DNA of 64,000 bases from Dysgonomonas sp. PF1-14 (lineage in GTDB: Bacteria; Bacteroidota; Bacteroidia; Bacteroidales; Dysgonomonadaceae). Position numbers and translations under genes: made by a program. Below, one piece after another: positions 1 to 64,000 of the stretch (position 1 is the stretch's first letter; the number at the start of each line of letters is the position of its first letter). The stretch is from assembly GCF_029892965.1 (NCBI RefSeq), contig NZ_JARXWN010000008.1:1-64000 (forward strand), given 5' to 3'. The notes under the pieces are model-generated. The model did not search any database. It saw only the letters and a program-made list of their open reading frames with translations, and was not told the origin of the DNA.

Positions 1-2
1 AC

Positions 3-95
3 ATAGATCAGGACTTGAACAACGAGGGTATTTTATATCTCGCTGTATTCGACCGCATACTGACTGATAATGAAAAAGCAAGTTTAACAGCGTAA
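3..95 (+). CDS. C-terminal end of a LamG-type phage tail protein (partial)
   Basis: An open frame runs in from the left edge and ends at TAA 93-95, giving about 30 residues. The tail reads LYLAVFDRILTDNEKA, which resembles the last strand of LamG/concanavalin-A-like lectin domains (pattern LYxAxFNRALTxxE). Such domains are common at the C-termini of Bacteroidetes phage tail or receptor-binding proteins. It lies 4 bp before a run of tightly packed phage-type lysis genes, so I infer a phage structural gene. Only the end is visible; function is tentative. Confidence 0.5.
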   Translation: MDQDLNNEGILYLAVFDRILTDNEKASLTA

Positions 96-99
96 TAAT

Positions 100-354
100 A
101 TGGATTTACAAACAAAAATCGACAATGCCATACCTAAAGACAAGCTGCTGCATTTTTGCAGTGGCTTGCTGCTGGCTCAGTTCGCGTATATATGGATATG
201 GCTGTTATTCCTTCCTGTTATTGCAGGATTCGGGAAGGAGTTATACGATAAATATGTGAGGAAAACAAGATTTGACTGGTACGATGCTGCTGCCACCATA
301 GCAGGCGGCATGTCTGTTGCAGCAGTTATAACAATTAAAATATTACTATTATGA
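100..354 (+). CDS. Small phage-associated membrane protein, YfiM/DUF2279-like motif
   Basis: 84 residues. The pattern DKLLHFCSG near residue 14, a hydrophobic helix, GKELYD near residue 45 and a downstream D-x-x-D-A-A-A-T-I-A-G-G segment resembles the short DUF2279/YfiM-type family, which carries a conserved DKxxHF, KExxD and D-G signature. Two membrane segments are predicted by eye (about 20-43 and 62-82). It overlaps the downstream holin by 4 bp (ATGA), so the two are likely translationally coupled. The exact role in the lysis or late region is unknown. Confidence 0.7.
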   Translation: MDLQTKIDNAIPKDKLLHFCSGLLLAQFAYIWIWLLFLPVIAGFGKELYDKYVRKTRFDWYDAAATIAGGMSVAAVITIKILLL

Positions 355-830
355 CACTATTTATACACTCATTGCTTACAGGAGATTATGCCGACCTGCG
401 CATAAAACTCGCCATAATAGCCATTATGTGGCTGTTTGTGGCAGTGGCTATCGTTATCGACCTCATAAGCGGATACCGCAAAGCCAAAGAACGCAACGAA
501 GCCCGTACCTCGTACGGACTCCGCCGGACAGTGACTAAGATAGTCATGTATTATGCCATGATGCTCTTTGCCTTTATGTTCGACTGCATCGGTATGTTTT
601 TCTATCCGCAGCCCTATGTAACCTTTATTGCCGCCGGATTCCTGATCTTTATAGAAGCCAAATCAATACTGGAGAAGGCAAATGATAAAGACAAAAAGAA
701 ACTGAACAAAAGCCTACAAGATCTGTCGGCAATACTGGATAACCGGGACGACCTGATAAAAGGAATCGCAGAAACCTTAAAGAATCAATTAACCGATAAA
801 AAAGAAACAGAGGATGAGACGAATAGATAA
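351..830 (+). CDS. Phage holin family protein
   Basis: 159 residues. Hydrophobic segments at about 18-38, 62-82 and 84-102 are followed by a long charged C-terminal helix rich in K, E and D. This layout and the sequence (ALIVIDLISGYRKAKxR-like segment) match the phage holin family of Bacteroidetes prophages (Phage_holin_4 type). Holins permeabilise the inner membrane to release or activate the endolysin. Its start overlaps the previous stop (ATGA) and its end overlaps the amidase start by 17 bp, which supports one lysis operon. The number of functional membrane passes cannot be settled by reading. Confidence 0.75.
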   Translation: MTLFIHSLLTGDYADLRIKLAIIAIMWLFVAVAIVIDLISGYRKAKERNEARTSYGLRRTVTKIVMYYAMMLFAFMFDCIGMFFYPQPYVTFIAAGFLIFIEAKSILEKANDKDKKKLNKSLQDLSAILDNRDDLIKGIAETLKNQLTDKKETEDETNR

Positions 831-1218
831 AATTATTATCCACTGTTCGGCCACCAAAGAGGGGCAGCATTTTACAGTGGAGGATATCGACCGATGGCAC
901 AAAGCAAGAGGCTTTGCCAAAATTGGCTATCACCATGTCGTTTATCTCGATGGCAGTGTACACAAGGGCAGAAACGAATCTTTGCTCGGTGCACACTGCT
1001 TGGGACACAATGCCACATCGGTAGGAATATGCTATATAGGAGGGCTCGACGAAAACGGACGTCCGAAAGATACCCGTACCGATAAACAAAATGAAGCATT
1101 GACACGACTGGTGTCCGGTCTACAGATCAAATACCCGAAAGCAACTGTGCATGGGCACAATGAGTTTGCAGCAAAGGCATGTCCCTGCTTCGATGTAAAA
1201 AAAGAATTCAGACTATGA
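814..1218 (+). CDS. N-acetylmuramoyl-L-alanine amidase (T7-lysozyme-like endolysin)
   Basis: 134 residues, single Amidase_2 domain, the usual size of T7-lysozyme-like enzymes. Visible landmarks are IIIHCSAT at the N-terminus (first zinc His), GYHHVVYLDGSVHKGR in the middle, the GLDENGRPKDTRTDKQ loop, and HGHNEFAAKACPCFD at the end, holding the second His and the Cys ligand. The enzyme cleaves the amide between MurNAc and L-Ala in peptidoglycan. It has no signal peptide, so it would need the adjacent holin. It overlaps the holin end and the next gene start (ATGA at 1215-1218). Confidence 0.92.
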   Translation: MRRIDKIIIHCSATKEGQHFTVEDIDRWHKARGFAKIGYHHVVYLDGSVHKGRNESLLGAHCLGHNATSVGICYIGGLDENGRPKDTRTDKQNEALTRLVSGLQIKYPKATVHGHNEFAAKACPCFDVKKEFRL

Positions 1219-1634
1219 ACAGACAGAACAAAAAGCATATAACCACTCTCCTCTTTGTTGCCGTAGTCACTTTCCTGTTCATCTTTGCCGGATGCAAACC
1301 TACTATGGTTTATGTCCCTGTAGAAAGTGTAAAAACTGAATACAGAGATAAAATACAGCGCGATTCGGTACATCTGTACGATTCGGTGCTGATAAAGATG
1401 AAAGGAGATACCATATGGCTCGAAAAGTATAAGTATCTGTATCGCGACAAGCTGATACGAGATTCTATTTTCAGAACCGATTCTATACAAGTGCCCTACC
1501 CTGTAGAGGTAGAGAAGGAGACAAATCGCCTTACCTCATTTCAGGCATTTCAGATATGGTGTGGCAGGATACTCTTGCTCATGCTTATAGGCTGGCTGGC
1601 TCTAAACAGGCTGAAGAAACTAATAAATAAGTAA
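1215..1634 (+). CDS. Candidate unimolecular spanin (lipobox N-terminus, C-terminal TM)
   Basis: The ATG at 1215 overlaps the amidase stop (ATGA) and is preferred over an in-frame ATG at 1179 buried in the amidase. The 139-residue product starts with a basic, hydrophobic signal ending in FAGC (Cys27), a lipoprotein-type lipobox. A hydrophilic, charged, probably helical middle follows (YRDKIQRDSVHLYDSV, YLYRDKLIRDS). A single hydrophobic helix near residues 113-131 (GRILLLMLIGWLAL) precedes a basic tail. An outer-membrane lipid anchor plus an inner-membrane C-terminal helix in one chain is the topology of u-spanins such as T1 gp11. Position after holin and endolysin agrees. Assignment is by topology and context, not homology. 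Confidence 0.6.
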   Translation: MNRQNKKHITTLLFVAVVTFLFIFAGCKPTMVYVPVESVKTEYRDKIQRDSVHLYDSVLIKMKGDTIWLEKYKYLYRDKLIRDSIFRTDSIQVPYPVEVEKETNRLTSFQAFQIWCGRILLLMLIGWLALNRLKKLINK

Positions 1635-1645
1635 CATTCAAAAAT

Positions 1646-1684
1646 GAGACTGTCCCAAAAACAAGAAGGGCAGTCTCTTTTGCT
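1646..1684 (+). terminator. Rho-independent terminator of the lysis cassette
   Basis: GAGACTGTCCC is followed by a short loop and GGGCAGTCTC (one bulged base), then TTTT. It begins 12 bp after the spanin-like gene. Confidence 0.8.
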
Positions 1685-2441
1685 ATTTTATTTAGTAACT
1701 GTTTAAATTTGATTCGCTCAAATTTTTAGAACTATTTTTGAGATAGTTTTTTCTTCTTTATCGAAAAATAAACCCCCGGAATGAAAACTCCGGAGGTCAG
1801 TGTAGTTAATAAAGAGTGGTTCGGTTGAAAACAAATTATCAATCGATTATATCTTTCACTCTATTAGCTAAATTACTGACAGATAAAAGGCAGATCAATA
1901 GCATGAAGTGCTGTTGTCCGTAGTTTATTCTGAATTATTTGTAGTTGAACTCTTGTCTTTGTATATATTCCAGGCACAATATAAACTCTCTGGCAAAACA
2001 AATATATGTAATTCAATATCAAAAAACAAATTTATTCGCAACGAAGTTAAATCATTTAACATCACAGGTGATAAATCTGTATTCAAAACAATGTAAATAA
2101 AGTTACTATGTAAAATATTTATCACAGTGAAAAACATTATAATATGTTAAAATCCATTTAATCATACAGCTTTTTCAGCCCTGAAATCATCAATTATACT
2201 GTCAGACTTATTCAACTTAGAGCAAGAATGGCTATGTTTTGTGCATAATGCCCGTTTCACGTTATAATTATCATTGCACAAAAATGAAATAAAGTGCCAT
2301 AACCTATTAACCTATGGCGACATCCAGACACATTAAGCATTGCGGGGAATGGAGTTTCTGAAGAAATATCCGTAAACGATCTTAGTATTAATCAAGATAA
2401 TAATATTTATTGTTGAATTTTTATTAATAAAATGTTTAATT
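1685..2441. other. Long intergenic stretch without a supported gene
   Basis: About 750 bp of AT-rich DNA. It contains a decayed R2 left half (1693-1762) and a hairpin near 1772-1796 (CCCCCGGA / TCCGGAGG) followed, on the minus strand, by a T-rich run, which would be a terminator for a minus-strand gene that is no longer visible. Short open frames here (62 and 70 codons) have no family signature. It may contain the prophage boundary, but I cannot identify an attachment site. Confidence 0.4.
1693..1762 (+). repeat. R2 element, left-half remnant
   Basis: TAGTAACTGTTTAAATTTGA end followed by a stretch closely matching the left half of the copy at 18435 (CAGAACTATTTTTG... core). The right half is missing. 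Confidence 0.6.
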
Positions 2442-3437
2442 ATGAAAAAGATTTTCTATCTAAGTATTGTAGCATTGGCACTTGGTTTCTCAACACTATC
2501 GTGTAGCGATGATGATGGTCCTACACCGCCGCCAACAGACAACACCCAACTGAAAGCTGTTGCCGAAGCCCTCGGGAAAATGGACGGTGTATCAGGCTTT
2601 ACAGAGGTGCTTTCCGATAATGTAGAAGGCATAAATGTAGGTGAAGGTAATATTACCGTATTTGCAGTGAAAGATACACCAGCCGAAGGGAAAAAAGCGG
2701 CTGAAGAAGTGGAAGATGAGGCTATAAGCAAGGACAACATTACCCGCCACATTGTAAAAGGAACTTACGACCTTACAGATTTTGCTGCCGACTCGCTCGT
2801 AATAGAGAATATTACTGGTAAGCCACTGGTTATAACCAGCAAAGACGGCAAATTGTACATCAATGATGTATTGATGGAAACAGGCACGCCTACAAAAGCC
2901 GGAGACAACCTCATCTATCTGGTAGACAATGTACTGCCTGTAGTAGAAATGGAAAAACAGACATCAAATTTCCTTGTGTACGAAATCAATGAAAAATGGG
3001 CTGAAGGTGCTGACGAAAAGGCTGTATCGAAAGGTGCAGTTATCAATTTCTTCAGATACAACAATGAAGAATTCGTTCAGATTGGTTCTGTCACCACTGA
3101 CGAAGAAGGAAAAGCAATGCTTGAACACTATTATGCCGACAGCCTTTTCTACACTATCGACAAAGAAGGAAAAGCTCCGTTGCGCGACGATTATCTGATC
3201 TCAGGTTTGTTTACAACACAGAAACAAATAGATGAAGCTCCTGAATATAAAACAGGAACTGCTCTGGATAACATAGCTCTGGGCTCACTGATGATCATAG
3301 ATATTAACGTTGACGGTATTATAGATGCAGGAGATAAGGTAGAAAACGGATATATCAAAGTAGCCAAAGGCGAGGAAGCTACCGCAAGAGTAATAGTTTC
3401 TGAGACATACGGAGTAGAAACAGAACCCGAATCATAA
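2442..3437 (+). CDS. Fasciclin (FAS1)-domain surface lipoprotein
   Basis: 331 residues with a lipoprotein signal and Cys21 (LSTLSC by position LSC), followed at once by SDDDG, an acidic stretch like the surface-export signal seen after the Cys in Bacteroidetes lipoproteins. Residues 35-170 read as a FAS1 domain: ITVFAVKD, then NITRHIVKGTYDL, then GKLYINDVLMET and NLIYLVDNVL, the typical closing 'I..iD.vL' strand. The C-terminal half is not recognised but includes DINVDGIIDAGD (around residue 288), an EF-hand-like acidic loop. FAS1 domains mediate adhesion. A strong terminator follows, so the gene is monocistronic. Confidence 0.8.
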   Translation: MKKIFYLSIVALALGFSTLSCSDDDGPTPPPTDNTQLKAVAEALGKMDGVSGFTEVLSDNVEGINVGEGNITVFAVKDTPAEGKKAAEEVEDEAISKDNITRHIVKGTYDLTDFAADSLVIENITGKPLVITSKDGKLYINDVLMETGTPTKAGDNLIYLVDNVLPVVEMEKQTSNFLVYEINEKWAEGADEKAVSKGAVINFFRYNNEEFVQIGSVTTDEEGKAMLEHYYADSLFYTIDKEGKAPLRDDYLISGLFTTQKQIDEAPEYKTGTALDNIALGSLMIIDINVDGIIDAGDKVENGYIKVAKGEEATARVIVSETYGVETEPES

Positions 3438-3480
3438 GCGTTCCTCAATATGCCGAATACATCTCGCGTTTTTTTCAAGA

Positions 3481-3520
3481 AATGTCCGGACAATAGCGTT
3501 TGTCCGGACATTCGTTTTTT
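3481..3520 (+). terminator. Terminator after the FAS1 lipoprotein
   Basis: AATGTCCGGACAA, loop TAGCG, TTTGTCCGGACATT and then a T-rich tail; a 13-bp stem. Confidence 0.85.
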
Positions 3521-3593
3521 ATTACAGTTGCTTTCTATCCTTAATTATAAAGATTAGGGGTTATGGATATAAGCACTATTGATGCAATTTGTT

Positions 3594-4523
3594 CTATGCT
3601 ATCTCTTTCGCCTCTTTCGATTTCACATTCGTAGCCACTATCGCCAGCAGGATAAGCACCACCCCCACCCAGCGGATAGCATCTACCGATTCGTGCAGTA
3701 CGAATGCCGAAGAAAGTGTAGCCACTGGCAGCTCGGCAGCGCTCAGAATAGCCGCAATAGAAACCCCCACACGCGGAATACCCACCGAGAACAGGAACGG
3801 AGGCAGTACAGTACCCAGCAGAGCCAGAATCAGCCCCCACGCATACAATCCACCGAAATATACCCCATTGAAGAAAAAGAGGGGTGGGAAAATAATCCAT
3901 GTAAGCATACACGAACCGGTGATCATCAGCGCACTCTTTTTCAGTACAGGCAGGTCGTTGCCTATGCGTCCGCTTGTCATCAGGAAGATGGCATAACAGG
4001 CAGCAGCCAGCAACCCGAACACGATACCCTTCAGATTGAGGACGATAACATCACTGAACAGCCCGCCTGCCAGTAATGTACCGGCAAGTACAACCACCAA
4101 CAGCAACAACTGTTTGCGGCTTGGCTTCTTCTTGAATACGATAGCTTCTATCAGCATGCTTATCCACAGGTATTGCATCAGTAGTATGATGGCGACCGAA
4201 GCAGGCAGCAGCTTTACACACTGATAGTAGAAAATTCCCACCAGTCCGGTAAATGTACCTGCAAGTAATACTTTCCACCATTTGGTTTTCACAGGAGATC
4301 CGGTTGTTGCAGCTTTTTCAGGTTCTTCTTTATTTTCTTTTCTGAACTTTGAAGTGATGAGGTAGAGTAACCATAGTATTGCCATTCCCGAGAACGACTG
4401 CGTACCGGTGATCTCTCCCAGAGTGTAGCCTTCGGCGTATGCAAATTTTACGATTGTAGATAATAATCCGAAGCTTGCTGCTCCGATAAAGACTAATAAG
4501 CCTCCTTTGATTCTTTCATTCAT
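3594..4523 (-). CDS. EamA/DMT-family transporter
   Basis: 309 residues from the ATG at 4523 (MNERIKGG); an upstream in-frame extension is rejected because it is charged, non-conserved and overlaps the promoter zone. Ten hydrophobic helices in two five-helix halves are visible, each half an EamA repeat (GAASFGLLSTIVKFAY at the start, then GIVFGLLAAACYAIFLM opening the second). The family exports small metabolites by drug/metabolite antiport; the substrate is unknown. A -7-like box TACTTTTG on the minus strand lies at 4647-4654, giving a leader of about 120 nt. The gene stands alone between a plus-strand terminator and repeat R3. Confidence 0.85.
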   Translation of the reverse strand: MNERIKGGLLVFIGAASFGLLSTIVKFAYAEGYTLGEITGTQSFSGMAILWLLYLITSKFRKENKEEPEKAATTGSPVKTKWWKVLLAGTFTGLVGIFYYQCVKLLPASVAIILLMQYLWISMLIEAIVFKKKPSRKQLLLLVVVLAGTLLAGGLFSDVIVLNLKGIVFGLLAAACYAIFLMTSGRIGNDLPVLKKSALMITGSCMLTWIIFPPLFFFNGVYFGGLYAWGLILALLGTVLPPFLFSVGIPRVGVSIAAILSAAELPVATLSSAFVLHESVDAIRWVGVVLILLAIVATNVKSKEAKEIA

Positions 4524-4812
4524 ATTCCAACTATTAAAATCTTTGGAGTAGGCGCACAAAAAAAGGAATATCCCTTTCTTCGGATACCCCCTCCATTTAT
4601 TCGCTCGTTCGCATATATCATATATAATATATACGTTTTGGTACTGCAAAAGTACAAGCTTTTCGTGTTAATGAAAAACATTTTTCTCCTAAATTTTGTG
4701 AATACGATTGTTTTTTATGGTTTACATTATGTATATTTCGCTCATTTAGGCCCTATCAGCAACTATATATTATCAATGCAAATCAGAAGTTGAGATTATA
4801 TGTTCAATTTCT

Positions 4813-5233
4813 TTCTGCGCGCAATCACAGATTGCTTGTATTCCTTTTGGCCTAAGCCCCAAAAGGAATCAAAAAGTCTTTAGCGCCCCGCTTCATAGGA
4901 CGACCCGTTAGAGGGCTCAAAGGCGCGGGCTGAAGCACGATTGGGAGACGATAACCCTGTCTTGACAGTGCGTCGCGACTCTGTGCATTAGCTCCGCAAG
5001 CGGGTACCTGTCCGGTGCAGGCGGCGTAGAAGGGGATGGGGCGATAGCCCGTTTGTCCCCTTCAGTCGGCAAGCCGTTGACAGGTCGCTGAGGAGCGAAG
5101 CACTAGACTTTTGTTTACTTTTTGGCAATGAATCAACGATCGACGAAGCGAAGGCGAGTCAAAAAGTAAAAACAAGCACGGGAGTGCGCGTTAGTCATTA
5201 GCTAAATCTATTAACTCCAGACTAAGATTGAGG
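4813..5233 (+). repeat. R3 element, copy 1 (short form)
   Basis: Begins TTCTGCGCGCAATCACAG and ends GACTAAGATTGAGGT, matching copy 2 at 12615-13125 over most of its length. It contains hairpin-forming parts such as GCAATCACAGATTGC and ATTCCTTTTGG/CCAAAAGGAAT. It lacks about 120 bp present in copies 2 and 3 (the AAACTCGCTCACAAC... module). It is GC-richer than the flanks and carries no credible ORF. It fills the 700-bp gap upstream of the M16 gene terminator. Confidence 0.75.
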
Positions 5234-5310
5234 TTATACAAATTGAACATATAACTTAATCTAACGACTAATATGCGGACAGCAAAGCGTATCCTTAAAA
5301 ACAGAAAAAA

Positions 5311-5345
5311 AGCCTCAGAAATACACTATCCTGAGGCTTTTTCGC
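5311..5345 (-). terminator. Terminator of the M16 peptidase gene
   Basis: AAGCCTCAG / CTGAGGCTT stem flanked by A-runs and T-runs, so it can work on either strand; it lies 20 bp beyond the minus-strand stop codon. Confidence 0.85.
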
Positions 5346-5363
5346 TATATATTTCCTTATCTG

Positions 5364-8168
5364 TTACTTCTTCGGATTCATAATAACTTCGATAAAGTTA
5401 TCTTGAGAAACCAATGCTTTGGTAACAGCTTTGATGTCGTCTTTGGTAAGGGCGCTCACTATCGACATGTAGTTGGAGTGATTGTCTTCACCGTAGAAGT
5501 AATTAGCACCTACGATGCTGAGCCAGTAACCGTTAGTCTTTTCGTCCTCCTGGAATTTCTTCATCATATATTCTTTCACTTTCAGGAAGTCTTCGTCCTC
5601 AGGGCCATTCTCAGCTATCTTTTTCACTTCGCGGTCGATGATAGGAGAGATGGTTTTAACCCTTTCAGGATCGGTGTCGAAGCTCATATACAGCTTGGTT
5701 TGTCCTTCCGGTATGCGGCTGATGCTCGATCCTACGCCTACACCATAAGTACCACCGGCTTCTTCGCGTACTGTACGTACATATACGATGTCGAGTATCT
5801 GTTTCAGAGCCGACAGGCATATCTGATTCTTCTGATCGCGTTTCAGTGTGCCGCTATACAATTCGAATACCGATGTTTTAGGAGTTTTCATTTCCTGCTC
5901 GAAAATGTTTTCGAACTTGCCTTTGCGAAGGTCATCACTCATTTTTTTGTATGTAGCGTCCTTATTGCCCGCAGGCAGCGAAGCCAGATATTGCTCTACC
6001 AGTGGTTTCAATGTGGCTTCGTCTACAGTTCCTACAAAAGTGAATGTAAATGCTCCCGGATTAGCATACACTTCCTTGTATATTTCTAATATGCGGTCAT
6101 AATTGAGCTTCTCGGCATCTTCCAATGTCATTTCCTGTTTGCGCGGATTGTCGCCATACTGTGCTTTGGTAGTGTTCACACTCATTATGAATGACGGCTC
6201 TGTACTCAGATTTTTTAGCTGATTCTTAATCAGATCCATCAATGTAGTGTATGCACCTTCGTCTTTGCGCGGAGCGGTGAAATAGAGGTATGTAAGCTGT
6301 AGTAACGTTTCCAGGTCTTTTATGTTAGATCTTCCGTTAAATCCTTGTGTATTATCGGATATACTGGCATTCACGCCTGCCGATTTGCCGGCAAGTGCTT
6401 TCTTTAAGTTGGTAGAGCTGAAATTACCGATTCCTCCAACGTATGGAACCATGCTCGCCATAGAGGCATTGTAAATGTCGTTGTCGGCTACGATAGACGT
6501 ACCGCCGTATGCTACCGCAGACATCATTATTTCATCGTCTTTATAGTCTGTTTTCTTTATAGCTACTTTCATGCCGTTAGACAGTGTCCATAGTGTAGTA
6601 CCCAGTTTGGCATCGGTTTCTGTTTTTACTACAGTTCCCGCCTTAGGCAGTTGAGTGATAAGCGGCTCGTTCGATACCTCTTCCACATAGGCAGTGATGT
6701 CTTCGCTTGCGGCAGCCTTGAATGTAGCCAGCAATTCATCGGTAGTCGGATATTTTATACCCTCTTTTTCAGGGCCAGTAACGGTGATTATCACATTTTT
6801 GTCTTTGATCAACTGCTGCACCATGCCATTTACCATTTGGGCACTAATCATCGGCGCCATCTGTTTCAGGAAGTTATATTCATATTCTATTCCCGGTATT
6901 CCTTCGCTGTCGGCAAAGCTGCGTACATACTCCTGTACATAACGTCCGTTAAGTTCCTTGTTGCGGTTGTTGTACATGTTCTCGTATTGTTGCAACATAT
7001 TTGCTTTCACTCTTTCCACTTCCGCATCGGTAAAACCGAATTTTTTTACACGTTCGTTCTCTCTTGCGATAACAGCTAGCGTCTCGTTTATCTTACCTTC
7101 TTTGCTGAGGGCAATAGTAGTCCATGCATCCTTTGTTTTGGCTACGAAGAAATGACCGTCATACGCCAGCGATGCGGCAAACGGAGCATCAGCCTGTTGC
7201 GAAATTTCTTTCAGACGGTCTGAAAGCATTGTCGATGCCATATTTTTTACTATACCGGTAATCAGCTCTGCCTGTGTGCTTTTCAGTTGTTCAGGCAACA
7301 CTTCATGCTTCAGGTAAAGAGTGACGCGGGTATTCACTTCTTCCGGATCGGTAACCACAGATACAATAGGCTCGTCGTTGTCGGGCACAGGGTGATAGAC
7401 TCTTTCTGCTGCATTCACAGGTTTCGGTATGTCGGCAAACATTGTTTTTATTTGTGCTTCTACCTTATCCACATCTATGTCGCCCACTACTATTATGGCT
7501 TGCAGATCGGGTCTGTACCATTTGTGATAATAATCTTTCAGCGTTTGATAAGAAAAGTTTTCTACTACTTCCATCTTACCGATAGGCATACGATCGGCGT
7601 ACTTGCTATCTTTGAAGATAACAGGCAACTGCTTTTCCCAGATGCGTATGCTGGCTCCGTTGCGGGTACGCCATTCTTCTTTTATCACAAGGCGTTCTTC
7701 GTCTATCTGCTCATCTTTCAGGGCAATAAATCCTGACCAGTCATGCAATACAAGCAGGCACGAGTCGATGATAGGTTGGCGTACGACAGGCACATTGGAA
7801 AGATTGTACACTGTTTCGTCAAAAGATGTATATGCATTCACATTCGCACCGAACTTAACACCGATAGATTCCAGGTAGTTGAGCATAGTTTTCTTTCCCG
7901 GAAAATTCTTTGTTCCGTTAAAGGCCATGTGTTCAAGAAAGTGTGCTAATCCTGCCTGGCTGTCTTCTTCCTGCATCGAACCCACCTTCTGGGCGATGTA
8001 GAAATCGGCTCTCTTTTCGGGATAAGCATTGTGCCTGATATAATAAGTCAGGCCGTTTTCCAACTTGCCAAACCTCACCTGCGGGTCTACAGGAAGAGGC
8101 TGTGGCATCTGAGCCTTAACCATTCCGGCCAAGACGATCAGAGCTAATAATGTCAATGATTTCCTCAT
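5364..8168 (-). CDS. M16 (pitrilysin/insulinase) family zinc peptidase, periplasmic
   Basis: 934 residues with a Sec signal peptide (cleavage likely after VKA near residue 19). The inverted zinc motif HFLEH is at residues 76-80, with the third ligand Glu in the EERLVIKEEWR region about 80 residues on. A second M16 half follows from about residue 500 (GTTLWTLSNGMKVAIKKTDY), lacks the HxxEH motif and should be the inactive partner half. Length is standard for Bacteroidetes two-unit M16 peptidases. A -7-like box TACATTTG on the minus strand lies at 8197-8204. Substrates are unknown; family members degrade peptides in the periplasm or at the surface. Confidence 0.92.
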   Translation of the reverse strand: MRKSLTLLALIVLAGMVKAQMPQPLPVDPQVRFGKLENGLTYYIRHNAYPEKRADFYIAQKVGSMQEEDSQAGLAHFLEHMAFNGTKNFPGKKTMLNYLESIGVKFGANVNAYTSFDETVYNLSNVPVVRQPIIDSCLLVLHDWSGFIALKDEQIDEERLVIKEEWRTRNGASIRIWEKQLPVIFKDSKYADRMPIGKMEVVENFSYQTLKDYYHKWYRPDLQAIIVVGDIDVDKVEAQIKTMFADIPKPVNAAERVYHPVPDNDEPIVSVVTDPEEVNTRVTLYLKHEVLPEQLKSTQAELITGIVKNMASTMLSDRLKEISQQADAPFAASLAYDGHFFVAKTKDAWTTIALSKEGKINETLAVIARENERVKKFGFTDAEVERVKANMLQQYENMYNNRNKELNGRYVQEYVRSFADSEGIPGIEYEYNFLKQMAPMISAQMVNGMVQQLIKDKNVIITVTGPEKEGIKYPTTDELLATFKAAASEDITAYVEEVSNEPLITQLPKAGTVVKTETDAKLGTTLWTLSNGMKVAIKKTDYKDDEIMMSAVAYGGTSIVADNDIYNASMASMVPYVGGIGNFSSTNLKKALAGKSAGVNASISDNTQGFNGRSNIKDLETLLQLTYLYFTAPRKDEGAYTTLMDLIKNQLKNLSTEPSFIMSVNTTKAQYGDNPRKQEMTLEDAEKLNYDRILEIYKEVYANPGAFTFTFVGTVDEATLKPLVEQYLASLPAGNKDATYKKMSDDLRKGKFENIFEQEMKTPKTSVFELYSGTLKRDQKNQICLSALKQILDIVYVRTVREEAGGTYGVGVGSSISRIPEGQTKLYMSFDTDPERVKTISPIIDREVKKIAENGPEDEDFLKVKEYMMKKFQEDEKTNGYWLSIVGANYFYGEDNHSNYMSIVSALTKDDIKAVTKALVSQDNFIEVIMNPKK

Positions 8169-8196
8169 GTTTTTAGTGTTTTGTTAAAACTATAGT

Positions 8197-8204
8197 CAAA
8201 TGTA
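8197..8204 (-). promoter_or_regulatory. Candidate -7 box for the M16 peptidase gene
   Basis: Minus-strand TACATTTG fits the Bacteroidetes -7 consensus TAnnTTTG, about 30 bp before the ATG. No clear -33 TTTG was found, so confidence is limited. Confidence 0.4.
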
Positions 8205-8260
8205 ATCTTCTCGGTGTATAGTGCATATAAAAATATATGTATCTTATTATTTGTGTTTTA

Positions 8261-8384
8261 ATTGCCTCCAGCTTTAGCTGGAGGATAGAAGCATGATATA
8301 GCGAAAGGCTTTAGCCAAAACCGTTTCGACTCAAGTCGCTTTCTATCCGGTTACATTATCCACGACTTAAAAGTCGTGGCAACT
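8261..8384 (+). repeat. R1 (REP/BIME-like) element, copy A, full
   Basis: ATTGCC end, hairpin CCTCCAGC-TTTA-GCTGGAGG, short hairpin GGC-TTTA-GCC, hairpin CGACT-CA-AGTCG, then CCACGACTT/AAGTCGTGG and a GGCAACT end. The two ends are inverted copies of TTGCC. Confidence 0.85.
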
Positions 8385-8435
8385 AATATACTTGAAAAAT
8401 AATATCTTATCATCCTATTTGTATAGAAGATATAA

Positions 8436-9293
8436 TCAGTCTATCACAACCTTTGCCATCACAGCCTTATGATCGGAGAAGAAGACTCCGTTCAGCAAGT
8501 CGGGCAATACTTCATAATCAGTTACCTTTATCTGTTTGCTCACAAATATGTAATCCAGCAGCACACGTTCGTTTTCGGGCAGTCGTCCGAAGTCGTGGAA
8601 TGTCCAGTCTGTACCGCCTGTTTTGGTGGCAATGGTTTTACTGTCGAACAAATGATCAGCTTTCGACTGATCGGTTATATTCTTTATTGTTTCCGAATCG
8701 GGTGTATCATTGAAGTCGCCAGTAAGCACAATCGGCATTCCTTTGCCCAGTTCCATCGCTCTTTTCATCAGCAGGTTTCCGCCTTCTTTGCGTGCGGTGA
8801 GCCCGTCATTGTCCAGATGCGTATTTATGGCAAACACTTCTTTGCCTGTTGTATTTTCTTTCAGTATAGCCCAAGTGGCTACACGTATGTACGAAGCATC
8901 CCAGCCCTTCGAACCGGCTACTTCGGGTGTTTCGCTCAACCAGAAAGTTCCCGATTTTACTTCCGTAAATTTATCTTTTTTGTAAAACAGGGCACTGAAT
9001 TCTCCTCCGTCTTTACCGTCTTCGCGGCCTACACCGATGGCGTTATATTCGGGCAGGCGTTCTTTCAGGTCGTTTAGCTGATTTACGAGCACTTCCTGTG
9101 TGCCTAGTACATCTATATTGTTGTCTTTTACCAATTGTGCCGCAATGTCTTTGCGGTATTGCCAGTTGTTGAGGCTGTCGCCTGCATGGTCGAGGCGGAT
9201 ATTGAATGTCATTACATTCAGTTCCAGTGGTTTGTCTGTTCCACAAGAAATAATTAATAAGGGAAGAACAAGTAAGTAAATTAGCTTTTTCAT
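8436..9293 (-). CDS. Endonuclease/exonuclease/phosphatase-family lipoprotein
   Basis: 285 residues, lipoprotein signal with Cys17 (LLIISC). The EEP fold motifs are in order: LNVMTFNIR (metal Asn), GTQEV (metal Glu), NTHLDN, LTGDFNDTP (Asp/Asn of the active site) and FFSDHKAV (terminal Asp-His). Family enzymes hydrolyse phosphodiesters or phosphomonoesters; secreted Bacteroidetes members are annotated as hydrolases of nucleic acids, sphingomyelin or phosphoinositides, and nothing here discriminates between these. It is transcribed in the same direction as the M16 gene but is separated from it by repeat R1-A. Confidence 0.88.
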   Translation of the reverse strand: MKKLIYLLVLPLLIISCGTDKPLELNVMTFNIRLDHAGDSLNNWQYRKDIAAQLVKDNNIDVLGTQEVLVNQLNDLKERLPEYNAIGVGREDGKDGGEFSALFYKKDKFTEVKSGTFWLSETPEVAGSKGWDASYIRVATWAILKENTTGKEVFAINTHLDNDGLTARKEGGNLLMKRAMELGKGMPIVLTGDFNDTPDSETIKNITDQSKADHLFDSKTIATKTGGTDWTFHDFGRLPENERVLLDYIFVSKQIKVTDYEVLPDLLNGVFFSDHKAVMAKVVID

Positions 9294-9507
9294 GTTTTAA
9301 TTTGATTTTATGTGATTGTTTAAACAGTATAGGTTAAACAACCCATATACATCTTTGTTTCTTTTTCCGGTAAGAATTTCCGGTATATATTGTTTTTTAA
9401 GCATCTACAGATAGTGATGCCGTTATAGTTTCCGAGCTTTTATTCAATGTTGCAGATGGCGATTTTCGTGCAATTCGTACCGCATCTGATATATTAGTCT
9501 CTATTCG

Positions 9508-9894
9508 TTAAAATAAATCACACAATTTGGGTAAAAAAATAATTGCTCCACATATAACAGATATTACAGATGCAAAAAAAACTGCTGCGGCAGCCAGGTC
9601 TTTGACCTTTCGTATCATCTCGTTTTTTTCGGGTGTTACGTGGTCGCAGAGGTTTTCAACAGCCGAGTTCATAATTTCCAATCCGAATACAAGAGCTACC
9701 AGTATAGCTATTATCATCCATTCGGTTGCCGATATATTCAGCAGAAAGCCGGCAATGATCACCACAATGGTGATACCGGTGTGGATGCGCGAATTGTGCT
9801 CCTCCTTAAAGAGTATTTTCATCCCGTTGAGGGCATATAATGCTGATTTGGAACGGGTCTTCCATGAGAATTTTTCAGTACCTTTCCTGCTCAT
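9508..9894 (-). CDS. Diacylglycerol/undecaprenol kinase family protein
   Basis: 128 residues, the usual DgkA size, with three hydrophobic helices. The hallmark segment near residues 72-105 reads LEIMNSAVENLCDHVTP then KVKDLAAAAVF, matching the E-x-x-N-x-A-x-E and K-D-x-A-x-A-A-V motifs of prokaryotic DAGK. The N-terminal amphipathic part contains ALNGMKILFKEEHNSRIH. It phosphorylates a membrane lipid alcohol (diacylglycerol or undecaprenol) with ATP; Bacteroidetes members without an assigned substrate cannot be separated by reading. Confidence 0.88.
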   Translation of the reverse strand: MSRKGTEKFSWKTRSKSALYALNGMKILFKEEHNSRIHTGITIVVIIAGFLLNISATEWMIIAILVALVFGLEIMNSAVENLCDHVTPEKNEMIRKVKDLAAAAVFFASVISVICGAIIFLPKLCDLF

Positions 9895-9962
9895 GCTTTC
9901 TATTATTTATTGGTAGCATACATAATACATTTTATGTACAATAACAGTATTTAGGGCGTGCT

Positions 9963-9992
9963 AGTTGCCACGACTTAAAAGTGGAGGCAACT
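9963..9992 (-). repeat. R1 element, copy B, collapsed 30-bp form
   Basis: AGTTGCC-ACGACTTAAAAGTGG-AGGCAACT. One side matches the right hairpin and the other side the left hairpin of a full element, so the interior has been lost between the two hairpin apices. It is followed by the TAATGCGC flank typical of full copies. Confidence 0.75.
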
Positions 9993-10182
9993 AATGCGCT
10001 GACAATAAAGTGTATATAATTCTATCGAATATAAACTCTAATGCTAAGGTATAAAAATATGCTGTTGTTATCATATAATTGGCTGTATTTCTTTAATTAT
10101 TTTTAGGAACTGTTTTACTTTAATACAGATAAGTATTTGTAAAGGCATCCGATATTTGTTAATTTTGAAAAAATAAAAACTA

Positions 10183-10376
10183 AGTAACTGTTTAAATCTG
10201 ATTGGCACTCTTATTTTGTATTATTTCAAATATATTTTTTTCTTTTTATTCGCAGGTTTAGCGGGCTAAACCAAGAGTGAAAAGTAGAAAATAGAGAAGA
10301 AAGAATAAAAATAAGAGCCAAAGAACAACAAAAAACAGTTATATGAATATTTTTTGGTCTAATTTAAACAATTACT
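10183..10376 (+). repeat. R2 MITE-like element, complete (R2a type)
   Basis: Terminal inverted repeats AGTAACTGTTTAAATCTGA and the complement of (TC)TAATTTAAACAATTACT. The centre has the palindrome GGTTTAGCGGGCTAAACC. Nearly identical to the copy at 56366. Its right end is only 8 bp from the ATG of the next gene, so it supplies the entire upstream region. Confidence 0.8.
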
Positions 10377-10384
10377 AAAGGAGT

Positions 10385-10741
10385 ATGAAGAAGTGTTATT
10401 TATTAATAATCGCTGTTTTCTGCATTACTTTTTCAGCCTGTACTTCGCAAAGCTACGATCTGGAAAGAATGGGGGATGCCGTAAAAAGCCATTTCCGATA
10501 CCGCGATCAGGATAACGGTACGGTTACCAAAATAGAGTATCTCAAAGCACTGTCGTATGAAAAAATACCGGAAGACAAAAGAGAGAAGCCCGATGAAGAA
10601 TATTTATGCAAAGTCTACGTGAAAGGTACATGGGCTTATGATAATAGTTATCGTGTATTTAATATGAATGATACATTAGACTGTTTTTTCGACAAAAGCA
10701 AGTCATTGTTAAGAATAGGAGAAATTAAAGAACATTTTTAA
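10385..10741 (+). CDS. Small lipoprotein, unknown function
   Basis: 118 residues, lipoprotein signal with Cys19 (TFSAC). The mature part is hydrophilic with two short Cys-containing strands (EEYLCKVYVKGTW, DTLDCFFDKS). I do not recognise a family. A good ribosome-binding site AAAGGAG sits 5 bp before the start. The whole promoter zone is an R2 element, so transcription must start inside the element or upstream of it. The MscS gene follows 108 bp later in the same direction. Confidence 0.7.
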   Translation: MKKCYLLIIAVFCITFSACTSQSYDLERMGDAVKSHFRYRDQDNGTVTKIEYLKALSYEKIPEDKREKPDEEYLCKVYVKGTWAYDNSYRVFNMNDTLDCFFDKSKSLLRIGEIKEHF

Positions 10742-10849
10742 GTAGCGAGAGCAGAACTGAATTTATTTCAAGTTATGCCGAATATCGCCAACCGGCGATT
10801 ACAGGAGCGAAACGTATGTAAAACGACTAATAAAATTGAAAAGTAAATT

Positions 10850-12169
10850 ATGAATGAACAAAAAACACAGGTCGAGATTGACCCTATAACGGCTACGGTA
10901 TCGAAGTGGATGCAGGAATTTCTTTCGGGAATGGGTGTTCCCGAGCATCTGATCGAATATACCAAGCTGTTTATCCTTATAGCTTTAGTGGTAGTAATTG
11001 TATATGTACTGCAATTGCTGACAAAATATTTGTTGACATTTATATGTAGAAAAGTCAACAAAGTAACGAACCTTTCCTTTTTCAAGTATGCCATCAATAA
11101 TAAGCTACCCTATTATCTGGCGTTGGTAGTACCATATTCTTTTGTAAGGAGTGCTATACCGGTTGTCTTTCACGACTTTCAGGGATGGATAAGCCCGCTT
11201 ACAAAGCTGACCGATATATATATGGTCTTTATGGTGATATGGACTATAATGTCTCTCATCAAATCGCTTGCCGATGTGTTGCAGGAACGACCAGCGTTTC
11301 ACAACAAGCCGATGAAGAGTTACATTCAGGTAATCTATATTATCTTCTTTATATTCGGGGCGGTTGTTATTTACTCTATACTCACAGGTAAATCAGCTAC
11401 GGCATTCTTTGCAGCTATGGGTGCGGCCTCAGCTATTATGATGCTCGTCTTTCAGGATTCTATCAAAGGCTTTGTGGGCAGTATTCAGGTCAGTGCCAAC
11501 AATATGGTGCAGATAGGGGACTGGATAACTATGAATAAGTATGGAGCGGACGGCGATGTGGAAGAGATAAACCTCACGACTGTGAAAATCCGTAATTTCG
11601 ATAAAACGATAACAACAATACCGACTTACGCGCTTATTTCGGACTCGTTCCAAAACTGGAGAGGAATGAAAGAGTACGGCGGACGGCGTTTCAAGCGTGC
11701 CTTGAATATCAAATATGATACAGTGCGTTTCCTTAGCGATGAGGAATTGGAAAAATACAAGAAAGTAGACGGACTGAGAGAATATATCACAGCCAAAGAG
11801 CAGGAGTATGCAACGCTGAACAAGGGTACGGACAGCTCCATACCGCTGAATGTACACCGGATAACGAATAGCGACCTGTTTCTGCAATATGGTACCTATT
11901 ATTTGCGCCAGCATCCGAAAATCAGCAACGAACTTACGCTGTTGGTGCGGCAACTTTCACCTACATCTCAGGGCTTGCCTATCGAGTTGTACACGTTTAC
12001 TACTACTACTGTGTGGGCCGAATATGAAGTCATACTTTCAGAGGTAGTGAATCACTTTATCAGTGTGGTTCCGTTCTTCGATCTTAAGCTATACGAAGAA
12101 TCATCGGGCAGCGACGAATATAATGTATTTATGCGCGATGTGACCAAACAGAAAAATCTGGAATCGTAA
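10850..12169 (+). CDS. MscS-family mechanosensitive channel (YbdG-like)
   Basis: 439 residues. About five membrane helices occupy residues 40-190; the pore-lining segment is AFFAAMGAASAIMMLVFQDSIKGFVGSIQV, typical of the TM3 plus 'DSIKG' turn in YbdG/MscM-type channels. The beta domain follows (MVQIGDWITMNKYGADGDVEEINLTTVKIRNFDKTITTIPTYALI), with the family signature GDxVEEI and IPN/IPT. Length is close to E. coli YbdG (about 415). It releases solutes under hypo-osmotic stress. A terminator and tRNA-His lie directly downstream. Confidence 0.9.
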   Translation: MNEQKTQVEIDPITATVSKWMQEFLSGMGVPEHLIEYTKLFILIALVVVIVYVLQLLTKYLLTFICRKVNKVTNLSFFKYAINNKLPYYLALVVPYSFVRSAIPVVFHDFQGWISPLTKLTDIYMVFMVIWTIMSLIKSLADVLQERPAFHNKPMKSYIQVIYIIFFIFGAVVIYSILTGKSATAFFAAMGAASAIMMLVFQDSIKGFVGSIQVSANNMVQIGDWITMNKYGADGDVEEINLTTVKIRNFDKTITTIPTYALISDSFQNWRGMKEYGGRRFKRALNIKYDTVRFLSDEELEKYKKVDGLREYITAKEQEYATLNKGTDSSIPLNVHRITNSDLFLQYGTYYLRQHPKISNELTLLVRQLSPTSQGLPIELYTFTTTTVWAEYEVILSEVVNHFISVVPFFDLKLYEESSGSDEYNVFMRDVTKQKNLES

Positions 12170-12195
12170 AAGTTATATATGTTATAAAACAAAAA

Positions 12196-12226
12196 AAGAA
12201 GCTGTTGAATAACAGCTTCTTTTTCT
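12196..12226 (+). terminator. Terminator between the MscS gene and tRNA-His
   Basis: AAGAAGCTGTT / AACAGCTTCTT stem with a GAAT loop and T-run; the A-run on the other side makes it usable for the minus-strand tRNA gene as well. Confidence 0.85.
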
Positions 12227-12230
12227 TTTG

Positions 12231-12305
<75 letters not shown>

Positions 12306-12498
12306 ATGTTTTCAATCGCGGTGCAAATATAGATATTTTTATTATAATAACAAGCTCTAAAGCAAAAAAAAACACTTGCAATTTGCATTCTCAGCGCAAA
12401 TCATAAGACAATCAATATTCTATGCCGAAAATAAATATTCTATCACGCAATAGAGTTTATATTCAATAGAGTTGTCAGCGTTTTGTTGTTAGTGTATT

Positions 12499-12614
12499 AG
12501 TTGCCTCCACTTTTAAGTGGAGGAGAGAAAGGGATGTAGGCGAAAGACTTTAGTAAAAACAGCTTCGACAAAAGTCGATAGCTATTCTGCCAATTATCCA
12601 CAACCTCAAAAGTT
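12499..12614 (+). repeat. R1 element, copy C, right end decayed
   Basis: AGTTGCCTCCACTTTTAAGTGGAGG left end, AAGACTTTAGT and TCGACAAAAGTCGA interior hairpins, then CAATTATCCACAACC where the right hairpin has decayed and R3 copy 2 begins at once. Confidence 0.75.
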
Positions 12615-13125
12615 TTCTACTACGCGCAATCACAGATTGCTTGTATTCCTTTTGCCCGAAGCCGCAAAAGGAATCAAAAAGTCTTTAGCGCCACGCTTCA
12701 TAGGACGACCCGTTATAGGGCTTAAAGGCTAAACAAAAAAACTCGCTCACAACTTTGTATTGTTCCAATCAACGGTTAAGCTCAAACACGTTTTTTGTTT
12801 TACGCCTTTCTCACCCTACGGGTGCCCCGTCCATAAAGCTAATGGCGCGTGCTGACGCTCGATTGAGTGACGATTAGCCTGCCTTGTCGGCGCGTGCGAC
12901 TCTGTGCATTAGCTCCGCAAGCGGGCACCTGTCCGGTGCAGGTGGCGTAGAAGGGGATGGGGCGATAGCCCGTTTGTCCCCTTCAGCCGTCAAACCGTTG
13001 ACAGGTCGCTGAGGAGCGAAGCACTAGACTTTTGTTTACTTTTGGGCGATGCAAAAGTAAAAACAAGCACAGGAGTGCGCGTTAGTCATGAGCTAAATCT
13101 ATTAACTCCAGACTAAGATTGAGGT
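12615..13125 (+). repeat. R3 element, copy 2 (longest form)
   Basis: Runs from TTCTACTACGCGCAATCAC to GACTAAGATTGAGGT. It shares long near-identical blocks with copies 1, 3 and 4, including the GCATTAGCTCCGCAAGCGGG and CACCTGTCCGGTGCAGG palindromic parts. It holds no credible coding sequence. The remaining 13126-13379 stretch holds nothing recognisable except ATTGAGGTTATACAAATTG near 13307, which recurs right after copy 1 (5226-5248). Confidence 0.75.
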
Positions 13126-13379
13126 GCTAAAGTTGATACTCGATCATACAATTTCTACTGTCAGATGAAATTCAACCTCAAAATACATTTTTTTCTTTCA
13201 AATCCCCTCCCCAAAAGCCCTTAGAGGGCGTTTGAAAGAGAAAAATGTTGTCAGATTAGCTGAAACTTATTTTGAGTGTCTGTAAGATCGAGTCCCATTT
13301 TTTACAATTGAGGTTATACAAATTGAACAATTATTTAATACGATCTCAACTACTGATAGGCATAATTAATCCTGCTCGG

Positions 13380-14252
13380 TTATATCGATTCGTAACTTGT
13401 CACCTGTATCGGGATGTTGAGGTTTTGCAATACCTTTTCGAGCAGGATGCCTTCTCGTGGATCAGATTCGTATCCGAATGTAGCCCTGATGCCCTGATAG
13501 CAGAACTGTGCAGCCCTGTCTAGTGCCATAGGCAGGCTATCGCCTTGCATGAGTGCGCCGGTAGCCACACTGGTAAAGGTGTCACCCATGCCCGGATAAT
13601 GAGCCGGAAGGTAGGGGCAGGTAATCTTCCAGAAACGGTTCCCGTACCGGTTGTAAGCATAGACGGATGTCTTGTGCGGGTCGTTCAATACAGGTACATT
13701 GGTAATAATAACTATCTGCGGGCCTTTTGCCGATAATTGCAGTAGATATTCTTTCAGTTCCTCATCCGTATTTTCCGTTTTGTATGGTATATCCAGCATG
13801 TAGAACAATTCGGTGAGATTTGGGCTGATAACATCTGCAACCGTTATCAGGCGGCGCATTTCTTCTACTATTTCCATATCGAAGCCGGAATAGAGCTTGC
13901 CATTGTCGCCCAATACGGGATCTATCACTACCAGATTGTCTTCCTTGCGGAAATCCTGTATAAATTTTTTTATAATGCTTACCTGTCTGGGTGAACCCAG
14001 ATAACCCGAATAAAAAGCATCGAATTCTATTCCGAGTTTTTTCCATTCGGCTATGATCTTTGATATTTCGTCTGTCAGATCGAGAAACGAAAAGTAAGGA
14101 TATTGGGTATGGTTCGACAATATGGCTGTCGGCAACGGGTTTACCTGAAAGCCCATAGTAGTGAGTATCGGCATTACCACAGAAAGCGACACGCGCCCTA
14201 TTCCTGATAAGTCGTGTATCGCTACTATTTTCTTTGTTTTGTTCGAATACAT
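13380..14252 (-). CDS. Pyridoxamine/pyridoxal kinase (PfkB-type ribokinase fold)
   Basis: 290 residues. KKIVAIHDLSGIGRVSLSVVMPIL at the N-terminus is the substrate-side signature of Bacteroidetes and Firmicutes pyridoxamine kinases. NLVVIDPVLGDNGKLY is the conserved D-P-V-x-G-D block, VISPNLTEL the SPN-x-x-E motif, and HYPGMGDTFTS the anion hole with the catalytic Asp (GxGD). It phosphorylates vitamin B6 vitamers in the salvage route to pyridoxal 5'-phosphate. It is flanked on both sides by repeats, so it is probably monocistronic. Confidence 0.88.
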   Translation of the reverse strand: MYSNKTKKIVAIHDLSGIGRVSLSVVMPILTTMGFQVNPLPTAILSNHTQYPYFSFLDLTDEISKIIAEWKKLGIEFDAFYSGYLGSPRQVSIIKKFIQDFRKEDNLVVIDPVLGDNGKLYSGFDMEIVEEMRRLITVADVISPNLTELFYMLDIPYKTENTDEELKEYLLQLSAKGPQIVIITNVPVLNDPHKTSVYAYNRYGNRFWKITCPYLPAHYPGMGDTFTSVATGALMQGDSLPMALDRAAQFCYQGIRATFGYESDPREGILLEKVLQNLNIPIQVTSYESI

Positions 14253-14370
14253 TTCTGCGTGTTGAAATAATCGGTAAATATAGTGAGAATTGTATCAATC
14301 CTACTGTTGTTGCCGATATTTATTAGTGCTTGTTCCAAATAGGAATATAATCGTTCAATATCTGCATTTT

Positions 14371-14490
14371 AGTTGCCTCCTGCTTTTGCTGGAGGATAAA
14401 GAGATGGCTAACAAAAAGGCTTTATCCAAAATAGCTTTGACTAAAGTCGATTCCTATTTGTCAATTATCCACTTAAAATTCGTGGCAACT
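14371..14490 (+). repeat. R1 element, copy D, full
   Basis: AGTTGCCTCCTGCTTTTGCTGGAGG left hairpin (loop-side changes relative to other copies are compensated on both arms), internal AAAGGCTTTATCC and GACTAAAGTC parts, right end ATTCGTGGCAACT with a partly eroded right hairpin. Confidence 0.8.
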
Positions 14491-14556
14491 AACACACTTG
14501 ATAATAAGTAATGCGAATCAGTATTTGATGTTATATCAAATAAACGTTCAATTATT

Positions 14557-14860
14557 TTCTACTGCGCGCAATCACAGATTGCTTGCATTACTTTTGGCCT
14601 AAGCCCCAAAAGGAATCAAAAAGTCTTTAGCGCCACGCTTCATAGGACGACCCGTTAGAGGGCTCAAAGGCTAAACAAAAAAACTCGCTCACAACTTTGT
14701 ATTGTTCCAATCAACAGTTAAGCTCAAACACGTTTTTGTTTCACGCCTTTCTCACCCTACGGGTGCCCCGTCCATAAAGCTAACGGCGCGGGCGGACGCA
14801 CGATTGAGTGACGATTATTCGCCTTGTCGCGCATGCGACTCTGTGCATTAGCTCCGCAAG
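14557..14860 (+). repeat. R3 element, copy 3, fused to an R2 right half
   Basis: Matches copy 2 from TTCTACTGCGCGCAATCAC to CATTAGCTCCGCAAGCGGG, then passes directly into the central palindrome of R2 at about 14861. The distal third of R3 is absent. Confidence 0.75.
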
Positions 14861-14976
14861 CGGGCTAAACCAAGAGTGGAAAGTAGAAAATAGAGAAGAA
14901 AGAAGAAAAATAAGAACTAAAGAAGAATCGGAAACAGTCCCATGAAATATTTTCGGTCAAATTTAAACAGGCTCTA
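14861..14976 (+). repeat. R2 element, right half joined to R3
   Basis: CGGGCTAAACCAAGAGTGG through GGTCAAATTTAAACAGGCTCTA, the right half of an R2 element starting at its central palindrome. The terminal repeat has the AGAGCC form, unlike the AGTAACTG form of the complete R2a copies. Confidence 0.75.
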
Positions 14977-14994
14977 ATATCCCCAAAACAAAAT

Positions 14995-15210
14995 TTATTC
15001 ACTCACACTTTCTATATTGAACCCTGCTTCTTTTACAGTTTCTATTATTTTGCTTTCGGTAATGCCGTCCGATACCACAGTCAGTATCTTGTTCTTGTTT
15101 GTAGTGTCTACATTCCAGCTGGAGATACCTTCGACAGCGTCCATAAACGGGGTTACTTTGGCTATGCAACCACCACAATTGATATTTGTTTTAAATGTAA
15201 ATGTTTTCAT
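14995..15210 (-). CDS. HMA-domain copper chaperone (CopZ-like)
   Basis: 71 residues, a single ferredoxin-like HMA domain. The metal site is NINCGGC (Cys12 and Cys15), a close variant of MxCxxC. It would carry Cu(I) to the CopA ATPase encoded just upstream in the same transcription direction. The two genes are separated by 119 bp that hold an R4 repeat. A canonical Met before the first Cys is replaced by Ile-Asn. Confidence 0.85.
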   Translation of the reverse strand: MKTFTFKTNINCGGCIAKVTPFMDAVEGISSWNVDTTNKNKILTVVSDGITESKIIETVKEAGFNIESVSE

Positions 15211-15224
15211 ATTCTTCTTTTTTT

Positions 15225-15325
15225 GCCCCTCCTAGCCTCCCCAATGGGGAGGGATACAGAGAGAGTATTATAATTATGAATTTCGTGTCTTTGTTTTAAA
15301 GTCCCCCTTGGGGGATTGAGGGGGC
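15225..15325. repeat. R4 element between copA and the chaperone gene
   Basis: GCCCCTCCTAGCCTCCCC...GGGGAGG on one side and CCCCCTTGGGGGATTGAGGGGGC on the other, with an AGAGAGAGTATTATAATTATG-like centre. Ends are mutually inverted. It starts 4 bp after the copA stop codon. Confidence 0.8.
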
Positions 15326-15329
15326 ACTT

Positions 15330-17546
15330 TCACTTCTTCCATTTCAACCTCAGGCTGTTGCTGACTACACTTACACTGCTCAGCGCCATTGCTGCCCCGG
15401 CAATCATCGGATTGAGCAGAAAGCCACTGACAGGATAAAGGATGCCTGCCGCAATAGGAATGCCTATGAGATTGTATATAAATGCCCAGAACAGATTTTG
15501 CCTGATGGTCGTTACCGTTTGTTTCGACAGCTTTATCGCTTCGGGTATCTTTGTCAGATCGGAAGAAATGATCGTCATTTTGGCTACATCCATCGCTATG
15601 TCGCTGCCTTTTCCCATTGCTATGCTCAGGTCTGCCTGTGCCAGAGCCGTACTGTCGTTGATGCCGTCACCTACCATTGCTACGGTTTTGCCTTCGGCTT
15701 GCAGTTGTTTTACAAATTCGGCTTTCTGCTGAGGCAATACTTCCGCTTTGTAATGCCCGATGCCCGTTTTGGTCGCTATTTCTTTTGCAGTGGCTTCATT
15801 GTCGCCTGTGAGCATATACACTTCTATACCTGCTTTCTGCAATTGACGGATTGCCGTTACGGACGTATCCTTTATTTCATCGGCAATGGCAACTACAGCT
15901 ATCGCCTGTCGGCTGTCGGCAAACCAGATTACAGTTTTAGCTTCACCGCTAAGTTTTTCAGCTTCTTGTAAAAGTTTATTGTCTATGCCTATATTGTTTT
16001 CGCTTAGTAACTTACGATTGCCCGCAAAATACTTTTCGCCGTCTACCACACCGCTTGCGCCTTTTCCTGTTATGCTTTCGAAGGCAGAAACAGGTAAGGC
16101 AGATGCTCCCTCAAAATAGCGTATTACAGCCTCAGCCAAAGGGTGTTCCGATTGTTTTTCGATACTGTAAAATATATCTTTCCGGCTATCGTTACCATCA
16201 GCCCACAGAATGTTTGTAACCACCGGTTTACCTTCGGTAATAGTGCCTGTCTTGTCCAGTACCACAGCGTTCACTTTCTTTGCCAGTTCGAGGCTCTCAG
16301 CATCTTTTATCAGTATTCCTTTTTCAGCGCCTTTACCTACACCTACCATGATGGCAGTAGGTGTTGCAAGTCCCAAAGCACAAGGACAGGCGATAATAAG
16401 CACTGTTACCAGAGCCAGCAGCCCTTGTGTAAACCCGTTGTTACCGCCGAATATGAGCCATACGACAAATGAAATAACAGCAATAGCAATGACTACAGGA
16501 ACAAATATCCCTGCGATCTTATCTACCAGTTTTTGCACCGGAGCTTTGCTGCCCTGAGCATCTTGTACGGTCTTTATGATCTGTGCGAGCATTGTATCCG
16601 AACCCACTTTCTCAGCCTTGAATCTGAAACTGCCTTTCTGATTGATCGTTCCGGCAAATACCTTTTCATTCTCCTCTTTCAGCACAGGTACGGGTTCGCC
16701 GCTCAGCATGCTTTCATTTACATACGAATTGCCTTCGGTAACGCGTCCGTCCACAGCGATTTTTTCACCGGGTTTTACCAGTATTGTATCGCCTATGTTT
16801 ACGTTTTCTATCGCTATTTCCTTATAATCTCCGGCGGCGTCTATGATTGTCACTGTTTTAGGTTGCAGGCCTATCAGCTTCTTTATGGCAGATGAGGTAT
16901 TACCTTTGGCTTTCTCTTCCATCAGGCGACCTAATAATATAAAGGCGATGATCACGCTGGCAGCTTCAAAATATACGTGCGGATGGATTCCGCGCTGCAT
17001 CCAGAAATCGGGAAACAGGGTATTGAACACGCTGAACAAATATGCTGTGCTCGTACTCAGCGCCACAAGGGTATCCATGTTTGCCGAACGGTGCTTTGCC
17101 TGTTTCCATGCATTGACGAAAAAGTCCTTACCCAGCCAGAAAATGACGGGGGTAGACAATGCCCACATTATTTCGTTGGCATACGGTATGTCCATAAAGA
17201 ACATGCCGATAATAACCACAGGCAGGGATAGTACGACCGCCCAGATGGTTCTCTGCTTGAGGCTGTTGTATTTCTTTTCGTGTATTTCTTCAAGCATATC
17301 ACCCGCTACATTTTTATCTTCTTCTATGAGCAGGTCGTAGCCACCATCCTGAATGGCGGCGCGCATATCTTCGGGACTGATCACCTTCGGGTCGTACTCT
17401 ACTGCAAGGGTGGCTGTGGCAAAATTGACTGACGCATTGTCTACACCGTTGAGCCCTTTGACGATGCTTTCGGCACTGATAGCGCACGATGCACACGATA
17501 GTTGCAGTACGGGAAATGTTTTCTTTGTTATATTATCGGTTTTCAT
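15330..17546 (-). CDS. copA: Copper-translocating P1B-type ATPase
   Basis: 738 residues. One N-terminal HMA domain with LSCASC (Cys18, Cys21). Membrane CPC motif ACPCALGL at 386-393, phosphorylation motif DKTGT at 431-435, SEHPL at 466-470 (the HP locus of P1B pumps) and MVGDGINDS near residue 640. The final membrane part has the NLIGIPIAAG and MAxSSVSVVxNSLRL motifs of Cu(I) exporters. The pump exports Cu(I) from the cytoplasm. Its neighbours are an HMA-AraC regulator upstream and a CopZ-like chaperone downstream, all on the minus strand. A perfect 9-bp inverted repeat sits in its promoter region. Confidence 0.95.
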   Translation of the reverse strand: MKTDNITKKTFPVLQLSCASCAISAESIVKGLNGVDNASVNFATATLAVEYDPKVISPEDMRAAIQDGGYDLLIEEDKNVAGDMLEEIHEKKYNSLKQRTIWAVVLSLPVVIIGMFFMDIPYANEIMWALSTPVIFWLGKDFFVNAWKQAKHRSANMDTLVALSTSTAYLFSVFNTLFPDFWMQRGIHPHVYFEAASVIIAFILLGRLMEEKAKGNTSSAIKKLIGLQPKTVTIIDAAGDYKEIAIENVNIGDTILVKPGEKIAVDGRVTEGNSYVNESMLSGEPVPVLKEENEKVFAGTINQKGSFRFKAEKVGSDTMLAQIIKTVQDAQGSKAPVQKLVDKIAGIFVPVVIAIAVISFVVWLIFGGNNGFTQGLLALVTVLIIACPCALGLATPTAIMVGVGKGAEKGILIKDAESLELAKKVNAVVLDKTGTITEGKPVVTNILWADGNDSRKDIFYSIEKQSEHPLAEAVIRYFEGASALPVSAFESITGKGASGVVDGEKYFAGNRKLLSENNIGIDNKLLQEAEKLSGEAKTVIWFADSRQAIAVVAIADEIKDTSVTAIRQLQKAGIEVYMLTGDNEATAKEIATKTGIGHYKAEVLPQQKAEFVKQLQAEGKTVAMVGDGINDSTALAQADLSIAMGKGSDIAMDVAKMTIISSDLTKIPEAIKLSKQTVTTIRQNLFWAFIYNLIGIPIAAGILYPVSGFLLNPMIAGAAMALSSVSVVSNSLRLKWKK

Positions 17547-17582
17547 AATTTGTATTATTGTAATATTTATAATACAAAGATC

Positions 17583-17608
17583 GTAACAAATGTTCCCTGA
17601 TTTGTTAC
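17583..17608. promoter_or_regulatory. Palindromic operator candidate upstream of copA
   Basis: GTAACAAAT, an 8-bp spacer, then ATTTGTTAC: a perfect 9-bp inverted repeat, 36 bp before the copA start and 26 bp after the end of the regulator gene. It has no T-run on either side that would make it a terminator. A plausible binding site for a copper-responsive regulator. Confidence 0.6.
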
Positions 17609-17634
17609 ATTATTTTCCGAAAAGTTTATGAGAT

Positions 17635-18204
17635 TTACACCTCGTCGAGCGGTTTGCGTTTATTGCTTTTTATTTGTTTGAAGTGGCTCGGGGTCAGTCC
17701 GGTCACTTTCTTGAACTGCGCGCTGAGGTGTGCCACACTCGAGTAGTTGAGGTTGAATGCGATCTCATTGAGCGTAAGCTCATCGTAGACAAGCAGTTCT
17801 TTTACCTTCTCTATTTTCTGGGCAATGAAATATTTCTCGATGGTAGTGCCTTCCACTTCCGAAAACAGGTTGCTGATATAGTTGTAATCGTGGTGAAGCT
17901 TTTCGCTAATGTAGTCGGACAGATTTATTTTGAGGTTGTTGTTATTGTAATGTACGAGTTCTATGATCAGGTTTTTAACCTGTTCTATCAGCCGCGCTTT
18001 TTTGTCATCTATCAGTGAGAAACCAAGCGATTCCAATGTTCCGCCAAGCTGTTCTTTTTGTTGTGGTGTGAGATTTTCGGAAAGGGTTACTTCGCCCAGT
18101 TCTACCGAAAGGGGTTCTATGCCCAGTTTTTCGAGTTCCGACCTGACAACCATTATACAACGGTTACACACCATGTTTTTTATATATAATTTTTTGTCAG
18201 CCAT
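17635..18204 (-). CDS. HMA-like/AraC-type fusion regulator of copper genes
   Basis: 189 residues from the ATG at 18204, chosen because GAAAGGAC precedes it at good spacing. The N-terminus is an HMA-like domain with NMVCNRC (Cys13, Cys16) followed by a beta-alpha-beta pattern. The C-terminal 100 residues form an AraC-type double HTH: LSDYISEKLHHDYNYISNLFSEVEG, then LTLNEIAFNLNYSSVAHLSAQFKKVTGLTPSHFKQ, the AraC signature. A metal-binding sensor domain joined to an AraC DNA-binding domain next to copA suggests direct sensing of Cu(I). The two Cys could bind metal; this is inference. Confidence 0.85.
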   Translation of the reverse strand: MADKKLYIKNMVCNRCIMVVRSELEKLGIEPLSVELGEVTLSENLTPQQKEQLGGTLESLGFSLIDDKKARLIEQVKNLIIELVHYNNNNLKINLSDYISEKLHHDYNYISNLFSEVEGTTIEKYFIAQKIEKVKELLVYDELTLNEIAFNLNYSSVAHLSAQFKKVTGLTPSHFKQIKSNKRKPLDEV

Positions 18205-18310
18205 TATCTTAGTCCTTTCTATGTCTTTACTAAACAAAAAATGTAAGCTTTTGTTTTTACGTCCGGCTTACATTCTTTGATATATCGTGTGAACCGATAG
18301 TTGATTCGGT

Positions 18311-18434
18311 AGTTGCCACGCCTTTTGAGGCGTGGAATTGTATCCATCTTAAAAAAGACTTTAGTCTAAATCAATTTGGCTAAAGCCTTTTTCTTATTTC
18401 TCTTTATCTCCTCCACTTAAAAGTGGAGGCAACT
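18311..18434 (-). repeat. R1 element, copy E, full, inverted orientation
   Basis: AGTTGCCACGCCTTTTGAGGCGTGG ... TTGGCTAAAGCC ... CCTCCACTTAAAAGTGGAGGCAACT. The first hairpin has compensatory changes (CGCC/GGCG in place of CGACT/AGTCG). Its last base abuts R2 at 18435. Confidence 0.85.
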
Positions 18435-18620
18435 TAGAGCCTGTTTAAATTTTATTCGTTTAGGTTTTCAGAACTATTTTTGGAATGATTTTTTCTTATC
18501 TGAAGCGCGAATAGCGGGCTATTCAAGCTGAAGAAAGGGGAAAATCGGACAAAAAGAGACTGAAAATGAACGAAAAATGAACGATAACAAAATGTTTTGG
18601 TAAAATTTAAACAGGCTCTA
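18435..18620 (+). repeat. R2 MITE-like element, complete (R2b type)
   Basis: Perfect 20-bp terminal inverted repeats TAGAGCCTGTTTAAATTTTA, with central palindrome GAATAGCGGGCTATTC. An inverted near-identical copy lies at 26784-26967. Confidence 0.85.
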
Positions 18621-18654
18621 AGTAATACATAATATTTATTGTCGTGTTCAATGC

Positions 18655-18719
18655 TGTAGGGGCGAAATATCTTTCGCCCGAAATAAAACACATCGGGCGA
18701 ATGTTTATTCGCCCCTACA
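18655..18719. repeat. R5 inverted-repeat element
   Basis: TGTAGGGGCGAA at the left and TTCGCCCCTACA at the right, with an inner TTTCGCCCG/CGGGCGAA pair; a 65-bp nested hairpin. A partial copy is at 39261-39285. Confidence 0.75.
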
Positions 18720-18733
18720 GATATCTATAATAT

Positions 18734-19132
18734 TTATTCCGATTCGTCAGTGTCTAAGCAAAACGGATGTCCCGCAGGATCTATCATTGTTCTCGATGTT
18801 CTGAAATATTGTTCATCGGCTACCTTTGCCCCACATTCTACGGCAAATTGGACAGCCTCTTCCAGATCTTCGACATATATATCGAGATGAAGCATTTGCC
18901 CCTGTTTCCCTTTTTGGTGCGGCCATATGGGTGGCTGATAGTCTTCTATTTCCTGAAATGCAATTACCGTACCGTTCGGCGAAGTGATAGCCGCCCAGCC
19001 GTTAGCACGCGGATGTGTCCATTCCCAGCCCAGAAGCTTGTTGTAGAAGTCAGCCAGAATGCCTGCATCGGCACAATCTATTACCAGATTGATTTTCAGA
19101 ACAGATAGTTTGTCTTTCAATTTTATACTCAT
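18734..19132 (-). CDS. VOC-family protein (glyoxalase/bleomycin-resistance fold)
   Basis: 132 residues from the ATG at 19132 (MSIKLKD); an earlier TTG is less likely. Two beta-alpha-beta-beta-beta modules are visible: INLVIDCADAGILADFYNKLLGWEW in the first and MLHLDIYVEDLEEAVQFAVECGAKV in the second, ending with MIDPAGHPFCL, the usual VOC closing strand. Substrate is unknown. It lies 38 bp after the HAD gene on the same strand, so the two may be co-transcribed. Confidence 0.85.
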   Translation of the reverse strand: MSIKLKDKLSVLKINLVIDCADAGILADFYNKLLGWEWTHPRANGWAAITSPNGTVIAFQEIEDYQPPIWPHQKGKQGQMLHLDIYVEDLEEAVQFAVECGAKVADEQYFRTSRTMIDPAGHPFCLDTDESE

Positions 19133-19170
19133 ATAGCTGTGTATAAGATCAGAAACGGACAATTAGAGCT

Positions 19171-19809
19171 TTAGTTCAGTAATCCCACTACTTTGCGCAT
19201 ATCGGCGAAGTCGGGAATCACCCTGTCAATCACTTTTTTCAGATCGGCTTCGCTGTTGGTTGTCGATAATCCGATAACACGCATGCCTGCATCTAGTCCT
19301 GCCTGTATGCCGAAAAACGAATCTTCGAATACAGCACATTCGTCAGGCGATACGTTCAGGTCTTTTGCTGCCAGCAGATAGCACATCGGGTTTGGCTTAC
19401 CTTCGGTGATGCGGTTGGCTGTAACTTCGGTATCGAAAGCTCCTGTAAGTTTCATTTTCTCCAGTGCTATCTTCATCTTGAAGTCCTGCGAACTGGTAAC
19501 CAAGCCTATATTGTAACCGTTCTCTTTCAGATATTGTATAAATTCGAGAGCGCCATCTACAGGAGGATATTGCATATTCCGTTCAAATTCTTCGGTATCT
19601 TTGATGATTGTATCCAGTTCTTCTTTTGGCAGATGTTTCAAATATTTGTCTATGATGTTGGGCATAGTAACACCCTTTACCATAGCGGCAAAGCTTTTAA
19701 AACCAAGATTATATTTTTCGCCTACTTTGTCGAAGAAAGCATCATACTGAGGTTCGGTATTGGCAACAACACCGTCAAAATCGAAAAGAACTGTCGTAAT
19801 ATGTGTCAT
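19171..19809 (-). CDS. HAD-superfamily sugar-phosphate phosphatase/phosphoglucomutase-like
   Basis: 212 residues. Motif I FDFDGVVANTE (Asp10, Asp12), a helical cap at about 20-85, motif II VTSS, motif III GKPNP (Lys) and motif IV FEDSFFGIQAG. The arrangement is that of the beta-phosphoglucomutase/phosphatase subfamily with a C1 cap. Likely substrates are small sugar phosphates; it cannot be settled whether it is a phosphatase or a mutase. It lies 18 bp downstream of the beta-barrel gene on the same strand. Confidence 0.88.
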   Translation of the reverse strand: MTHITTVLFDFDGVVANTEPQYDAFFDKVGEKYNLGFKSFAAMVKGVTMPNIIDKYLKHLPKEELDTIIKDTEEFERNMQYPPVDGALEFIQYLKENGYNIGLVTSSQDFKMKIALEKMKLTGAFDTEVTANRITEGKPNPMCYLLAAKDLNVSPDECAVFEDSFFGIQAGLDAGMRVIGLSTTNSEADLKKVIDRVIPDFADMRKVVGLLN

Positions 19810-19827
19810 GTTTGTATGTAAAGTGAA

Positions 19828-20604
19828 TTATTTGATTCTGTAAGAAACGCCGAACGATCCGTACAGGTTCTGCATTTTAAATTGTATCGGGTTCTGGTCT
19901 CTGTAGAAAATATCGGTCAGTCCCCAGTCGAATCCTACAAAAACACCCAGACGTTCATTTATCTTGTATTTACCCATAAAGGTAAATCCTGCATCGAAAT
20001 CGCGCATATTGTCGCTGAAGTCGAACGTTGCCGGATTGTCGGCCTCTATGGTAACGATAGGTCCGTTAGGCTCGCCGTCTCTGAGGTAACCGTCGGATAC
20101 ATTTCCTGTAAATTTCGATTTCAGAATACTGGCTGCATATATACCGGCTCTTACTTCCCATTTTTCGTTAAAGTTGTACACGCCCGAAACCGATAGGGAA
20201 AGGTATTGCAGGTTTACATTGGTCATGTTTTTACCAACAAAGTAGCCATCTACCTGTCGTTGTTCCTGGCTGCCTTTTTCCGATACCAGCACTTTGGTTT
20301 TCATATATTTGACGTGGTCTGTCACACGCATACCTTTTATTCCCAATGATAGTTCGGACGATATTCCCCATTTACTGTTGAGGTTGTATATGGTATTTAC
20401 CCCTATGCGCGGATTTATTTTAGGATTGTAACTGTCTATTTTCCTTACTTCGGCAGGCAGTGGCACAGGCATCGATCCTCCCATGCTGAGCCCCAGATTG
20501 AAGTACCATTCCAGCGTTTTTTTCTTCTCGGGATTGTCGTCTGCTTTCAGGCCTGTACTCAGTACGAAGAACGCTGCCAGTATAATGAATATTTTATTTT
20601 TCAT
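19828..20604 (-). CDS. Outer-membrane beta-barrel protein (PorT-like fold)
   Basis: 258 residues with a Sec signal peptide (cleavage near GLKA-DD, residue 21). The mature part alternates amphipathic strands and tight turns (RIGVNTIYNLNSKWGISSELSLGIKG, FMGKYKINERLGVFVGFDWGLTD) and ends in FGVSYRIK, a beta-signal-like end. It fits the outer-membrane beta-barrel families of Bacteroidetes. It follows the PCMD lipoprotein with a 19-bp gap, so the pair is probably one operon and the barrel may assist the surface lipoprotein. Confidence 0.8.
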   Translation of the reverse strand: MKNKIFIILAAFFVLSTGLKADDNPEKKKTLEWYFNLGLSMGGSMPVPLPAEVRKIDSYNPKINPRIGVNTIYNLNSKWGISSELSLGIKGMRVTDHVKYMKTKVLVSEKGSQEQRQVDGYFVGKNMTNVNLQYLSLSVSGVYNFNEKWEVRAGIYAASILKSKFTGNVSDGYLRDGEPNGPIVTIEADNPATFDFSDNMRDFDAGFTFMGKYKINERLGVFVGFDWGLTDIFYRDQNPIQFKMQNLYGSFGVSYRIK

Positions 20605-20623
20605 ATTTCTTTTTTAATTATTC

Positions 20624-21751
20624 TTATTTATCGCAAATAACTTCTACATCGTCTACTATCAGCGTACTGCCTACACCGCCTTTGTATTCGTTACCGTCTT
20701 TACTGGATGCAAACATAATGACCAGTTTGTAGTCGAAAGCAGCATAATTTAATACTTCTTCACCCGGTTTATATTTGAATGGGATGGTAAACTTGGTAAA
20801 GCCCTTATCGGCTGGGGTATCTGTCTGGCTTGCAGTCTCGGGTTTCCAGTCGGCACGTGCAACTATCATTTCCGAATCCATGATGGTTATCCCATCCAGA
20901 AACACCTTGTATGCCTGTCCTTTAGGAACTTTGTACAATACGGAATAGATAGAAAATTCGTCAATAATATCGTTTGTGCTTTGCTCATTATTGTTATCGT
21001 CCAAGTAGATGTATGGTTTACCTACCTTATATTTGTAATATCCGGTAAATGTAAGAGGCATTCCTGCTTTTTCGGGGTGTATGCGCCCCAATCTGAGGCA
21101 TTTGCGCGGTTCGGCAATCCCTTCTTTCAGCGAGAAGCTGCCATAAAACAATGATCCGCTGAAAATAGGTATCTTTATATTACCGATGCTTACATTGCCC
21201 TTCAGTGTTTCCAGTTTAGCGGCATAAGTACCTGTGTGCGAATCTGTGGTAGGTGCAGTCGGGAAGTCTTTTCCTTTGTTAACGAATGCAATGCCCGGAT
21301 TGCCCGAATCCCATAGTTTTACAAGGATTTCTTCTTCAGTCTTTACCTGTAAGTCGTAATATTCTTCTGTTTTTTTCCAGTTTTCAAAATCGAAAACAAG
21401 ATTCAAAGAAGACAGTCTGACGACAGTTACAGCATAGTCTTTAGAGTAGTTTCCGTCCTGAGATACTACGGTATATGTTATCGATCCTTTAGAGAAGTCC
21501 TGAGTGCTTCCCGATTCGGGTGATATGGTTGCGCCTTCGGTTACTTCAATTTCGGGGGCGACTGATGCCATGTTGATCTCATCGGTTACGTACACGAATA
21601 CTTCTTTGTTTCTGATATCTGTGTCTACATAACTATTGTCTTTTATAATGAAAGACTCAATGTCGGTTTCTCTGTTAAGAGGCTCATCCTTAATGCACGA
21701 AGTAGCTCCAAGTACAATGATGCTGATGATGAATAATAATCTGGATTTCAT
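20624..21751 (-). CDS. PCMD-domain surface lipoprotein, one Ig-like repeat
   Basis: 375 residues from the ATG at 21751, with lipoprotein Cys19 (LGATSC). Residues about 30-115 form a DUF5018-like beta-sandwich (EGATISPESGSTQDFSKGSITYTVVSQDGNYSKDYAVTV). The rest matches the PCMD ('putative carbohydrate metabolism') domain: LVFDFENW, GTYAAKLET, FYGSFSL, TGYYKYKVG, and a closing STLIVDDVEVIC. A longer paralogue at 28466-30103 carries three such repeats. The function is unknown; the family is linked to glycan handling by association only. Confidence 0.85.
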   Translation of the reverse strand: MKSRLLFIISIIVLGATSCIKDEPLNRETDIESFIIKDNSYVDTDIRNKEVFVYVTDEINMASVAPEIEVTEGATISPESGSTQDFSKGSITYTVVSQDGNYSKDYAVTVVRLSSLNLVFDFENWKKTEEYYDLQVKTEEEILVKLWDSGNPGIAFVNKGKDFPTAPTTDSHTGTYAAKLETLKGNVSIGNIKIPIFSGSLFYGSFSLKEGIAEPRKCLRLGRIHPEKAGMPLTFTGYYKYKVGKPYIYLDDNNNEQSTNDIIDEFSIYSVLYKVPKGQAYKVFLDGITIMDSEMIVARADWKPETASQTDTPADKGFTKFTIPFKYKPGEEVLNYAAFDYKLVIMFASSKDGNEYKGGVGSTLIVDDVEVICDK

Positions 21752-21855
21752 AGGCAATTCTTAAAATGTCTGCAAATGTAAGGAATACATTGTTACTAAT
21801 TAAGCATCTTTATTCTTTAAAGTACAAGATAAATGTTATTTTAACTGTTTTTTGC

Positions 21856-21892
21856 AAAAAAAAGAAAGGAATGCTCCTTTTCGGAACATTCC
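21856..21892 (-). terminator. Terminator of the DUF3836 gene
   Basis: On the minus strand GGAATG-TT-CC / GG-AG-CATTCC with a GAAAA loop, then TTTCTTTTTTTT. Confidence 0.7.
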
Positions 21893-21928
21893 CTCTCAGT
21901 TGTGCTTTTATCGGATACTTCGGATACT

Positions 21929-22279
21929 TTATTTTCCTGTATTATCCCAGTTGTTAGCCTTTTTATTCCACTTTACAATAGATGGTACAGGCAGATTGTT
22001 CGCGTCGTATTCATATGCATATTTCTGAATGCCAGTCCAGCCTTTTACGCTATCCCATTTATATGTGGCCTTGTCCATTATGCGGCCTTCGGCATCGTAG
22101 CGGTAGGTTGTCTTGTTCAGAGGTGCATTTGTGTTTTTGTCGCAATACAAAAACTCTTTTACGCAGCCTTCTTCGGTCTGTTCGATATTGCTCAATACTA
22201 TCGTTTCCGGTGTATTGGCATAAGTGGCTGTAGATAAGAAAAGTACAGCAAGTAGAGAAAAGAAAAATTTAGCCTTCAT
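21929..22279 (-). CDS. DUF3836-type secreted protein
   Basis: 116 residues with a Sec signal peptide (cleavage after TYA, about residue 21). The mature part has repeating short beta segments of the form TTYRYDAEGRIMDKATYKWD and KYAYEYDANN, as in the Bacteroides DUF3836 family of YD-like periplasmic proteins. Function unknown. It has its own terminator, so it is separate from the PCMD operon downstream. Confidence 0.75.
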   Translation of the reverse strand: MKAKFFFSLLAVLFLSTATYANTPETIVLSNIEQTEEGCVKEFLYCDKNTNAPLNKTTYRYDAEGRIMDKATYKWDSVKGWTGIQKYAYEYDANNLPVPSIVKWNKKANNWDNTGK

Positions 22280-22675
22280 GATCGTATTTTTTTAAGTTTT
22301 ATTTTTGATACTGCAAATGTACGATGGAAAATGGCGATTTTAAAATTTTTAATGACAAAATGTAAGCAATCTCAGGTTAATTATCCTTAAATTGGATAGT
22401 GTCCACCCTTTATTCGGTTTAAGATTGCCATTTATGTATCAAAATGATATTTTAAGTTACGCCTATATTGTTCAAAAAGAAAGGATAAGAAATTATATAA
22501 AAGAAAAGCGTAAGTAAAAGCATGAAAGTGAAATGACTGTGATTGAATAAGAGAAGAAAATGTGTAAAAAAAGGAAGATATATACTGTTAGTTTTTTATA
22601 TATCAAAAAAAATGACGAAATTTGCATGCCTTTTGAGGAATAATATTATAACTATATATAAATCAGGAAAATAAA
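22280..22675. other. Divergent intergenic region upstream of pfp
   Basis: About 400 bp of AT-rich DNA between two divergent genes. A weak -7-like GAAATTTG lies near 22617, with a -33-like T-run in front. No repeat family copy and no ORF are present. Confidence 0.4.
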
Positions 22676-24322
22676 ATGAAAAAGAGCGCATTACAAATTG
22701 CAAGAGCTGCTTATAAACCTAAGATGCCTAAAGCATTGTATGGTTTTGTGAAAGTTGAAGAAGGTGCCGCTACACAGTCTGTGGCCGATCAGGAAGAAGT
22801 GAAGAAACTTTTTCCGAATACATACGGTATGCCGACACTGAAATTTGTTGAAGCTTCGCAGAGAGCTGACTATCCGGCTATAAACGTAGGTGTTATCTTA
22901 TCGGGCGGACAAGCTCCCGGCGGACACAATGTAATAGCAGGCCTCTTCGACGGAATAAAAGACATGCACAAAGACAGCCGTCTGTTTGGTTTCCTTATGG
23001 GACCCGGCGGGCTGATCGACCACGATTATAAAGAACTGACATCCGATATTATAGATGAATACCGCAATACCGGCGGTTTTGATATTATCGGCTCGGGACG
23101 CACAAAACTGGAAACTAAAGAACAGTTTGACAAAGGGCTTCAGATATTGAAACAGCTCGATATCAAAGCGCTTGTAATTATCGGCGGTGACGACTCTAAT
23201 ACAAATGCGTGTGTATTGGCTGAATACTATCAGTCTATAAACGCAGGTGTACAGGTTATCGGTTGCCCTAAAACGATAGACGGTGACCTGAAAAACGAAA
23301 TGATAGAGACATCATTCGGGTTCGATACAGCGTGTAAGGTATATGCCGAAGTTATCGGTAATATCCAACGCGACTGTAACTCAGCCCGTAAATACTGGCA
23401 CTTCATCAAACTGATGGGACGCTCGGCTTCTCACATCGCCCTTGAGTGTGCCCTACAGGTACAACCGAATATCTGTATCATCTCGGAAGAGGTAGAAGCT
23501 AAAAAACTATCGCTCGACGATATTGTAACAGATATAGCAAAAGCTGTTTCGAGACGTGCCGACAATGGTGATAATTATGGTACTGTACTTATTCCGGAAG
23601 GATTGATCGAATTTATTCCGGCAATGAAAGTCCTGATTTCGGAACTGAACGAATTTCTGGCTCATCATCAGGAAGAATTCAACGCTGTACCGAAAGAAGA
23701 TCAATTGGATTATATAAAGAAAAATCTGTCGGCTGAAAACTCGAAAGTATATGCCAGCCTTCCTTCGGGCGTTGCTCGTCAGTTGACACTGGATCGTGAC
23801 CCTCACGGCAATGTACAGGTGTCACTTATCGAAACCGAAAAACTGCTTGCTGAAATGGTGGGTAACAAGCTTGACGAAATGAAAGCAGCAGGACAATATA
23901 AAGGAAAATTTGCATCGCAGGTACACTTCTTCGGATATGAAGGACGTTGTGCTGCTCCGTCTAACTACGATGCAGACTATTGCTACTCGTTGGGCTACAC
24001 TGCTGCTGCGCTTATCGGTGCAGGCAAGACAGGGTATATGTCATCGGTACGTAATACTACTGCTTCGTCTGACCAGTGGATTGCAGGAGGTGTTCCGGTA
24101 ACGATGATGATGAACATGGAACGCCGTCATGGCGAAATGAAACCGGTGATACAGAAAGCTTTGGTTAAGCTCGATGGTGCACCATTCAAATACCTACAGG
24201 CAAACCGCGAAGCTTGGGCTATCGGTACGGAGTTTATCTATCCGGGTCCTATCCAGTATTTCGGGCCGAAAGAGGTATGCGATCAACCGACTGTAACATT
24301 ACAGTTGGAACAAGCTAAATAA
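22676..24322 (+). CDS. pfp: Diphosphate-dependent phosphofructokinase
   Basis: 548 residues, the long PPi-PFK type. LSGGQAPGGHNVIAGLFD at about 76-92 is the phosphate-donor loop. GGDDSNTNA at 170-178 carries Asp where ATP-dependent enzymes have Gly, the known marker of PPi use. PKTIDGDL holds the catalytic Asp, and MGRSASHIALECALQ the substrate block. It interconverts fructose 6-phosphate and fructose 1,6-bisphosphate with PPi, giving reversible glycolytic flux. It has a dedicated terminator. Confidence 0.95.
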   Translation: MKKSALQIARAAYKPKMPKALYGFVKVEEGAATQSVADQEEVKKLFPNTYGMPTLKFVEASQRADYPAINVGVILSGGQAPGGHNVIAGLFDGIKDMHKDSRLFGFLMGPGGLIDHDYKELTSDIIDEYRNTGGFDIIGSGRTKLETKEQFDKGLQILKQLDIKALVIIGGDDSNTNACVLAEYYQSINAGVQVIGCPKTIDGDLKNEMIETSFGFDTACKVYAEVIGNIQRDCNSARKYWHFIKLMGRSASHIALECALQVQPNICIISEEVEAKKLSLDDIVTDIAKAVSRRADNGDNYGTVLIPEGLIEFIPAMKVLISELNEFLAHHQEEFNAVPKEDQLDYIKKNLSAENSKVYASLPSGVARQLTLDRDPHGNVQVSLIETEKLLAEMVGNKLDEMKAAGQYKGKFASQVHFFGYEGRCAAPSNYDADYCYSLGYTAAALIGAGKTGYMSSVRNTTASSDQWIAGGVPVTMMMNMERRHGEMKPVIQKALVKLDGAPFKYLQANREAWAIGTEFIYPGPIQYFGPKEVCDQPTVTLQLEQAK

Positions 24323-24353
24323 TTAGATTTATATATCTGTTATATTACTGAGA

Positions 24354-24390
24354 AGAGAGGCTGCAAGTTTTGCAGCCTCTCTTGTTTTCG
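24354..24390 (+). terminator. Terminator of pfp
   Basis: AGAGAGGCTGCAA / TTGCAGCCTCTCT stem, then a T-rich tail. Confidence 0.88.
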
Positions 24391-24410
24391 ATTTTTGATC
24401 TATCAGTATT

Positions 24411-24523
24411 TAGAGCCTGTTTAAATTTGACCGAAAATATTTCATATAACTGTTTCTGATTATTCTTCGGATCTTATTTTTATTCTTTCTTCTCTATTTT
24501 CTACTTTCCACTCTTGGTTTAGC
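24411..24523 (+). repeat. R2 element, left half joined to R3
   Basis: TAGAGCCTGTTTAAATTTGACC start through CTACTTTCCACTCTTGGTTTAGCC, ending exactly in the central palindrome, where R3 (inverted) takes over. Confidence 0.75.
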
Positions 24524-24637
24524 CTTTAAACCCTTTAACGGGTCGTCCTATAAAGCGTGGCGCTAAAGACTTTTTGATTCCTTTTGCGGCTTAGGCCAAA
24601 AGGAATGCAAGCAATCTGTGATTGCGCACAGTAGAAA
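24524..24637 (-). repeat. R3 element, copy 4, short, inverted
   Basis: AACGGGTCGTCCTATAAAGCG ... CTTTTGCGGCTTAGGCCAAAAGG ... GCAATCTGTGATTGCGCACAGTAGAA is the reverse complement of the first 110 bp of copies 1-3. Confidence 0.75.
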
Positions 24638-24696
24638 ATAAACAAATATATAATTTCAATCCCTGATTTGCATTAATAACTAAATTACAATCTATT

Positions 24697-24894
24697 ATGA
24701 AAAGAATCTCATTTGTTTTTATGTCAATTTTGGCTTTAGCAGCTATCAACTGTGAGACTGCTGCGCAAAGTGTGTATTTTGGTAACGATGTGTATAGCAA
24801 TGGTACCAATACGTTGAATGCAAATGTATATAGCTCTGAAGCAGCAACTCCCCCTACAACTCTATTGAATAATCCGTTCCTATCTGCCCTATAA
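24697..24894 (+). CDS. Short secreted protein, possibly truncated
   Basis: 65 residues starting with a plausible signal peptide (MKRISFVFMSILALAAINC, or cleavage near TAAQ). The remaining 40 residues are Asn/Ser/Thr-rich and unfamiliar. The last 41 bp overlap the convergent 3' end of the ABC-F gene, suggesting that an originally longer gene was cut and joined here. It may be a real short gene or the 5' remnant of a secreted protein. Confidence 0.4.
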   Translation: MKRISFVFMSILALAAINCETAAQSVYFGNDVYSNGTNTLNANVYSSEAATPPTTLLNNPFLSAL

Positions 24895-26440
24895 AATATT
24901 CATCGTGCGAAACAACCAATACCGTACCTTTATAATCGCGGACTGTAGCTGTCAGTATCTCTATGTTTCGTATGTCGATATTATTGGTCGGTTCGTCCAG
25001 TATGAACATGTCGGGCGTATTGGCACTTACCATCAGGCAGCATAGCGATAGCTTCATCTTTTCGCCGCCGCTAAGTACGCGGCAAGGCTTATCCCATGTG
25101 TCGTAAGGAAAAAGGAAACGGTTGAGTATCGTCTTTATTCCGTGATCCTGCATCCCTGCGGCAAACTGTTCCATCTGTTGCAACACAGTCAGTTCGTCGT
25201 TTATCATCGAATATTCCTGATCGAGGTAGACATACGAAAATTCACTTCTTATCAATTCACCCTGCACAGGATTCAGCTTACCTGTAATCAGTTGTAGCAG
25301 AGTGGTTTTTCCCGATCCGTTACCCCCTCTTATCACAATTCGCTCACCGCTTTTTATCTGAAAATCTAACGGTGTTTGCCATAATGGCGATTCGCCATAC
25401 GAATAATCAATTCCTTTCGCTGTGACCAGTATCTTCCCTGTATGCAGCCCCGATGTATTAAAGTCGGTCTTCATAGACTTCAGGTCGGGCAGAGTTGCTT
25501 GTAATTCAGCTATATTGTCGGCTATAGATTTCATCTTGTCGGCATGTACTTCTTTCAGTTTCGAGCCGCTTTTCTCGGCCATATCCTGCTTAGTGTCCAT
25601 AGCCATTTTACCGATTCCCTTCTTCTGATTCAGCTTCTTGCCTCTTGCTTCGTGCTTCTGTTTACGTTCGGCGGTCTCGCGTGCTACCTTACGTGCCAGT
25701 CGCAGCTCCTTTTCCTTATCTTCGAGCCTTCCCTGCAAAGCTTCTATTTCCAGTTCCTTCTGCTCTTTGTAAAACTCGTAATTGCCCGCATAATATGCCA
25801 TACCGCTGCGGCTCATTTCGTAAATGGACGATAGCTGACTGAGCAACGTCCTGTCGTGGCTTACAACTATCACTGTGGCACGCGATGTACGGATAAGGTC
25901 GTACAGCTTTTTCCGGCTGAAGTGATCGAGGTGGTTTGTAGGCTCATCCATCAATACGATGTCAGGGTCGTGAATGGCTATTCCGGCAAGGAATACGCGT
26001 GTCTTCTCTCCGCCACTCAGTGTCGACAGGCTGTGATCGGGCGTTATATAGTCCAATCCCCACGAAGACAATGCAGCAGTGGCACGCTCTTCTATCGTCC
26101 AGTCATCGTCTAGTGCAGTAAAGTTTTCGGGCGCAGCATCGCCTGCCAGTATAGCCCGCAAAGCACTCAGTTTAGCATCTATCTGCAAAGCCTGAGATAC
26201 TGTAAAATGACTGTATTGACCGAAATGCTGTGGAATATAATAGGGTGGTGACGGGAAAACTATTTCACCCGACGAAGGCGTAAGAACATTAGCAGTGATC
26301 TGTAGCAGTGTAGATTTGCCAACCCCATTGTCGCCTACTAATGCGACTTTCTCTCCCTGTGCGACCGAAAAGCTTATATCTGAGAATAATGACTCCTTAT
26401 CAGGGTGCATATATGCAAGTTGTTTTGCTATTATCGACAT
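24854..26440 (-). CDS. ABC-F family ATPase (ribosome-associated translation factor type)
   Basis: 528 residues from the ATG at 26440 (MSIIAKQLAY). Two ABC domains without membrane segments: Walker A GDNGVGKST, signature LSGGEKTRVFLAG, Walker B LMDEPTNHLD; then a charged linker near 235-310 (KELRLARKVARETAERKQ); then GGNGSGKTT, LSGGEKMKLSLCC and FILDEPTNNID. ABC-F proteins act in the ribosomal E site, some as antibiotic-protection factors; which type this is cannot be told from sequence. It has a good promoter at 26613-26644, leaving an untranslated leader of about 165 nt. Confidence 0.9.
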   Translation of the reverse strand: MSIIAKQLAYMHPDKESLFSDISFSVAQGEKVALVGDNGVGKSTLLQITANVLTPSSGEIVFPSPPYYIPQHFGQYSHFTVSQALQIDAKLSALRAILAGDAAPENFTALDDDWTIEERATAALSSWGLDYITPDHSLSTLSGGEKTRVFLAGIAIHDPDIVLMDEPTNHLDHFSRKKLYDLIRTSRATVIVVSHDRTLLSQLSSIYEMSRSGMAYYAGNYEFYKEQKELEIEALQGRLEDKEKELRLARKVARETAERKQKHEARGKKLNQKKGIGKMAMDTKQDMAEKSGSKLKEVHADKMKSIADNIAELQATLPDLKSMKTDFNTSGLHTGKILVTAKGIDYSYGESPLWQTPLDFQIKSGERIVIRGGNGSGKTTLLQLITGKLNPVQGELIRSEFSYVYLDQEYSMINDELTVLQQMEQFAAGMQDHGIKTILNRFLFPYDTWDKPCRVLSGGEKMKLSLCCLMVSANTPDMFILDEPTNNIDIRNIEILTATVRDYKGTVLVVSHDEYFIGQIGTDYSIEL

Positions 26441-26612
26441 AATAGTAAAAAAATTAAGATGTAAGTAAACTAAGGTTTGATTTGCAGGGCTGTGGATCGG
26501 AAAATAATGTATATAATTTTCTCTCTGCCTGCGCATGTCGGCAAGCTGAAAATAAAGCCCTATGTGGAAAGAATGTCGCTGATTACATCGAAGTAGGTAT
26601 AATATTCGTGTA

Positions 26613-26644
26613 CAAAACTACAAAAAGCAGTCGTATTTACAAAA
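26613..26644 (-). promoter_or_regulatory. Promoter of the ABC-F gene
   Basis: On the minus strand TTTTG, 19 bp, then TAGTTTTG. Both boxes and the spacing fit the Bacteroidetes consensus TTTG-N19-21-TAnnTTTG. Confidence 0.65.
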
Positions 26645-26684
26645 CATTAAGAGCGAAATATTTGGCAGCGTTCAGCGGATACAG

Positions 26685-26707
26685 CTCAATTCCGGTCTGT
26701 GTGTTGT
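26685..26707. repeat. R6 short repeat, copy 1
   Basis: The 23-bp string from CTCAATTCCGG to TGTGTGTTGT recurs exactly at 39334-39356. Both copies lie a short distance after a GCGAAATAT motif shared with R5. The origin is unknown. Confidence 0.5.
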
Positions 26708-26783
26708 GCTGCAAAAGGACGACTTGCTCTTTGGATAAGATACGTATCAAGACGCCCGCACCGGCAGATGAACACATAACTTA

Positions 26784-26967
26784 AGAGCCTGTTTAAATTT
26801 TACCAAAACATTTTGTTATCGTTCTTTTTTCGTTCATTTTCAGTCTCTTTTTGTCCGATTTTCCCCTTTCTTCAGCTTGAATAGCCCGCTATTCGCATTT
26901 CAGATAAGAAAAAATCATTCCAAAAATAGTGCTGAAAACCTAAACGAATAAAATTTAAACAGGCTCT
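26784..26967 (-). repeat. R2 MITE-like element, complete (R2b type), inverted
   Basis: Reverse complement of the 18435-18620 copy with few differences. Terminal repeats AGAGCCTGTTTAAATTTTA; centre GAATAGCCCGCTATTC. Confidence 0.85.
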
Positions 26968-27055
26968 AATTCAATTTCAGATTCACCATATATAATATAT
27001 TTAGATATATTTTGTACCTTGTGTTGTCTATTGTAAACTTTAATCTTCTGACACT

Positions 27056-28105
27056 ATGAAACAGTTATTCCTTTTATTATTCTTGTTGTCTGCATTTTCT
27101 TTACAGGCTCAGGATTCACAGGAAGTTACAGACCTCATCAAAGAAGGTATCCTCTACCACGATGCAGGCGACTATGAGCGGGCGATAGGTATGTATAAGA
27201 AAGCGTTGGACATTGCTCCCGATTCATATCTTGTCAATTATGAGATAGCAATGACATATATGCATACCAAAGATTACAACAATGCCATAAAATACTCAGA
27301 CAAAGCCATAAAGGTAGGCGGTGACAAGGCAATGGCGGCTTATATGAACAAAGGTTCGTGCCTTAACTATCTGGGTAAGCCGAAGGATGCACTGAAAGTA
27401 TTCGAAAAGGCTGAAAAAAAATTCAGTCCGCACTATCTCCTGTACTTCAACTGGGCGCTTGTGTACTATGGCATGAAAGAATATCCGAAAGCCGTTCCGA
27501 TTTTTGAGAAAGGGATCGGCCTGAATCCATTTCACGGGAGCAGTCATTTATATACAGGCTATTCGGAAGCCAATATGAATAACAAGATACAGCCTTTGTT
27601 GAGTTTTTATTATTTTCTGATGCTCGAACCACGAGGCAGCAGGGCAATGGATGTTTATGGCCTTTTGCAGCAATTGCTTAACGGGAATGTGTCCAAAACA
27701 GGGGAAAATAAGATTACAATCAGTCTCGATCCGAACAGCTTTAAGTCAGAATTTTCCACTACAGAGATGATTTTGCCTTTGATGATAGCTGCCAATACTA
27801 CTGAGATAAATAAGGATAAGACCGAAATGCAATTGTTTGTAAAAAATACGGAAACATTGTTTAGTTCACTGAAAGAATCGTTGGAAAACCGTAAAGCTGA
27901 TGGTAAGAGCCTCGACACTAAGAATAGTTTGTGGTGGAAGTTTTACATACCTTTCTTTAGCCGATTGTACGATTCGGGGAATGTAGAGGCGTTTTGCTAT
28001 TATATAAGCGGAGAGTTTTCGCCTGAGGCTGAAACATGGTTGCTGAATAATGAGGAGAAGAACACTAAATTCCTGAAATGGATAAAAGTATTAGACGACG
28101 AATAA
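27056..28105 (+). CDS. Periplasmic TPR protein
   Basis: 349 residues with a Sec signal (cleavage after LQA, about residue 18). Four consecutive TPR-like helical pairs occupy residues 26-165 (LIKEGILYHDAGDYERAIGMYKKALDIAPD, then three more). The C-terminal half is helical without a known motif. TPR domains mediate protein-protein contacts; the partner is unknown. Followed by a 7-bp-stem terminator. Confidence 0.85.
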   Translation: MKQLFLLLFLLSAFSLQAQDSQEVTDLIKEGILYHDAGDYERAIGMYKKALDIAPDSYLVNYEIAMTYMHTKDYNNAIKYSDKAIKVGGDKAMAAYMNKGSCLNYLGKPKDALKVFEKAEKKFSPHYLLYFNWALVYYGMKEYPKAVPIFEKGIGLNPFHGSSHLYTGYSEANMNNKIQPLLSFYYFLMLEPRGSRAMDVYGLLQQLLNGNVSKTGENKITISLDPNSFKSEFSTTEMILPLMIAANTTEINKDKTEMQLFVKNTETLFSSLKESLENRKADGKSLDTKNSLWWKFYIPFFSRLYDSGNVEAFCYYISGEFSPEAETWLLNNEEKNTKFLKWIKVLDDE

Positions 28106-28112
28106 AGATACA

Positions 28113-28140
28113 GGGGAGGACTTACGGTTCTCCCTTTTTT
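28113..28140 (+). terminator. Terminator of the TPR gene
   Basis: GGGAGGA / TTCTCCC stem (one G-T pair) followed by TTTTTT. Confidence 0.6.
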
Positions 28141-28171
28141 GTATAAAAGCAAAAGATTGTTTCAACCAAGA

Positions 28172-28345
28172 CTAGCTCGGAAACTCAATCTCATCGTCAT
28201 CGTACAGATTGTTGAGTTCGAAAGATAAACTGTCAAGCTCTTTATCGTACAGCTCCAGTATCTCTTTCGGAGTATCTGCCGGAGCGTCTTCTATCCGCTT
28301 TCTTACAAGCTCTATTTCATTTTCCAGTTCTTCGCGTCTATCCAT
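28172..28345 (-). CDS. Small acidic helical protein, 57 residues
   Basis: ATG at 28345 to TAG at 28172. The product begins MDRREELENEIELVRKR and ends with an acidic DDDEIEF tail. The heptad-like spacing of Leu, Ile and Val in the first 20 residues suggests a coiled coil. Codon use is normal, with few rare codons, and it is the only open frame in this 360-bp gap. I do not recognise a family; no strong ribosome-binding site is visible, which is common in Bacteroidetes. Confidence 0.6.
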   Translation of the reverse strand: MDRREELENEIELVRKRIEDAPADTPKEILELYDKELDSLSFELNNLYDDDEIEFPS

Positions 28346-28410
28346 TGTGTACTGTATTAACGGTTTCTTTATAGTTAACAGTCGATGAAAGAGAAAAGTT
28401 TATAGAAAGA

Positions 28411-28443
28411 AAAAACCGCAGGCGGATTGCCTGCGGTTTTTTG
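28411..28443 (-). terminator. Terminator of the long PCMD gene
   Basis: AAAAACCGCAGGC / GCCTGCGGTTTTTT; a 13-bp stem with A- and T-runs, so active on either strand. Confidence 0.88.
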
Positions 28444-28465
28444 GTATGTTGGATTGTGCTGTTTA

Positions 28466-30103
28466 TTATTCGGAGATAATTTCTACATCATCGATAACGA
28501 GTCTGCTTCCAATGGCTCCATCATATTTTATTCCATCTTTGCTGGATGAGAAAATAACAGTGAATTTGTATTTCTTTGAAGAATCATAGGTTTTTCCACT
28601 ATAATCAAGTGTTATTTCGAAAGGAGAAAACTCATTTTTTTCTTCATCATTGGTCATGATAGCTTTTGCTACAATCTTTTCAGAGGTATAGATATCATGT
28701 CCTGTAAGTATATCTGTATCATTCTCTACTTCATAAAGTACAGCTGAGACAGACATTCCATCTTTTTTCCCTGTAGTATCAAGTTCCAGATTGTTATAAA
28801 ATTCAGTGCCGGCTTTGTATTTATAATATCCTCTAACTTTCAAAGGCTTCTTGTCAAACAAAATGCCGAATTTAGTACTGGCCAAATGATCTGTCGAATT
28901 TGTAATGAAGCTCCCAAGAAACATTGTCCCTGCAGTAACTTTAGGAATCTGATTTCCGAAAAGCATTTTCCCTTTAGTGTCTAAAGAATATATTTCTGCT
29001 GCATAATTTCCCGATCGCTTATCTTCTGTAGGGTTTATTGGATAGCCACCTGTATAACCAGTCATACCTGAAAGCAATTTTATAAGCTTCACAGCATCAT
29101 TAGAGCTTGCCCATCCTTCAGTTATTTGATATTTTAATGCTTGAGAATCTCCGGACAGTGACCAGTTTTCAAATCCATATTTTGCAATTGTAGCTTTTCT
29201 TGCTGTCACATCATACTCAGTCTTAGTAACACCATCTTCGGCTGTAACTGTGAATTTAACTGTGCCGCCGCTAAAGTCTACCTTAGTACCCGATGCTGGA
29301 GATACAGTAGCATTTTCCGATAGTGTGATAATAGGGATTATATCTTTAAGTTGTGCTGCTGTTGCATTCGGATCTACATAGAAATAGATATTAGATCCGT
29401 CCATTACAGCATCTATTACTACAGCTGCCCCCGATACGCTGAAGCTCGATATTGAAGTTTCAGGGCTTGGTGCCTTTTTACATATAACGTTGTATTCGGT
29501 CTTGCCTTTTCCATCTCCCGCATTCACTGTAAATTTAACAGCACCACCCGAGAAGTCTACTTTGCTGCCCGATGCAGGCGTAACTGTAGCCTGTGGCGAA
29601 ACGGTAATATCAGGTGTAAGTTCTTTCAGCTGCTCGTCAGTAGCATAGAAATCTACATAGAAAGTTATATCCGTACCATCTATTTCCGGCTGTGTTACTA
29701 CGACCTCGTCGGAGAAACTCATTCCCAGAATTTCTGCATCAGGGTTTGCAGCTCTTTTGTACGTTACATTGTATTCTGTAGAGTGCATCCAGTCTTGTGA
29801 TGTCACAGTAAACTTCACAGTACCTCCTGTAAAATCTACTTTACTGCCCGATTCGGGAGATACAGTAGCTCCTGTGGATAGTATAATTGTGGGAACCATT
29901 TCCTTTAATTCTTCGTCTGTAGTACTATAAGCTACATAGAAAGTAACATTTGTACCTTCCATCTTAGGAAGCCCTATCACAGATGGTGTGTCAAATGCTA
30001 TAAACTTCATCTCCGCTTCAGAGTTTAGTGGCTTGTCGTCACAGGCTGTAAAAAAGCCTAAAGACATGATTGACAGCACTAAGTAAAAGATTTTCTTATT
30101 CAT
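28466..30103 (-). CDS. PCMD-domain surface lipoprotein, three Ig-like repeats
   Basis: 545 residues from the ATG at 30103, lipoprotein Cys21 (FFTAC) followed by DDK. Three tandem DUF5018-like beta-sandwiches of about 88 residues are visible; each carries a block like ATVSPxSGxKVDFSGGTVKFTV followed by a TEYxV strand. The PCMD domain follows from about residue 315 (AKYGFENWSL, GNYAAEIYSLDT, MFLGSFIT, RGYYKYKAG, SRLVIDDVEIIS). It is a paralogue of the one-repeat protein at 20624-21751 and has no adjacent barrel gene. Repeat number variation points to surface exposure. Confidence 0.85.
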   Translation of the reverse strand: MNKKIFYLVLSIMSLGFFTACDDKPLNSEAEMKFIAFDTPSVIGLPKMEGTNVTFYVAYSTTDEELKEMVPTIILSTGATVSPESGSKVDFTGGTVKFTVTSQDWMHSTEYNVTYKRAANPDAEILGMSFSDEVVVTQPEIDGTDITFYVDFYATDEQLKELTPDITVSPQATVTPASGSKVDFSGGAVKFTVNAGDGKGKTEYNVICKKAPSPETSISSFSVSGAAVVIDAVMDGSNIYFYVDPNATAAQLKDIIPIITLSENATVSPASGTKVDFSGGTVKFTVTAEDGVTKTEYDVTARKATIAKYGFENWSLSGDSQALKYQITEGWASSNDAVKLIKLLSGMTGYTGGYPINPTEDKRSGNYAAEIYSLDTKGKMLFGNQIPKVTAGTMFLGSFITNSTDHLASTKFGILFDKKPLKVRGYYKYKAGTEFYNNLELDTTGKKDGMSVSAVLYEVENDTDILTGHDIYTSEKIVAKAIMTNDEEKNEFSPFEITLDYSGKTYDSSKKYKFTVIFSSSKDGIKYDGAIGSRLVIDDVEIISE

Positions 30104-30382
30104 AATCAAGTATTAAATAAATGTTTGTATCAACCTAATTGTTTATAAATCTGGACTTTTTAATTTCAGCGAACAAAAGTACTTAATAAAACAAAATTAA
30201 TGTCTTCAAAAAAGAGTAAACTAGATAGAATAAATGTTTTTTAATAAATTTTTAATAATAATTCACATTCCCGTTAATTTTTCGTGAAAAAACTAGCTGT
30301 GCATCCCAATACTCACTTGTTTATTTTGTTATATCAGCTAATATGAATATATTTACACTAGGATTTGTTAATTAACTTTTTT

Positions 30383-30850
30383 ATGAGCAAGCTTATTATT
30401 AATTCCTACGAAGATTTTGAAAAATGCGTAGGTCAGGAATTAGGAACGTCTGATTATCTGAAAATCACACAAGAACGTATCAATTTATTTGCAGAAGCCA
30501 CTCTCGACTATCAATGGATACATACCGACCCGGAGCGTGCAAAGGTAGAAAGCCCATTTAAAAACACCATTGCACATGGTTATCTGATGGTATCGGTACT
30601 GCCATACCTCTGGGATCAGATTATAGAAGTGAATAATATAAAAATGCTGATAAACTACGGTATCGAAAAGCTAAAATTCAACCAGCCGGTAGTAGTCGAC
30701 AGCGAAGTACGCCTGAGGGTGAAACTGGCTTCGCTCGTTAATCTCAGAGGCATAGCCAAAGCTGAGCTGAAAGTGGTGTTGGAGATAAAAGACAGCCCTA
30801 AAAATGCACTGGAAGAAACAGTTATCTTCCTGTACCATTTCAATAGCTAA
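30383..30850 (+). CDS. MaoC-like (R)-specific hydratase
   Basis: 155 residues from the ATG at 30383; an earlier TTG is rejected. Single hotdog fold. The catalytic pair sits in AEATLDYQWIHTDPERA (Asp and His of the hydratase motif), followed by SPFKNTIAHGYLMVSVLP with the conserved HG turn. These enzymes hydrate trans-2-enoyl-CoA to (R)-3-hydroxyacyl-CoA. No fatty-acid gene is adjacent, so the pathway role is open. A terminator follows directly. Confidence 0.88.
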   Translation: MSKLIINSYEDFEKCVGQELGTSDYLKITQERINLFAEATLDYQWIHTDPERAKVESPFKNTIAHGYLMVSVLPYLWDQIIEVNNIKMLINYGIEKLKFNQPVVVDSEVRLRVKLASLVNLRGIAKAELKVVLEIKDSPKNALEETVIFLYHFNS

Positions 30851-30876
30851 AATATCCGGATAATAATATAATAATG

Positions 30877-30912
30877 CGGGAGGCTTTAATGAAGATTAGC
30901 CTCCCGTATTCT
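30877..30912 (+). terminator. Terminator of the MaoC gene
   Basis: CGGGAGGCT / AGCCTCCCG stem followed by a T-rich stretch. Confidence 0.75.
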
Positions 30913-30961
30913 ATTTTATATCGCTAACGCTGCCTGTGTGAGTAGATTCATCGCATGAAAA

Positions 30962-31675
30962 TCACATAATCGAGTTGTAGCTTACATGTGCCTTAATCAG
31001 CGCTTTCCACTGTATGTTTGCAGCAGGAATGTCTTTCGGATGATATTTCGGATTCTGCCCTGTGAGGCATACATAGTCATCACCTAGCTGAGACCGTTCC
31101 AGATTTTTAATTGTCAGGTACTCTTCCCCGTCTATTATTACATACAAAATGTACATTTCGCCCCAATGTATATGCTTTGTATTATTTGCCGTTTTGTAGC
31201 ACACAATATCTCCCGGCTTTATCAGTGGGTACATACTGTCAGTTTTCACATAGCCCGATCCGTCGCATGTATTCAGTTTCGGAATAGACAGATAGCCCTC
31301 GCAGTGATGTAACTCTTTATAGGTGAAGATAGGAATAAACTCGAGAGGAGATTCCATTCTGATCAGGCGATCGTCGTTGATTGTTGCCGGATCTACATTT
31401 GCCACAGCTGCATACTGGTCGCGTATCGATCCCAGATCGCTGTAAATGTTGAATGACGAAGATTTTAACATTTCTCCTTCACCTGTTATAAGCCATTCCA
31501 GGCTCAGGTCGGGATATGCGTTATGAATTTTCACGATAGTATCGCCGGTTATCCCGCTTTTTTTATCCAAAGTGCCGTTGGCAATACCGGTTTGAGTATA
31601 AAATTTGTTTTTCGATATAGCCAGACTTTCCAGAAACTCTAAAATTCTATCTTTTTGTGTTAATTTTTTATCCAT
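30962..31675 (-). CDS. HTH/S24 peptidase-type repressor (phage CI/LexA-like)
   Basis: 237 residues. The N-terminus has an XRE-like HTH (LAISKNKFYTQTGIANGTLDKKSGITGDTIVKIHNAY) common in Bacteroides prophage repressors. The C-terminus is an S24 domain: VKTDSMYPLIKPGDIV with the Ser147 nucleophile and YLTIKNL with the Lys190 base. No obvious Ala-Gly or Cys-Gly self-cleavage site is seen in the linker. It diverges from the FISUMP gene, and two palindromes lie in the shared 309-bp intergenic region, likely its operators. It may be a stress or prophage-related switch. Confidence 0.85.
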   Translation of the reverse strand: MDKKLTQKDRILEFLESLAISKNKFYTQTGIANGTLDKKSGITGDTIVKIHNAYPDLSLEWLITGEGEMLKSSSFNIYSDLGSIRDQYAAVANVDPATINDDRLIRMESPLEFIPIFTYKELHHCEGYLSIPKLNTCDGSGYVKTDSMYPLIKPGDIVCYKTANNTKHIHWGEMYILYVIIDGEEYLTIKNLERSQLGDDYVCLTGQNPKYHPKDIPAANIQWKALIKAHVSYNSIM

Positions 31676-31699
31676 TTATTATTGTGTATTGATTCATCA

Positions 31700-31720
31700 T
31701 GTATAGTTTGTGGCTATACA
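31700..31720. promoter_or_regulatory. Operator candidate for the S24 repressor
   Basis: TGTATAG, 7-bp spacer, CTATACA: a perfect inverted repeat 25 bp before the repressor start codon. A second palindrome TATACGTATA lies at 31820-31829 in the same intergenic region and shares the TATA-C/G core. Confidence 0.55.
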
Positions 31721-31882
31721 TTACTCGTACAGTTTGTAAAATTTCTCATAAATATACTATTTAGAATTGATATATAGCGAATATCTATGTGAAAAACACT
31801 TTTAAAATGTTATAAAGTTTATACGTATAGTAATAAATCTAAATAAATTGTCACAATGTAGACAATTTTACATAGTCAGTAT

Positions 31883-31890
31883 TAACTTTG
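31883..31890 (+). promoter_or_regulatory. Candidate -7 box of the FISUMP gene
   Basis: TAACTTTG fits TAnnTTTG about 95 bp before the start codon at 31985. No convincing -33 TTTG; ATTTTA is at the expected distance. Confidence 0.45.
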
Positions 31891-31984
31891 CATAGTTCAT
31901 TCGATGAATCACTCTCGTAACTAATAATTTTTAATAAAAAAGCGAGTAAACAGTTAATTACACAAGACAACAAAGACAAACAAA

Positions 31985-33421
31985 ATGAGAACATTAACAA
32001 GAAAAATCTTATTCGTTCTGGTATATTTTTTAATTGCGATTTTTTACTCAACTCCACTCATCTCTCAGGTCACAATAGGTATGGGAGCTGCTCCCAGCAA
32101 GACCGGACTGCTCCAACTCAAAGATCAGGAATCCGATGAAGATAATATTACCAGTACCACCGGAGGCTTTATACTGCCTCGTGTAGCTCTCAAAGACATA
32201 TATACATTAGAACCCTTTGTCGATCCTGCCGATAATGAGTACCAGAACTACAAACGTGAAAGCGTGGGTACGATGGTATATAATGTAGTAGTGCTACCTC
32301 CCGATATAGTTCCCGGTATTTATTTCTGGGACGGCGAACGATGGGTAAACGTTATCTCTACCAATGTGACAGAACCCGATCCCCCCCAGACACCCGATGA
32401 CGGGTTGTACAACTCAAACATAGACGACCCTCTGAACCTGACACTGCCTAACTCTTATCTGCTGCAACAGGGACACCCTCTGATTATACCTGTGATGAAG
32501 GGATATGCGACATGGAAGCAGGTGCTCGATCCGGAAGAAAGCGATCTGGTAGGAAAACTGACGACAAAATTGCTGTGGCAGAGTAAACAAAACCTGATAA
32601 AAAGCGTAGAGCTATATGGCGGAGACAAAGGGAAGGACTCTAAGGTGAAGATAGAGACTTACGATGTGGATGGCAATGCCGTAGTAGGCATACTCATAAA
32701 TGGTGTTGTAAAATGGAGCTGGCATATATGGATAACAAACTATGATCCGGAAGAAGAGGGTGCTTACAGAGAGCACAACGGCGTTACGTTTATGGATCGT
32801 AATTTGGGTGCCTTATACACCGGAAAAAACAATATACTTACCGGAGGGATGAACTACCAGTGGGGGCGTAAAGATCCGTTCCCGGGAACTTCCAGCCTAG
32901 AAGTGAACGATGTGGAACGAAAATTATACGATATAGAAAACAATGAAGTCTCACTTGAAAAAATAGCAGCTCCGTCTGGGGACAACAGGCCAAACTCTGT
33001 TGAAAATCCGATGACCTATTATACTGCTAACGGTAACTGGGCGAACAGTAATATCAACTTCTGGGATAGAGGAGGAGAAAAGGGCATAGTAGACCCCTGC
33101 CCGAGAGGATGGCGTGTACCAAAAAACCGAAGTGTGTGGAGCGGGCTGTCGGAAGACTTAAAGTACCGCGCAGTGGAAGAAGGCGGCCTCAACTGGGATA
33201 AAGACGGCTACGACAACGGTTTTTACCCTTCAGCCGGATTCAGGGAGGCAACCAGTGGTAATTCTAAGATAAGTGGTAAAGTAGGATATTACTGGACGAG
33301 TGAAATAACAGACAATTCCACGAATGCTTATTGTCTGTTTTTCGGTGTACACGAAATAAACCTGAGAGACAGGCGCGCGCTGAAAGCGCAAGCTAATTCT
33401 GTGCGCTGTGTAAAAGAATAA
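31985..33421 (+). CDS. FISUMP-domain (Fibrobacter succinogenes major paralogue) secreted protein
   Basis: 478 residues with a signal peptide. The C-terminal 220 residues carry the FISUMP hallmarks: MDRNLGALYTG, GMNYQWGRKDPFPG, NPMTYYT, DPCPRGWRVPKNRSVW, GFYPSAGFRE, GYYWTSE and SVRCVKE. The N-terminal 240 residues are not recognised; VTIGMGAAPSKTGLLQLKDQ near the mature end resembles the N-terminal part of Bacteroidetes surface proteins linked to major fimbria-like proteins. It diverges from the S24 repressor. The fold resembles C-type-lectin-like modules, so a binding role is possible. Confidence 0.8.
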   Translation: MRTLTRKILFVLVYFLIAIFYSTPLISQVTIGMGAAPSKTGLLQLKDQESDEDNITSTTGGFILPRVALKDIYTLEPFVDPADNEYQNYKRESVGTMVYNVVVLPPDIVPGIYFWDGERWVNVISTNVTEPDPPQTPDDGLYNSNIDDPLNLTLPNSYLLQQGHPLIIPVMKGYATWKQVLDPEESDLVGKLTTKLLWQSKQNLIKSVELYGGDKGKDSKVKIETYDVDGNAVVGILINGVVKWSWHIWITNYDPEEEGAYREHNGVTFMDRNLGALYTGKNNILTGGMNYQWGRKDPFPGTSSLEVNDVERKLYDIENNEVSLEKIAAPSGDNRPNSVENPMTYYTANGNWANSNINFWDRGGEKGIVDPCPRGWRVPKNRSVWSGLSEDLKYRAVEEGGLNWDKDGYDNGFYPSAGFREATSGNSKISGKVGYYWTSEITDNSTNAYCLFFGVHEINLRDRRALKAQANSVRCVKE

Positions 33422-33476
33422 TAAGATAATCTTGGAATAATACTATGTGTTGTTTTTATTAAAGTGTTAGTTTGCA

Positions 33477-33512
33477 AAGCACGGGCTGTGAAGTTCGTGC
33501 TTTATTTTTTTA
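33477..33512 (+). terminator. Terminator of the FISUMP gene
   Basis: AAGCACG / CGTGCTT stem followed by TATTTTTTT. Confidence 0.75.
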
Positions 33513-33514
33513 TT

Positions 33515-33617
33515 CTTTCTTCAGCTTGAATAGCTCGCTATTCGCGCTTCAGATAAGAAAAAATCATTCCAAAAATAGTTCTGAAAACCTAAACGAATAA
33601 AATTTAAACAGGCTCTA
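33515..33617 (-). repeat. R2 element, half copy (R2b type)
   Basis: Matches the 3' half of the copy at 26784-26967 from TTTCTTCAGCTTGAATAGC to AAATTTAAACAGGCTCTA. The other half is absent; it starts just after the FISUMP terminator. Confidence 0.8.
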
Positions 33618-33642
33618 AATCTATTACAGAAAAGCATTCAAT

Positions 33643-34311
33643 TTATATATCTTCCTCCAATATATCATCGAGAAACCTTCCCAACGGTTGCATTATCTTG
33701 TACATATCGGTTGCGAAAGCAACAAAATCGTCGCTGAACAGCTGCTCTTGGGTGACAGGTTTCAGTGCATAAAAGTGTTTTAATTTCAGGTATTCGGCAG
33801 CAGGATGATTTTTGTCGAACCCATTGGGCACACGTTGCAACATATCCTCATCGCGGTAGAGATCACCTATTTCTTTCTTGAATTTTTTCTCTTTTATAAT
33901 CTCTTCGAGCATCTCAAAATCATTGTAGATACCGCGCCGCATCTTCTTCAACTGGTCGGGCATTAGCATATATTGTCCGTATGAGATAAATATCTCTTCG
34001 GGTGACAGGTGCAGGTAGTAGCCCGATAGCCTGCCTGCGATATGCGGGCGGAATACGGCACCAAAATTGGTCTTGTAAGGTGTTTTATCCGCAGCAAAGC
34101 GGGTGTCTCTGTATATGCGGAACATACATTTCTTCGGATTGAGCAGTCCTATTTCCGAATCGAACATGGCGATGGACTGAATGAGTTGCCCCACGAGTAT
34201 TTCGAAATCTGCACGGGCACGTTCATACCATTTTTTGTTTTCGGTAAACCATTCGCGGTTGTTGTTACCCTGCAATGCTACAAGGAAATCAAGAGTATCT
34301 TTTTTCAGCAT
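33643..34311 (-). CDS. DUF2461 family protein
   Basis: 222 residues, the standard size. Signature blocks: LDFLVALQGNNNREWFTENKKWYE at the N-terminus, MFRIYRDTRFAADKTPYKTNFGAVF, and GYYLHLSPEEIFISYGQY. The family is widespread and of unknown biochemistry. It is monocistronic here as far as visible. Confidence 0.9.
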   Translation of the reverse strand: MLKKDTLDFLVALQGNNNREWFTENKKWYERARADFEILVGQLIQSIAMFDSEIGLLNPKKCMFRIYRDTRFAADKTPYKTNFGAVFRPHIAGRLSGYYLHLSPEEIFISYGQYMLMPDQLKKMRRGIYNDFEMLEEIIKEKKFKKEIGDLYRDEDMLQRVPNGFDKNHPAAEYLKLKHFYALKPVTQEQLFSDDFVAFATDMYKIMQPLGRFLDDILEEDI

Positions 34312-34498
34312 AGTTTCTAATATTAAGCAAACTGTAAAGATAATGTTTTATAGGATAAGTAAGTCTGTTGTTGTATTTAATAGAACGTTTATTCAATACA
34401 ATCTCAAATACTGATTCGCATAATTAATCAAAATACCATATTTGTGGAAGATAAATTTTTGCTTTACATTTGATACCTGAACTTTAGCTCTCTACACG

Positions 34499-35506
34499 AT
34501 GAAAAAATCACCACTGCTTTTTATTATCTGTATACTGGCTGCCTGTAGCGATCGCAACAGCATGGAAAACTACTCGCTGCTTACCAATCTGGGCGATATG
34601 GAACAGACCGTATTTGTGCCTGCATTGGAAAGCCCTGTTGGTGCGAATGAGAATGTTATATATACACCTACCTTGCTTTTTGCTTGGGACGAAGTGCGGA
34701 AAGTAACGGGACAACCGATAGAATACACTGCCGACTCGCTATCGGACTTTGATGTGCTGAATACCTCCACATCATTTCTGGAAGCACTGGACAAGGGAGA
34801 ATACAAGACGACAGTGGAGGTAGAAGAAGATAAGATAGCAACTAGCGCCTCTTTCAAGAAGTCCCTGTTTTTCGGCACAGAATTTCAAAAAGCGGAGAAG
34901 CCGTTGCTATTCGGCGATTCACAGGTGAGGGCTTTCGGTATGTATGATTATCAGGAAGATGTGGCAAAAAACATCAGCATGCTTCATTACCGGAGTGACA
35001 GCCTTTTTGTGATATCGCTGCGCCCCAAGGAAGAAGGGCATGAAATAATCCTTGCCAAAGGTATCGACAGCATACAATCTCTGTCCGATGCTTATTCTCA
35101 GATAAATTTGCTGATAAAAACAGGCAGGCAAGACACTGTGAATATCTGGAAGCATTTTATAACAAGTATGGACAAACTGTCTATACCCGTTATCAGTTTC
35201 AATCTGGAGACTAATTACGGCAATATAGAAGGGCAGAATTTTAAAGTAGTAGTACAGGAGTACAATGTTGTAACTGCCCGTCAAACTACCAAGTTTGTGC
35301 TGAATGAATCGGGTGCTGCTGTGGAGAGTTATGCATCTGTTGAGGTTAAATCAGTATCTGCTGTGCTCTCTTTTGAAGAACAAAAACCCAAAAACCTCGT
35401 CTTCGACAAGCCCTTTATCATCATTATGAAGCACCGAAACCGTACGAACCCTTACTTTGTAGCGCGTATAGCTAACGAAGAACTGCTGGTGAAGGAAGTT
35501 AACTGA
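34499..35506 (+). CDS. Lipoprotein resembling a diverged, shortened serpin
   Basis: 335 residues, lipoprotein Cys16 (ILAAC). The C-terminal 80 residues have serpin-like features: ARQTTKFVLNESGAAVESYASVEV, similar to the hinge block (E-x-G-x-x-A-x-x-x-x), and FDKPFIIIMKHRNRTNPYFVARIANEE, similar to strands 4B/5B (PFxFxIxxxxxxxxLFxGRxxxP). The upstream part lacks other clear serpin blocks and is about 40-50 residues shorter than typical serpins. Secreted bacterial serpins inhibit host or competitor proteases. Assignment is tentative. The stop overlaps the convergent GNAT gene by 8 bp. Confidence 0.5.
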   Translation: MKKSPLLFIICILAACSDRNSMENYSLLTNLGDMEQTVFVPALESPVGANENVIYTPTLLFAWDEVRKVTGQPIEYTADSLSDFDVLNTSTSFLEALDKGEYKTTVEVEEDKIATSASFKKSLFFGTEFQKAEKPLLFGDSQVRAFGMYDYQEDVAKNISMLHYRSDSLFVISLRPKEEGHEIILAKGIDSIQSLSDAYSQINLLIKTGRQDTVNIWKHFITSMDKLSIPVISFNLETNYGNIEGQNFKVVVQEYNVVTARQTTKFVLNESGAAVESYASVEVKSVSAVLSFEEQKPKNLVFDKPFIIIMKHRNRTNPYFVARIANEELLVKEVN

Positions 35507-35927
35507 TTGTTAGCCTGTACACATTCGTTTCGCGCCGTACAAAGCCTATCTTCTGATAAAGCCTGTTGGCAGCCACACGCTCGGGGCTCGATGTCAGGTT
35601 TATGCTCGTTACGCCCATGCTTCCGGCAAAAGCTATGGCATGGCGCACCAGTCTTTCCCCTATATTCTGCCCGCGTGCATTGCTGTCTACCACTACATCT
35701 TCTATCCATGCTTTTGCACCTGTAGGTATGTAAGTGACTATCAGCGTCAACGTACCCGCAATATCGGGCGTGTAAGCCGCAAACAGATATGTGTTTTCCG
35801 TACCGGCTATTTTTTGCAGATATTCCCTGTCCGGTACTTTGCCGTCGGGTGCCAGCTGAGGCATAAGGCGGGCAAAAGCTTCGGTTACATCTTCATCTAC
35901 GTGGGTTATTTGTGCTATTTCAATCAT
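35499..35927 (-). CDS. GNAT-family N-acetyltransferase
   Basis: 142 residues from the ATG at 35927 (MIEIAQITH); the longer in-frame extension is less likely. The acetyl-CoA motif A is AWIEDVVVDSNARGQNIGERLVRHAI, with the R/Q-G-x-G/A pyrophosphate loop as RGQNIG. The closing NRLYQKIGFVRR is the usual motif B. The substrate is unknown. Convergent with the serpin-like gene, sharing 8 bp. Confidence 0.88.
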   Translation of the reverse strand: MIEIAQITHVDEDVTEAFARLMPQLAPDGKVPDREYLQKIAGTENTYLFAAYTPDIAGTLTLIVTYIPTGAKAWIEDVVVDSNARGQNIGERLVRHAIAFAGSMGVTSINLTSSPERVAANRLYQKIGFVRRETNVYRLTIS

Positions 35928-36240
35928 TTTTCGGTCAGTTATGAAGTTTACGTCAAAGATAATAGATATAATTATGAATTGCGAAGCAATCGGCAGAGCC
36001 AATTATAAATTATGAGTTACGAATGTTATTAGTCCTGCTGTAGGAGCTGACCTGTGTGTCTGCCCGTTTCTATAATCTGTAGGCGAAAGCATTACGCTCC
36101 CACATTGTTTCGAGTTCATAATTCAAACTCATGTGAATCAGTATTTGAAGACAAGAGTATATAGAAACGGTGTTTCGCATAACTCATAATTTATAATTAT
36201 ATCCTTATCTTAGCACAAATGAAATCTAAACAAAAAGAAT

Positions 36241-36801
36241 ATGACCGAAAAAGAGAAAGCAGCCAAAGGGCTGTTGTACGATGCCAACTATGATGAGGAA
36301 ATACTCGAAGACCGTGCAAAAGCAGATGATATACTCTACGAATACAACCGCCTGCACCCGCGCCGCAAAGATGATCGCAACCGCCTGCTGAAAACGTTGT
36401 TGGGCAAGACAGGCGAAAATTATATCATCACTCCGCCTTTCCATTGCGACTATGGTTATAATATAGAAATAGGAGAAAATTTCTATTCGAATGTAAACCT
36501 TGTAATCCTCGACGGGGCAAAAGTACGCATCGGCGACAACGCATTCATCGCACCCAATGTAGGCATATACACTGCCGGTCATCCGCTCGATGTAGAACAG
36601 CGCATCAAAGGGCTCGAATACGCCTATCCTATAACCATCGGCAACAATGTGTGGATAGGTGCAGGAGTAAACATTATGCCCGGCGTCACCATCGGTGACA
36701 ATACGGTGATAGGCGCAGGCAGCGTAGTCACCAAAGATATCCCTGCCAACTGTGTGGCAGTAGGCAATCCGGCTGTAGTAAAAAAATGGTTGAAGGACTA
36801 A
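36241..36801 (+). CDS. maa: Maltose/galactoside O-acetyltransferase-type enzyme
   Basis: 186 residues, the usual length. The N-terminal Mac domain (MTEKEKAAKGLLYDANYDEEI) is followed by the PFHCDYGYNIEIGENFYSN block, and then a left-handed beta helix with hexapeptide turns (IGNNVWIGAGVNIMPGVTIGDN). The catalytic His is in YTAGHPLD. It transfers acetyl from acetyl-CoA to a sugar hydroxyl; whether the natural acceptor is maltose, galactoside or something else is open. The short R1-F repeat follows. Confidence 0.88.
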   Translation: MTEKEKAAKGLLYDANYDEEILEDRAKADDILYEYNRLHPRRKDDRNRLLKTLLGKTGENYIITPPFHCDYGYNIEIGENFYSNVNLVILDGAKVRIGDNAFIAPNVGIYTAGHPLDVEQRIKGLEYAYPITIGNNVWIGAGVNIMPGVTIGDNTVIGAGSVVTKDIPANCVAVGNPAVVKKWLKD

Positions 36802-36845
36802 TGTGCCGCTTTCGGCTGAGGTGTGGCTTATTATCAGTATATTTT

Positions 36846-36874
36846 ATTGCCTCCACTTTCAAGTCGTGGCAATT
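36846..36874 (+). repeat. R1 element, copy F, collapsed 29-bp form
   Basis: ATTGCCTCCACTTTCAAGTCGTGGCAATT: left arm of the left hairpin fused to the right arm of the right hairpin. Same join as copy B in the opposite orientation. Confidence 0.75.
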
Positions 36875-36902
36875 GATACTCTGACAAATGACATACCCTG
36901 CT

Positions 36903-37889
36903 TTATAAATTATTCGTCATATTTGCGATATACTCGCGTTGCTTGTTGAAAAATTCTATCTGTTCCTTTTCGTTGCACTGGGTAATCAGCGTGGTATATC
37001 GGGCCATCGAGTCTAGCCACTCCTTTTGGCGGCGGCAAAACTCAGGATTTGTCGTTGTCACTATATCTCCCGCAGGCGACCATATATTGAACGTGCACAA
37101 TTCCGGCTCGGGATAGCTGACATATGAGACGTTAGGCTCTACATCCACAAGCGACAGATATATGCGTATATTTGCTCCGAGCCCGTTTTCTCCTGTTCGT
37201 GTAGAATATTCCATTGCTTCCACTATCCGGTTCAACTCTGCCTGTATTTGTTGCGTATCTTCATCGTTTATCAGCCCTCTTTTGCGGAAATAGTTAAATT
37301 CTCTGATCGAATAAAGGAAAATATTTTCATCGAAAATTATACTCATCTCGCACTTGGTGCTGTTGCTCACTTTTATAAATTCTTCCTGAATATTTTGTAT
37401 CGATGCCGGAAGTATAAAATCGCTGAAATTGGTCTTCATCGCTCCCTTCAGGGTGTGATACAGCCACTTGTAATAGTAAAACTTAGCATATTTCTTGCCT
37501 GCCAGCGTGTATCCGAACGGAAGCCTGTTGAGGGCAGAATATACTCCTAATGCATTCTGGTCAGACATTTTTTGTATCGACCGTATATTGCTGCTTATTA
37601 TTTCGACATATAGCTCTTCGTGCTCTTTTATCTCATGCATCTGCATTTCCAGATAAACCCTGTTAGTATTGCTGCCGATAAACTTGTCCAGCGATACATT
37701 CAGCGCCAGTGCGATGGCAGCTATTTCGTCGAAAGAAAATGCGACCTCGTTTCTCAACCTCCGGTAAACCGATTCCTTGCCCATATCGAGGACGTCAATA
37801 AGAAAATTTGCCAAATCCTTCAGTTGAGGATAGTGTTGGTAGAGAATCGCTATAAAATCTCTGTTCAGTTTATTTTTTGCTAGTTTCAT
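36903..37889 (-). CDS. HTH regulator with unknown C-terminal domain
   Basis: 328 residues. Residues about 20-72 read as an HTH (LIDVLDMGKESVYRRLRNEVAFSFDEIAAIALALNVSLDKFIG), comparable to XRE/BetR-type domains. The remaining 250 residues are helical with no family I recognise; they contain a FNIWSPAGDIVTTTNPEF block. It is transcribed away from the phage-like cassette that begins 1 kb downstream. A regulatory role for the operator array at 38711-38780 is possible, but there is no direct evidence. Confidence 0.65.
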   Translation of the reverse strand: MKLAKNKLNRDFIAILYQHYPQLKDLANFLIDVLDMGKESVYRRLRNEVAFSFDEIAAIALALNVSLDKFIGSNTNRVYLEMQMHEIKEHEELYVEIISSNIRSIQKMSDQNALGVYSALNRLPFGYTLAGKKYAKFYYYKWLYHTLKGAMKTNFSDFILPASIQNIQEEFIKVSNSTKCEMSIIFDENIFLYSIREFNYFRKRGLINDEDTQQIQAELNRIVEAMEYSTRTGENGLGANIRIYLSLVDVEPNVSYVSYPEPELCTFNIWSPAGDIVTTTNPEFCRRQKEWLDSMARYTTLITQCNEKEQIEFFNKQREYIANMTNNL

Positions 37890-38047
37890 TCTTGTGTTTC
37901 TAAAGGTATACCTCTTATCCCTTATTGTTTTACATCTCAGGTCTAAAATTACTAAATATTTATATATTATTCTTGTTGATCTTACAAATTGCTGCCAGTA
38001 TATCTAAAGTTTTAGTAACTGTTTTTGATTATCGAAAGGCTTATTCT

Positions 38048-38419
38048 TTATTTCTGCAAACTTTTGTACTCTTCACGCCGTTTTTTTGGCAGTTTATTAA
38101 TAACCTCTTCCAGCGAATGCAATATCAGTTCTTTGATAAGGCTGTCGGGTACATCACTCTTCAGATATACAGCATTCCAATTGCTTGACTTCGTATGATC
38201 GCCATGCGTAATACCCTGATAACGTTCGCGCAACTCGTTAGCTTTCTCCGGATCGCATTTCATGCTGGCTCTGAATTGCCCGTCTTTGGGTACGAGGTTT
38301 ATATAGGTAAACATCTTATCCATTACTTTCAGCACCAATATGTTCTTGTCCAGAAACGGACAGCTTTCGGTTGCGCCTTTTATCGAGAGACAATAATTTC
38401 TGAAATCTTCTATATTCAT
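38048..38419 (-). CDS. MmcQ/YjbR-family protein
   Basis: 123 residues with family blocks: FRNYCLSIKGATESCPFLDKNILVLKV, KMFTYINL, KCDPEKANELRERYQGITHGDHTKSSNWNAVYL, and VPDSLIKELILHSLEEVINKLPKK. The fold is CyaY-like and has been proposed to bind DNA. Role unknown. Confidence 0.9.
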   Translation of the reverse strand: MNIEDFRNYCLSIKGATESCPFLDKNILVLKVMDKMFTYINLVPKDGQFRASMKCDPEKANELRERYQGITHGDHTKSSNWNAVYLKSDVPDSLIKELILHSLEEVINKLPKKRREEYKSLQK

Positions 38420-38906
38420 AATATAATATTCTTTACCGCACTTTTTTCATTGGTTAATTATTGAACCATAAAAAAGGGCAATATTTCATAATACCTCTTA
38501 AAAAACAAATCCCCTTATTACTCAATACAATGCAATAATATAGAAATAGAATAGTGGTACAGAAAAATAAAATGTTTTGTTTTACGTAGGCTATATTGCT
38601 ATAATACAGTTTATTACATATTTACTATTTATTGCTTGTGAAGCATATTTATACATATTCGCTTATCTGTATTGCTTTGCGGTAATATCTAATTTATATC
38701 CATTCTAAATATGGTTCAAATATGAATTATATAGTTCAAATATTTTTATTATTCAGCGAAATAGTCTAAATTTGAACTATATTAATTCTCCTGATACTAA
38801 ATCAGTGATAACAAATATAAATCATTTTTTATGATTTTCAAAGAAAATTATCTATAGGTAAACATAAGAAATATTCAGTAACTAAATTATTAAAAATCAG
38901 AAAAAT
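38420..38906. other. AT-rich regulatory region before the phage-like cassette
   Basis: About 490 bp, strongly AT-rich, with no ORF of note. It holds an operator-like array and a good -7 box (see next entry). Confidence 0.5.
38711..38780 (+). promoter_or_regulatory. Promoter with four operator-like half-sites
   Basis: ATGGTTCAAATAT at 38711 and ATAGTTCAAATAT at 38731 are direct repeats 20 bp apart (two helical turns). ATAGTCTAAATTTGAACTAT at 38761-38780 is a 20-bp near-palindrome of the same half-site. The -7 box TAAATTTG (38767-38774) lies inside this palindrome, so a bound regulator would block the promoter of the cassette at 38907. Confidence 0.6.
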
Positions 38907-39245
38907 ATGGGCGCATTAAAGATTGACTGCTATTGCAACGAAAAACAAATGGGAAAGATAATAGACATGGTTGCCGCACACCTTTACGATTCGGACAGAG
39001 GAGATGTGGCAGACTTCGATGATGTGATAGACGATATGCGTATCTGTGCACAATTCGATACATACATGGATGTAGTCAACCTCCGCATATCCGAAGTGCT
39101 CGACAGCGACTGGGACTTACTTTACGAAGATACCGCCGTATTTACGTCGCGCCTGCGGGCTATCCTCAACGACTACAACCGCAATGGCAAGGAATCGGGT
39201 TGTCAGGCGCATCATGTACTTGCCGACAGATGGGATGAATTGTAA
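38907..39245 (+). CDS. Acidic phage-type protein, unknown function
   Basis: 112 residues, first gene of the phage-like cassette. Asp/Glu-rich, with CNEKQMGKIIDMVAAHLYDS near the start and FDTYMDVVNLRISEVLDSDWDLLYE in the middle. I do not recognise a family. Base composition is higher in G+C than the flanking AT-rich DNA. It is 126 bp before the next gene. Confidence 0.6.
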   Translation: MGALKIDCYCNEKQMGKIIDMVAAHLYDSDRGDVADFDDVIDDMRICAQFDTYMDVVNLRISEVLDSDWDLLYEDTAVFTSRLRAILNDYNRNGKESGCQAHHVLADRWDEL

Positions 39246-39260
39246 TTATGAGTTATAATT

Positions 39261-39285
39261 GCAGGGGCGAAATATCTTTCGTCCG
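39261..39285. repeat. R5 element, partial copy
   Basis: GCAGGGGCGAAATATCTTTCG matches the left arm of R5 at 18655. The right arm is missing. Confidence 0.5.
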
Positions 39286-39333
39286 CAACTATAGCTCGCT
39301 CACACAGAAACAACATTCGAGGAGCAGATGCGA

Positions 39334-39356
39334 CTCAATTCCGGTCTGTGTGTTGT
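39334..39356. repeat. R6 short repeat, copy 2
   Basis: Identical over 23 bp with 26685-26707. Here the GTCTGTGTGTTGT end is the inverted counterpart of ACACAGAAACAAC at 39302-39314. Confidence 0.5.
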
Positions 39357-39371
39357 AAAGCAAAAACAAAT

Positions 39372-40016
39372 ATGACCTATATAGATATTATAAACAGCGC
39401 ATGGGAATTGAGAGAACAAGGCATTATTTCGGTACACGAGCACGACTTGTATAACTATCTGGTGCACAGATGCAACCGGCTCAACTGGAAAAATCCTTTC
39501 AATCAATCCACAGAGATAATATGCGCTATTTTGGGTATAAACCGAAATGCCTTTACCAGCCGCCGCAACAGGCTTCAGCAACTGGGGCTTATCAAATTTA
39601 AAGAAGGTACGGCAAAGACCCGTCCTGCCCAATACACCTTGTTGTGTATCTTGCAGGATACAGTAAAAGATACACATAGTGCTACACTGACCGATACAGT
39701 GTCGTACACACTGGACTACACGCTACCCTGTACCTATACTAAAGACAATACAAAACAAGACAAGAAGGAAGAAAAAAAGGAAAAAGAAATTTTGAATACG
39801 CCTACCGTTGAAGAAATATCCATTTACTGCAACGAGAGGCAAAACGGTATAGATGCCGGAGTTTTCTTCGATTTCTACCAGTCGAAAGGCTGGATGATAG
39901 GCCGCAACAAAATGCGCGACTGGCGTGCGGCAGTGCGTGTGTGGGAAAAGAAGCAACCGGCATCGAAACATAACTCGGCAGATCACGACAACAGCAAATC
40001 GTATGAAAACTTTTGA
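39372..40016 (+). CDS. Phage-type replication/DNA-binding protein (winged-helix)
   Basis: 214 residues from the ATG at 39372; an in-frame GTG 24 bp upstream is less likely. The N-terminal part (WELREQGIISVHEHDLYNYLVHRCN, then ICAILGINRNAFTSRRNRLQQLGLIKFKEG) is a winged-helix arrangement as in Bacteroidetes phage and ICE replication-initiation or DnaD-like proteins. A Thr-rich linker and a charged KEEKKEKE stretch precede a small C-terminal domain (DFYQSKGWMIGRNKMRDWRAAVRVWEK), which is common in these initiators. It overlaps the ATPase start by 14 bp, matching an initiator-plus-loader pair. Confidence 0.75.
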   Translation: MTYIDIINSAWELREQGIISVHEHDLYNYLVHRCNRLNWKNPFNQSTEIICAILGINRNAFTSRRNRLQQLGLIKFKEGTAKTRPAQYTLLCILQDTVKDTHSATLTDTVSYTLDYTLPCTYTKDNTKQDKKEEKKEKEILNTPTVEEISIYCNERQNGIDAGVFFDFYQSKGWMIGRNKMRDWRAAVRVWEKKQPASKHNSADHDNSKSYENF

Positions 40017-40590
40017 ATCTATAGCCGCTGATATGCGCAGCCACAAAATTATGCTGCCCGAGCCTAAAATAAAGATAGCCATACCCGATGCTGAGGCAGT
40101 CTTACAGGCGGGTCTCAACTACTTCTTGTCGCAGGAAGGACGTGAGATGAAGTGGCTGCCCGAATATGCCCACATTGCAGGCTGGCTGACTGATAATAAA
40201 GGCAGGGGCTTGTTCCTTTTCGGGAACTGCGGGCGTGGCAAAAGCCTTCTTTGCCGCTATGTACTGCCTGCCATACTACTCGGCTATTGCCAGAGGGTAG
40301 TGTCGGTATTCGACACCAACGAGATGAACAGCCGGATCGACTATGTGCTTACCCGCCACATTATCTGCATAGACGATGTCGGTACGGAGGAAGTGAGCAA
40401 TGTGTATGGCAACCGCCGTCAGGCCTTTGCCGAAGTAATAGATGCCGCCGAAAAGCAAAACAAACTACTGATAGTATCTACAAACCTTACAGTGGGAGAA
40501 GTCAGAAAACGATACGGCGACCGGGTGCTCGACCGCATTAAATCGACAACACAGCGTGTGTTGTTTGAGGGAGAAAGCCTGAGGGGATAA
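40003..40590 (+). CDS. DnaC/IstB-like AAA+ ATPase (helicase-loader type)
   Basis: 195 residues from the ATG at 40003, which overlaps the previous gene. Walker A GNCGRGKS at 74-81, Walker B IICIDDVG at 119-126, sensor segment LLIVSTNLTVGEV (sensor-1 Asn), and a terminal Arg-rich RYGDRVLDRIKSTTQRV with the sensor-2/arginine region. This is the pattern of phage helicase loaders. An R4 element starts 2 bp after the stop codon. Confidence 0.85.
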   Translation: MKTFESIAADMRSHKIMLPEPKIKIAIPDAEAVLQAGLNYFLSQEGREMKWLPEYAHIAGWLTDNKGRGLFLFGNCGRGKSLLCRYVLPAILLGYCQRVVSVFDTNEMNSRIDYVLTRHIICIDDVGTEEVSNVYGNRRQAFAEVIDAAEKQNKLLIVSTNLTVGEVRKRYGDRVLDRIKSTTQRVLFEGESLRG

Positions 40591-40592
40591 TA

Positions 40593-40690
40593 GCCCCACC
40601 TAACCTCCCCTTGGGGAGGAACTCAGAGAGAGTAAAAAAAAGTAATTTTCGCGGTTTACTTTAAAGTCCCCCTTGGGGGATTTAAGGGGC
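40593..40690. repeat. R4 element after the loader-like ATPase gene
   Basis: GCCCCACCTAACCTCCCC/GGGGAGG left part, AGAGAGAGT centre, CCCCCTTGGGGGATTTAAGGGGC right part. Starts 2 bp after the stop codon. Confidence 0.8.
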
Positions 40691-40722
40691 TGACATAAAT
40701 CATTTAAAAAAACAAAAAAAAT

Positions 40723-41334
40723 ATGAGACTGGGAAACAGCAATGGAAACAACAAAGGGAAAAAGTATCTGAAACGCGGAAAAGGCAATATGCCCGAACCG
40801 AAGCCTGCTCATCGCAAAATGGCACAGCAATTCAACGACTGGTTTGAAGAGGGCATGCAGGAAATTATCAATTATCTGGTATATAAGGAAGCCTACAACG
40901 AAGATGTATTCAATGAGACATACATACGAATATATGAAAAGATACTGTATGCAGGATTATCTATCAAAGATTATAAAGCTTACTACTACCGATCGTATTA
41001 TACAAACTACATACAGAACAAAATAGCTGAAGACCGCTATGTGTCGATGCCGCCGTTTGCCAATCTGGAAGCCCATCATGGCAATCCGCACGAGCGCGAG
41101 CGCCAGCAGTTGATGCTCGAAAACGAAGTATTCGATTACGTGCACCGCTACTACGACAGGCACGAATTCGAACTGTTCAAGATGTACATCAGCCTCAAGC
41201 CCGCTGTAAATTACCATACGCTGGCTGAGATAACACACATACAGGCACACAGCATACAGCGCATTGTATCTAAGATACTGAAAGACCTGCGCAGCAATCA
41301 GAAACTGGTGAATAAGTATAAAGAAGTAAGATAG
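40723..41334 (+). CDS. Sigma-factor-like protein of the phage-type cassette
   Basis: 203 residues. After a basic N-terminus, residues 55-105 (EDVFNETYIRIYEKILYAGL then YRSYYTNYIQNKIAED) look like sigma region 2 of ECF-type factors (the 'D-V-x-x-E-x-x-x-R-x-x' helix). Residues 160-195 (YHTLAEITHIQAHSIQRIVSKILKDLR) look like a region-4 HTH. A degenerate sigma fold in a phage cassette could act as a late or middle gene activator. The call rests on the layout of two helical blocks; no invariant residue proves it. Confidence 0.55.
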   Translation: MRLGNSNGNNKGKKYLKRGKGNMPEPKPAHRKMAQQFNDWFEEGMQEIINYLVYKEAYNEDVFNETYIRIYEKILYAGLSIKDYKAYYYRSYYTNYIQNKIAEDRYVSMPPFANLEAHHGNPHERERQQLMLENEVFDYVHRYYDRHEFELFKMYISLKPAVNYHTLAEITHIQAHSIQRIVSKILKDLRSNQKLVNKYKEVR

Positions 41335-41357
41335 GTATCTTAAAAAAAAACAGGTTT

Positions 41358-41510
41358 ATGTATATTGTAAAAGAGATCAGAATAACAGGAATCTCCAAGC
41401 TGAAGGTAAATATTGAGGTAGCCGATATCGAAGCCTTTCGCCGCGAGTGTGCCCGCACCTATAAAGTGAAGCCCTCTGAGGTGAAATTTGTGTACGAAGA
41501 GCGGGAATAG
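41358..41510 (+). CDS. 50-residue protein at the end of the phage-like cassette
   Basis: ATG 41358 to TAG 41508-41510, 23 bp after the previous stop. MYIVKEIRITGISKLKVNIEV then DIEAFRRECARTYKVKPSEVKFVYEERE suggests a beta-beta-alpha-beta unit. Codon use matches its upstream neighbours. I do not recognise a family, but small proteins of this type occur in Bacteroidetes phages. Confidence 0.6.
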   Translation: MYIVKEIRITGISKLKVNIEVADIEAFRRECARTYKVKPSEVKFVYEERE

Positions 41511-41691
41511 GACAGGGATGAGCAGAATCAATCCTTAAGATTTGGTAAAAATTTGGAAATCATAAATTTAAGAATTATGTTTATGAATCAAATACTACTA
41601 AAGAAAGGCTTGCGTATGAAAGAACTGCACATCTGACCACAATGAAAGAATTTATATTCTTGTAGTTTCTAACATTTTAATATCAGGCACA

Positions 41692-41937
41692 ATGGAAATA
41701 TATAAAAAATATAGGACTATATACCGGATATCATATATTGCATTTTTAGCATATCTGCTTATTATCTCGATCGGTAATTTCAACTTAGGCGAACATGCAC
41801 CTTACTTTCTGGTCGTTCCCTTCCTGCTGTACTGTCTGGCAGCAACAATAATGGAAATACTTATCCGGCGCGAGCGTAAGCTGTTTTATGAAAACAAGAA
41901 GAAAAAAACAAAAGATCTGCATACTGCAATAATGTAA
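41692..41937 (+). CDS. Small two-helix membrane protein
   Basis: 81 residues with two hydrophobic helices (about 12-30 and 37-54) and a strongly basic cytoplasmic tail (RRERKLFYENKKKKTKD). No family recognised. A strong terminator follows. Function unknown. Confidence 0.6.
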   Translation: MEIYKKYRTIYRISYIAFLAYLLIISIGNFNLGEHAPYFLVVPFLLYCLAATIMEILIRRERKLFYENKKKKTKDLHTAIM

Positions 41938-41952
41938 ATTAGCTAACATAAA

Positions 41953-41990
41953 ACAAACAAGGGAGTGCTATTGCGCTCCCTTGTTTGTTA
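41953..41990. terminator. Bidirectional terminator between the small membrane gene and sucD
   Basis: AACAAGGGAGTG / GCGCTCCCTTGTT stem with A-rich and T-rich flanks. Confidence 0.8.
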
Positions 41991-42046
41991 TTGCATGGAT
42001 CAGTAGTTGTATCTAATCGAATATATATCTTAATCGAACTACTTCA

Positions 42047-42916
42047 TTATTTCATTGCAGCTTTCAGCATTGCCGGTATTTCAGACGGCTCTTTCGCCAC
42101 TTTTATGCCTGCGGCTTCCATAGCGGCGATCTTCTCGGCAGCTGTGCCTCCACCACCCGAAATAATAGCTCCTGCGTGTCCCATTTGCTTTCCGGGAGGC
42201 GCTGCCTGTCCGGCAATAAATCCTACAACGGGCTTGGTTACATGATTCTTCACATATTCGGCAGCCTGTTCTTCGGCATTACCCCCTATCTCGCCTATCA
42301 TAACGATGGCTTCTGTCTCTGGATCGTTTTGCAGCATTTCCAGCAATTCGCGGAAATACAGCCCCACTACAGGATCGCCGCCCATGCCGATGGCGGATGA
42401 TTGCCCCATTCCGTTGGCAGTCAGATGATAGACCACCTCGTATGTGAGTGTACCGCTACGGCTGATAACGCCGATATTTCCCTGCTTGAATATCTGTGCG
42501 GGCAGAATACCAACAAGGCTTTTTCCGGGCGACATCAGTCCGGGACAGTTAGGGCCTATCAGCATGGCGCCTTTCATCTGCACGAAGCGGTATGCGTCGA
42601 TCACATCGAGTGTAGGCATCCCTTCCGAAATACAGATAATCAGCCCGATACCTGCATCGGCAGCTTCCTTGATAGCATCTGCGGCAAAGCGTGCGGGAAC
42701 GAATATGATGGAGGTATTTGCCTGTGTCTTTTCTACGGCTTCGTAAACGGTATTGAATACGGGTATGCCAAGCACTTCGGTGCCGCCCTTACCGGGTGAC
42801 GTGCCACCTACTACGTTGGTGCCGTATGCTTTCATTTTCTGTGTATGGAAACCGCCGTCGCGTCCGGTGATTCCCTGTACTATAAGTCGTGTGGATTCGT
42901 TTATTAGTATGCTCAT
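42047..42916 (-). CDS. sucD: Succinyl-CoA synthetase alpha subunit
   Basis: 289 residues from the ATG at 42916 (MSILINE). CoA-binding Rossmann part: [16 protein letters not shown] and [14 protein letters not shown]. Catalytic phosphohistidine is in [14 protein letters not shown] near residue 243. [11 protein letters not shown] is the conserved central block. It couples succinyl-CoA cleavage to nucleotide phosphorylation in the TCA cycle. It lies 109 bp downstream of sucC with an R4 element in between. Confidence 0.95.
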
Positions 42917-42929
42917 GATATTATATTTA

Positions 42930-43033
42930 GCCCCTCCATGCCTCCCCAAGGGGAGGTTTTGTATGAGAGAGTATTTTAATTGTTAAACAAATTACAAGAT
43001 AAACCTAAAATCCCCCTTGGGGGATTAGGGGGC
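42930..43033. repeat. R4 element between sucC and sucD
   Basis: GCCCCTCCATGCCTCCCCAAGG... left and CCCCCTTGGGGGATTAGGGGGC right. Its right end supplies the last codons and stop of sucC (GCC CCC TAA on the minus strand). Confidence 0.85.
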
Positions 43034-44155
43034 CGTAACTGCCATACGCACTGCTTCTCCCATAGTCTCAGCTACGCGAAAATGTGTTCCTTTCAGCATT
43101 TCACGCCCTTCCTTTTCATTCGTACCTGTAAGGCGTACCACCACAGGCATATCGGTCTTCAGTTGTTCGAAGGCGGTGAGCAAACCCGAAGCCACATCGT
43201 CGCAACGGGTTATGCCGCCGAATATATTGATCAACACTACTTTTACTTTCGGGTCTTTGAGCAAAAGCGTCATAGCATCTATTACCTTGTTGGGGTTAGA
43301 GCTACCGCCTATATCGAGGAAATTGGCAGGTGTGCCACCATATAATTTTATCATGTCCATAGTAGCCATTGCCAGCCCTGCGCCGTTTACCATGCAGCCT
43401 ATCTCGCCATCGAGGTGTACAAAGCTGAATCCTTTTTCTTTGGCATAAGCTTCTGTTTTTTCGGCTTCGGTGGGTTCAAACAATGCGTGTATCTGAGGTT
43501 GGCGATAGAGGGCATTGTCGTCGAAGGTCATCTTGGCATCTATGGCGATGAGGTTACCTTCGTTGGTCAGTACCAGCGGATTGATCTCGGCAAGCGAGGC
43601 ATCTTTGTCTACAAACAGTTTGTAGAGCTTTTGCAGAATGGCAGCCATCTGATTTACCTGTGCTGCGTCTTTGAAGAGTTCGAAGGCAAACTTGCGCGCC
43701 AGATAGTCGGGTATCCCGATGAGCGGATCTATCGGAAATTTGAAGATCTTTTCGGGTGTCTTCTCGGCTACTTCTTCTATATCCATACCTCCTTCGGCAC
43801 TCATCATCAGTATCACCGATTTGGTATTGCGGTCTATTACATAGCTCACATAATACTCTGAGCCAATATTGACGGCTTCGCTGACGATTACTTTCGTTAC
43901 GGGAAATTCTTTAATGGCCATGCCCAGAATGGTTTCGGCATGTCGGGCTACGTCTTCCCTATTCTTTGCTAGTTTTACTCCTCCGGCTTTACCGCGACCT
44001 CCGGTAAGCACCTGTGCTTTTACTACTACCCGTTCCATCGCCATGTCGTCATAGGCTTTTGCTGCCTCAGCGGCAACGTTGCACAGCACATATTTTTCGA
44101 CAGGGATACCATAAGACGAGAACAGATTTTTAGCTTGATATTCGTGTATCTTCAT
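43025..44155 (-). CDS. sucC: Succinyl-CoA synthetase beta subunit
   Basis: 376 residues. N-terminal ATP-grasp domain (KIHEYQAKNLFSSYGIPVEKY, then VVKAQVLTGGRGKAGGVKLA), LAEINPLVLT, MTFDDNALYRQPQI, and the C-terminal GGxSNPNKV and INIFGGITRCD nucleotide-sensing blocks. Together with SucD it forms the synthetase. The final residues AP and the stop codon come from the R4 element, so insertion may have slightly altered the C-terminus. Confidence 0.95.
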   Translation of the reverse strand: MKIHEYQAKNLFSSYGIPVEKYVLCNVAAEAAKAYDDMAMERVVVKAQVLTGGRGKAGGVKLAKNREDVARHAETILGMAIKEFPVTKVIVSEAVNIGSEYYVSYVIDRNTKSVILMMSAEGGMDIEEVAEKTPEKIFKFPIDPLIGIPDYLARKFAFELFKDAAQVNQMAAILQKLYKLFVDKDASLAEINPLVLTNEGNLIAIDAKMTFDDNALYRQPQIHALFEPTEAEKTEAYAKEKGFSFVHLDGEIGCMVNGAGLAMATMDMIKLYGGTPANFLDIGGSSNPNKVIDAMTLLLKDPKVKVVLINIFGGITRCDDVASGLLTAFEQLKTDMPVVVRLTGTNEKEGREMLKGTHFRVAETMGEAVRMAVTAP

Positions 44156-44503
44156 GGTTAATAAAATTTAGTGAGCATTAAATAGATACTATTAACGGCT
44201 AATTTACGGGGAAGTTTTGGGAAAAGGTGTAACTATTATGACTTTTTTTACACAATGAGAGATAGATATTATTGATAACAAGAGAAATAGCAGTATTTGT
44301 AGAGGATATAATATGTCTGATTTCCTTACGTGTAACCTTTAGTAACTGTTTAAAAGAAAAGGTTGTCATCACGACAACCAATCTTTATTGTTAACCTTAA
44401 AATCTAATACTATGAAAAACACATAATATTAACAACTGTATTTTAGAAATGGTTCATCGCAAAAGTGAACTATTCTGTTAATAAAACATAACCCGATTGT
44501 TCG
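44156..44503. other. Intergenic region with hairpin and orphan start context
   Basis: Contains the hairpin GGTTGTC/GACAACC (44361-44379), then TTATTGTTAACCTTAAAATC and a four-codon frame ATG-AAA-AAC-ACA-TAA at 44412-44426. This looks like the leader and first codons of a gene whose body has gone. An R2-like end (AGTAACTGTTTAAA) is just upstream at 44341. Confidence 0.4.
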
Positions 44504-45601
44504 TCAAAGACTTCTTATCACTTTCTCCATTTTCTCGATAGCATTTTCCCATCTGAAACGTTGTACATATTTGTTTCCGCTACGTGCCAGATTTATTCTG
44601 TAATCGTTGTTCCGTATGAGGAAAATAATCTTATCAGCCATCTGGCGGGAGTTTCTTACATCTACCAGCAAGGCGGTCTTTCCGTCGAAGGCATATTCCT
44701 GATGCCCCTCTATGTCGGTACACACTAATGCACAGCCACAGAACATAGACTCTACCGATACCAACCCGAAGCCTTCGGTGAAACTGTTGGAAATAAAGAT
44801 AGCATTACGGTTGTACACCTTACGGAGATTCTCGGGGCTGCGGTAATATCTGATCCAGCCGGGCAGCCCTTCGGGGCTGGGCGATATGCCGAAAATCTCG
44901 ACCTGTAGTTCCGGCACTTCTTCTTTTACCAGCATCAATGCCTCAAGCCCGTATTTCGATCCTTTTATCTCCTGTATAGAATATGTCATGCCCACAGTAG
45001 CCGGATTGCGGTCTTCTATTCTGTATTTTGTATAATACACTGTATTGTCTATACCGTTTTCGATCAGTTCGATACGATTATCGGTATGCTCCCTCACTAT
45101 ACTTTTCAGATAAGAGGCCACCACTACATTTACAGTATTCTGCATATTGTACGATTCGTACAGGAGATCTTCATTGCCTTCCCAGTTTTCAAAGCCCTGT
45201 ATCAGGTTCAGCTTTTTGCCCTTACTGTTGCTTAGCTTTCCCATTTCCAGTACAGTAGACCACCATGTGGCAATCACCACATCGGCATCTACCACATATT
45301 TGTCTTTCACCTGCGGCACATACGACATGGTAATGGACGGCTCGAATTCGAACCACTTATCGCGCTTGAATCCTTCCAGTTTTGACAAGATCAGCCTCAC
45401 CACGTATGGCAGGCGATATTTCATATAAGGAGTTTCTATAGGAAAGGTAAGGTGTACTTTATAGCCTTTCTGAGCCAACCGGTTAGCATACTCATACATT
45501 ACCCTGAATCCTCCGGCAGGGCGGCGCGGCTTGAACGGCAGTATGAAGTTGATCTTCAATACACCCGCCTTATCACCATCCTTATGATTTTGCTCTTGCA
45601 T
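44504..45601 (-). CDS. GT4-family glycosyltransferase
   Basis: 365 residues, GT-B fold. N-terminal acceptor half (INFILPFKPRRPAGGFRVMYEYANRLAQKGYKV), C-terminal donor half with LIENGID, and EGFGLVSVESMFCGCALV carrying the E-x7-E motif near residue 292. Sugar donor and acceptor are unknown. It stands alone, so it is not part of a visible polysaccharide locus. Confidence 0.88.
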   Translation of the reverse strand: MQEQNHKDGDKAGVLKINFILPFKPRRPAGGFRVMYEYANRLAQKGYKVHLTFPIETPYMKYRLPYVVRLILSKLEGFKRDKWFEFEPSITMSYVPQVKDKYVVDADVVIATWWSTVLEMGKLSNSKGKKLNLIQGFENWEGNEDLLYESYNMQNTVNVVVASYLKSIVREHTDNRIELIENGIDNTVYYTKYRIEDRNPATVGMTYSIQEIKGSKYGLEALMLVKEEVPELQVEIFGISPSPEGLPGWIRYYRSPENLRKVYNRNAIFISNSFTEGFGLVSVESMFCGCALVCTDIEGHQEYAFDGKTALLVDVRNSRQMADKIIFLIRNNDYRINLARSGNKYVQRFRWENAIEKMEKVIRSL

Positions 45602-45799
45602 AAAGTCTATATCAATTATATGGCAAAGATATATAAAAGTACGGCAATCGGATTTCCTTATTCGCTTTTAATCACCTTATATGTTTTAACAAAACACAGC
45701 CCATGAAGTAAAAATAAGTTAACAATCCTGCCTCTTTATGTTAAAATATTTATTGCACAGATATTAGATATATTAAAATAGCATATCTAAATAAATATG

Positions 45800-45807
45800 T
45801 ACTTTTG
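45800..45807 (+). promoter_or_regulatory. Candidate -7 box of prmA
   Basis: TACTTTTG fits TAnnTTTG, 20 bp before the prmA start; a -33 box is not clear. Confidence 0.45.
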
Positions 45808-45827
45808 CAGAAAACATTATATATATT

Positions 45828-46667
45828 ATGAGCTATATTGAAGTAAAATTTATCTGCACTCCTAACGATGAGATCGTTAACAGCGTATTGTCGGCAACTA
45901 TAGCCGAAATCGGATTCGAAAGCTTCGTGGAAGACGAGTTCGGTACTACGGCATATATTCAAAGCAGTTTGTTCGATGCTGCCAAACTGGATGCCCTGTT
46001 AAGCGATTTTCCTGTCGAAGCCGAAATTATCTATACATACAAAGTTATAGAAGACCAGAACTGGAACGAGGAATGGGAAAAGAACTATTTTCAGCCACTG
46101 ATTATAGACGATAAGTGCATTATACAGAGTACATTTCACAAAGTACCGGCAACGTACGACTACAATATATTCATAGATCCGAAAATGGCTTTCGGCACAG
46201 GTCATCACCAAACTACCGAGCTGATGATAAGGGAAATACTGAAAGATGATTTTAATGGCAGATCGGTACTCGACATGGGTACTGGAACGGCCATACTGGC
46301 TATACTGGCATCGATGCGAGGTGCCGATCCTATCATGGCTATCGACATAGATCAGTGGGCTTACGACAATGCGATGGAAAACCTGAGGATAAACAATATA
46401 AACAATGTAGAAGTGAAGATTGGCGGGGCTGAATTGCTGGGAAATGAGACATACCATATTGTACTGGCTAATATAAACCGCAATATATTGCTCAACGATA
46501 TACCTGCATATACGGCTGTGCTCAACAAGGGCGGGTATCTGTATATGAGCGGCTTCTATGTAGAAGACATACCTGCCATAACGGAAGTGTGCTCTCAGAA
46601 CGGATTATCGTTCTGTTACAATACCGAAAAAGATAACTGGACGGCTGTGAAATTCCAAAAGCTATAA
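45828..46667 (+). CDS. prmA: Ribosomal protein L11 methyltransferase
   Basis: 279 residues. N-terminal L11-recognition domain (EVKFICTPNDEIVNSVLSATIAEIGFESFVED), DPKMAFGTGHHQTTELM, SAM motif I VLDMGTGTAILAI, motif II AIDIDQWAYDNAMEN, and LANINRNILL in place of the NPP-type motif, as in PrmA. It trimethylates L11. A good terminator follows. Confidence 0.93.
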   Translation: MSYIEVKFICTPNDEIVNSVLSATIAEIGFESFVEDEFGTTAYIQSSLFDAAKLDALLSDFPVEAEIIYTYKVIEDQNWNEEWEKNYFQPLIIDDKCIIQSTFHKVPATYDYNIFIDPKMAFGTGHHQTTELMIREILKDDFNGRSVLDMGTGTAILAILASMRGADPIMAIDIDQWAYDNAMENLRINNINNVEVKIGGAELLGNETYHIVLANINRNILLNDIPAYTAVLNKGGYLYMSGFYVEDIPAITEVCSQNGLSFCYNTEKDNWTAVKFQKL

Positions 46668-46670
46668 ACG

Positions 46671-46710
46671 ACATAAGAGGAAGCTTCTGAACAGAAACTT
46701 CCTCTTATGT
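46671..46710 (+). terminator. Terminator of prmA
   Basis: ACATAAGAGGAAG / CTTCCTCTTATGT, a 13-bp stem. Confidence 0.8.
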
Positions 46711-46967
46711 GTGAGTTAATTAGGTATTAGGCTTTAAGGTAAATAAAGATTGTTTGGTTATCGATACAAAGGAACTACAATTATGGAACCTCGCCAAATA
46801 AAAAAACATATTATAAAACATATTTTTTATAAATTTTGCTAATCCTATTCATAGCCCCTTATTGTATTATTTCATATATTTTAACACTATCTAAATACTG
46901 ATCTTATTTATATCTTACTGATAATCTTTTCGATAGTTATATTCTAAAAATATAATTCAGTTTGATT

Positions 46968-47270
46968 TTATATATTGCTTAAGTCTATTATCTTTTGATA
47001 ATCTGAAAAGTATTTAGATATTCTTTCTACCTGAGATTTCAGTACATTTCTGAAACGTAATGACTTTTTAATTCTATCAACACCATATTTATCTATAAGA
47101 GGTCCAAAGCTGGCATTCATAAAAATAGTGGGAACAGAATCCACCTTATCCATATCTATTACAACAAGTTCATTTTCATCAATAGCCTCAACAGCCTTAT
47201 TTAAGACAGCTTTACCACTTTCTCTATAATCTGAATCTAATAATAAACCGTATAAACTAATTACAATCAT
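46968..47270 (-). CDS. STAS-like (DUF4325-type) protein
   Basis: 100 residues. ENELVVIDMDKVDSVPTIFMNASFGPLIDKYGVDRIKKSLRFRNVLKSQVERI matches the short STAS-like DUF4325 pattern (VxIDFxxVxxxxSSFLxExFGxL). It lies 7 bp after the GHKL ATPase gene, so the two are almost certainly one operon. STAS proteins are partners of GHKL kinases in anti-sigma switches; here the catalytic Ser/Thr position is uncertain. DNA here is AT-rich compared with neighbours. Confidence 0.75.
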   Translation of the reverse strand: MIVISLYGLLLDSDYRESGKAVLNKAVEAIDENELVVIDMDKVDSVPTIFMNASFGPLIDKYGVDRIKKSLRFRNVLKSQVERISKYFSDYQKIIDLSNI

Positions 47271-47277
47271 ACTATTT

Positions 47278-48180
47278 CTAATATTCTAATGTTACATCTC
47301 CTTCATCAAATTCTCTTAAAGGGAAAGAATCTGTATGAATTTCAAAATAAATTAATGATCCTGTAAAATTAAAGTGCAAAGGTATTGAATTTATATTATC
47401 CTTACTATCACAGCATGTTAAACTTGCTCTATTACTAATAATTCTTAACTTATCATCAGTTGTTATATTCGACAAAATATTATCTAATCCGAATCCTCTG
47501 TTCTGAACTGTAGATCGTGCTGTAATACCCAGCTTGATAGCATCATTCAACGCATCTACATCAGTAGTATATTTCCCCGGATAAGCATTCCTTAAAGTTT
47601 TTGGAATACCTAAACCAAAATCACATACTGCACAACTTATTATTTTTGAATCTGGACTATATTCTAAATAAATAAATGCAATTGCTTCACATCTGGAATG
47701 ATCAGCTACATTACAGAACAATTCATCCAATACTATTTTAAGCGTTGTCAGGTCATAATCCTCAAAATATTCTCTATTGAGATAAGAAGTAGCGTTATTT
47801 ACATATTCGATACTCTCTTCTTTTATTATTTTCCACAAATTCAGGATTGTATCGTCCTCTGCCTCAATGTAATTTTTATTTCCGAACCTATAATATTGAT
47901 CTAATTTTATAGTATCAATTATTAACTTATAAAAATCATAATCATCAAAAACTAATTTAGTCTTATAACCTAACTGATGGATATATTCAACCAGACATGC
48001 AATAAGGACAATAAAAGAATGCTTAGTATCGGATATTTTCAAGTTTTCTATTTTTATTGTAAAATAATCTTCCGATGAACCTTGATTCTGAGTTAGAGCC
48101 TCTCTCTCTTTTTCTAATATTTCCAACCATTTAAAAAGGTCAGGTTTGTCCAAAAGAATAACTCCCACTTCTTCACCCAT
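47278..48180 (-). CDS. STAS-like plus GHKL ATPase protein
   Basis: 300 residues. Residues about 38-100 resemble a STAS-type fold (FTIKIENLKISDTKHSFIVLIACLVEYIHQLGYKTKLVFD). The C-terminal part is a GHKL ATPase: N-box DELFCNVADH (Glu153, Asn157), G1 DFGLGIP (Asp187), and G2 NRGFGLDNI (227-235). No phosphorylated His or membrane segment is present, so it is not a classical sensor kinase; it resembles anti-sigma/SpoIIAB-type or defence-associated ATPases. It precedes the STAS-like gene by 7 bp. Function unknown. Confidence 0.8.
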   Translation of the reverse strand: MGEEVGVILLDKPDLFKWLEILEKEREALTQNQGSSEDYFTIKIENLKISDTKHSFIVLIACLVEYIHQLGYKTKLVFDDYDFYKLIIDTIKLDQYYRFGNKNYIEAEDDTILNLWKIIKEESIEYVNNATSYLNREYFEDYDLTTLKIVLDELFCNVADHSRCEAIAFIYLEYSPDSKIISCAVCDFGLGIPKTLRNAYPGKYTTDVDALNDAIKLGITARSTVQNRGFGLDNILSNITTDDKLRIISNRASLTCCDSKDNINSIPLHFNFTGSLIYFEIHTDSFPLREFDEGDVTLEY

Positions 48181-48210
48181 ATGTTTATTCCATTTGATTA
48201 ATAAATAATT

Positions 48211-49452
48211 TCACTTCTCCTCCTCAGGCACATACTTATACTTGAAGAAGATAGCGAACAAAACAGCCACTACCAACGCATAAGCCGCGAAGCAGAGCCA
48301 AATGGACTGCCAGTCTTTCATACCATCGGCTGCGGTAAAGAAACGACCGATAAGCATTCCGCTAGTCCAACTACCCAATACAGCACCAAAACCGTTTGTC
48401 ATCATCATAAACAAGCCCTGTGCCGATGAGCGGATCTTCGAATCTGTCGATTTTTCGACAAACAGCGAGCCGGAAATATTGAAGAAGTCGAATGCCATGC
48501 CGTAAACGATACACGACAGGATAATCATCCACAAGCCGCCTTCCGGATTGCCAAAGGCAAACAGCCCGAAACGAAGCACCCATGCCAGCATACTTATCAA
48601 CATCACTGTCTTTATACCAAAGCGGCGCAGGAAAAACGGTATTGCCAGAATGAACAGGGTTTCGGATACCTGCGATATAGACAATATGATAGTAGAATAA
48701 CGAACTACAAATGAGTCGGGATAAGTGTATTTGAAATCGTCAAGGAAAGTATCGCCATAGGCATTGGTAAGCTGCAAAGCTGCCCCAAGCAACATACTGA
48801 ACAGGAAGAACAGCGCCATCTTATAGTCTTTGAACAACTTGAAAGCATCGAGTCCGAGCAACTGTGTAAGCGACTTGCCTTTGCTCGCCGTATTCTGAGG
48901 TGGCGATTTAGGTAGGGAGAAAGCATACAGTCCGAGCACAATGGCTGTGATACCGGCTATATAGAATTGGTTCTCGGAAGCTTTATTATCCGTCAGATTG
49001 GTGAGCCACATGGCAGCAATGAAACCGACGGTTCCCCACACCCTGATAGGCGGGAAGTGCTTTACTGTATCCAGATTATTACTGTTGAGTACGCTATATG
49101 CTATAGAGTTGGACAAGGCCAGTGTAGGCATATAGAAAATCATGGCGAGCAGTATCACCCAGAAGAATGTCGTAGGATTGTCTACCATCGGCAACGACAG
49201 GAAGGTGAGTCCGCACAGTATATGCAGTATTCCGTACAGGCGCTCGGTATTTATCCAACGGTCGGCAATGATACCGCACAGCGTAGGCATAAAGATGGAA
49301 GCGATACCCATAGTGGAGAATATGATACCGAAATCTTCGCTCTGCCAGTGCTTTGTGCTGAACCAATAATTGCCGATTGTAATCATCCATGCTCCCCAAA
49401 CGAAGAACTGGAAGAAGTTCATAACGATTAACCGGATTTTCAAACTATTCAT
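48211..49452 (-). CDS. NupG/XapB-type nucleoside:proton symporter
   Basis: 413 residues, twelve hydrophobic helices. N-terminal LIVMNFFQFFVWGAWMITIGNYW and IRVWGTVGFIAAMW are the signature blocks of the nucleoside:H+ symporter family (MFS). Length agrees with NupG. It takes up nucleosides. The 5'-nucleotidase genes 0.7 kb upstream on the same strand would supply nucleosides, but an R1-flanked transposase gene sits between them. Confidence 0.88.
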   Translation of the reverse strand: MNSLKIRLIVMNFFQFFVWGAWMITIGNYWFSTKHWQSEDFGIIFSTMGIASIFMPTLCGIIADRWINTERLYGILHILCGLTFLSLPMVDNPTTFFWVILLAMIFYMPTLALSNSIAYSVLNSNNLDTVKHFPPIRVWGTVGFIAAMWLTNLTDNKASENQFYIAGITAIVLGLYAFSLPKSPPQNTASKGKSLTQLLGLDAFKLFKDYKMALFFLFSMLLGAALQLTNAYGDTFLDDFKYTYPDSFVVRYSTIILSISQVSETLFILAIPFFLRRFGIKTVMLISMLAWVLRFGLFAFGNPEGGLWMIILSCIVYGMAFDFFNISGSLFVEKSTDSKIRSSAQGLFMMMTNGFGAVLGSWTSGMLIGRFFTAADGMKDWQSIWLCFAAYALVVAVLFAIFFKYKYVPEEEK

Positions 49453-49481
49453 AGTATTAGTTTTTATGTTTCTATTTCTTA

Positions 49482-49539
49482 TTTGGCTAAAGCCCTTCTA
49501 TTTTACTCTCTGTTCCTCCACTTAAAAGTGGAGGCAATT
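49482..49539 (-). repeat. R1 element, copy G, half, directly downstream of the transposase gene
   Basis: TTGGCTAAAGCCC then CCTCCACTTAAAAGTGGAGGCAATT. The right half only; it ends 2 bp before the transposase stop codon. Confidence 0.8.
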
Positions 49540-49541
49540 AA

Positions 49542-49964
49542 CTAAAATTTATATTTTGCTATAAACTCATCGAATTCTTCCTGGAATGTTTTTTTCCTGT
49601 GATGCTCTTCTTGCTTCATTATATATCCTCTCACTTTTTCAATCATTGATTCCGAAACAGACAGTGCAAAATACTCATCTTGCCATTCGAACTTTTGCTC
49701 TGTCAATCTATTCTTATTTATCCAATATGAAGATTCTCCTTTTATTAATTGAATAACCTTCTGAATAGACTGATCTGTACTTAATGATATTATACAATGA
49801 CAATGATCTGAATAGCCCGAGACTGTATCAATAAAAATACCTTTATTCCTTGAATTCTCAATTATATGCTGCCATAGCTTATTCCTAACATCTGCTGTTT
49901 GGAGCATCTGAATCCTGTTTTTTGTACTCCATACACAGTGGATATAGACTTTTACATATGGCAT
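49542..49964 (-). CDS. REP-associated-type tyrosine transposase (Y1, IS200-like)
   Basis: 140 residues, a single Y1_Tnp domain. The HUH motif is HCH at residues 54-56 in GYSDHCHCII. The probable catalytic Tyr114 lies in VRGYIMKQEEHHRK, with the Gln and Glu/His context of Bacteroidetes IS200-like/RAYT proteins. Length is typical and no frameshift is seen. No tnpB-type gene is adjacent and no IS-end hairpins of standard IS200 type were recognised; instead R1 elements flank it on both sides (49482-49539 and 49988-50107). This arrangement is that of REP-associated transposases. Confidence 0.85.
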   Translation of the reverse strand: MPYVKVYIHCVWSTKNRIQMLQTADVRNKLWQHIIENSRNKGIFIDTVSGYSDHCHCIISLSTDQSIQKVIQLIKGESSYWINKNRLTEQKFEWQDEYFALSVSESMIEKVRGYIMKQEEHHRKKTFQEEFDEFIAKYKF

Positions 49965-49987
49965 AAATATTATATTTATCCTTTTTC

Positions 49988-50107
49988 AATTGCCTCCTGC
50001 TTTAGCTGGAGGTTATCTATTTGTTCAATTAAAAGACTTTAGTCAAATCCTTTTTGGATAAAGCTTCCTTGTACCCTTTGTTCCTCCACTTAAAAGTGGA
50101 AGCAATT
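49988..50107 (+). repeat. R1 element, copy H, full, directly upstream of the transposase gene
   Basis: AATTGCCTCCTGCTTTAGCTGGAGG left, AAGACTTTAGTC centre, CCTCCACTTAAAAGTGGAAGCAATT right. Both ends carry the GGAGG-type hairpin, unlike the other full copies. Confidence 0.85.
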
Positions 50108-50120
50108 TACTACTTAATTT

Positions 50121-50948
50121 CTATTTCTTCTTTTTGGTTAACTCTATTTCTGTTTTTCCTATCACAACTCCGTTTCTGCCTGCCTGATAAACATAGACAT
50201 CTTTTCCTTCCGGATTTTTACGGATCTCGGGTTGCTTCATGAATGTATGCGAATGTCCGCCGAGTATCACGTCTACATTGTGCGATTTATCGGCAAGCTC
50301 CTTGTCGGAAGTGTAGCCGATATGAGACAGGCAGATAACAATGTCACACTTCTCTTTCTTGCGGAGATGGGCTGCATATTGGTTTACGGTTTCCACAACG
50401 GGCAGAAATTCCATTCCTTCATATTTGTCTTTTTGTATCAGTCCGTCGGGTTTCACACCTATGCCTATAATGCCGATTTTTACTCCGCCCTTTTTCAGTG
50501 TGACGTATGGTTTCACCTTACCGGCAAGCACCGTCTTTGAGAAATCGTAGTTGCAGCACACGATAGGATAATCGAGCAGGCTGAATATCATTTTCATAGT
50601 GTCCAGTCCATAGTCGAACTCATGGTTGCCGATAGTGCCTACATCGTACTTCATCTTGTCCATCATACCAGCCTCTGCCCTGCCCTTAAACACATTGAAG
50701 TATGGCGTACCCTGCACAAAGTCGCCGATATCTACCAGCAGCACGTTCTTATCCACAGCCCTTACGCTGTCTATTATAGCCTTGCGGTTGACCACGCCAC
50801 CCTGTCCGGGATTGTATTTGTCCGACATGGGCATGGCTTCTATGCGGCTGTGGGTATCGTTGGTATGCAATATGGTCAGTTTCTTCTGTGCGAAGGCTGT
50901 AGAAGAAAGCCCCGCGAGTAAAAGGATATATATATATTTCCGGCTCAT
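50121..50948 (-). CDS. Periplasmic 5'-nucleotidase, metallophosphatase half
   Basis: 275 residues with a Sec signal (after FAQ, about residue 21). Calcineurin-like motifs: ILHTNDTHSRIE (D-x-H), VDIGDFVQGTP (GD), GNHEFDYG (GNHE), CLSHIGY and GGHSHTF (GH-x-H). Only the N-terminal UshA domain is present; the C-terminal nucleotide-binding domain is in the gene just upstream. Family enzymes dephosphorylate nucleotides. The split arrangement is clean, with separate signal peptides. Confidence 0.9.
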   Translation of the reverse strand: MSRKYIYILLLAGLSSTAFAQKKLTILHTNDTHSRIEAMPMSDKYNPGQGGVVNRKAIIDSVRAVDKNVLLVDIGDFVQGTPYFNVFKGRAEAGMMDKMKYDVGTIGNHEFDYGLDTMKMIFSLLDYPIVCCNYDFSKTVLAGKVKPYVTLKKGGVKIGIIGIGVKPDGLIQKDKYEGMEFLPVVETVNQYAAHLRKKEKCDIVICLSHIGYTSDKELADKSHNVDVILGGHSHTFMKQPEIRKNPEGKDVYVYQAGRNGVVIGKTEIELTKKKK

Positions 50949-50974
50949 TTGCTTATTCGTTTTTTATCTGATTT

Positions 50975-51721
50975 TTATTGTTCGGCGATACGTCCGTCCA
51001 GTTGGGCTTTTATCTTGTTGCCTTTGGCCGTTTCGGCTGCGATATAGTCTAAGATATAGTCGCGGAGGGTGGCTCCGGTCTGTGTCACCGACTCGGCTTT
51101 TTTCAGCGCGTCCATGCCATCGTTTCCTTCGGCCAGATAGTCGAGCGTAACGATGGTATATATCTTATTCGCATCTACAGGCTGTCCGTTCACTTTGGCG
51201 TCTATCAGCTTTTTATTCTTTATCAGCAGGCGTCCGGTTGACGAAATGCCTCCGGGCAGGCGTGCATACGATTCGAATATTTCGTTGAGGTACTTGCCTT
51301 TAAGGCGAACAACTACCAGTGCATTCTCGAACGGATAGGTACTGAACACATCGCCTACCGTAATGTCACCGTCGGCAATGGGTGCGCGCAGTCCGCCGAT
51401 ATTCACAAAGCTGAGATCGATGTCCTGTCCTTGTGTATATTTCTTATCGAGGTGCAGCAGTACGTCCGATGTAAAATTGTTGAGAAGTCCTTCGGGGCGG
51501 TCTTTATCCATATATTGTTCGGCATATCCGATCACGCGGTTCATCTTATCGTCGAGTTGCTTTTTGTAGCTGTCTACCAGCGCCACCATCTTCGGGTCGG
51601 GATGCGCAGCCTGCCCTACGGTAATGTACTCGCCCTGTATGGACGATATAACGTATTGTTGTTTAGCACATGATGACAGAAACAGGGTGATGAGTATCGG
51701 ATAAAGAAATATATGTTTCAT
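50975..51721 (-). CDS. 5'-nucleotidase C-terminal-domain lipoprotein
   Basis: 248 residues, lipoprotein Cys18 (TLFLSSC). Landmarks of the 5_nucleotid_C domain: DLSFVNIGGLRAPIADGDITVGDVFSTYPFENALVVVRLKG, then NKIYTIVTLDYLAEGNDGMDAL. It would pair with the metallophosphatase domain encoded 26 bp downstream. A lipid anchor on one half and a soluble periplasmic partner suggest assembly at a membrane. Confidence 0.88.
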   Translation of the reverse strand: MKHIFLYPILITLFLSSCAKQQYVISSIQGEYITVGQAAHPDPKMVALVDSYKKQLDDKMNRVIGYAEQYMDKDRPEGLLNNFTSDVLLHLDKKYTQGQDIDLSFVNIGGLRAPIADGDITVGDVFSTYPFENALVVVRLKGKYLNEIFESYARLPGGISSTGRLLIKNKKLIDAKVNGQPVDANKIYTIVTLDYLAEGNDGMDALKKAESVTQTGATLRDYILDYIAAETAKGNKIKAQLDGRIAEQ

Positions 51722-51963
51722 TCTATTTTGTTTTAACCGACATCAAATATAGGAAATTTAAAGCTTAAAAAAGCGGTGCAAGAGCGTAATTATTGTATGT
51801 TATGTGACATTTTAATATTTGGATTGGGGGAGTGGGAAAGCAGCTATGAGTTCCAAACTTTCATTTCGGAGATTTGTGTCTGAAGGACAGATGAAAAATT
51901 GTAATTGTGATTTTTATGGGCAGGATATATTAATTGTATATCTTTGGTGGTGAAATAAAATTT

Positions 51964-52620
51964 ATGGAAAGCTACGATCTCGACATTGACATAATCAGGC
52001 CGAAACTGAAAAAACAGAATTTTCGATTAGCAAAGATAGTTCCCCTTATATTCCTATTTCTCGTTTTGGGTTTTGGTATCACCTATTTTATGTCTTCAAA
52101 ATATAGTTATTATTTTCCATCCGGCATACTGACATACATTCTTCGTGTTCTGTCTGTAACTACTGTAATAGTCCTTTTAATTAATATGTATTGTTTTTAC
52201 GTATACATCAGAAACTTTAGTAAATTCAGATTGTCTCGTATTTGTATGATTTGTATCATATTATGCGTACTGCTTTCTTTCGTTACTTTTATATACTATA
52301 TTTTCATAAATGCAACATACGTTGATAGTTACAACAGTATGGGCTTAGTTGAAAGTGTTGTTTCGGATGCAGATGCAGACCTTGCAGCTAGTATTGTTCT
52401 TGTATATATTTTCGTCAGTCTCTTCTTCCAGTTTATTATGGGAATACAATGTATTGTAATGAAGAAACATGATTATATAGGGGGGGTAGCCATACTGGGG
52501 TATGTCTTTTGTGCATCGGCTATTCTGATTCCGGCTGTTATTCTGATTCCCGTTTTTACATACCGTATCTTTTCACAGGCAGAGGATTATTCTTTAAAAT
52601 ACGGATTCTTGGAAGAGTAG
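51964..52620 (+). CDS. Five-helix membrane protein, unknown
   Basis: 218 residues from the ATG at 51964. Five hydrophobic helices at about 26-48, 55-85, 92-115, 137-160 and 170-195. No known motif. Its stop abuts the convergent lipoprotein gene stop (52620/52621). Function unknown. Confidence 0.65.
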   Translation: MESYDLDIDIIRPKLKKQNFRLAKIVPLIFLFLVLGFGITYFMSSKYSYYFPSGILTYILRVLSVTTVIVLLINMYCFYVYIRNFSKFRLSRICMICIILCVLLSFVTFIYYIFINATYVDSYNSMGLVESVVSDADADLAASIVLVYIFVSLFFQFIMGIQCIVMKKHDYIGGVAILGYVFCASAILIPAVILIPVFTYRIFSQAEDYSLKYGFLEE

Positions 52621-53403
52621 TTAATCTTTATAGGTAATAATACGCTTTACAAAACCCAATATATAAGTGCCTGTTTCGTCCATCATTTTCTGTTCTATCC
52701 AGTTGTTATTTTCATCTGATTCGTACACATAAGTAAAAGTAGTGGGCTTATTATTGGGCTTAACGATGTGCATCTTTACCATAAGATTAAGACTGTCGTA
52801 CTCATATGAGATGGTAGTCAGCCCATCTCTGTTGCTGTTTATCTCTTCTTTTATTTTGTTACCCCTTTCATCAAAAAGTATTGTTGTATCTACAGTTCTC
52901 CCATTGCCCTTCTTATGTTTTTTTATCTCATCTTTTTTGTAATAGATATATGTAGAATCATTATCATAAAAATGGTCTTCCCCATAATAAGTAACTTCCA
53001 GCCAACGATCTCCTTGAAAGTCAGAAACAGACTCATACATTATAATAGAATTTTCAATATCAGTCTTTCCCGACTCATTTTTCCGACTGGTTATCAATCG
53101 TTTTGTTATTATGATTTTGTTATCAACATTCTCATATCTTGTATTGTAAAACTTATTAAAATTGTCAGGAAAAATCTCGGTCTTCATCTGAATAATGTCC
53201 GACATATTTAGCTCATAAGTATAAGCACGATTGATATTATTTGCTACCATCACATCAACAACCTGAACATTTTCAACATTATCGCCATTCACTAACGAGT
53301 TATATTCAAATTCGTATCGGAAATTTTCATCCTTTTTAATGTTTTGACAATTAAGGAATACAAAAATCAAGGATAGATAAATTATGAATCTTAGTGCTTT
53401 CAT
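52621..53403 (-). CDS. Lipoprotein with YD-like strand repeats, unknown
   Basis: 260 residues, lipoprotein Cys19 (FVFLNC). The C-terminal half has repeated short beta segments (ILFDERGNKIKEEINSN, ISYEYDSLNLMVKMHI, FTYVYESDENNNWIEQKM), similar to YD/RHS-type strand repeats of Bacteroidetes secreted proteins. No enzyme motif. Its stop codon abuts the convergent gene. Confidence 0.65.
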   Translation of the reverse strand: MKALRFIIYLSLIFVFLNCQNIKKDENFRYEFEYNSLVNGDNVENVQVVDVMVANNINRAYTYELNMSDIIQMKTEIFPDNFNKFYNTRYENVDNKIIITKRLITSRKNESGKTDIENSIIMYESVSDFQGDRWLEVTYYGEDHFYDNDSTYIYYKKDEIKKHKKGNGRTVDTTILFDERGNKIKEEINSNRDGLTTISYEYDSLNLMVKMHIVKPNNKPTTFTYVYESDENNNWIEQKMMDETGTYILGFVKRIITYKD

Positions 53404-53481
53404 TTATTTTTCAATTAAAAAGCAAAGTTAATAAAAAACCAGCCTTGATGAAATTCAGACAACTTTATCTATATGATAAAA

Positions 53482-53652
53482 CTACTCGTAAGTACACATA
53501 ATATAAGCGACAAAAATTAATCCAACTATGCAAAAAATAGTATAAATATATGCTAAGGCTATAATTGCTTTATGAGGTTTTTCTGGGGGGTAGCAAAATA
53601 TTAAACCATAAAGCCACCTCAAAGCAAACTGAGTAAACCAGTGTTTTTCCAT
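53482..53652 (-). CDS. Small membrane protein, 56 residues
   Basis: ATG at 53652; an in-frame TTG 12 bp upstream is an alternative. MEKHWFTQFALRWLYGLIF is followed by a second hydrophobic helix near the C-terminus (IALAYIYTIFCIVGLIFVAYI). No family recognised. Confidence 0.45.
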   Translation of the reverse strand: MEKHWFTQFALRWLYGLIFCYPPEKPHKAIIALAYIYTIFCIVGLIFVAYIMCTYE

Positions 53653-53722
53653 ACCTTTTTTCAACTAAAAAGTTAGATAGTAAAGACAAAGATATTTTAT
53701 AAATTATAATAATAAAACAATT

Positions 53723-56215
53723 ATGAGAAAAGAAAGAGATTTAACGGTCAATATCAAAGTAAACGATAAGACTCAAATACTGACAAATCCGAAGAAACTA
53801 AGAGATGATATTTCCAATCTGGAAAATGTTTTTAATCAATTACCAATAATAGATTCTAAAGTACTGGCAGATTCTATTAAAAACTTCAACGCTTATACTG
53901 ATCAAGTAAAGGCTTCTTGTACTAATACTGACAAATTTATCAGGAAGGTTCTTCCTGACATATCAGAACTGAACAATACTCTTGAATATAGTATAGAAGA
54001 AAAAAAAGAAGGCAAAGAAAAACGTCTCTACGAAGCAGATAAAAAAATGAAAGCTCTTGGTGATGTTGATGGACTGGTTAACCTCGTGCTAAACGCTGCT
54101 GCAAGAGAAGCCGGTGTCCTTAAAGCTGCAATAGTAGAGCCTTTTAAAGGAATAGGCAAAGGAACACCCACAATTCCGTCTTCTATGACAGGGCAAATGT
54201 ATTACTCGGAAGATAAAAGAAAAGAAGGGGATGAGGAATATATTAAGAAGATGGAAGAATATATTGCCTCTTTAGACGGTGTACATCGGGAACTGACACA
54301 AGCTGTCTTTGATGCACAAAAAAATATATCGGATTTAAAAGCAGATGCCAGATCGGAATTCTTTGAACATCAGGATAATTATGCTAATGCCAGATCTGAG
54401 TTTACTTTTTGGATAAAAAATATAATGACAAATAGTGGATGGCAAAAGGAAAGTGAAAATGCGTATATGGAAGGTGTACAGAAAATAGCAGACGTTTATG
54501 GAACAGATATAGAGCAGGGTTTGGCTGATTTAAAGAAGATATTAGCAGATATTGAAGAGAATACTTCTGATCCGGCTCTTAATGCCTTAGTTAAAGACCT
54601 TCAATATAAATTTGAAGTTGAAAGTAAGGATGCAAGTAAACTGGAATACTTTGATACTGTACTTAGAAAATACACAAAAACACTATTGAAAGGTGGTTAT
54701 GAGATGCTTTTAGACATCGCTGTGAAAAACAGTGAATTAATGGGGAGTACATTAATAGATAATGCAAGTAAATTTCACGATGTTGTTTCTGAAGTGAATG
54801 ATTTTTCTAAAAACAAACAATATCAGGAAGCTCCTGCTTTGTCACCTGTTCAAGAATTACCAATTTTCTATTTCGACAAAGAAAGAGGAGGAACCCGTAT
54901 TGGAGGTCAATTCCGTGATATCAATAATACGCCTAAAAAGAAAGATAATAGTCCGGAAAATTTTAAAGAAGATCTAAAAAACAATTATGATAATCTTCTA
55001 AATGATAGTATCCAAAATGAGCAACTCTTCCAACAACAAATGGAGGAATTGGGAAATGCTGAAGCAGAACGAAAACTCAGACAGCAAAGAGAACAAAGCA
55101 ACCTCGAACTCAACGAACAAGAATTTTTTCAACAAAAAAGCCTGTTGAGTACCGAATCGTTTAATGACCGTAAAGACGAACTTCTGAGTGAGGCGCAACA
55201 ATCGATGGCAGCCTTTGCCAATGCCACCCAATCGACCAATGAAGCCATTTTAGAAAGCACCGACAACACAGCAGTATCATTCGAGGATAAATGGAAAGGA
55301 ATACACGAAACCCTGCAAAAGCACGTAGATGCTATCATGACAGGAGTCAACGCCATTTTTAGCGGAATGAATTCCATCCTTTCCAACGAATTAGAAGAAG
55401 CCAAAGAAAAATATGATGCCATCACCGAAAAGTATGATGAAGTAGTAGAACAGCGCGAAGAGAGTAGCAGCCGCTTAAATGAACTGGAAGAACAAGCCAA
55501 AAATGCACGCGGAGGCCGTTCCCTGATCTTGCAGGAGCAGATAGATCACGAGATGGCTAAGAACAAGCAACTGGCACAGCAGGAATCACAACTGGCTAAA
55601 GAAAAAGAAAAGTCAGAAAAAGAAGTAGCCAAGAAAGAGAAACAGACGAAGAAATCTGAGATCTCCCAGCAGATTATTCAAGGCGTTTCCAATACAGCAT
55701 TGGGAGTGACTAAAGCATGGTCGTTAGGACCTATCATAGGGCCTATTATGGCAGCTTTGGTAGGAGCTGCGGGTGCCATTCAGGTAGCGGTAATGAGTAA
55801 GCAGCTTGCAAAACTCGAAGATGGAGGTTTACTCAATGGCAAACGCCACTCACAGGGTGGTATGCGTATAGAGGGAACAAATATAGAAGTAGAAGGGGGC
55901 GAGTATGTCGTGAATCGCGAATCTACATCCAAGAATCTGGGACTAGTACGCTATATTAATTCACAGCGCAGGGAGCTAAAGCCCAATGACCTTAACGGCT
56001 TCTTTTCCAAACCGTGGCAAAGCTATGAACCGCCATTCAGAAAACACTTTGAGGCAGGTGGCGAATTACCTGCCATTACTAGCCCATCAACTCTAAATAA
56101 CGAAATGTTAGTGGATGCAATAAAAGCGATAAAAATAGAACCGAAAGTAGCTGTAACAGATATATTACGTGTACAGGACGAAATGACGCAGGTAGATGGC
56201 TGGTCAGGGATATAA
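53723..56215 (+). CDS. Orphan phage tail tape-measure-like protein
   Basis: 830 residues. A long, charged, coiled-coil-like chain. The last 200 residues are tape-measure-like: coiled coil (LAKEKEKSEKEVAKKEKQ), a hydrophobic helix (LGPIIGPIMAALVGAAGAIQVAVMSKQ), and then EDGGLLNGKRHSQGGMRIEGTNIEVEGGEYVVNRES, the glycine-rich end common in Bacteroidetes tape-measure proteins. The first 1.3 kb is more AT-rich than the last 1.1 kb. No other tail gene is within reach, so it is an isolated phage relic or an adapted gene. Confidence 0.7.
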   Translation: MRKERDLTVNIKVNDKTQILTNPKKLRDDISNLENVFNQLPIIDSKVLADSIKNFNAYTDQVKASCTNTDKFIRKVLPDISELNNTLEYSIEEKKEGKEKRLYEADKKMKALGDVDGLVNLVLNAAAREAGVLKAAIVEPFKGIGKGTPTIPSSMTGQMYYSEDKRKEGDEEYIKKMEEYIASLDGVHRELTQAVFDAQKNISDLKADARSEFFEHQDNYANARSEFTFWIKNIMTNSGWQKESENAYMEGVQKIADVYGTDIEQGLADLKKILADIEENTSDPALNALVKDLQYKFEVESKDASKLEYFDTVLRKYTKTLLKGGYEMLLDIAVKNSELMGSTLIDNASKFHDVVSEVNDFSKNKQYQEAPALSPVQELPIFYFDKERGGTRIGGQFRDINNTPKKKDNSPENFKEDLKNNYDNLLNDSIQNEQLFQQQMEELGNAEAERKLRQQREQSNLELNEQEFFQQKSLLSTESFNDRKDELLSEAQQSMAAFANATQSTNEAILESTDNTAVSFEDKWKGIHETLQKHVDAIMTGVNAIFSGMNSILSNELEEAKEKYDAITEKYDEVVEQREESSSRLNELEEQAKNARGGRSLILQEQIDHEMAKNKQLAQQESQLAKEKEKSEKEVAKKEKQTKKSEISQQIIQGVSNTALGVTKAWSLGPIIGPIMAALVGAAGAIQVAVMSKQLAKLEDGGLLNGKRHSQGGMRIEGTNIEVEGGEYVVNRESTSKNLGLVRYINSQRRELKPNDLNGFFSKPWQSYEPPFRKHFEAGGELPAITSPSTLNNEMLVDAIKAIKIEPKVAVTDILRVQDEMTQVDGWSGI

Positions 56216-56365
56216 TTGATCTTTTTGTTGCAGGGGATTTAGAACGGATATAGGATAGTATGCTATTCATAATCGTAGTTTTTTGTCCCTGTTTCTCCCC
56301 CTCGGGCAGATTAAGAGGGGCTGTTCCCTTTACAAATATAGACTATACTTTCCGCCCGAAGTTTA

Positions 56366-56559
56366 AGTAACTGTTTAAATTTGATTGGCACTCTTATTTT
56401 GTATTATTTCAAATATATTTTTTTCTTTTTATTCGTAGGTTTAGCAAGCTAAACCAAGAGTGGAAAGTAGAAAATAGAGAAGAAAGAATAAAAATAAGAG
56501 CCAAAGAATAATCTGAAACAGCTATATGAAATATTTTCGGTCAAATTTAAACAGTTACT
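56366..56559 (+). repeat. R2 MITE-like element, complete (R2a type)
   Basis: Terminal inverted repeats AGTAACTGTTTAAATTTGA, central palindrome GGTTTAGCAAGCTAAACC, flanked by TA on both sides, a possible 2-bp target duplication. Near-identical to the 10183 copy. Confidence 0.85.
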
Positions 56560-56634
56560 TATATTCACAAGCAAAGTTTTTAGAAATCTTTGCCGATGGA
56601 GAGTTTGGAATACAGCATTATCTAAAATCTAAAC

Positions 56635-57210
56635 CTATATCTTATCTTTCTTATAAAACCATTTCTTTTTCAACAACTCGCAGTCTGACGAATCGCGCTT
56701 GGAAGCTAACGGATGGAAAGAGCTCGGCTGGCAGAACTGCGATTTACCGTATTTCCACTTGTTGAGGTATTGCTTTTTCACATCATCGAGCAAATAGTCC
56801 GATATCTGTTGCAGCTTGTTGTCGGCTCCGATCAGATAATCGCGGAAGATGGTATATGCGCCGTACACAGGCCCATAGTCGAGACAGGTCTGTGTTTTGA
56901 TCGTATCGCCGTGTATCTCGTAACAGCCCCATTCAAAGTTTTCGTCTTCATGTTGCCCGTTGAAACACTCCACAAAATATTTATTGTCGGGGTCGGATGT
57001 CCTCGCGTTCAGTAGCAGCCCGTTGTTGTAAAACATCACCATATAATATGCCGACGAATCGCAAAAAGGGCTCACATAGTAGCCTTGTATATCTATAAGC
57101 GTATCGAGCCCCGTATATTGTCCGGTGTAATAGTTAGAAAAGTAATTAGGCCGCGACGAGCAGCACATAAACACACTGATAATTAAGGATATTATAAATA
57201 TATTTCTCAT
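56635..57210 (-). CDS. Lipoprotein, unknown
   Basis: 191 residues from the ATG at 57210, preferred because a lipoprotein signal starts there (ISVFMCC, Cys16 or Cys17). The mature part is rich in aromatic residues (YYTGQYTGLDTLIDIQGYYVSPFCDSS). No family recognised. The 3' end lies 76 bp from an R2 element. Confidence 0.6.
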   Translation of the reverse strand: MRNIFIISLIISVFMCCSSRPNYFSNYYTGQYTGLDTLIDIQGYYVSPFCDSSAYYMVMFYNNGLLLNARTSDPDNKYFVECFNGQHEDENFEWGCYEIHGDTIKTQTCLDYGPVYGAYTIFRDYLIGADNKLQQISDYLLDDVKKQYLNKWKYGKSQFCQPSSFHPLASKRDSSDCELLKKKWFYKKDKI

Positions 57211-57315
57211 AATCTCTTTATAGTTTGTGATGAACAGAACTCTGTCTTTTCCGTCCATATTATGGAGTAAATATACTCAAAATACGGAACTATGGGAAAT
57301 TATCACCTAAAATAA

Positions 57316-59157
57316 TCATTCCTGCGCTGCTTTCTGCACTGTATCCATCACCCGCAGAAAGTTACCTCCCCACAGTTTGGTTATATCTTCGTCCGAATAT
57401 CCGCGTTCGATAAGTTTCATAGTGATATTTATCATATCGTTGCTGCCGGTGCAACCGATCAGTCCCCCACCCCCGTCGAAATCGGAAGCGATACCTACAT
57501 GGTCGATACCTGCCACGCGTACAGCATGGTCGATATGCCCAATGGCATCTGTCAGGCTGGCCTTGGCGCGGTTTTTATTGATGAAAAGGTCTACAAGGCA
57601 AATCTGCACTACACCGCCGTTTTTGGCTATTGCCTGCATCTGCTTGTCGGTGAGGTTACGGTCGTGATAACACAGTGCCTGCACCGACGAATGCGAAGCA
57701 ATGATCGGTTGGGCAGACAGTTCTATCACATCCCAGAATGTCTTTTCACCTGCGTGCGACACATCTATCATTACACCGAGACGGTTCATTTCGGCAATTA
57801 CCTTTTTGCCATAAGGACTCAACCCGTTCCATTCGTGTGTGTTGGCACTCGAAGTATCGCAAATGTCGTTGTCTTTGGTATGGCACAATGTGATATAGTT
57901 CACGCCCATTTTTTTGAAACGGGCAATGTTCGCAATGTCTTTTCCTATGCCGTATCCGTTCTCTATACCTATAAAGATGGCCTTCTTTCCTTCCTGTTTC
58001 AGGCGGATGAGGTCGTCAGGAGTATAGGCTATACCGCAAATATCTTTATTATTCTCCACTTGGGCATGTATGCCTTTTATCAGTCCTTCTATCTTGTCCA
58101 CAGTTTTCTGTGAAGAAGCAGCATCGCGAGCGCCTTGCGCAGTATAAGCCGCAAAGAAAATAGCATCGAGCATACCTTCTTCCATTTTCGGAATATTTAC
58201 CTGGTTGCTTTCACGTTTGCCGATATCAAAGCCTGACTTTTTAAATTCCAGCGGTGTATCGCAATGGGTATCGACCGAAAGCATTTGTTTGTGCAATTCC
58301 TTTGCCTTACGGAAAGTTTCTGCTTCGCCTACTATAAACTTAAAGAGCTTCAGCATAGTAGTATCGCCTGCCGCCACATGGCTTTCGGGATGCCACTGTA
58401 CGCCCAGTATCGAACGGTCGGGGTAAGCTTCTATCGCCTCGATGATGCCATCGGGCGACTTTGCCACCGCACGAAATCCGGGAGCTACTTTCCTTACTGT
58501 CTGATGATGGTACGAGTTGATTTTGTATTTGCTGACACCAAGTATCGAAGCCAGTTTCGAATCTTTTTCGATAGAGATGGTATGCGTTCCCAACTCGCGC
58601 GATTCGGTCTGCTTGTGCTTGATGTTACTGGTCTTCACCTGCAAAGGAATATCCTGATAGAGCGTACCGCCAAAGGCTACATTTATAAGCTGTTCGCCCC
58701 TGCAAATGCCCAATACGGGTATGTTGCGATCGGTAGCCAGCTTGAGCAACACAAGGTCGTAAATGTCACGCACCGAATCTATTTCATTTACTTTCGGTAT
58801 CGCTTTCTCTTTATAGAACGAGGGATTCACATCATCGCCGCCCACCATCACCAGTGCATCTATATTCTTTACGATGTCGCGAAGCACCGTTCCGTCCGTC
58901 ATTACGGGGATAACCACCGGAGTACCTCCTGCCTTGAGTATAGCCTGTATATAAGTACCCGAAACGATAGTTCCGCCATTGCTGCCGCGCGCAGCCGATA
59001 CACCTATTACGGGTGCAGGGCGGTGACGCAAGTCGGTAAACTGACGGTCGGTCATTTCATATAATTTATTCAGGTCGGTTATTAATGATGTCTGGCTATG
59101 GGTATAGCTTGTGAATAGAAGAAATATTGTGAGTAAAATGCTCGTTAATGATTTCAT
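57316..59157 (-). CDS. Fusion of C26 (gamma-glutamyl) amidotransferase and M19 dipeptidase
   Basis: 613 residues with a Sec signal (about 1-21). Residues 45-280 are a class-I glutamine-amidotransferase-like domain: VLGICRGEQL with nucleophile Cys152, and QWHPE with the catalytic His and Glu, as in PuuD-type C26 peptidases. Residues 295-605 form an M19 membrane dipeptidase: VDTHCDTP (H-x-D zinc site), IGIENGYG (Glu), DVSHAGEKTFWDV and IASHSSV (His ligands), and a DFDGGGGL end. One chain could cut a gamma-glutamyl peptide and then the resulting dipeptide. Periplasmic by the signal. Confidence 0.9.
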   Translation of the reverse strand: MKSLTSILLTIFLLFTSYTHSQTSLITDLNKLYEMTDRQFTDLRHRPAPVIGVSAARGSNGGTIVSGTYIQAILKAGGTPVVIPVMTDGTVLRDIVKNIDALVMVGGDDVNPSFYKEKAIPKVNEIDSVRDIYDLVLLKLATDRNIPVLGICRGEQLINVAFGGTLYQDIPLQVKTSNIKHKQTESRELGTHTISIEKDSKLASILGVSKYKINSYHHQTVRKVAPGFRAVAKSPDGIIEAIEAYPDRSILGVQWHPESHVAAGDTTMLKLFKFIVGEAETFRKAKELHKQMLSVDTHCDTPLEFKKSGFDIGKRESNQVNIPKMEEGMLDAIFFAAYTAQGARDAASSQKTVDKIEGLIKGIHAQVENNKDICGIAYTPDDLIRLKQEGKKAIFIGIENGYGIGKDIANIARFKKMGVNYITLCHTKDNDICDTSSANTHEWNGLSPYGKKVIAEMNRLGVMIDVSHAGEKTFWDVIELSAQPIIASHSSVQALCYHDRNLTDKQMQAIAKNGGVVQICLVDLFINKNRAKASLTDAIGHIDHAVRVAGIDHVGIASDFDGGGGLIGCTGSNDMINITMKLIERGYSDEDITKLWGGNFLRVMDTVQKAAQE

Positions 59158-59228
59158 TATAAATTATCTATATTAGAAACTAGAGTTTATATTTAATAGA
59201 ATTATATTCTATTTATTATTTACAAATT

Positions 59229-59352
59229 AATTGCCCCCAGTTAAAAGTGGAGGAGATTAAGTGATATCAGTAAGGGGCTTTAGCCAAAACAGCTTCGACT
59301 AAAGTCAACACCTATCCTGCCAATTACCCACGACTTAAAAGTCGTGGCAATT
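59229..59352 (+). repeat. R1 element, copy I, full
   Basis: AATTGCCCCCAGTTAAAAGTGGAGG left, GGGGCTTTAGCC and TTCGACTAAAGTC centre, CCACGACTTAAAAGTCGTGG right, GGCAATT end with TAATGCGC flank. Confidence 0.85.
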
Positions 59353-59376
59353 AATGCGCTTACAATAAACAGATCC

Positions 59377-59865
59377 TTATAATGCTGTTATTTTATCTGT
59401 TATTGTCATCAGTATTGTCATTCCGATCACTGCAAATATACCTAAGGCAAATGCTTTAGCAATAAAAGTAATCATAATCTTTTTATGCTCTTTGTCCATT
59501 CCACTCTTCTTCTTATCCGCTTCCATCTTGTCGAGCAGCATTATCTGCCACCGCTTCTGATTGCATTGCGGACAAAGAAATCGGTATTCTTTATAAATAG
59601 TACGGCTCGCCGACAAAGAACCCAACGGAATGGAAAATGACGCTCCGCCCGATACTTCGTTACGGGGTTTGGCTATTATTTTGAGAAACTCCCTGAAGGT
59701 ATATTCTTTTTCTGTTGAGCAGGTTTTACATCTGAAAGGGAAGTTGAAATTATATTTCTCGGTAAGCAATTCAACTTTTTTACGACAATCGAAGTAAAGC
59801 CAGATAGTACCTATGATCCATCCGGCAAAGATAATTATCTGTAATATTGTTACCGCTACAATCAT
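59377..59865 (-). CDS. Zinc-ribbon membrane protein, unknown
   Basis: 162 residues. An N-terminal helix (about 4-25), two Cys pairs CKTC and CPQC spaced about 50 residues apart, which could form a zinc ribbon, and a C-terminal helix (about 130-158). It overlaps the DAACS gene end by 4 bp, so it is translationally coupled to it. Function unknown. Confidence 0.65.
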   Translation of the reverse strand: MIVAVTILQIIIFAGWIIGTIWLYFDCRKKVELLTEKYNFNFPFRCKTCSTEKEYTFREFLKIIAKPRNEVSGGASFSIPLGSLSASRTIYKEYRFLCPQCNQKRWQIMLLDKMEADKKKSGMDKEHKKIMITFIAKAFALGIFAVIGMTILMTITDKITAL

Positions 59866-61109
59866 GTTTTATCCGATATCAGATGTTTATGTATCCAATC
59901 CTTACCCTCCGTCAATCGTGTAACCAGTACCGCCGATACTACATTGCCCGTAGAGTTGAGCAACGTTGCCGGAATATCGACAATGGTGCTGATAATCATA
60001 AGCGTACCTGCTAACTGCGGAGAGAATCCGAAAACGGAGCAGATAAGCAATTCGCCCGTCATCCCCCCACTTGGAATAGCACCCATCACTGCACCTACCA
60101 ACAGGGCAACGCCAATGATCATAAATACATTGGACGAGCCGGTGAGTTCGTGCCCGAATATGGAAAACAGGAATATAACTTTGATGATACCGGCCATTAC
60201 CGAACCGTCTTTGTGTATGTTCGTCCCCAGAGGGATTACCGTTTCGGCAATGTTTGCAGGCACGCCCATGCGTTTAGATGCTTCTATATTAACCGGAATA
60301 CAGGCTGCACTCGACGATGTGGCAATAGCCATAAGCGAAGGGGTAGCCATATTTTTCCAGAAGGCGATAAAACCCTTTTTCCCTCCTGCCAAGAATACAT
60401 ACAGCGAATTGAGCACCACAAAGCTAAAGACCGTAAGCAGCAGATAAAGGATGAATACGTGCATGTATCCGCTAAGTATCTGCCCGCCCAGCTTACCCAC
60501 CGTATCGGCAAAGTAACAGCCAAGTCCTATAGGTGCAGCCATCATGATGATGCCCATCATTTTTATGATCACATTGGTAGCCGCATTCAGCAGATCGGCT
60601 ACAGGCTTAGCTTTCTCCCCCGAAAAAGCTGTTGCCAGTCCGAAGAATACCGAAAATATGATAAGGGGCAGCAAGTTTGATTTAGTAAACAGCAACTGAA
60701 AATCGGACACAGTGAATGTATTAACAAATATCTCTGCCGAAGTGAGCAGCCTTACAGGTTGCTGAGGCAATTCGCGCATCACCTGCGAACGGTCTACGTC
60801 TCCGAGCGGATTGTAGAGCAACGTAAACAGATAGGCTACAACTGCTGCTACGACTGCCATAAGCAGAAATGCGAATATAATGTTGCCTATCACCCGACCC
60901 ACCATATTGGACTGCTTCATGTTGCAGACCGATGACGATACGCTAAAGAATACGAGGGGTACGATAAGGACAAACATCATATTGAGGAAGATGTCGCCCA
61001 CAGGCTTTACGACTGATGCTTCTTCACCGAATACAATGCCGCAGACGCCTCCGATGAGGATTCCACAGAGCAATAGCAGGGTGAACGCATAGTTTTTCAG
61101 AACATTCAT
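59862..61109 (-). CDS. Dicarboxylate/amino-acid:cation symporter (DAACS)
   Basis: 415 residues with eight membrane helices and two re-entrant loops typical of GltPh-like transporters. The first re-entrant loop has ATSSSAACIPVNIEASKRMGV, with the Ser-rich tip; TM7 has NIHKDGSVM in place of NMDGT; the second loop has IPSGGMTGELLI. It imports C4-dicarboxylates or acidic amino acids with Na+ or H+. Substrate is not resolved. Confidence 0.92.
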   Translation of the reverse strand: MNVLKNYAFTLLLLCGILIGGVCGIVFGEEASVVKPVGDIFLNMMFVLIVPLVFFSVSSSVCNMKQSNMVGRVIGNIIFAFLLMAVVAAVVAYLFTLLYNPLGDVDRSQVMRELPQQPVRLLTSAEIFVNTFTVSDFQLLFTKSNLLPLIIFSVFFGLATAFSGEKAKPVADLLNAATNVIIKMMGIIMMAAPIGLGCYFADTVGKLGGQILSGYMHVFILYLLLTVFSFVVLNSLYVFLAGGKKGFIAFWKNMATPSLMAIATSSSAACIPVNIEASKRMGVPANIAETVIPLGTNIHKDGSVMAGIIKVIFLFSIFGHELTGSSNVFMIIGVALLVGAVMGAIPSGGMTGELLICSVFGFSPQLAGTLMIISTIVDIPATLLNSTGNVVSAVLVTRLTEGKDWIHKHLISDKT

Positions 61110-61228
61110 GTGTACGGACTAATAGTATGAGTTAGCAAAAATACGCTTTCGGTTTAAGAAACCATTTTAATTTTATATAAATTATGCCAATCAGCATTTG
61201 AAATTATATGTTTTGCTGCCTGCGTATT

Positions 61229-61351
61229 AATTGCCTCCACTTTTAAGTGGAGGAGATAAAGTAATGCTGACGAAAGGCTTTAGCCAAACAACTTCGACTA
61301 AAGTCACTACCGATTCTACTAATTATCCACGACTTAAAAGTCGTGGCAACT
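61229..61351 (+). repeat. R1 element, copy J, full
   Basis: AATTGCCTCCACTTTTAAGTGGAGG left, AAAGGCTTTAGCC and TTCGACTAAAGTC centre, CCACGACTTAAAAGTCGTGG right, GGCAACT end. Flanks GCGTATT and AATGCGC extend the terminal inverted repeat. The best-preserved copy. Confidence 0.9.
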
Positions 61352-61473
61352 AATGCGCATAAATTTACTTATTACATTCATCGTAGCAGCTTCTTAACCT
61401 AAACTTAACGATACAACGTTTCTGTTTTTAAATCTTTAAGCTTTACTTTGCCGTATATTTTTTAAAACACCGA

Positions 61474-62496
61474 ATGAAACGACTTATCACTTTTATCTGC
61501 ATCGTAACCTTAATGGGATCAACGTCTTATGCTCAGGATTCCATCGCCTTCAAGCCATCGGGAAAAATCATCGCCCGCAGTTTTATGGATTACAGCGCCG
61601 GATTCGGTCACGTCAACAACGAATCGGGATTCGATATTACCAGAGCTTTACTGGGTTATAACTATAAGATCACCCGCACCTTACAGGCACAACTGGTGAT
61701 AGACGGTGCAGCGGGAAAAACATCGTCTGACGGACTGGAAGTATATCTGCGTAATGCTTTTGTACGATGGAGTGACAAGGGTTTAACTATCAATGCCGGG
61801 CTGACGGGGCTGATGCAGTTCAGCACACAGGAAGATTACTGGATGCACCGCTATGTGATGAAATCGTTTCAAGACCTGAACAAGATGGCACCGAGTGTCG
61901 ATCTGGGGGTAACGGCACAATACGATTTCAACAGGTATGTGTCTGCCGATCTCAGCATTACCAATGGTGAGGGCAATAAAAGAATAAGGAAGGACAACAA
62001 TATGCGCTATGCGGCAGGGATAAGCCTGCACCCTATCGAAAATACTACATTTCGTGTGTATGCAGACATATACAACAAGGACGAAAACCAGTACGATGCC
62101 CTGCCCGAAGGTATTACCGAAGCCGGATACAAAGACCAGTACACTCTGTCGGTGTTTGCAGGCTATCAGAATAAGAGGATTTCGCTGGGTGCTGAGTACA
62201 ACCGCATCTACAACAAGGGCTTTATAGAGAAGAAAGATTATTTTGGGTATTCGTTCTACACATCGGCAAAGCTGGCTCAGAAGTGGCGCACATTTGCCCG
62301 CTACGACCTCACCGATTCGTCTGCTCCGGCCGGTTTCACATCTGCGTGGAACAGTGGCGATGGGCAACTGATGATGCTAGGCGTGGAATTTACTCCGCTA
62401 AAACAGCTGAAGATAGCGCCGAACTTCCGCAATATCAATCCCGACAGAGGACGGTCGGAACAGTATTTGTTTGTTAATGTGGAGTTTAACCTGTAG
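61474..62496 (+). CDS. OprO/P-like outer-membrane porin
   Basis: 340 residues with a Sec signal (after SYA, about residue 20). Beta-strand pattern with Porin_O_P-like segments: FKPSGKIIARSFMDYSAGF, FDITRALLGYNYKITRTLQAQLVIDG, and a closing RSEQYLFVNVEFNL with terminal aromatic-hydrophobic strand. These porins carry anions such as phosphate, but specificity is not visible here. Confidence 0.85.
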   Translation: MKRLITFICIVTLMGSTSYAQDSIAFKPSGKIIARSFMDYSAGFGHVNNESGFDITRALLGYNYKITRTLQAQLVIDGAAGKTSSDGLEVYLRNAFVRWSDKGLTINAGLTGLMQFSTQEDYWMHRYVMKSFQDLNKMAPSVDLGVTAQYDFNRYVSADLSITNGEGNKRIRKDNNMRYAAGISLHPIENTTFRVYADIYNKDENQYDALPEGITEAGYKDQYTLSVFAGYQNKRISLGAEYNRIYNKGFIEKKDYFGYSFYTSAKLAQKWRTFARYDLTDSSAPAGFTSAWNSGDGQLMMLGVEFTPLKQLKIAPNFRNINPDRGRSEQYLFVNVEFNL

Positions 62497-62515
62497 AAAA
62501 CAACTGCTATATATA

Positions 62516-62599
62516 GAAAGGCTTTAATCCAAAACAATTTGGCTAAAGCCTTTTTCTTTATTTTCCTTTATCTCCCCCCACTTAAAAGTGGAGGCAACT
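62516..62599 (-). repeat. R1 element, copy K, partial
   Basis: GAAAGGCTTTAATCC, TTGGCTAAAGCC, then CCCCCCACTTAAAAGTGGAGGCAACT. The other terminal hairpin is missing. It begins 19 bp after the porin stop codon. Confidence 0.8.
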
Positions 62600-62625
62600 A
62601 AAAGACAGACAATGAATATCCCTTA

Positions 62626-63105
62626 TCAAAAGAAAGCACCTTGATATACTACATACCACCAATACTTATCTATTTTCTCCTTATGGGGATAATTCGCATA
62701 CGAAGCTGGCAGTAAGCCATTATATGAATAAATATAGAGATCTTTATATTCTTTATCTATATGCGAAAAGCATTGAAAATTTACTGTAAACTCTATATAA
62801 TTGTCAAAGTAATAAATCCGATGGAATAGCTTCAAATCATCAAACTCCTGTAACTGCAACTTCAAAGCATCTGTAATAGTATCATGTTCTCCCCTATTAG
62901 AATACAGTATCGTCATGCTATTTGTCTTTTCAAAACGGTCTTCATTCTTTGTCAGAAAATCAACAAACCGGGCATAGTCCGCCTTATTATCATTATAGAA
63001 ACCAATCCATTTTGTTCGTTCTTCTTCGGGATTGCGTTCGTCCCGACAGGAATAAAAAACTGACAGAAGAGTACAGATTATCAGATATACAATATAAGAT
63101 TTCAT
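62626..63105 (-). CDS. Lipoprotein, unknown
   Basis: 159 residues, lipoprotein Cys20 (SVFYSC) followed by RDERNPEEE. Mature part is helical and aromatic-rich. No family recognised. It follows the next lipoprotein gene by 6 bp, so the pair is an operon. Confidence 0.65.
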   Translation of the reverse strand: MKSYIVYLIICTLLSVFYSCRDERNPEEERTKWIGFYNDNKADYARFVDFLTKNEDRFEKTNSMTILYSNRGEHDTITDALKLQLQEFDDLKLFHRIYYFDNYIEFTVNFQCFSHIDKEYKDLYIYSYNGLLPASYANYPHKEKIDKYWWYVVYQGAFF

Positions 63106-63111
63106 ACTAAA

Positions 63112-63543
63112 TTATTCTATTATAAGTTTAAAATCACGTTGTACAACATCGTATACAGAATATTTATACCTTCTCAGATAATTATTTCCACCGACATACA
63201 TCTGAAAATCATTAGCAATAAATAACTCTTTATCGAAAATGAATATCAGGATAGTATCTTCGAATTTGAAATCGTGAGGACTGTCTTTCAGTGAAATCTT
63301 GTATTGCATCCCCGATTTAGAGAATGGTACTATTATATTGTTTGCCAATATGGAATCTCTATTCGCTGTGAAAAATAATGTTGTATCCGGATAATTAAAA
63401 CTGGGAACCAGATAAACATCCTTATCCAATCTGTTTTCTACATAGAATCCGGTCCTATTAACCTTCGCAACTCCATCACAGCTTATAGCCAGCGAAACAA
63501 TACCGGAAAGAATAAGCAATAATATAAGAATCCTGTGTTTCAT
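63112..63543 (-). CDS. Lipoprotein, unknown
   Basis: 143 residues from the ATG at 63543 (MKHRILILLL), lipoprotein Cys22 (LAISC). An in-frame ATG at 63564 overlaps the upstream TPR gene and is a possible coupled start. Mature part has beta-like segments; no family recognised. Downstream lipoprotein follows 6 bp later. Confidence 0.65.
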   Translation of the reverse strand: MKHRILILLLILSGIVSLAISCDGVAKVNRTGFYVENRLDKDVYLVPSFNYPDTTLFFTANRDSILANNIIVPFSKSGMQYKISLKDSPHDFKFEDTILIFIFDKELFIANDFQMYVGGNNYLRRYKYSVYDVVQRDFKLIIE

Positions 63544-63556
63544 AATAATAAAACAA

Positions 63557-64000
63557 TTATTCATTAATAATCATCTCTGAATATACATTATTGTAATGAT
63601 GCGTATAAGGATCGAACATTCTTTTGTTCTCGGCAAGCAGTTTCAACGCCTGCTCTTTATATCTTCGGTATTCATCCTTATTATCCGATATCTTGTAAAT
63701 CTTACACTTATAATAAGCATTATCTGCCAGTTCATTTACTTCGCTCTGTTTTTCAAACGCTTTCAACGCATTTTCATAGTCTCCCACTTCGTAATAAGTT
63801 ACCCCCAACTGATAATAGTCATATAATCCTGCCGAATAACCCTTTGCATTCAGTTGATTATTAAACACTTCTATTGCCTTTTGCTTCTGGTTGATTGCAC
63901 TGTAACAGATTCCTCTTGCTATATGCAAATGATAGTGTCCATTAACGGAGCTACCGATATCGTATTTCACTAAGCTTTCGAGTTTTTCAATGTCTTGAAT
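63557..64000 (-). CDS. TPR protein, 5' end outside the window (partial)
   Basis: The frame is open to the right edge, so the start is not in the window; at least 147 residues. TPR-like pairs: HLHIARGICYSAINQKQKAIEVFNNQL, YDYYQLGVTYYEVGDYENALKAFEKQSEV and NAYYKCKIYKISDNKDEYRRYKEQALKLL. First gene of the three-gene lipoprotein operon seen here. Role unknown. Confidence 0.75.
   Translation of the reverse strand: MQDIEKLESLVKYDIGSSVNGHYHLHIARGICYSAINQKQKAIEVFNNQLNAKGYSAGLYDYYQLGVTYYEVGDYENALKAFEKQSEVNELADNAYYKCKIYKISDNKDEYRRYKEQALKLLAENKRMFDPYTHHYNNVYSEMIINE

Follow-up and report, generated by a model that had tools for sequence, protein, structure and literature searches.

What does a lone tyrosine transposase act on when its gene has no typical IS200 ends and is framed by a repeat that recurs far beyond it? 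The question is raised by tnpA in the window, the whole stretch of 64,000 nt analyzed here. The earlier observation that a dispersed hairpin repeat, R1, frames this transposase gene is confirmed. The 140 residues, the HCH motif at 54-56 and the Tyr114 that the earlier note had ascribed to the product proved exact when the gene was checked. The gene and the R1 places of the window are as follows.

8259..8385, unstranded: copy A, R1 inverted dimer, intergenic
9965..9990, unstranded: copy B, R1 "double-foot" remnant, in which the outer arms from the two ends are joined at the hairpin apex; an O1-type terminal repeat lies at 10023-10040
12498..12620, plus strand: copy C, with an intact left half (12498-12560, by the model) and, by eye, a decayed right half; an O1-type terminal repeat lies at 12451-12468
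14370..14491, unstranded: copy D, R1 inverted dimer
18310..18435, unstranded: copy E, R1 inverted dimer, abutting another dispersed repeat at 18434
36847..36872, unstranded: copy F, R1 "double-foot" remnant, a single hairpin from two outer arms
49480..49540, minus strand: copy G, R1 half-unit with its partner half missing, 1 nt from the tnpA stop codon and in the same direction as the gene
49542..49964, minus strand: tnpA, 140-aa Y1 HUH transposase with HCH at 54-56, Tyr114 and the signature Y---Q--HH
49987..50108, unstranded: copy H, R1 inverted dimer, 22 nt upstream of the tnpA ATG
59228..59353, unstranded: copy I, R1 inverted dimer; O1-type terminal repeat at 59181-59198
61228..61352, unstranded: copy J, R1 inverted dimer
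62516..62600, minus strand: copy K, one half-unit (62536-62600, by the model); of the second half, by eye, the inner hairpin is present and the outer one missing

The framing of the gene by copies G and H, also claimed in that note, is reproduced by the half-unit model. All nine further places named there carry R1 sequence, but not all are whole copies: those at 9965-9990 and 36847-36872 are lone double-foot hairpins, and those at 12498 and 62516 are incomplete by eye. With up to two mismatches, AAAGTGGAGGCAA occurs 14 times in the window versus 1.75 expected, a count reached by none of 100 shuffles. The R1 places overlap no ORF of at least 120 aa, and no Rfam family matches them at gathering scores. 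Elsewhere in the window, positions 44349-44422 on the minus strand match the Bacteroidetes FopS sRNA family of Rfam (79.1 bits). Other dispersed repeat families of approximately 200 nt (TAACTGTTTAAATTT..., TAAGAGCCTGTTTAAATTT...) lie at 56363-56570, 10180-10387, 24409-24641, 18433-18619, 26784-26981 and 33508-33630; for the repeat at 56363, nine or more additional copies at 94–97% occur in the genome.

The tnpA product matches Pfam Y1_Tnp with an E-value of 1.8e-26, and it is the sole Y1_Tnp match found in the 4.58-Mb window genome (G000). It passes the cut-off of the NCBIfam IS200 model NF033573 (62.3 bits; cut-off 55) and scores below that of the REP-associated tyrosine transposase model NF047646 (32.8 bits; cut-off 80). 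Both models are matched at E<=0.001 by all 43 aligned homologs, the cut-off comparison being that of the first member. The predicted structure (pLDDT 89.2) has an IS200/IS605-type Y1 TnpA fold: in a Foldseek search, the nearest solved structures are ISDra2 TnpA (1.8e-08) and IS608 TnpA (5e-08), which are also the nearest by sequence, and TnpAREP (4er8) is the weakest among the 30 folds at E<=0.001. Of 82 homologs, 79 have the Y---Q--HH signature, in place of the Y---NP motif that the portion of Quentin et al. 2018 (PMC6006769) used here gives for class 2; DHCH as the HUH motif and WQ are present in all 82. Membership of RAYT (class 2) is ruled out by the NF047646 score, the tyrosine motif, the tag of the repeat (described below) and the fold ranking. 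The enzyme is an IS200-class Y1 transposase that falls outside the RAYT/TnpAREP family. A multi-copy mobile gene with ends, as in IS200/IS605, was not found in the window genome, which holds one Y1 gene as far as detected. Y---Q--HH, WQ, low copy number and occurrence in Bacteroidota are features of subclass 1.2 in the same portion of PMC6006769. Judged by signature rather than by position in the published tree, the DHCH clade would belong in subclass 1.2 or beside it.

R1 is an inverted dimer of half-units of approximately 62 nt. Each half-unit contains, in order, an AATTG tag, an outer hairpin whose stem covaries, a free spacer, and an inner hairpin (GGCTTTAGCC) that is close to invariant. 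In the phylum alignment A3 (141 distinct rows, taking in 150 of the 154 matches at homologous loci), the consensus shows an outer hairpin of 8–9 bp with T(G/T)AATTGCC at its foot, a weakly conserved spacer of approximately 22 nt, and then GGCTTTAGCC(A)AA. The edges of conservation in this alignment are sharp, beginning at the tag and ending at the inner hairpin, which is nearly unvarying in the phylum set. The hairpin foot bears the tag T(G/T)AATTG and not GT[AG]G. Among the 15 window half-units, 22 of 165 pair cells of the outer stem are double changes versus 7.3 in shuffles, with the structure drawn from the same sequences. The phylum set, in an alignment fitted to the model, has 206 double changes versus 53 when shuffled. 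Among the matches listed for the window genome, all 59 adjacent pairs have their tags outward (other orders, 0); 27 matches are unpaired, two of which are both readings of one double-foot hairpin.

The earlier note had proposed a genome-wide count of R1. A half-unit covariance model trained on the 15 window half-units only gives at least 145 matches at no fewer than 79 sites in the window genome (E<=0.1; 150 candidates scored). An exact hairpin pattern has 44 occurrences there versus 0 for a reversed control. R1 dimers also form a tandem array with a 189-nt period at C10:13609-14300. The densest 64 kb found is that of the window (C8:8259-70369), with 11 of the 79 listed sites versus 1.1 expected (Poisson 2.7e-8). 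Among the sites listed, nine are left after subtraction of the two gene-side sites (Poisson 2.5e-6), and the densest 64 kb on any other contig has five. The clustering around tnpA possibly reflects local hopping. In another gene-bearing genome (G246), the repeats are, by eye and among the matches listed, not clustered around the gene beyond the adjacent ones, and therefore we do not claim local hopping as a general property.

Homologous genes were collected from elsewhere in Bacteroidota as the best 80 of 239 relatives, on contigs from one genome per species, with identities of 63–72%; their genera include Flavobacterium, Chryseobacterium, Algoriphagus, Cyclobacterium and Lacihabitans. With the window-trained model at E<=1e-6, 63 of the 80 loci have a unit within 1 kb of the gene, and 52 have a gene-facing unit within 100 nt past the stop codon. 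Only four of 148 matches lie more than 1 kb from the gene (150 of the 154 matches examined, two in L033). Within 100 nt upstream, units point to the gene in three loci and away from it in five, and a strongly matched inward-facing pair encloses the gene in two of the 80. A hand-made descriptor finds 0.895 units/kb within 1 kb versus 0.011/kb beyond, with 68 of the 80 loci positive and none in shuffles. Downstream, the unit closest to the gene faces it in 56/60 loci; upstream, the closest unit points away in 18/23. A lax scan, which is partly circular because its weights came from A3, that is, from units of the same 80 loci, finds a gene-facing unit within 170 nt past the stop in 77/80, a same-direction upstream unit in 34/80 and both in 31/80. 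Its background includes 24 of 504 far segments above threshold and the other downstream strand above it in 53/80, and locus L075 was kept despite a short downstream flank. We place weight on the window-trained model and the hand-made descriptor over the lax scan.

A neighbor gene on the same side and strand is common to another locus in 60 of the 80 (single linkage), and the two largest neighbor clusters have 30 and 11 members, mostly Flavobacterium. The number of flanking units differs among close Flavobacterium species with the same neighbors, and some gene loci bear arrays of extra units. The shared neighborhoods suggest vertical inheritance of the gene, yet the loci in the window genome and its congener G019 differ. 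Nine loci with more distant Y1 genes of the window's genus (L034-L042) gave no R1-unit match up to E=1; seven of L034-L041 also encode Y---Q--HH enzymes, without R1 flanks.

At 15 of the 80 loci, the end of the outer hairpin together with its tag (...GGCAATT) is exactly repeated, with the next copy no more than 14 nt on. All 22 cases of this stutter lie on the coding strand. Same-orientation units are in any case commoner near the gene (96/139, by the descriptor); from that share alone, and with relatedness ignored, the chance of such a result is approximately 3 in 10,000 for all 22 cases and 4 in 1,000 for all 15 loci. When the search was widened, the tag was present in 23 of the 35 short tandem repeats lying no more than 1.2 kb from the gene and in 0 of the 33 lying farther away. 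The stutter mostly has a period of 12–20 nt, consisting of the 3′ arm of the outer hairpin and the tag (L062, L063, L105, L115, L131 and others). By eye, its break point lies at the hairpin apex in many cases, matching the double-foot remnants of the window. Neither the window nor the 58 loci fetched from its genus showed any stutter. It could have arisen by template slippage at a hairpin or by repeated cutting and joining by the enzyme, and its restriction to the coding strand might be the trace of a strand-specific Y1 enzyme.

Co-occurrence of gene and repeat was evaluated in 296 Bacteroidota genomes that are at least 90% complete, with a strong homolog defined by E<=1e-34. The phylum model of the repeat, R2, was built from gene-flanking units, and R2 matches were counted among up to 18 listed per genome. 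The 50 genomes with a strong homolog include two with broken genes (a stop in G309 and 90 residues in G218). At least one R2 match is present in 43/50 genomes with a strong homolog versus 31/246 without (Fisher 2e-24), where the gene's own neighbors count as matches. Because gene-side units themselves match R2, the counts for at least five repeats (32/50 versus 17/246; 4e-18) and at least ten (23/50 versus 12/246; 2e-12) are fairer. Kinship is handled by collapse to genera only, and at that level at least one repeat is present in 26/33 genera with the gene versus 13/107 without (1e-12); this count uses 51 gene-bearing genomes because G151 (1.7e-34) is included. The repeat is present in 18 of 84 genomes with weaker Y1 matches only and in 13 of 162 with no Y1 match at 1e-10, and 17 of these 31 repeat-only genomes are in genera that also hold the gene. 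The gene is largely single: 45 of the 50 genomes have one strong match and five have two.

Seven of the 50 gene-bearing genomes have no R2 repeat. By eye, two of them (G183 and G286) bear similar two-hairpin units at the gene locus, and G279 bears a TTGCC...GGCAA double-foot hairpin, with one repeat match in a separate listing. At the G279 locus (L239), a related Y1 gene (DHVH, Y---Q--HH) is surrounded by three copies of the double-foot hairpin TTGCCACTACCTTAAGGTAGTGGCAA. The more distant Y---Q--HH enzymes of G101 (L240) and G115 (L241) are flanked, again by eye, by hairpin pairs whose sequences differ. Subclass 1.2 as a whole may follow this two-hairpin plan.

Within the window's genus, the gene–repeat link is not seen. 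Among 25 genomes, a close homolog is present in two (the window genome, and G019 at 73%) and R1 matches are present in ten. G019 has four half-units among the matches listed, two of them beside the gene, which is framed by an inward-facing pair. Half-units occur without a close homolog in G001 (at least 29), G007 (at least 91), G008 (at least 35) and G018 (at least 20), and no Y1 match was found in G008 or in G018 (88% complete). The earlier note had regarded R1 abundance in genomes that never had this transposase lineage as evidence against a link, and the many copies in G008 and G018 go part of the way there. Carriage of R1 by another MITE-like element accounts for part of the failure at genus level. 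G007 has other Y1 genes and no close homolog, and its fetched R1 copies sit inside a different inverted-repeat element of 219 bp, with a terminal repeat (O1) TAGAGTTTATATTCAATA, TA at both ends and R1 in the middle (for example, L159). Of its 20 top-scoring copies fetched, 17 were readable, and each of these, by eye, has an end of this element on at least one side. O1 terminal-repeat matches number 71 in G007 versus five in the window genome; the O1-type termini in the window stand beside copies B, C and I. The G007 locus inspected for an autonomous O1-ended transposon (L213) has two ORFs of >80 aa and, by eye, no obvious transposase. Part of the R1 spread is thus hitch-hiking, and abundance alone is no proof of TnpA action.

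Outer inverted repeats exceed the 99% shuffle level at 4/22 sites in the window genome, 16/19 in G007 (the O1 element), 1/8 in G008, 1/4 in G001 and 1/1 in G018, nine listed sequences without the core having been dropped. The four sites in the window genome have one common outer repeat, and the idea that R1 is generally inserted in the center of other palindromes was rejected. By eye, R1 lies within a second type of outer inverted repeat, GCAGGGCTGTTAAGTTCT, at 6 of the 20 sites fetched from the window genome (L187, L189-L193). The syntenic intergene lacks tnpA in G007, G013 and G014, and the G019 homolog lies at a different locus from that in the window genome. In G001, a lone R1 half-unit occupies exactly the place of copy G; we take it for a remnant after gene loss, with a repeat older than the gene equally possible. 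No clean empty R1 site was found among these, the boundaries in G007, G013 and G014 being blurred by divergence, and the copy-K site differs from that of G018 by more than R1.

In our best reading, R1 and tnpA act like a REP/REPIN system, one that recurs across Bacteroidota with its own two-hairpin repeat. That an IS200-class, subclass 1.2-like Y1 transposase runs it is, in our judgment, moderately probable. The mobile unit would be either the half-unit with its two hairpins or R1, the inverted dimer of such half-units, and the resident single-copy TnpA would act on it in trans as single-stranded DNA. TnpA would bind the hairpins, the inner one (GGCTTTAGCC) by sequence and the outer stem by shape, and would cut at the AATTG/CAATT tag through Tyr114. 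The repeat would thus be moved or multiplied while the gene mostly stays put. The structure of R1, its dispersal, stem covariation and tag-outward dimers, its co-occurrence with the gene in the phylum and the neighbor genes common to many gene loci are observed; binding, the place of cutting and mobilization in trans are inferred. One Y1 gene versus at least 79 R1 sites in the window genome counts for this reading, as do the units beside homologous genes, the phylum-wide co-occurrence, the covariation, the sharp edges of conservation, the tag-outward dimers, the common neighbor genes with their varying numbers of flanking units, and the coding-strand stutter. Against it count the asymmetric flanks, with the nearest upstream unit pointing away from the gene in the 18 of 23 loci noted above, the failure of the link within the genus, the repeats in genomes without a strong homolog, the gene-bearing genomes without an R2 repeat, the share of dispersal due to other elements, the differing position or absence of the gene among congeners, and the failure to find a clean empty R1 site. 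A broader and more tentative proposal, whose chance we put slightly below even, is that REP-type systems arose at least twice, in the class 2 RAYTs and separately in a Bacteroidota subclass 1.2 system with a two-hairpin, AATTG-tagged, lineage-varying dimer, the coding-strand stutter being the footprint of strand-specific cutting and rejoining by the enzyme.

The main rival differs from this best reading in degree. MITEs or PATEs of IS200-type elements are short gene-less copies bearing ends that are recognized by a transposase elsewhere, and R1 might be such a non-autonomous derivative of an IS200/IS605-like element whose full form, tnpA between two inward-facing half-units, transposes whole and rarely. 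The IS200-class enzyme, the different gene loci in the two congeners and the coding-strand bias of the stutter, which fits IS200-type polarity, all agree with it, as does the inward pair around the gene in G019, in 2/80 loci by strong matches and in 31/80 by the lax scan. It is less easily reconciled with one gene copy versus dozens of repeats in the window genome, with a single strong match in 45 of 50 genomes and two in the other five, with neighbor genes common to another locus at 60/80 loci, with nearest upstream units that more often point away from the gene, or with the arrays of extra units at the gene. We regard it as rather unlikely, although it is the strongest of the alternatives.

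The hitch-hiking seen in G007 raises the further possibility that R1 is passive cargo of other mobile inverted-repeat elements, its link with tnpA being a leftover of common origin. The 17 of 17 readable copies and 71 terminal-repeat matches of G007, the other outer inverted repeat at six fetched sites of the window genome and the separation of gene and repeat within the genus all fit this explanation. It is improbable given that only 4/22 tested sites of the window genome have outer repeats above the shuffle level and that five O1 termini face at least 79 R1 sites there, and it leaves the phylum-wide tie to the gene unexplained. An immobile structural or regulatory element, concerned with transcription ends or mRNA stability and with hairpins merely also used at tnpA, would suit units that form hairpins and overlap no ORF of at least 120 aa in the window. 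The conserved tag, the tag-outward dimers, the tandem array, the patchy distribution among congeners, the tie to one transposase group and the lack of any Rfam family at gathering score on the R1 places make this very improbable indeed.

If the REP/REPIN-like reading is correct, the IS200 branch too has had a Y1 transposase converted into a system that spreads repeats. Subclass 1.2 enzymes, whose description from Bacteroidetes and Cyanobacteria included no DNA partner, would gain one that has a defined tag, two hairpins and a dimer form and can be tested in vitro, and the stutter arrays and double-foot remnants would offer places for mapping cutting and rejoining.

Comparison with known systems shows what is shared and what is not. 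The earlier note had proposed a REP/RAYT-type system; the single-copy gene, its framing by a dispersed hairpin repeat and the recurrence of the pairing in the phylum bear this out, but the enzyme is not a RAYT/TnpAREP. As in REP/REPIN (BIME) repeats with RAYT/TnpAREP (class 2, REPtron), in the portion of PMC6006769 used here, a single-copy Y1 gene is flanked by a dispersed intergenic palindromic repeat, with inverted dimers, a gene neighborhood common to many loci and "double-foot" remnants. Unlike in RAYT systems, the enzyme is IS200-class by NCBIfam and fold, the tag is AATTG/CAATT rather than GT[AG]G, and the R1 half carries a pair of hairpins, of which the inner has a nearly invariant sequence. 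The view that REP systems are known mainly from gammaproteobacteria needs correction, as the same portion of PMC6006769 already reports REP-type systems beyond them, including in Bacteroidota, for subclasses 2.4 and 2.6. According to that text, non-GTAG repeats outside the classical RAYTs likewise accompany class 3 TnpAY1 genes and those of subclass 2.6, the latter with atypical secondary structures, but their signatures (Y----Q with a CnGA foot, and YIH[QN]NP, respectively) both differ from that of the enzyme here.

IS200/IS605 elements (IS608, ISDra2) have in common with this system the Y1 fold and catalytic residues, gene-side hairpins and a possible coding-strand polarity; unlike them, it has no second gene copy in the window genome, dozens of gene-less copies and two-hairpin tagged units. 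It differs from MITEs and PATEs in having a single gene-bearing form, often in a common neighborhood. A further comparison is with the subclass 1.2 TnpAY1 proteins, which the consulted portion of Quentin et al. 2018 (PMC6006769) describes as Y---Q--HH enzymes of low copy number, generally without typical IS200 ends and found mostly in Cyanobacteria and Bacteroidetes. The enzyme here resembles them in Y---Q--HH, WQ, a length of approximately 140–150 aa, low copy number, occurrence in Bacteroidota and the lack of typical IS200 ends. The table in that study gives REP as "no" and HUH as DH[IV]H for subclass 1.2, whereas here two-hairpin dispersed repeats flank the gene and the HUH motif is DHCH. 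No published REP partner for subclass 1.2 was found in the open-access literature searched. The new point is a dispersed repeat tied to a subclass 1.2-like enzyme.
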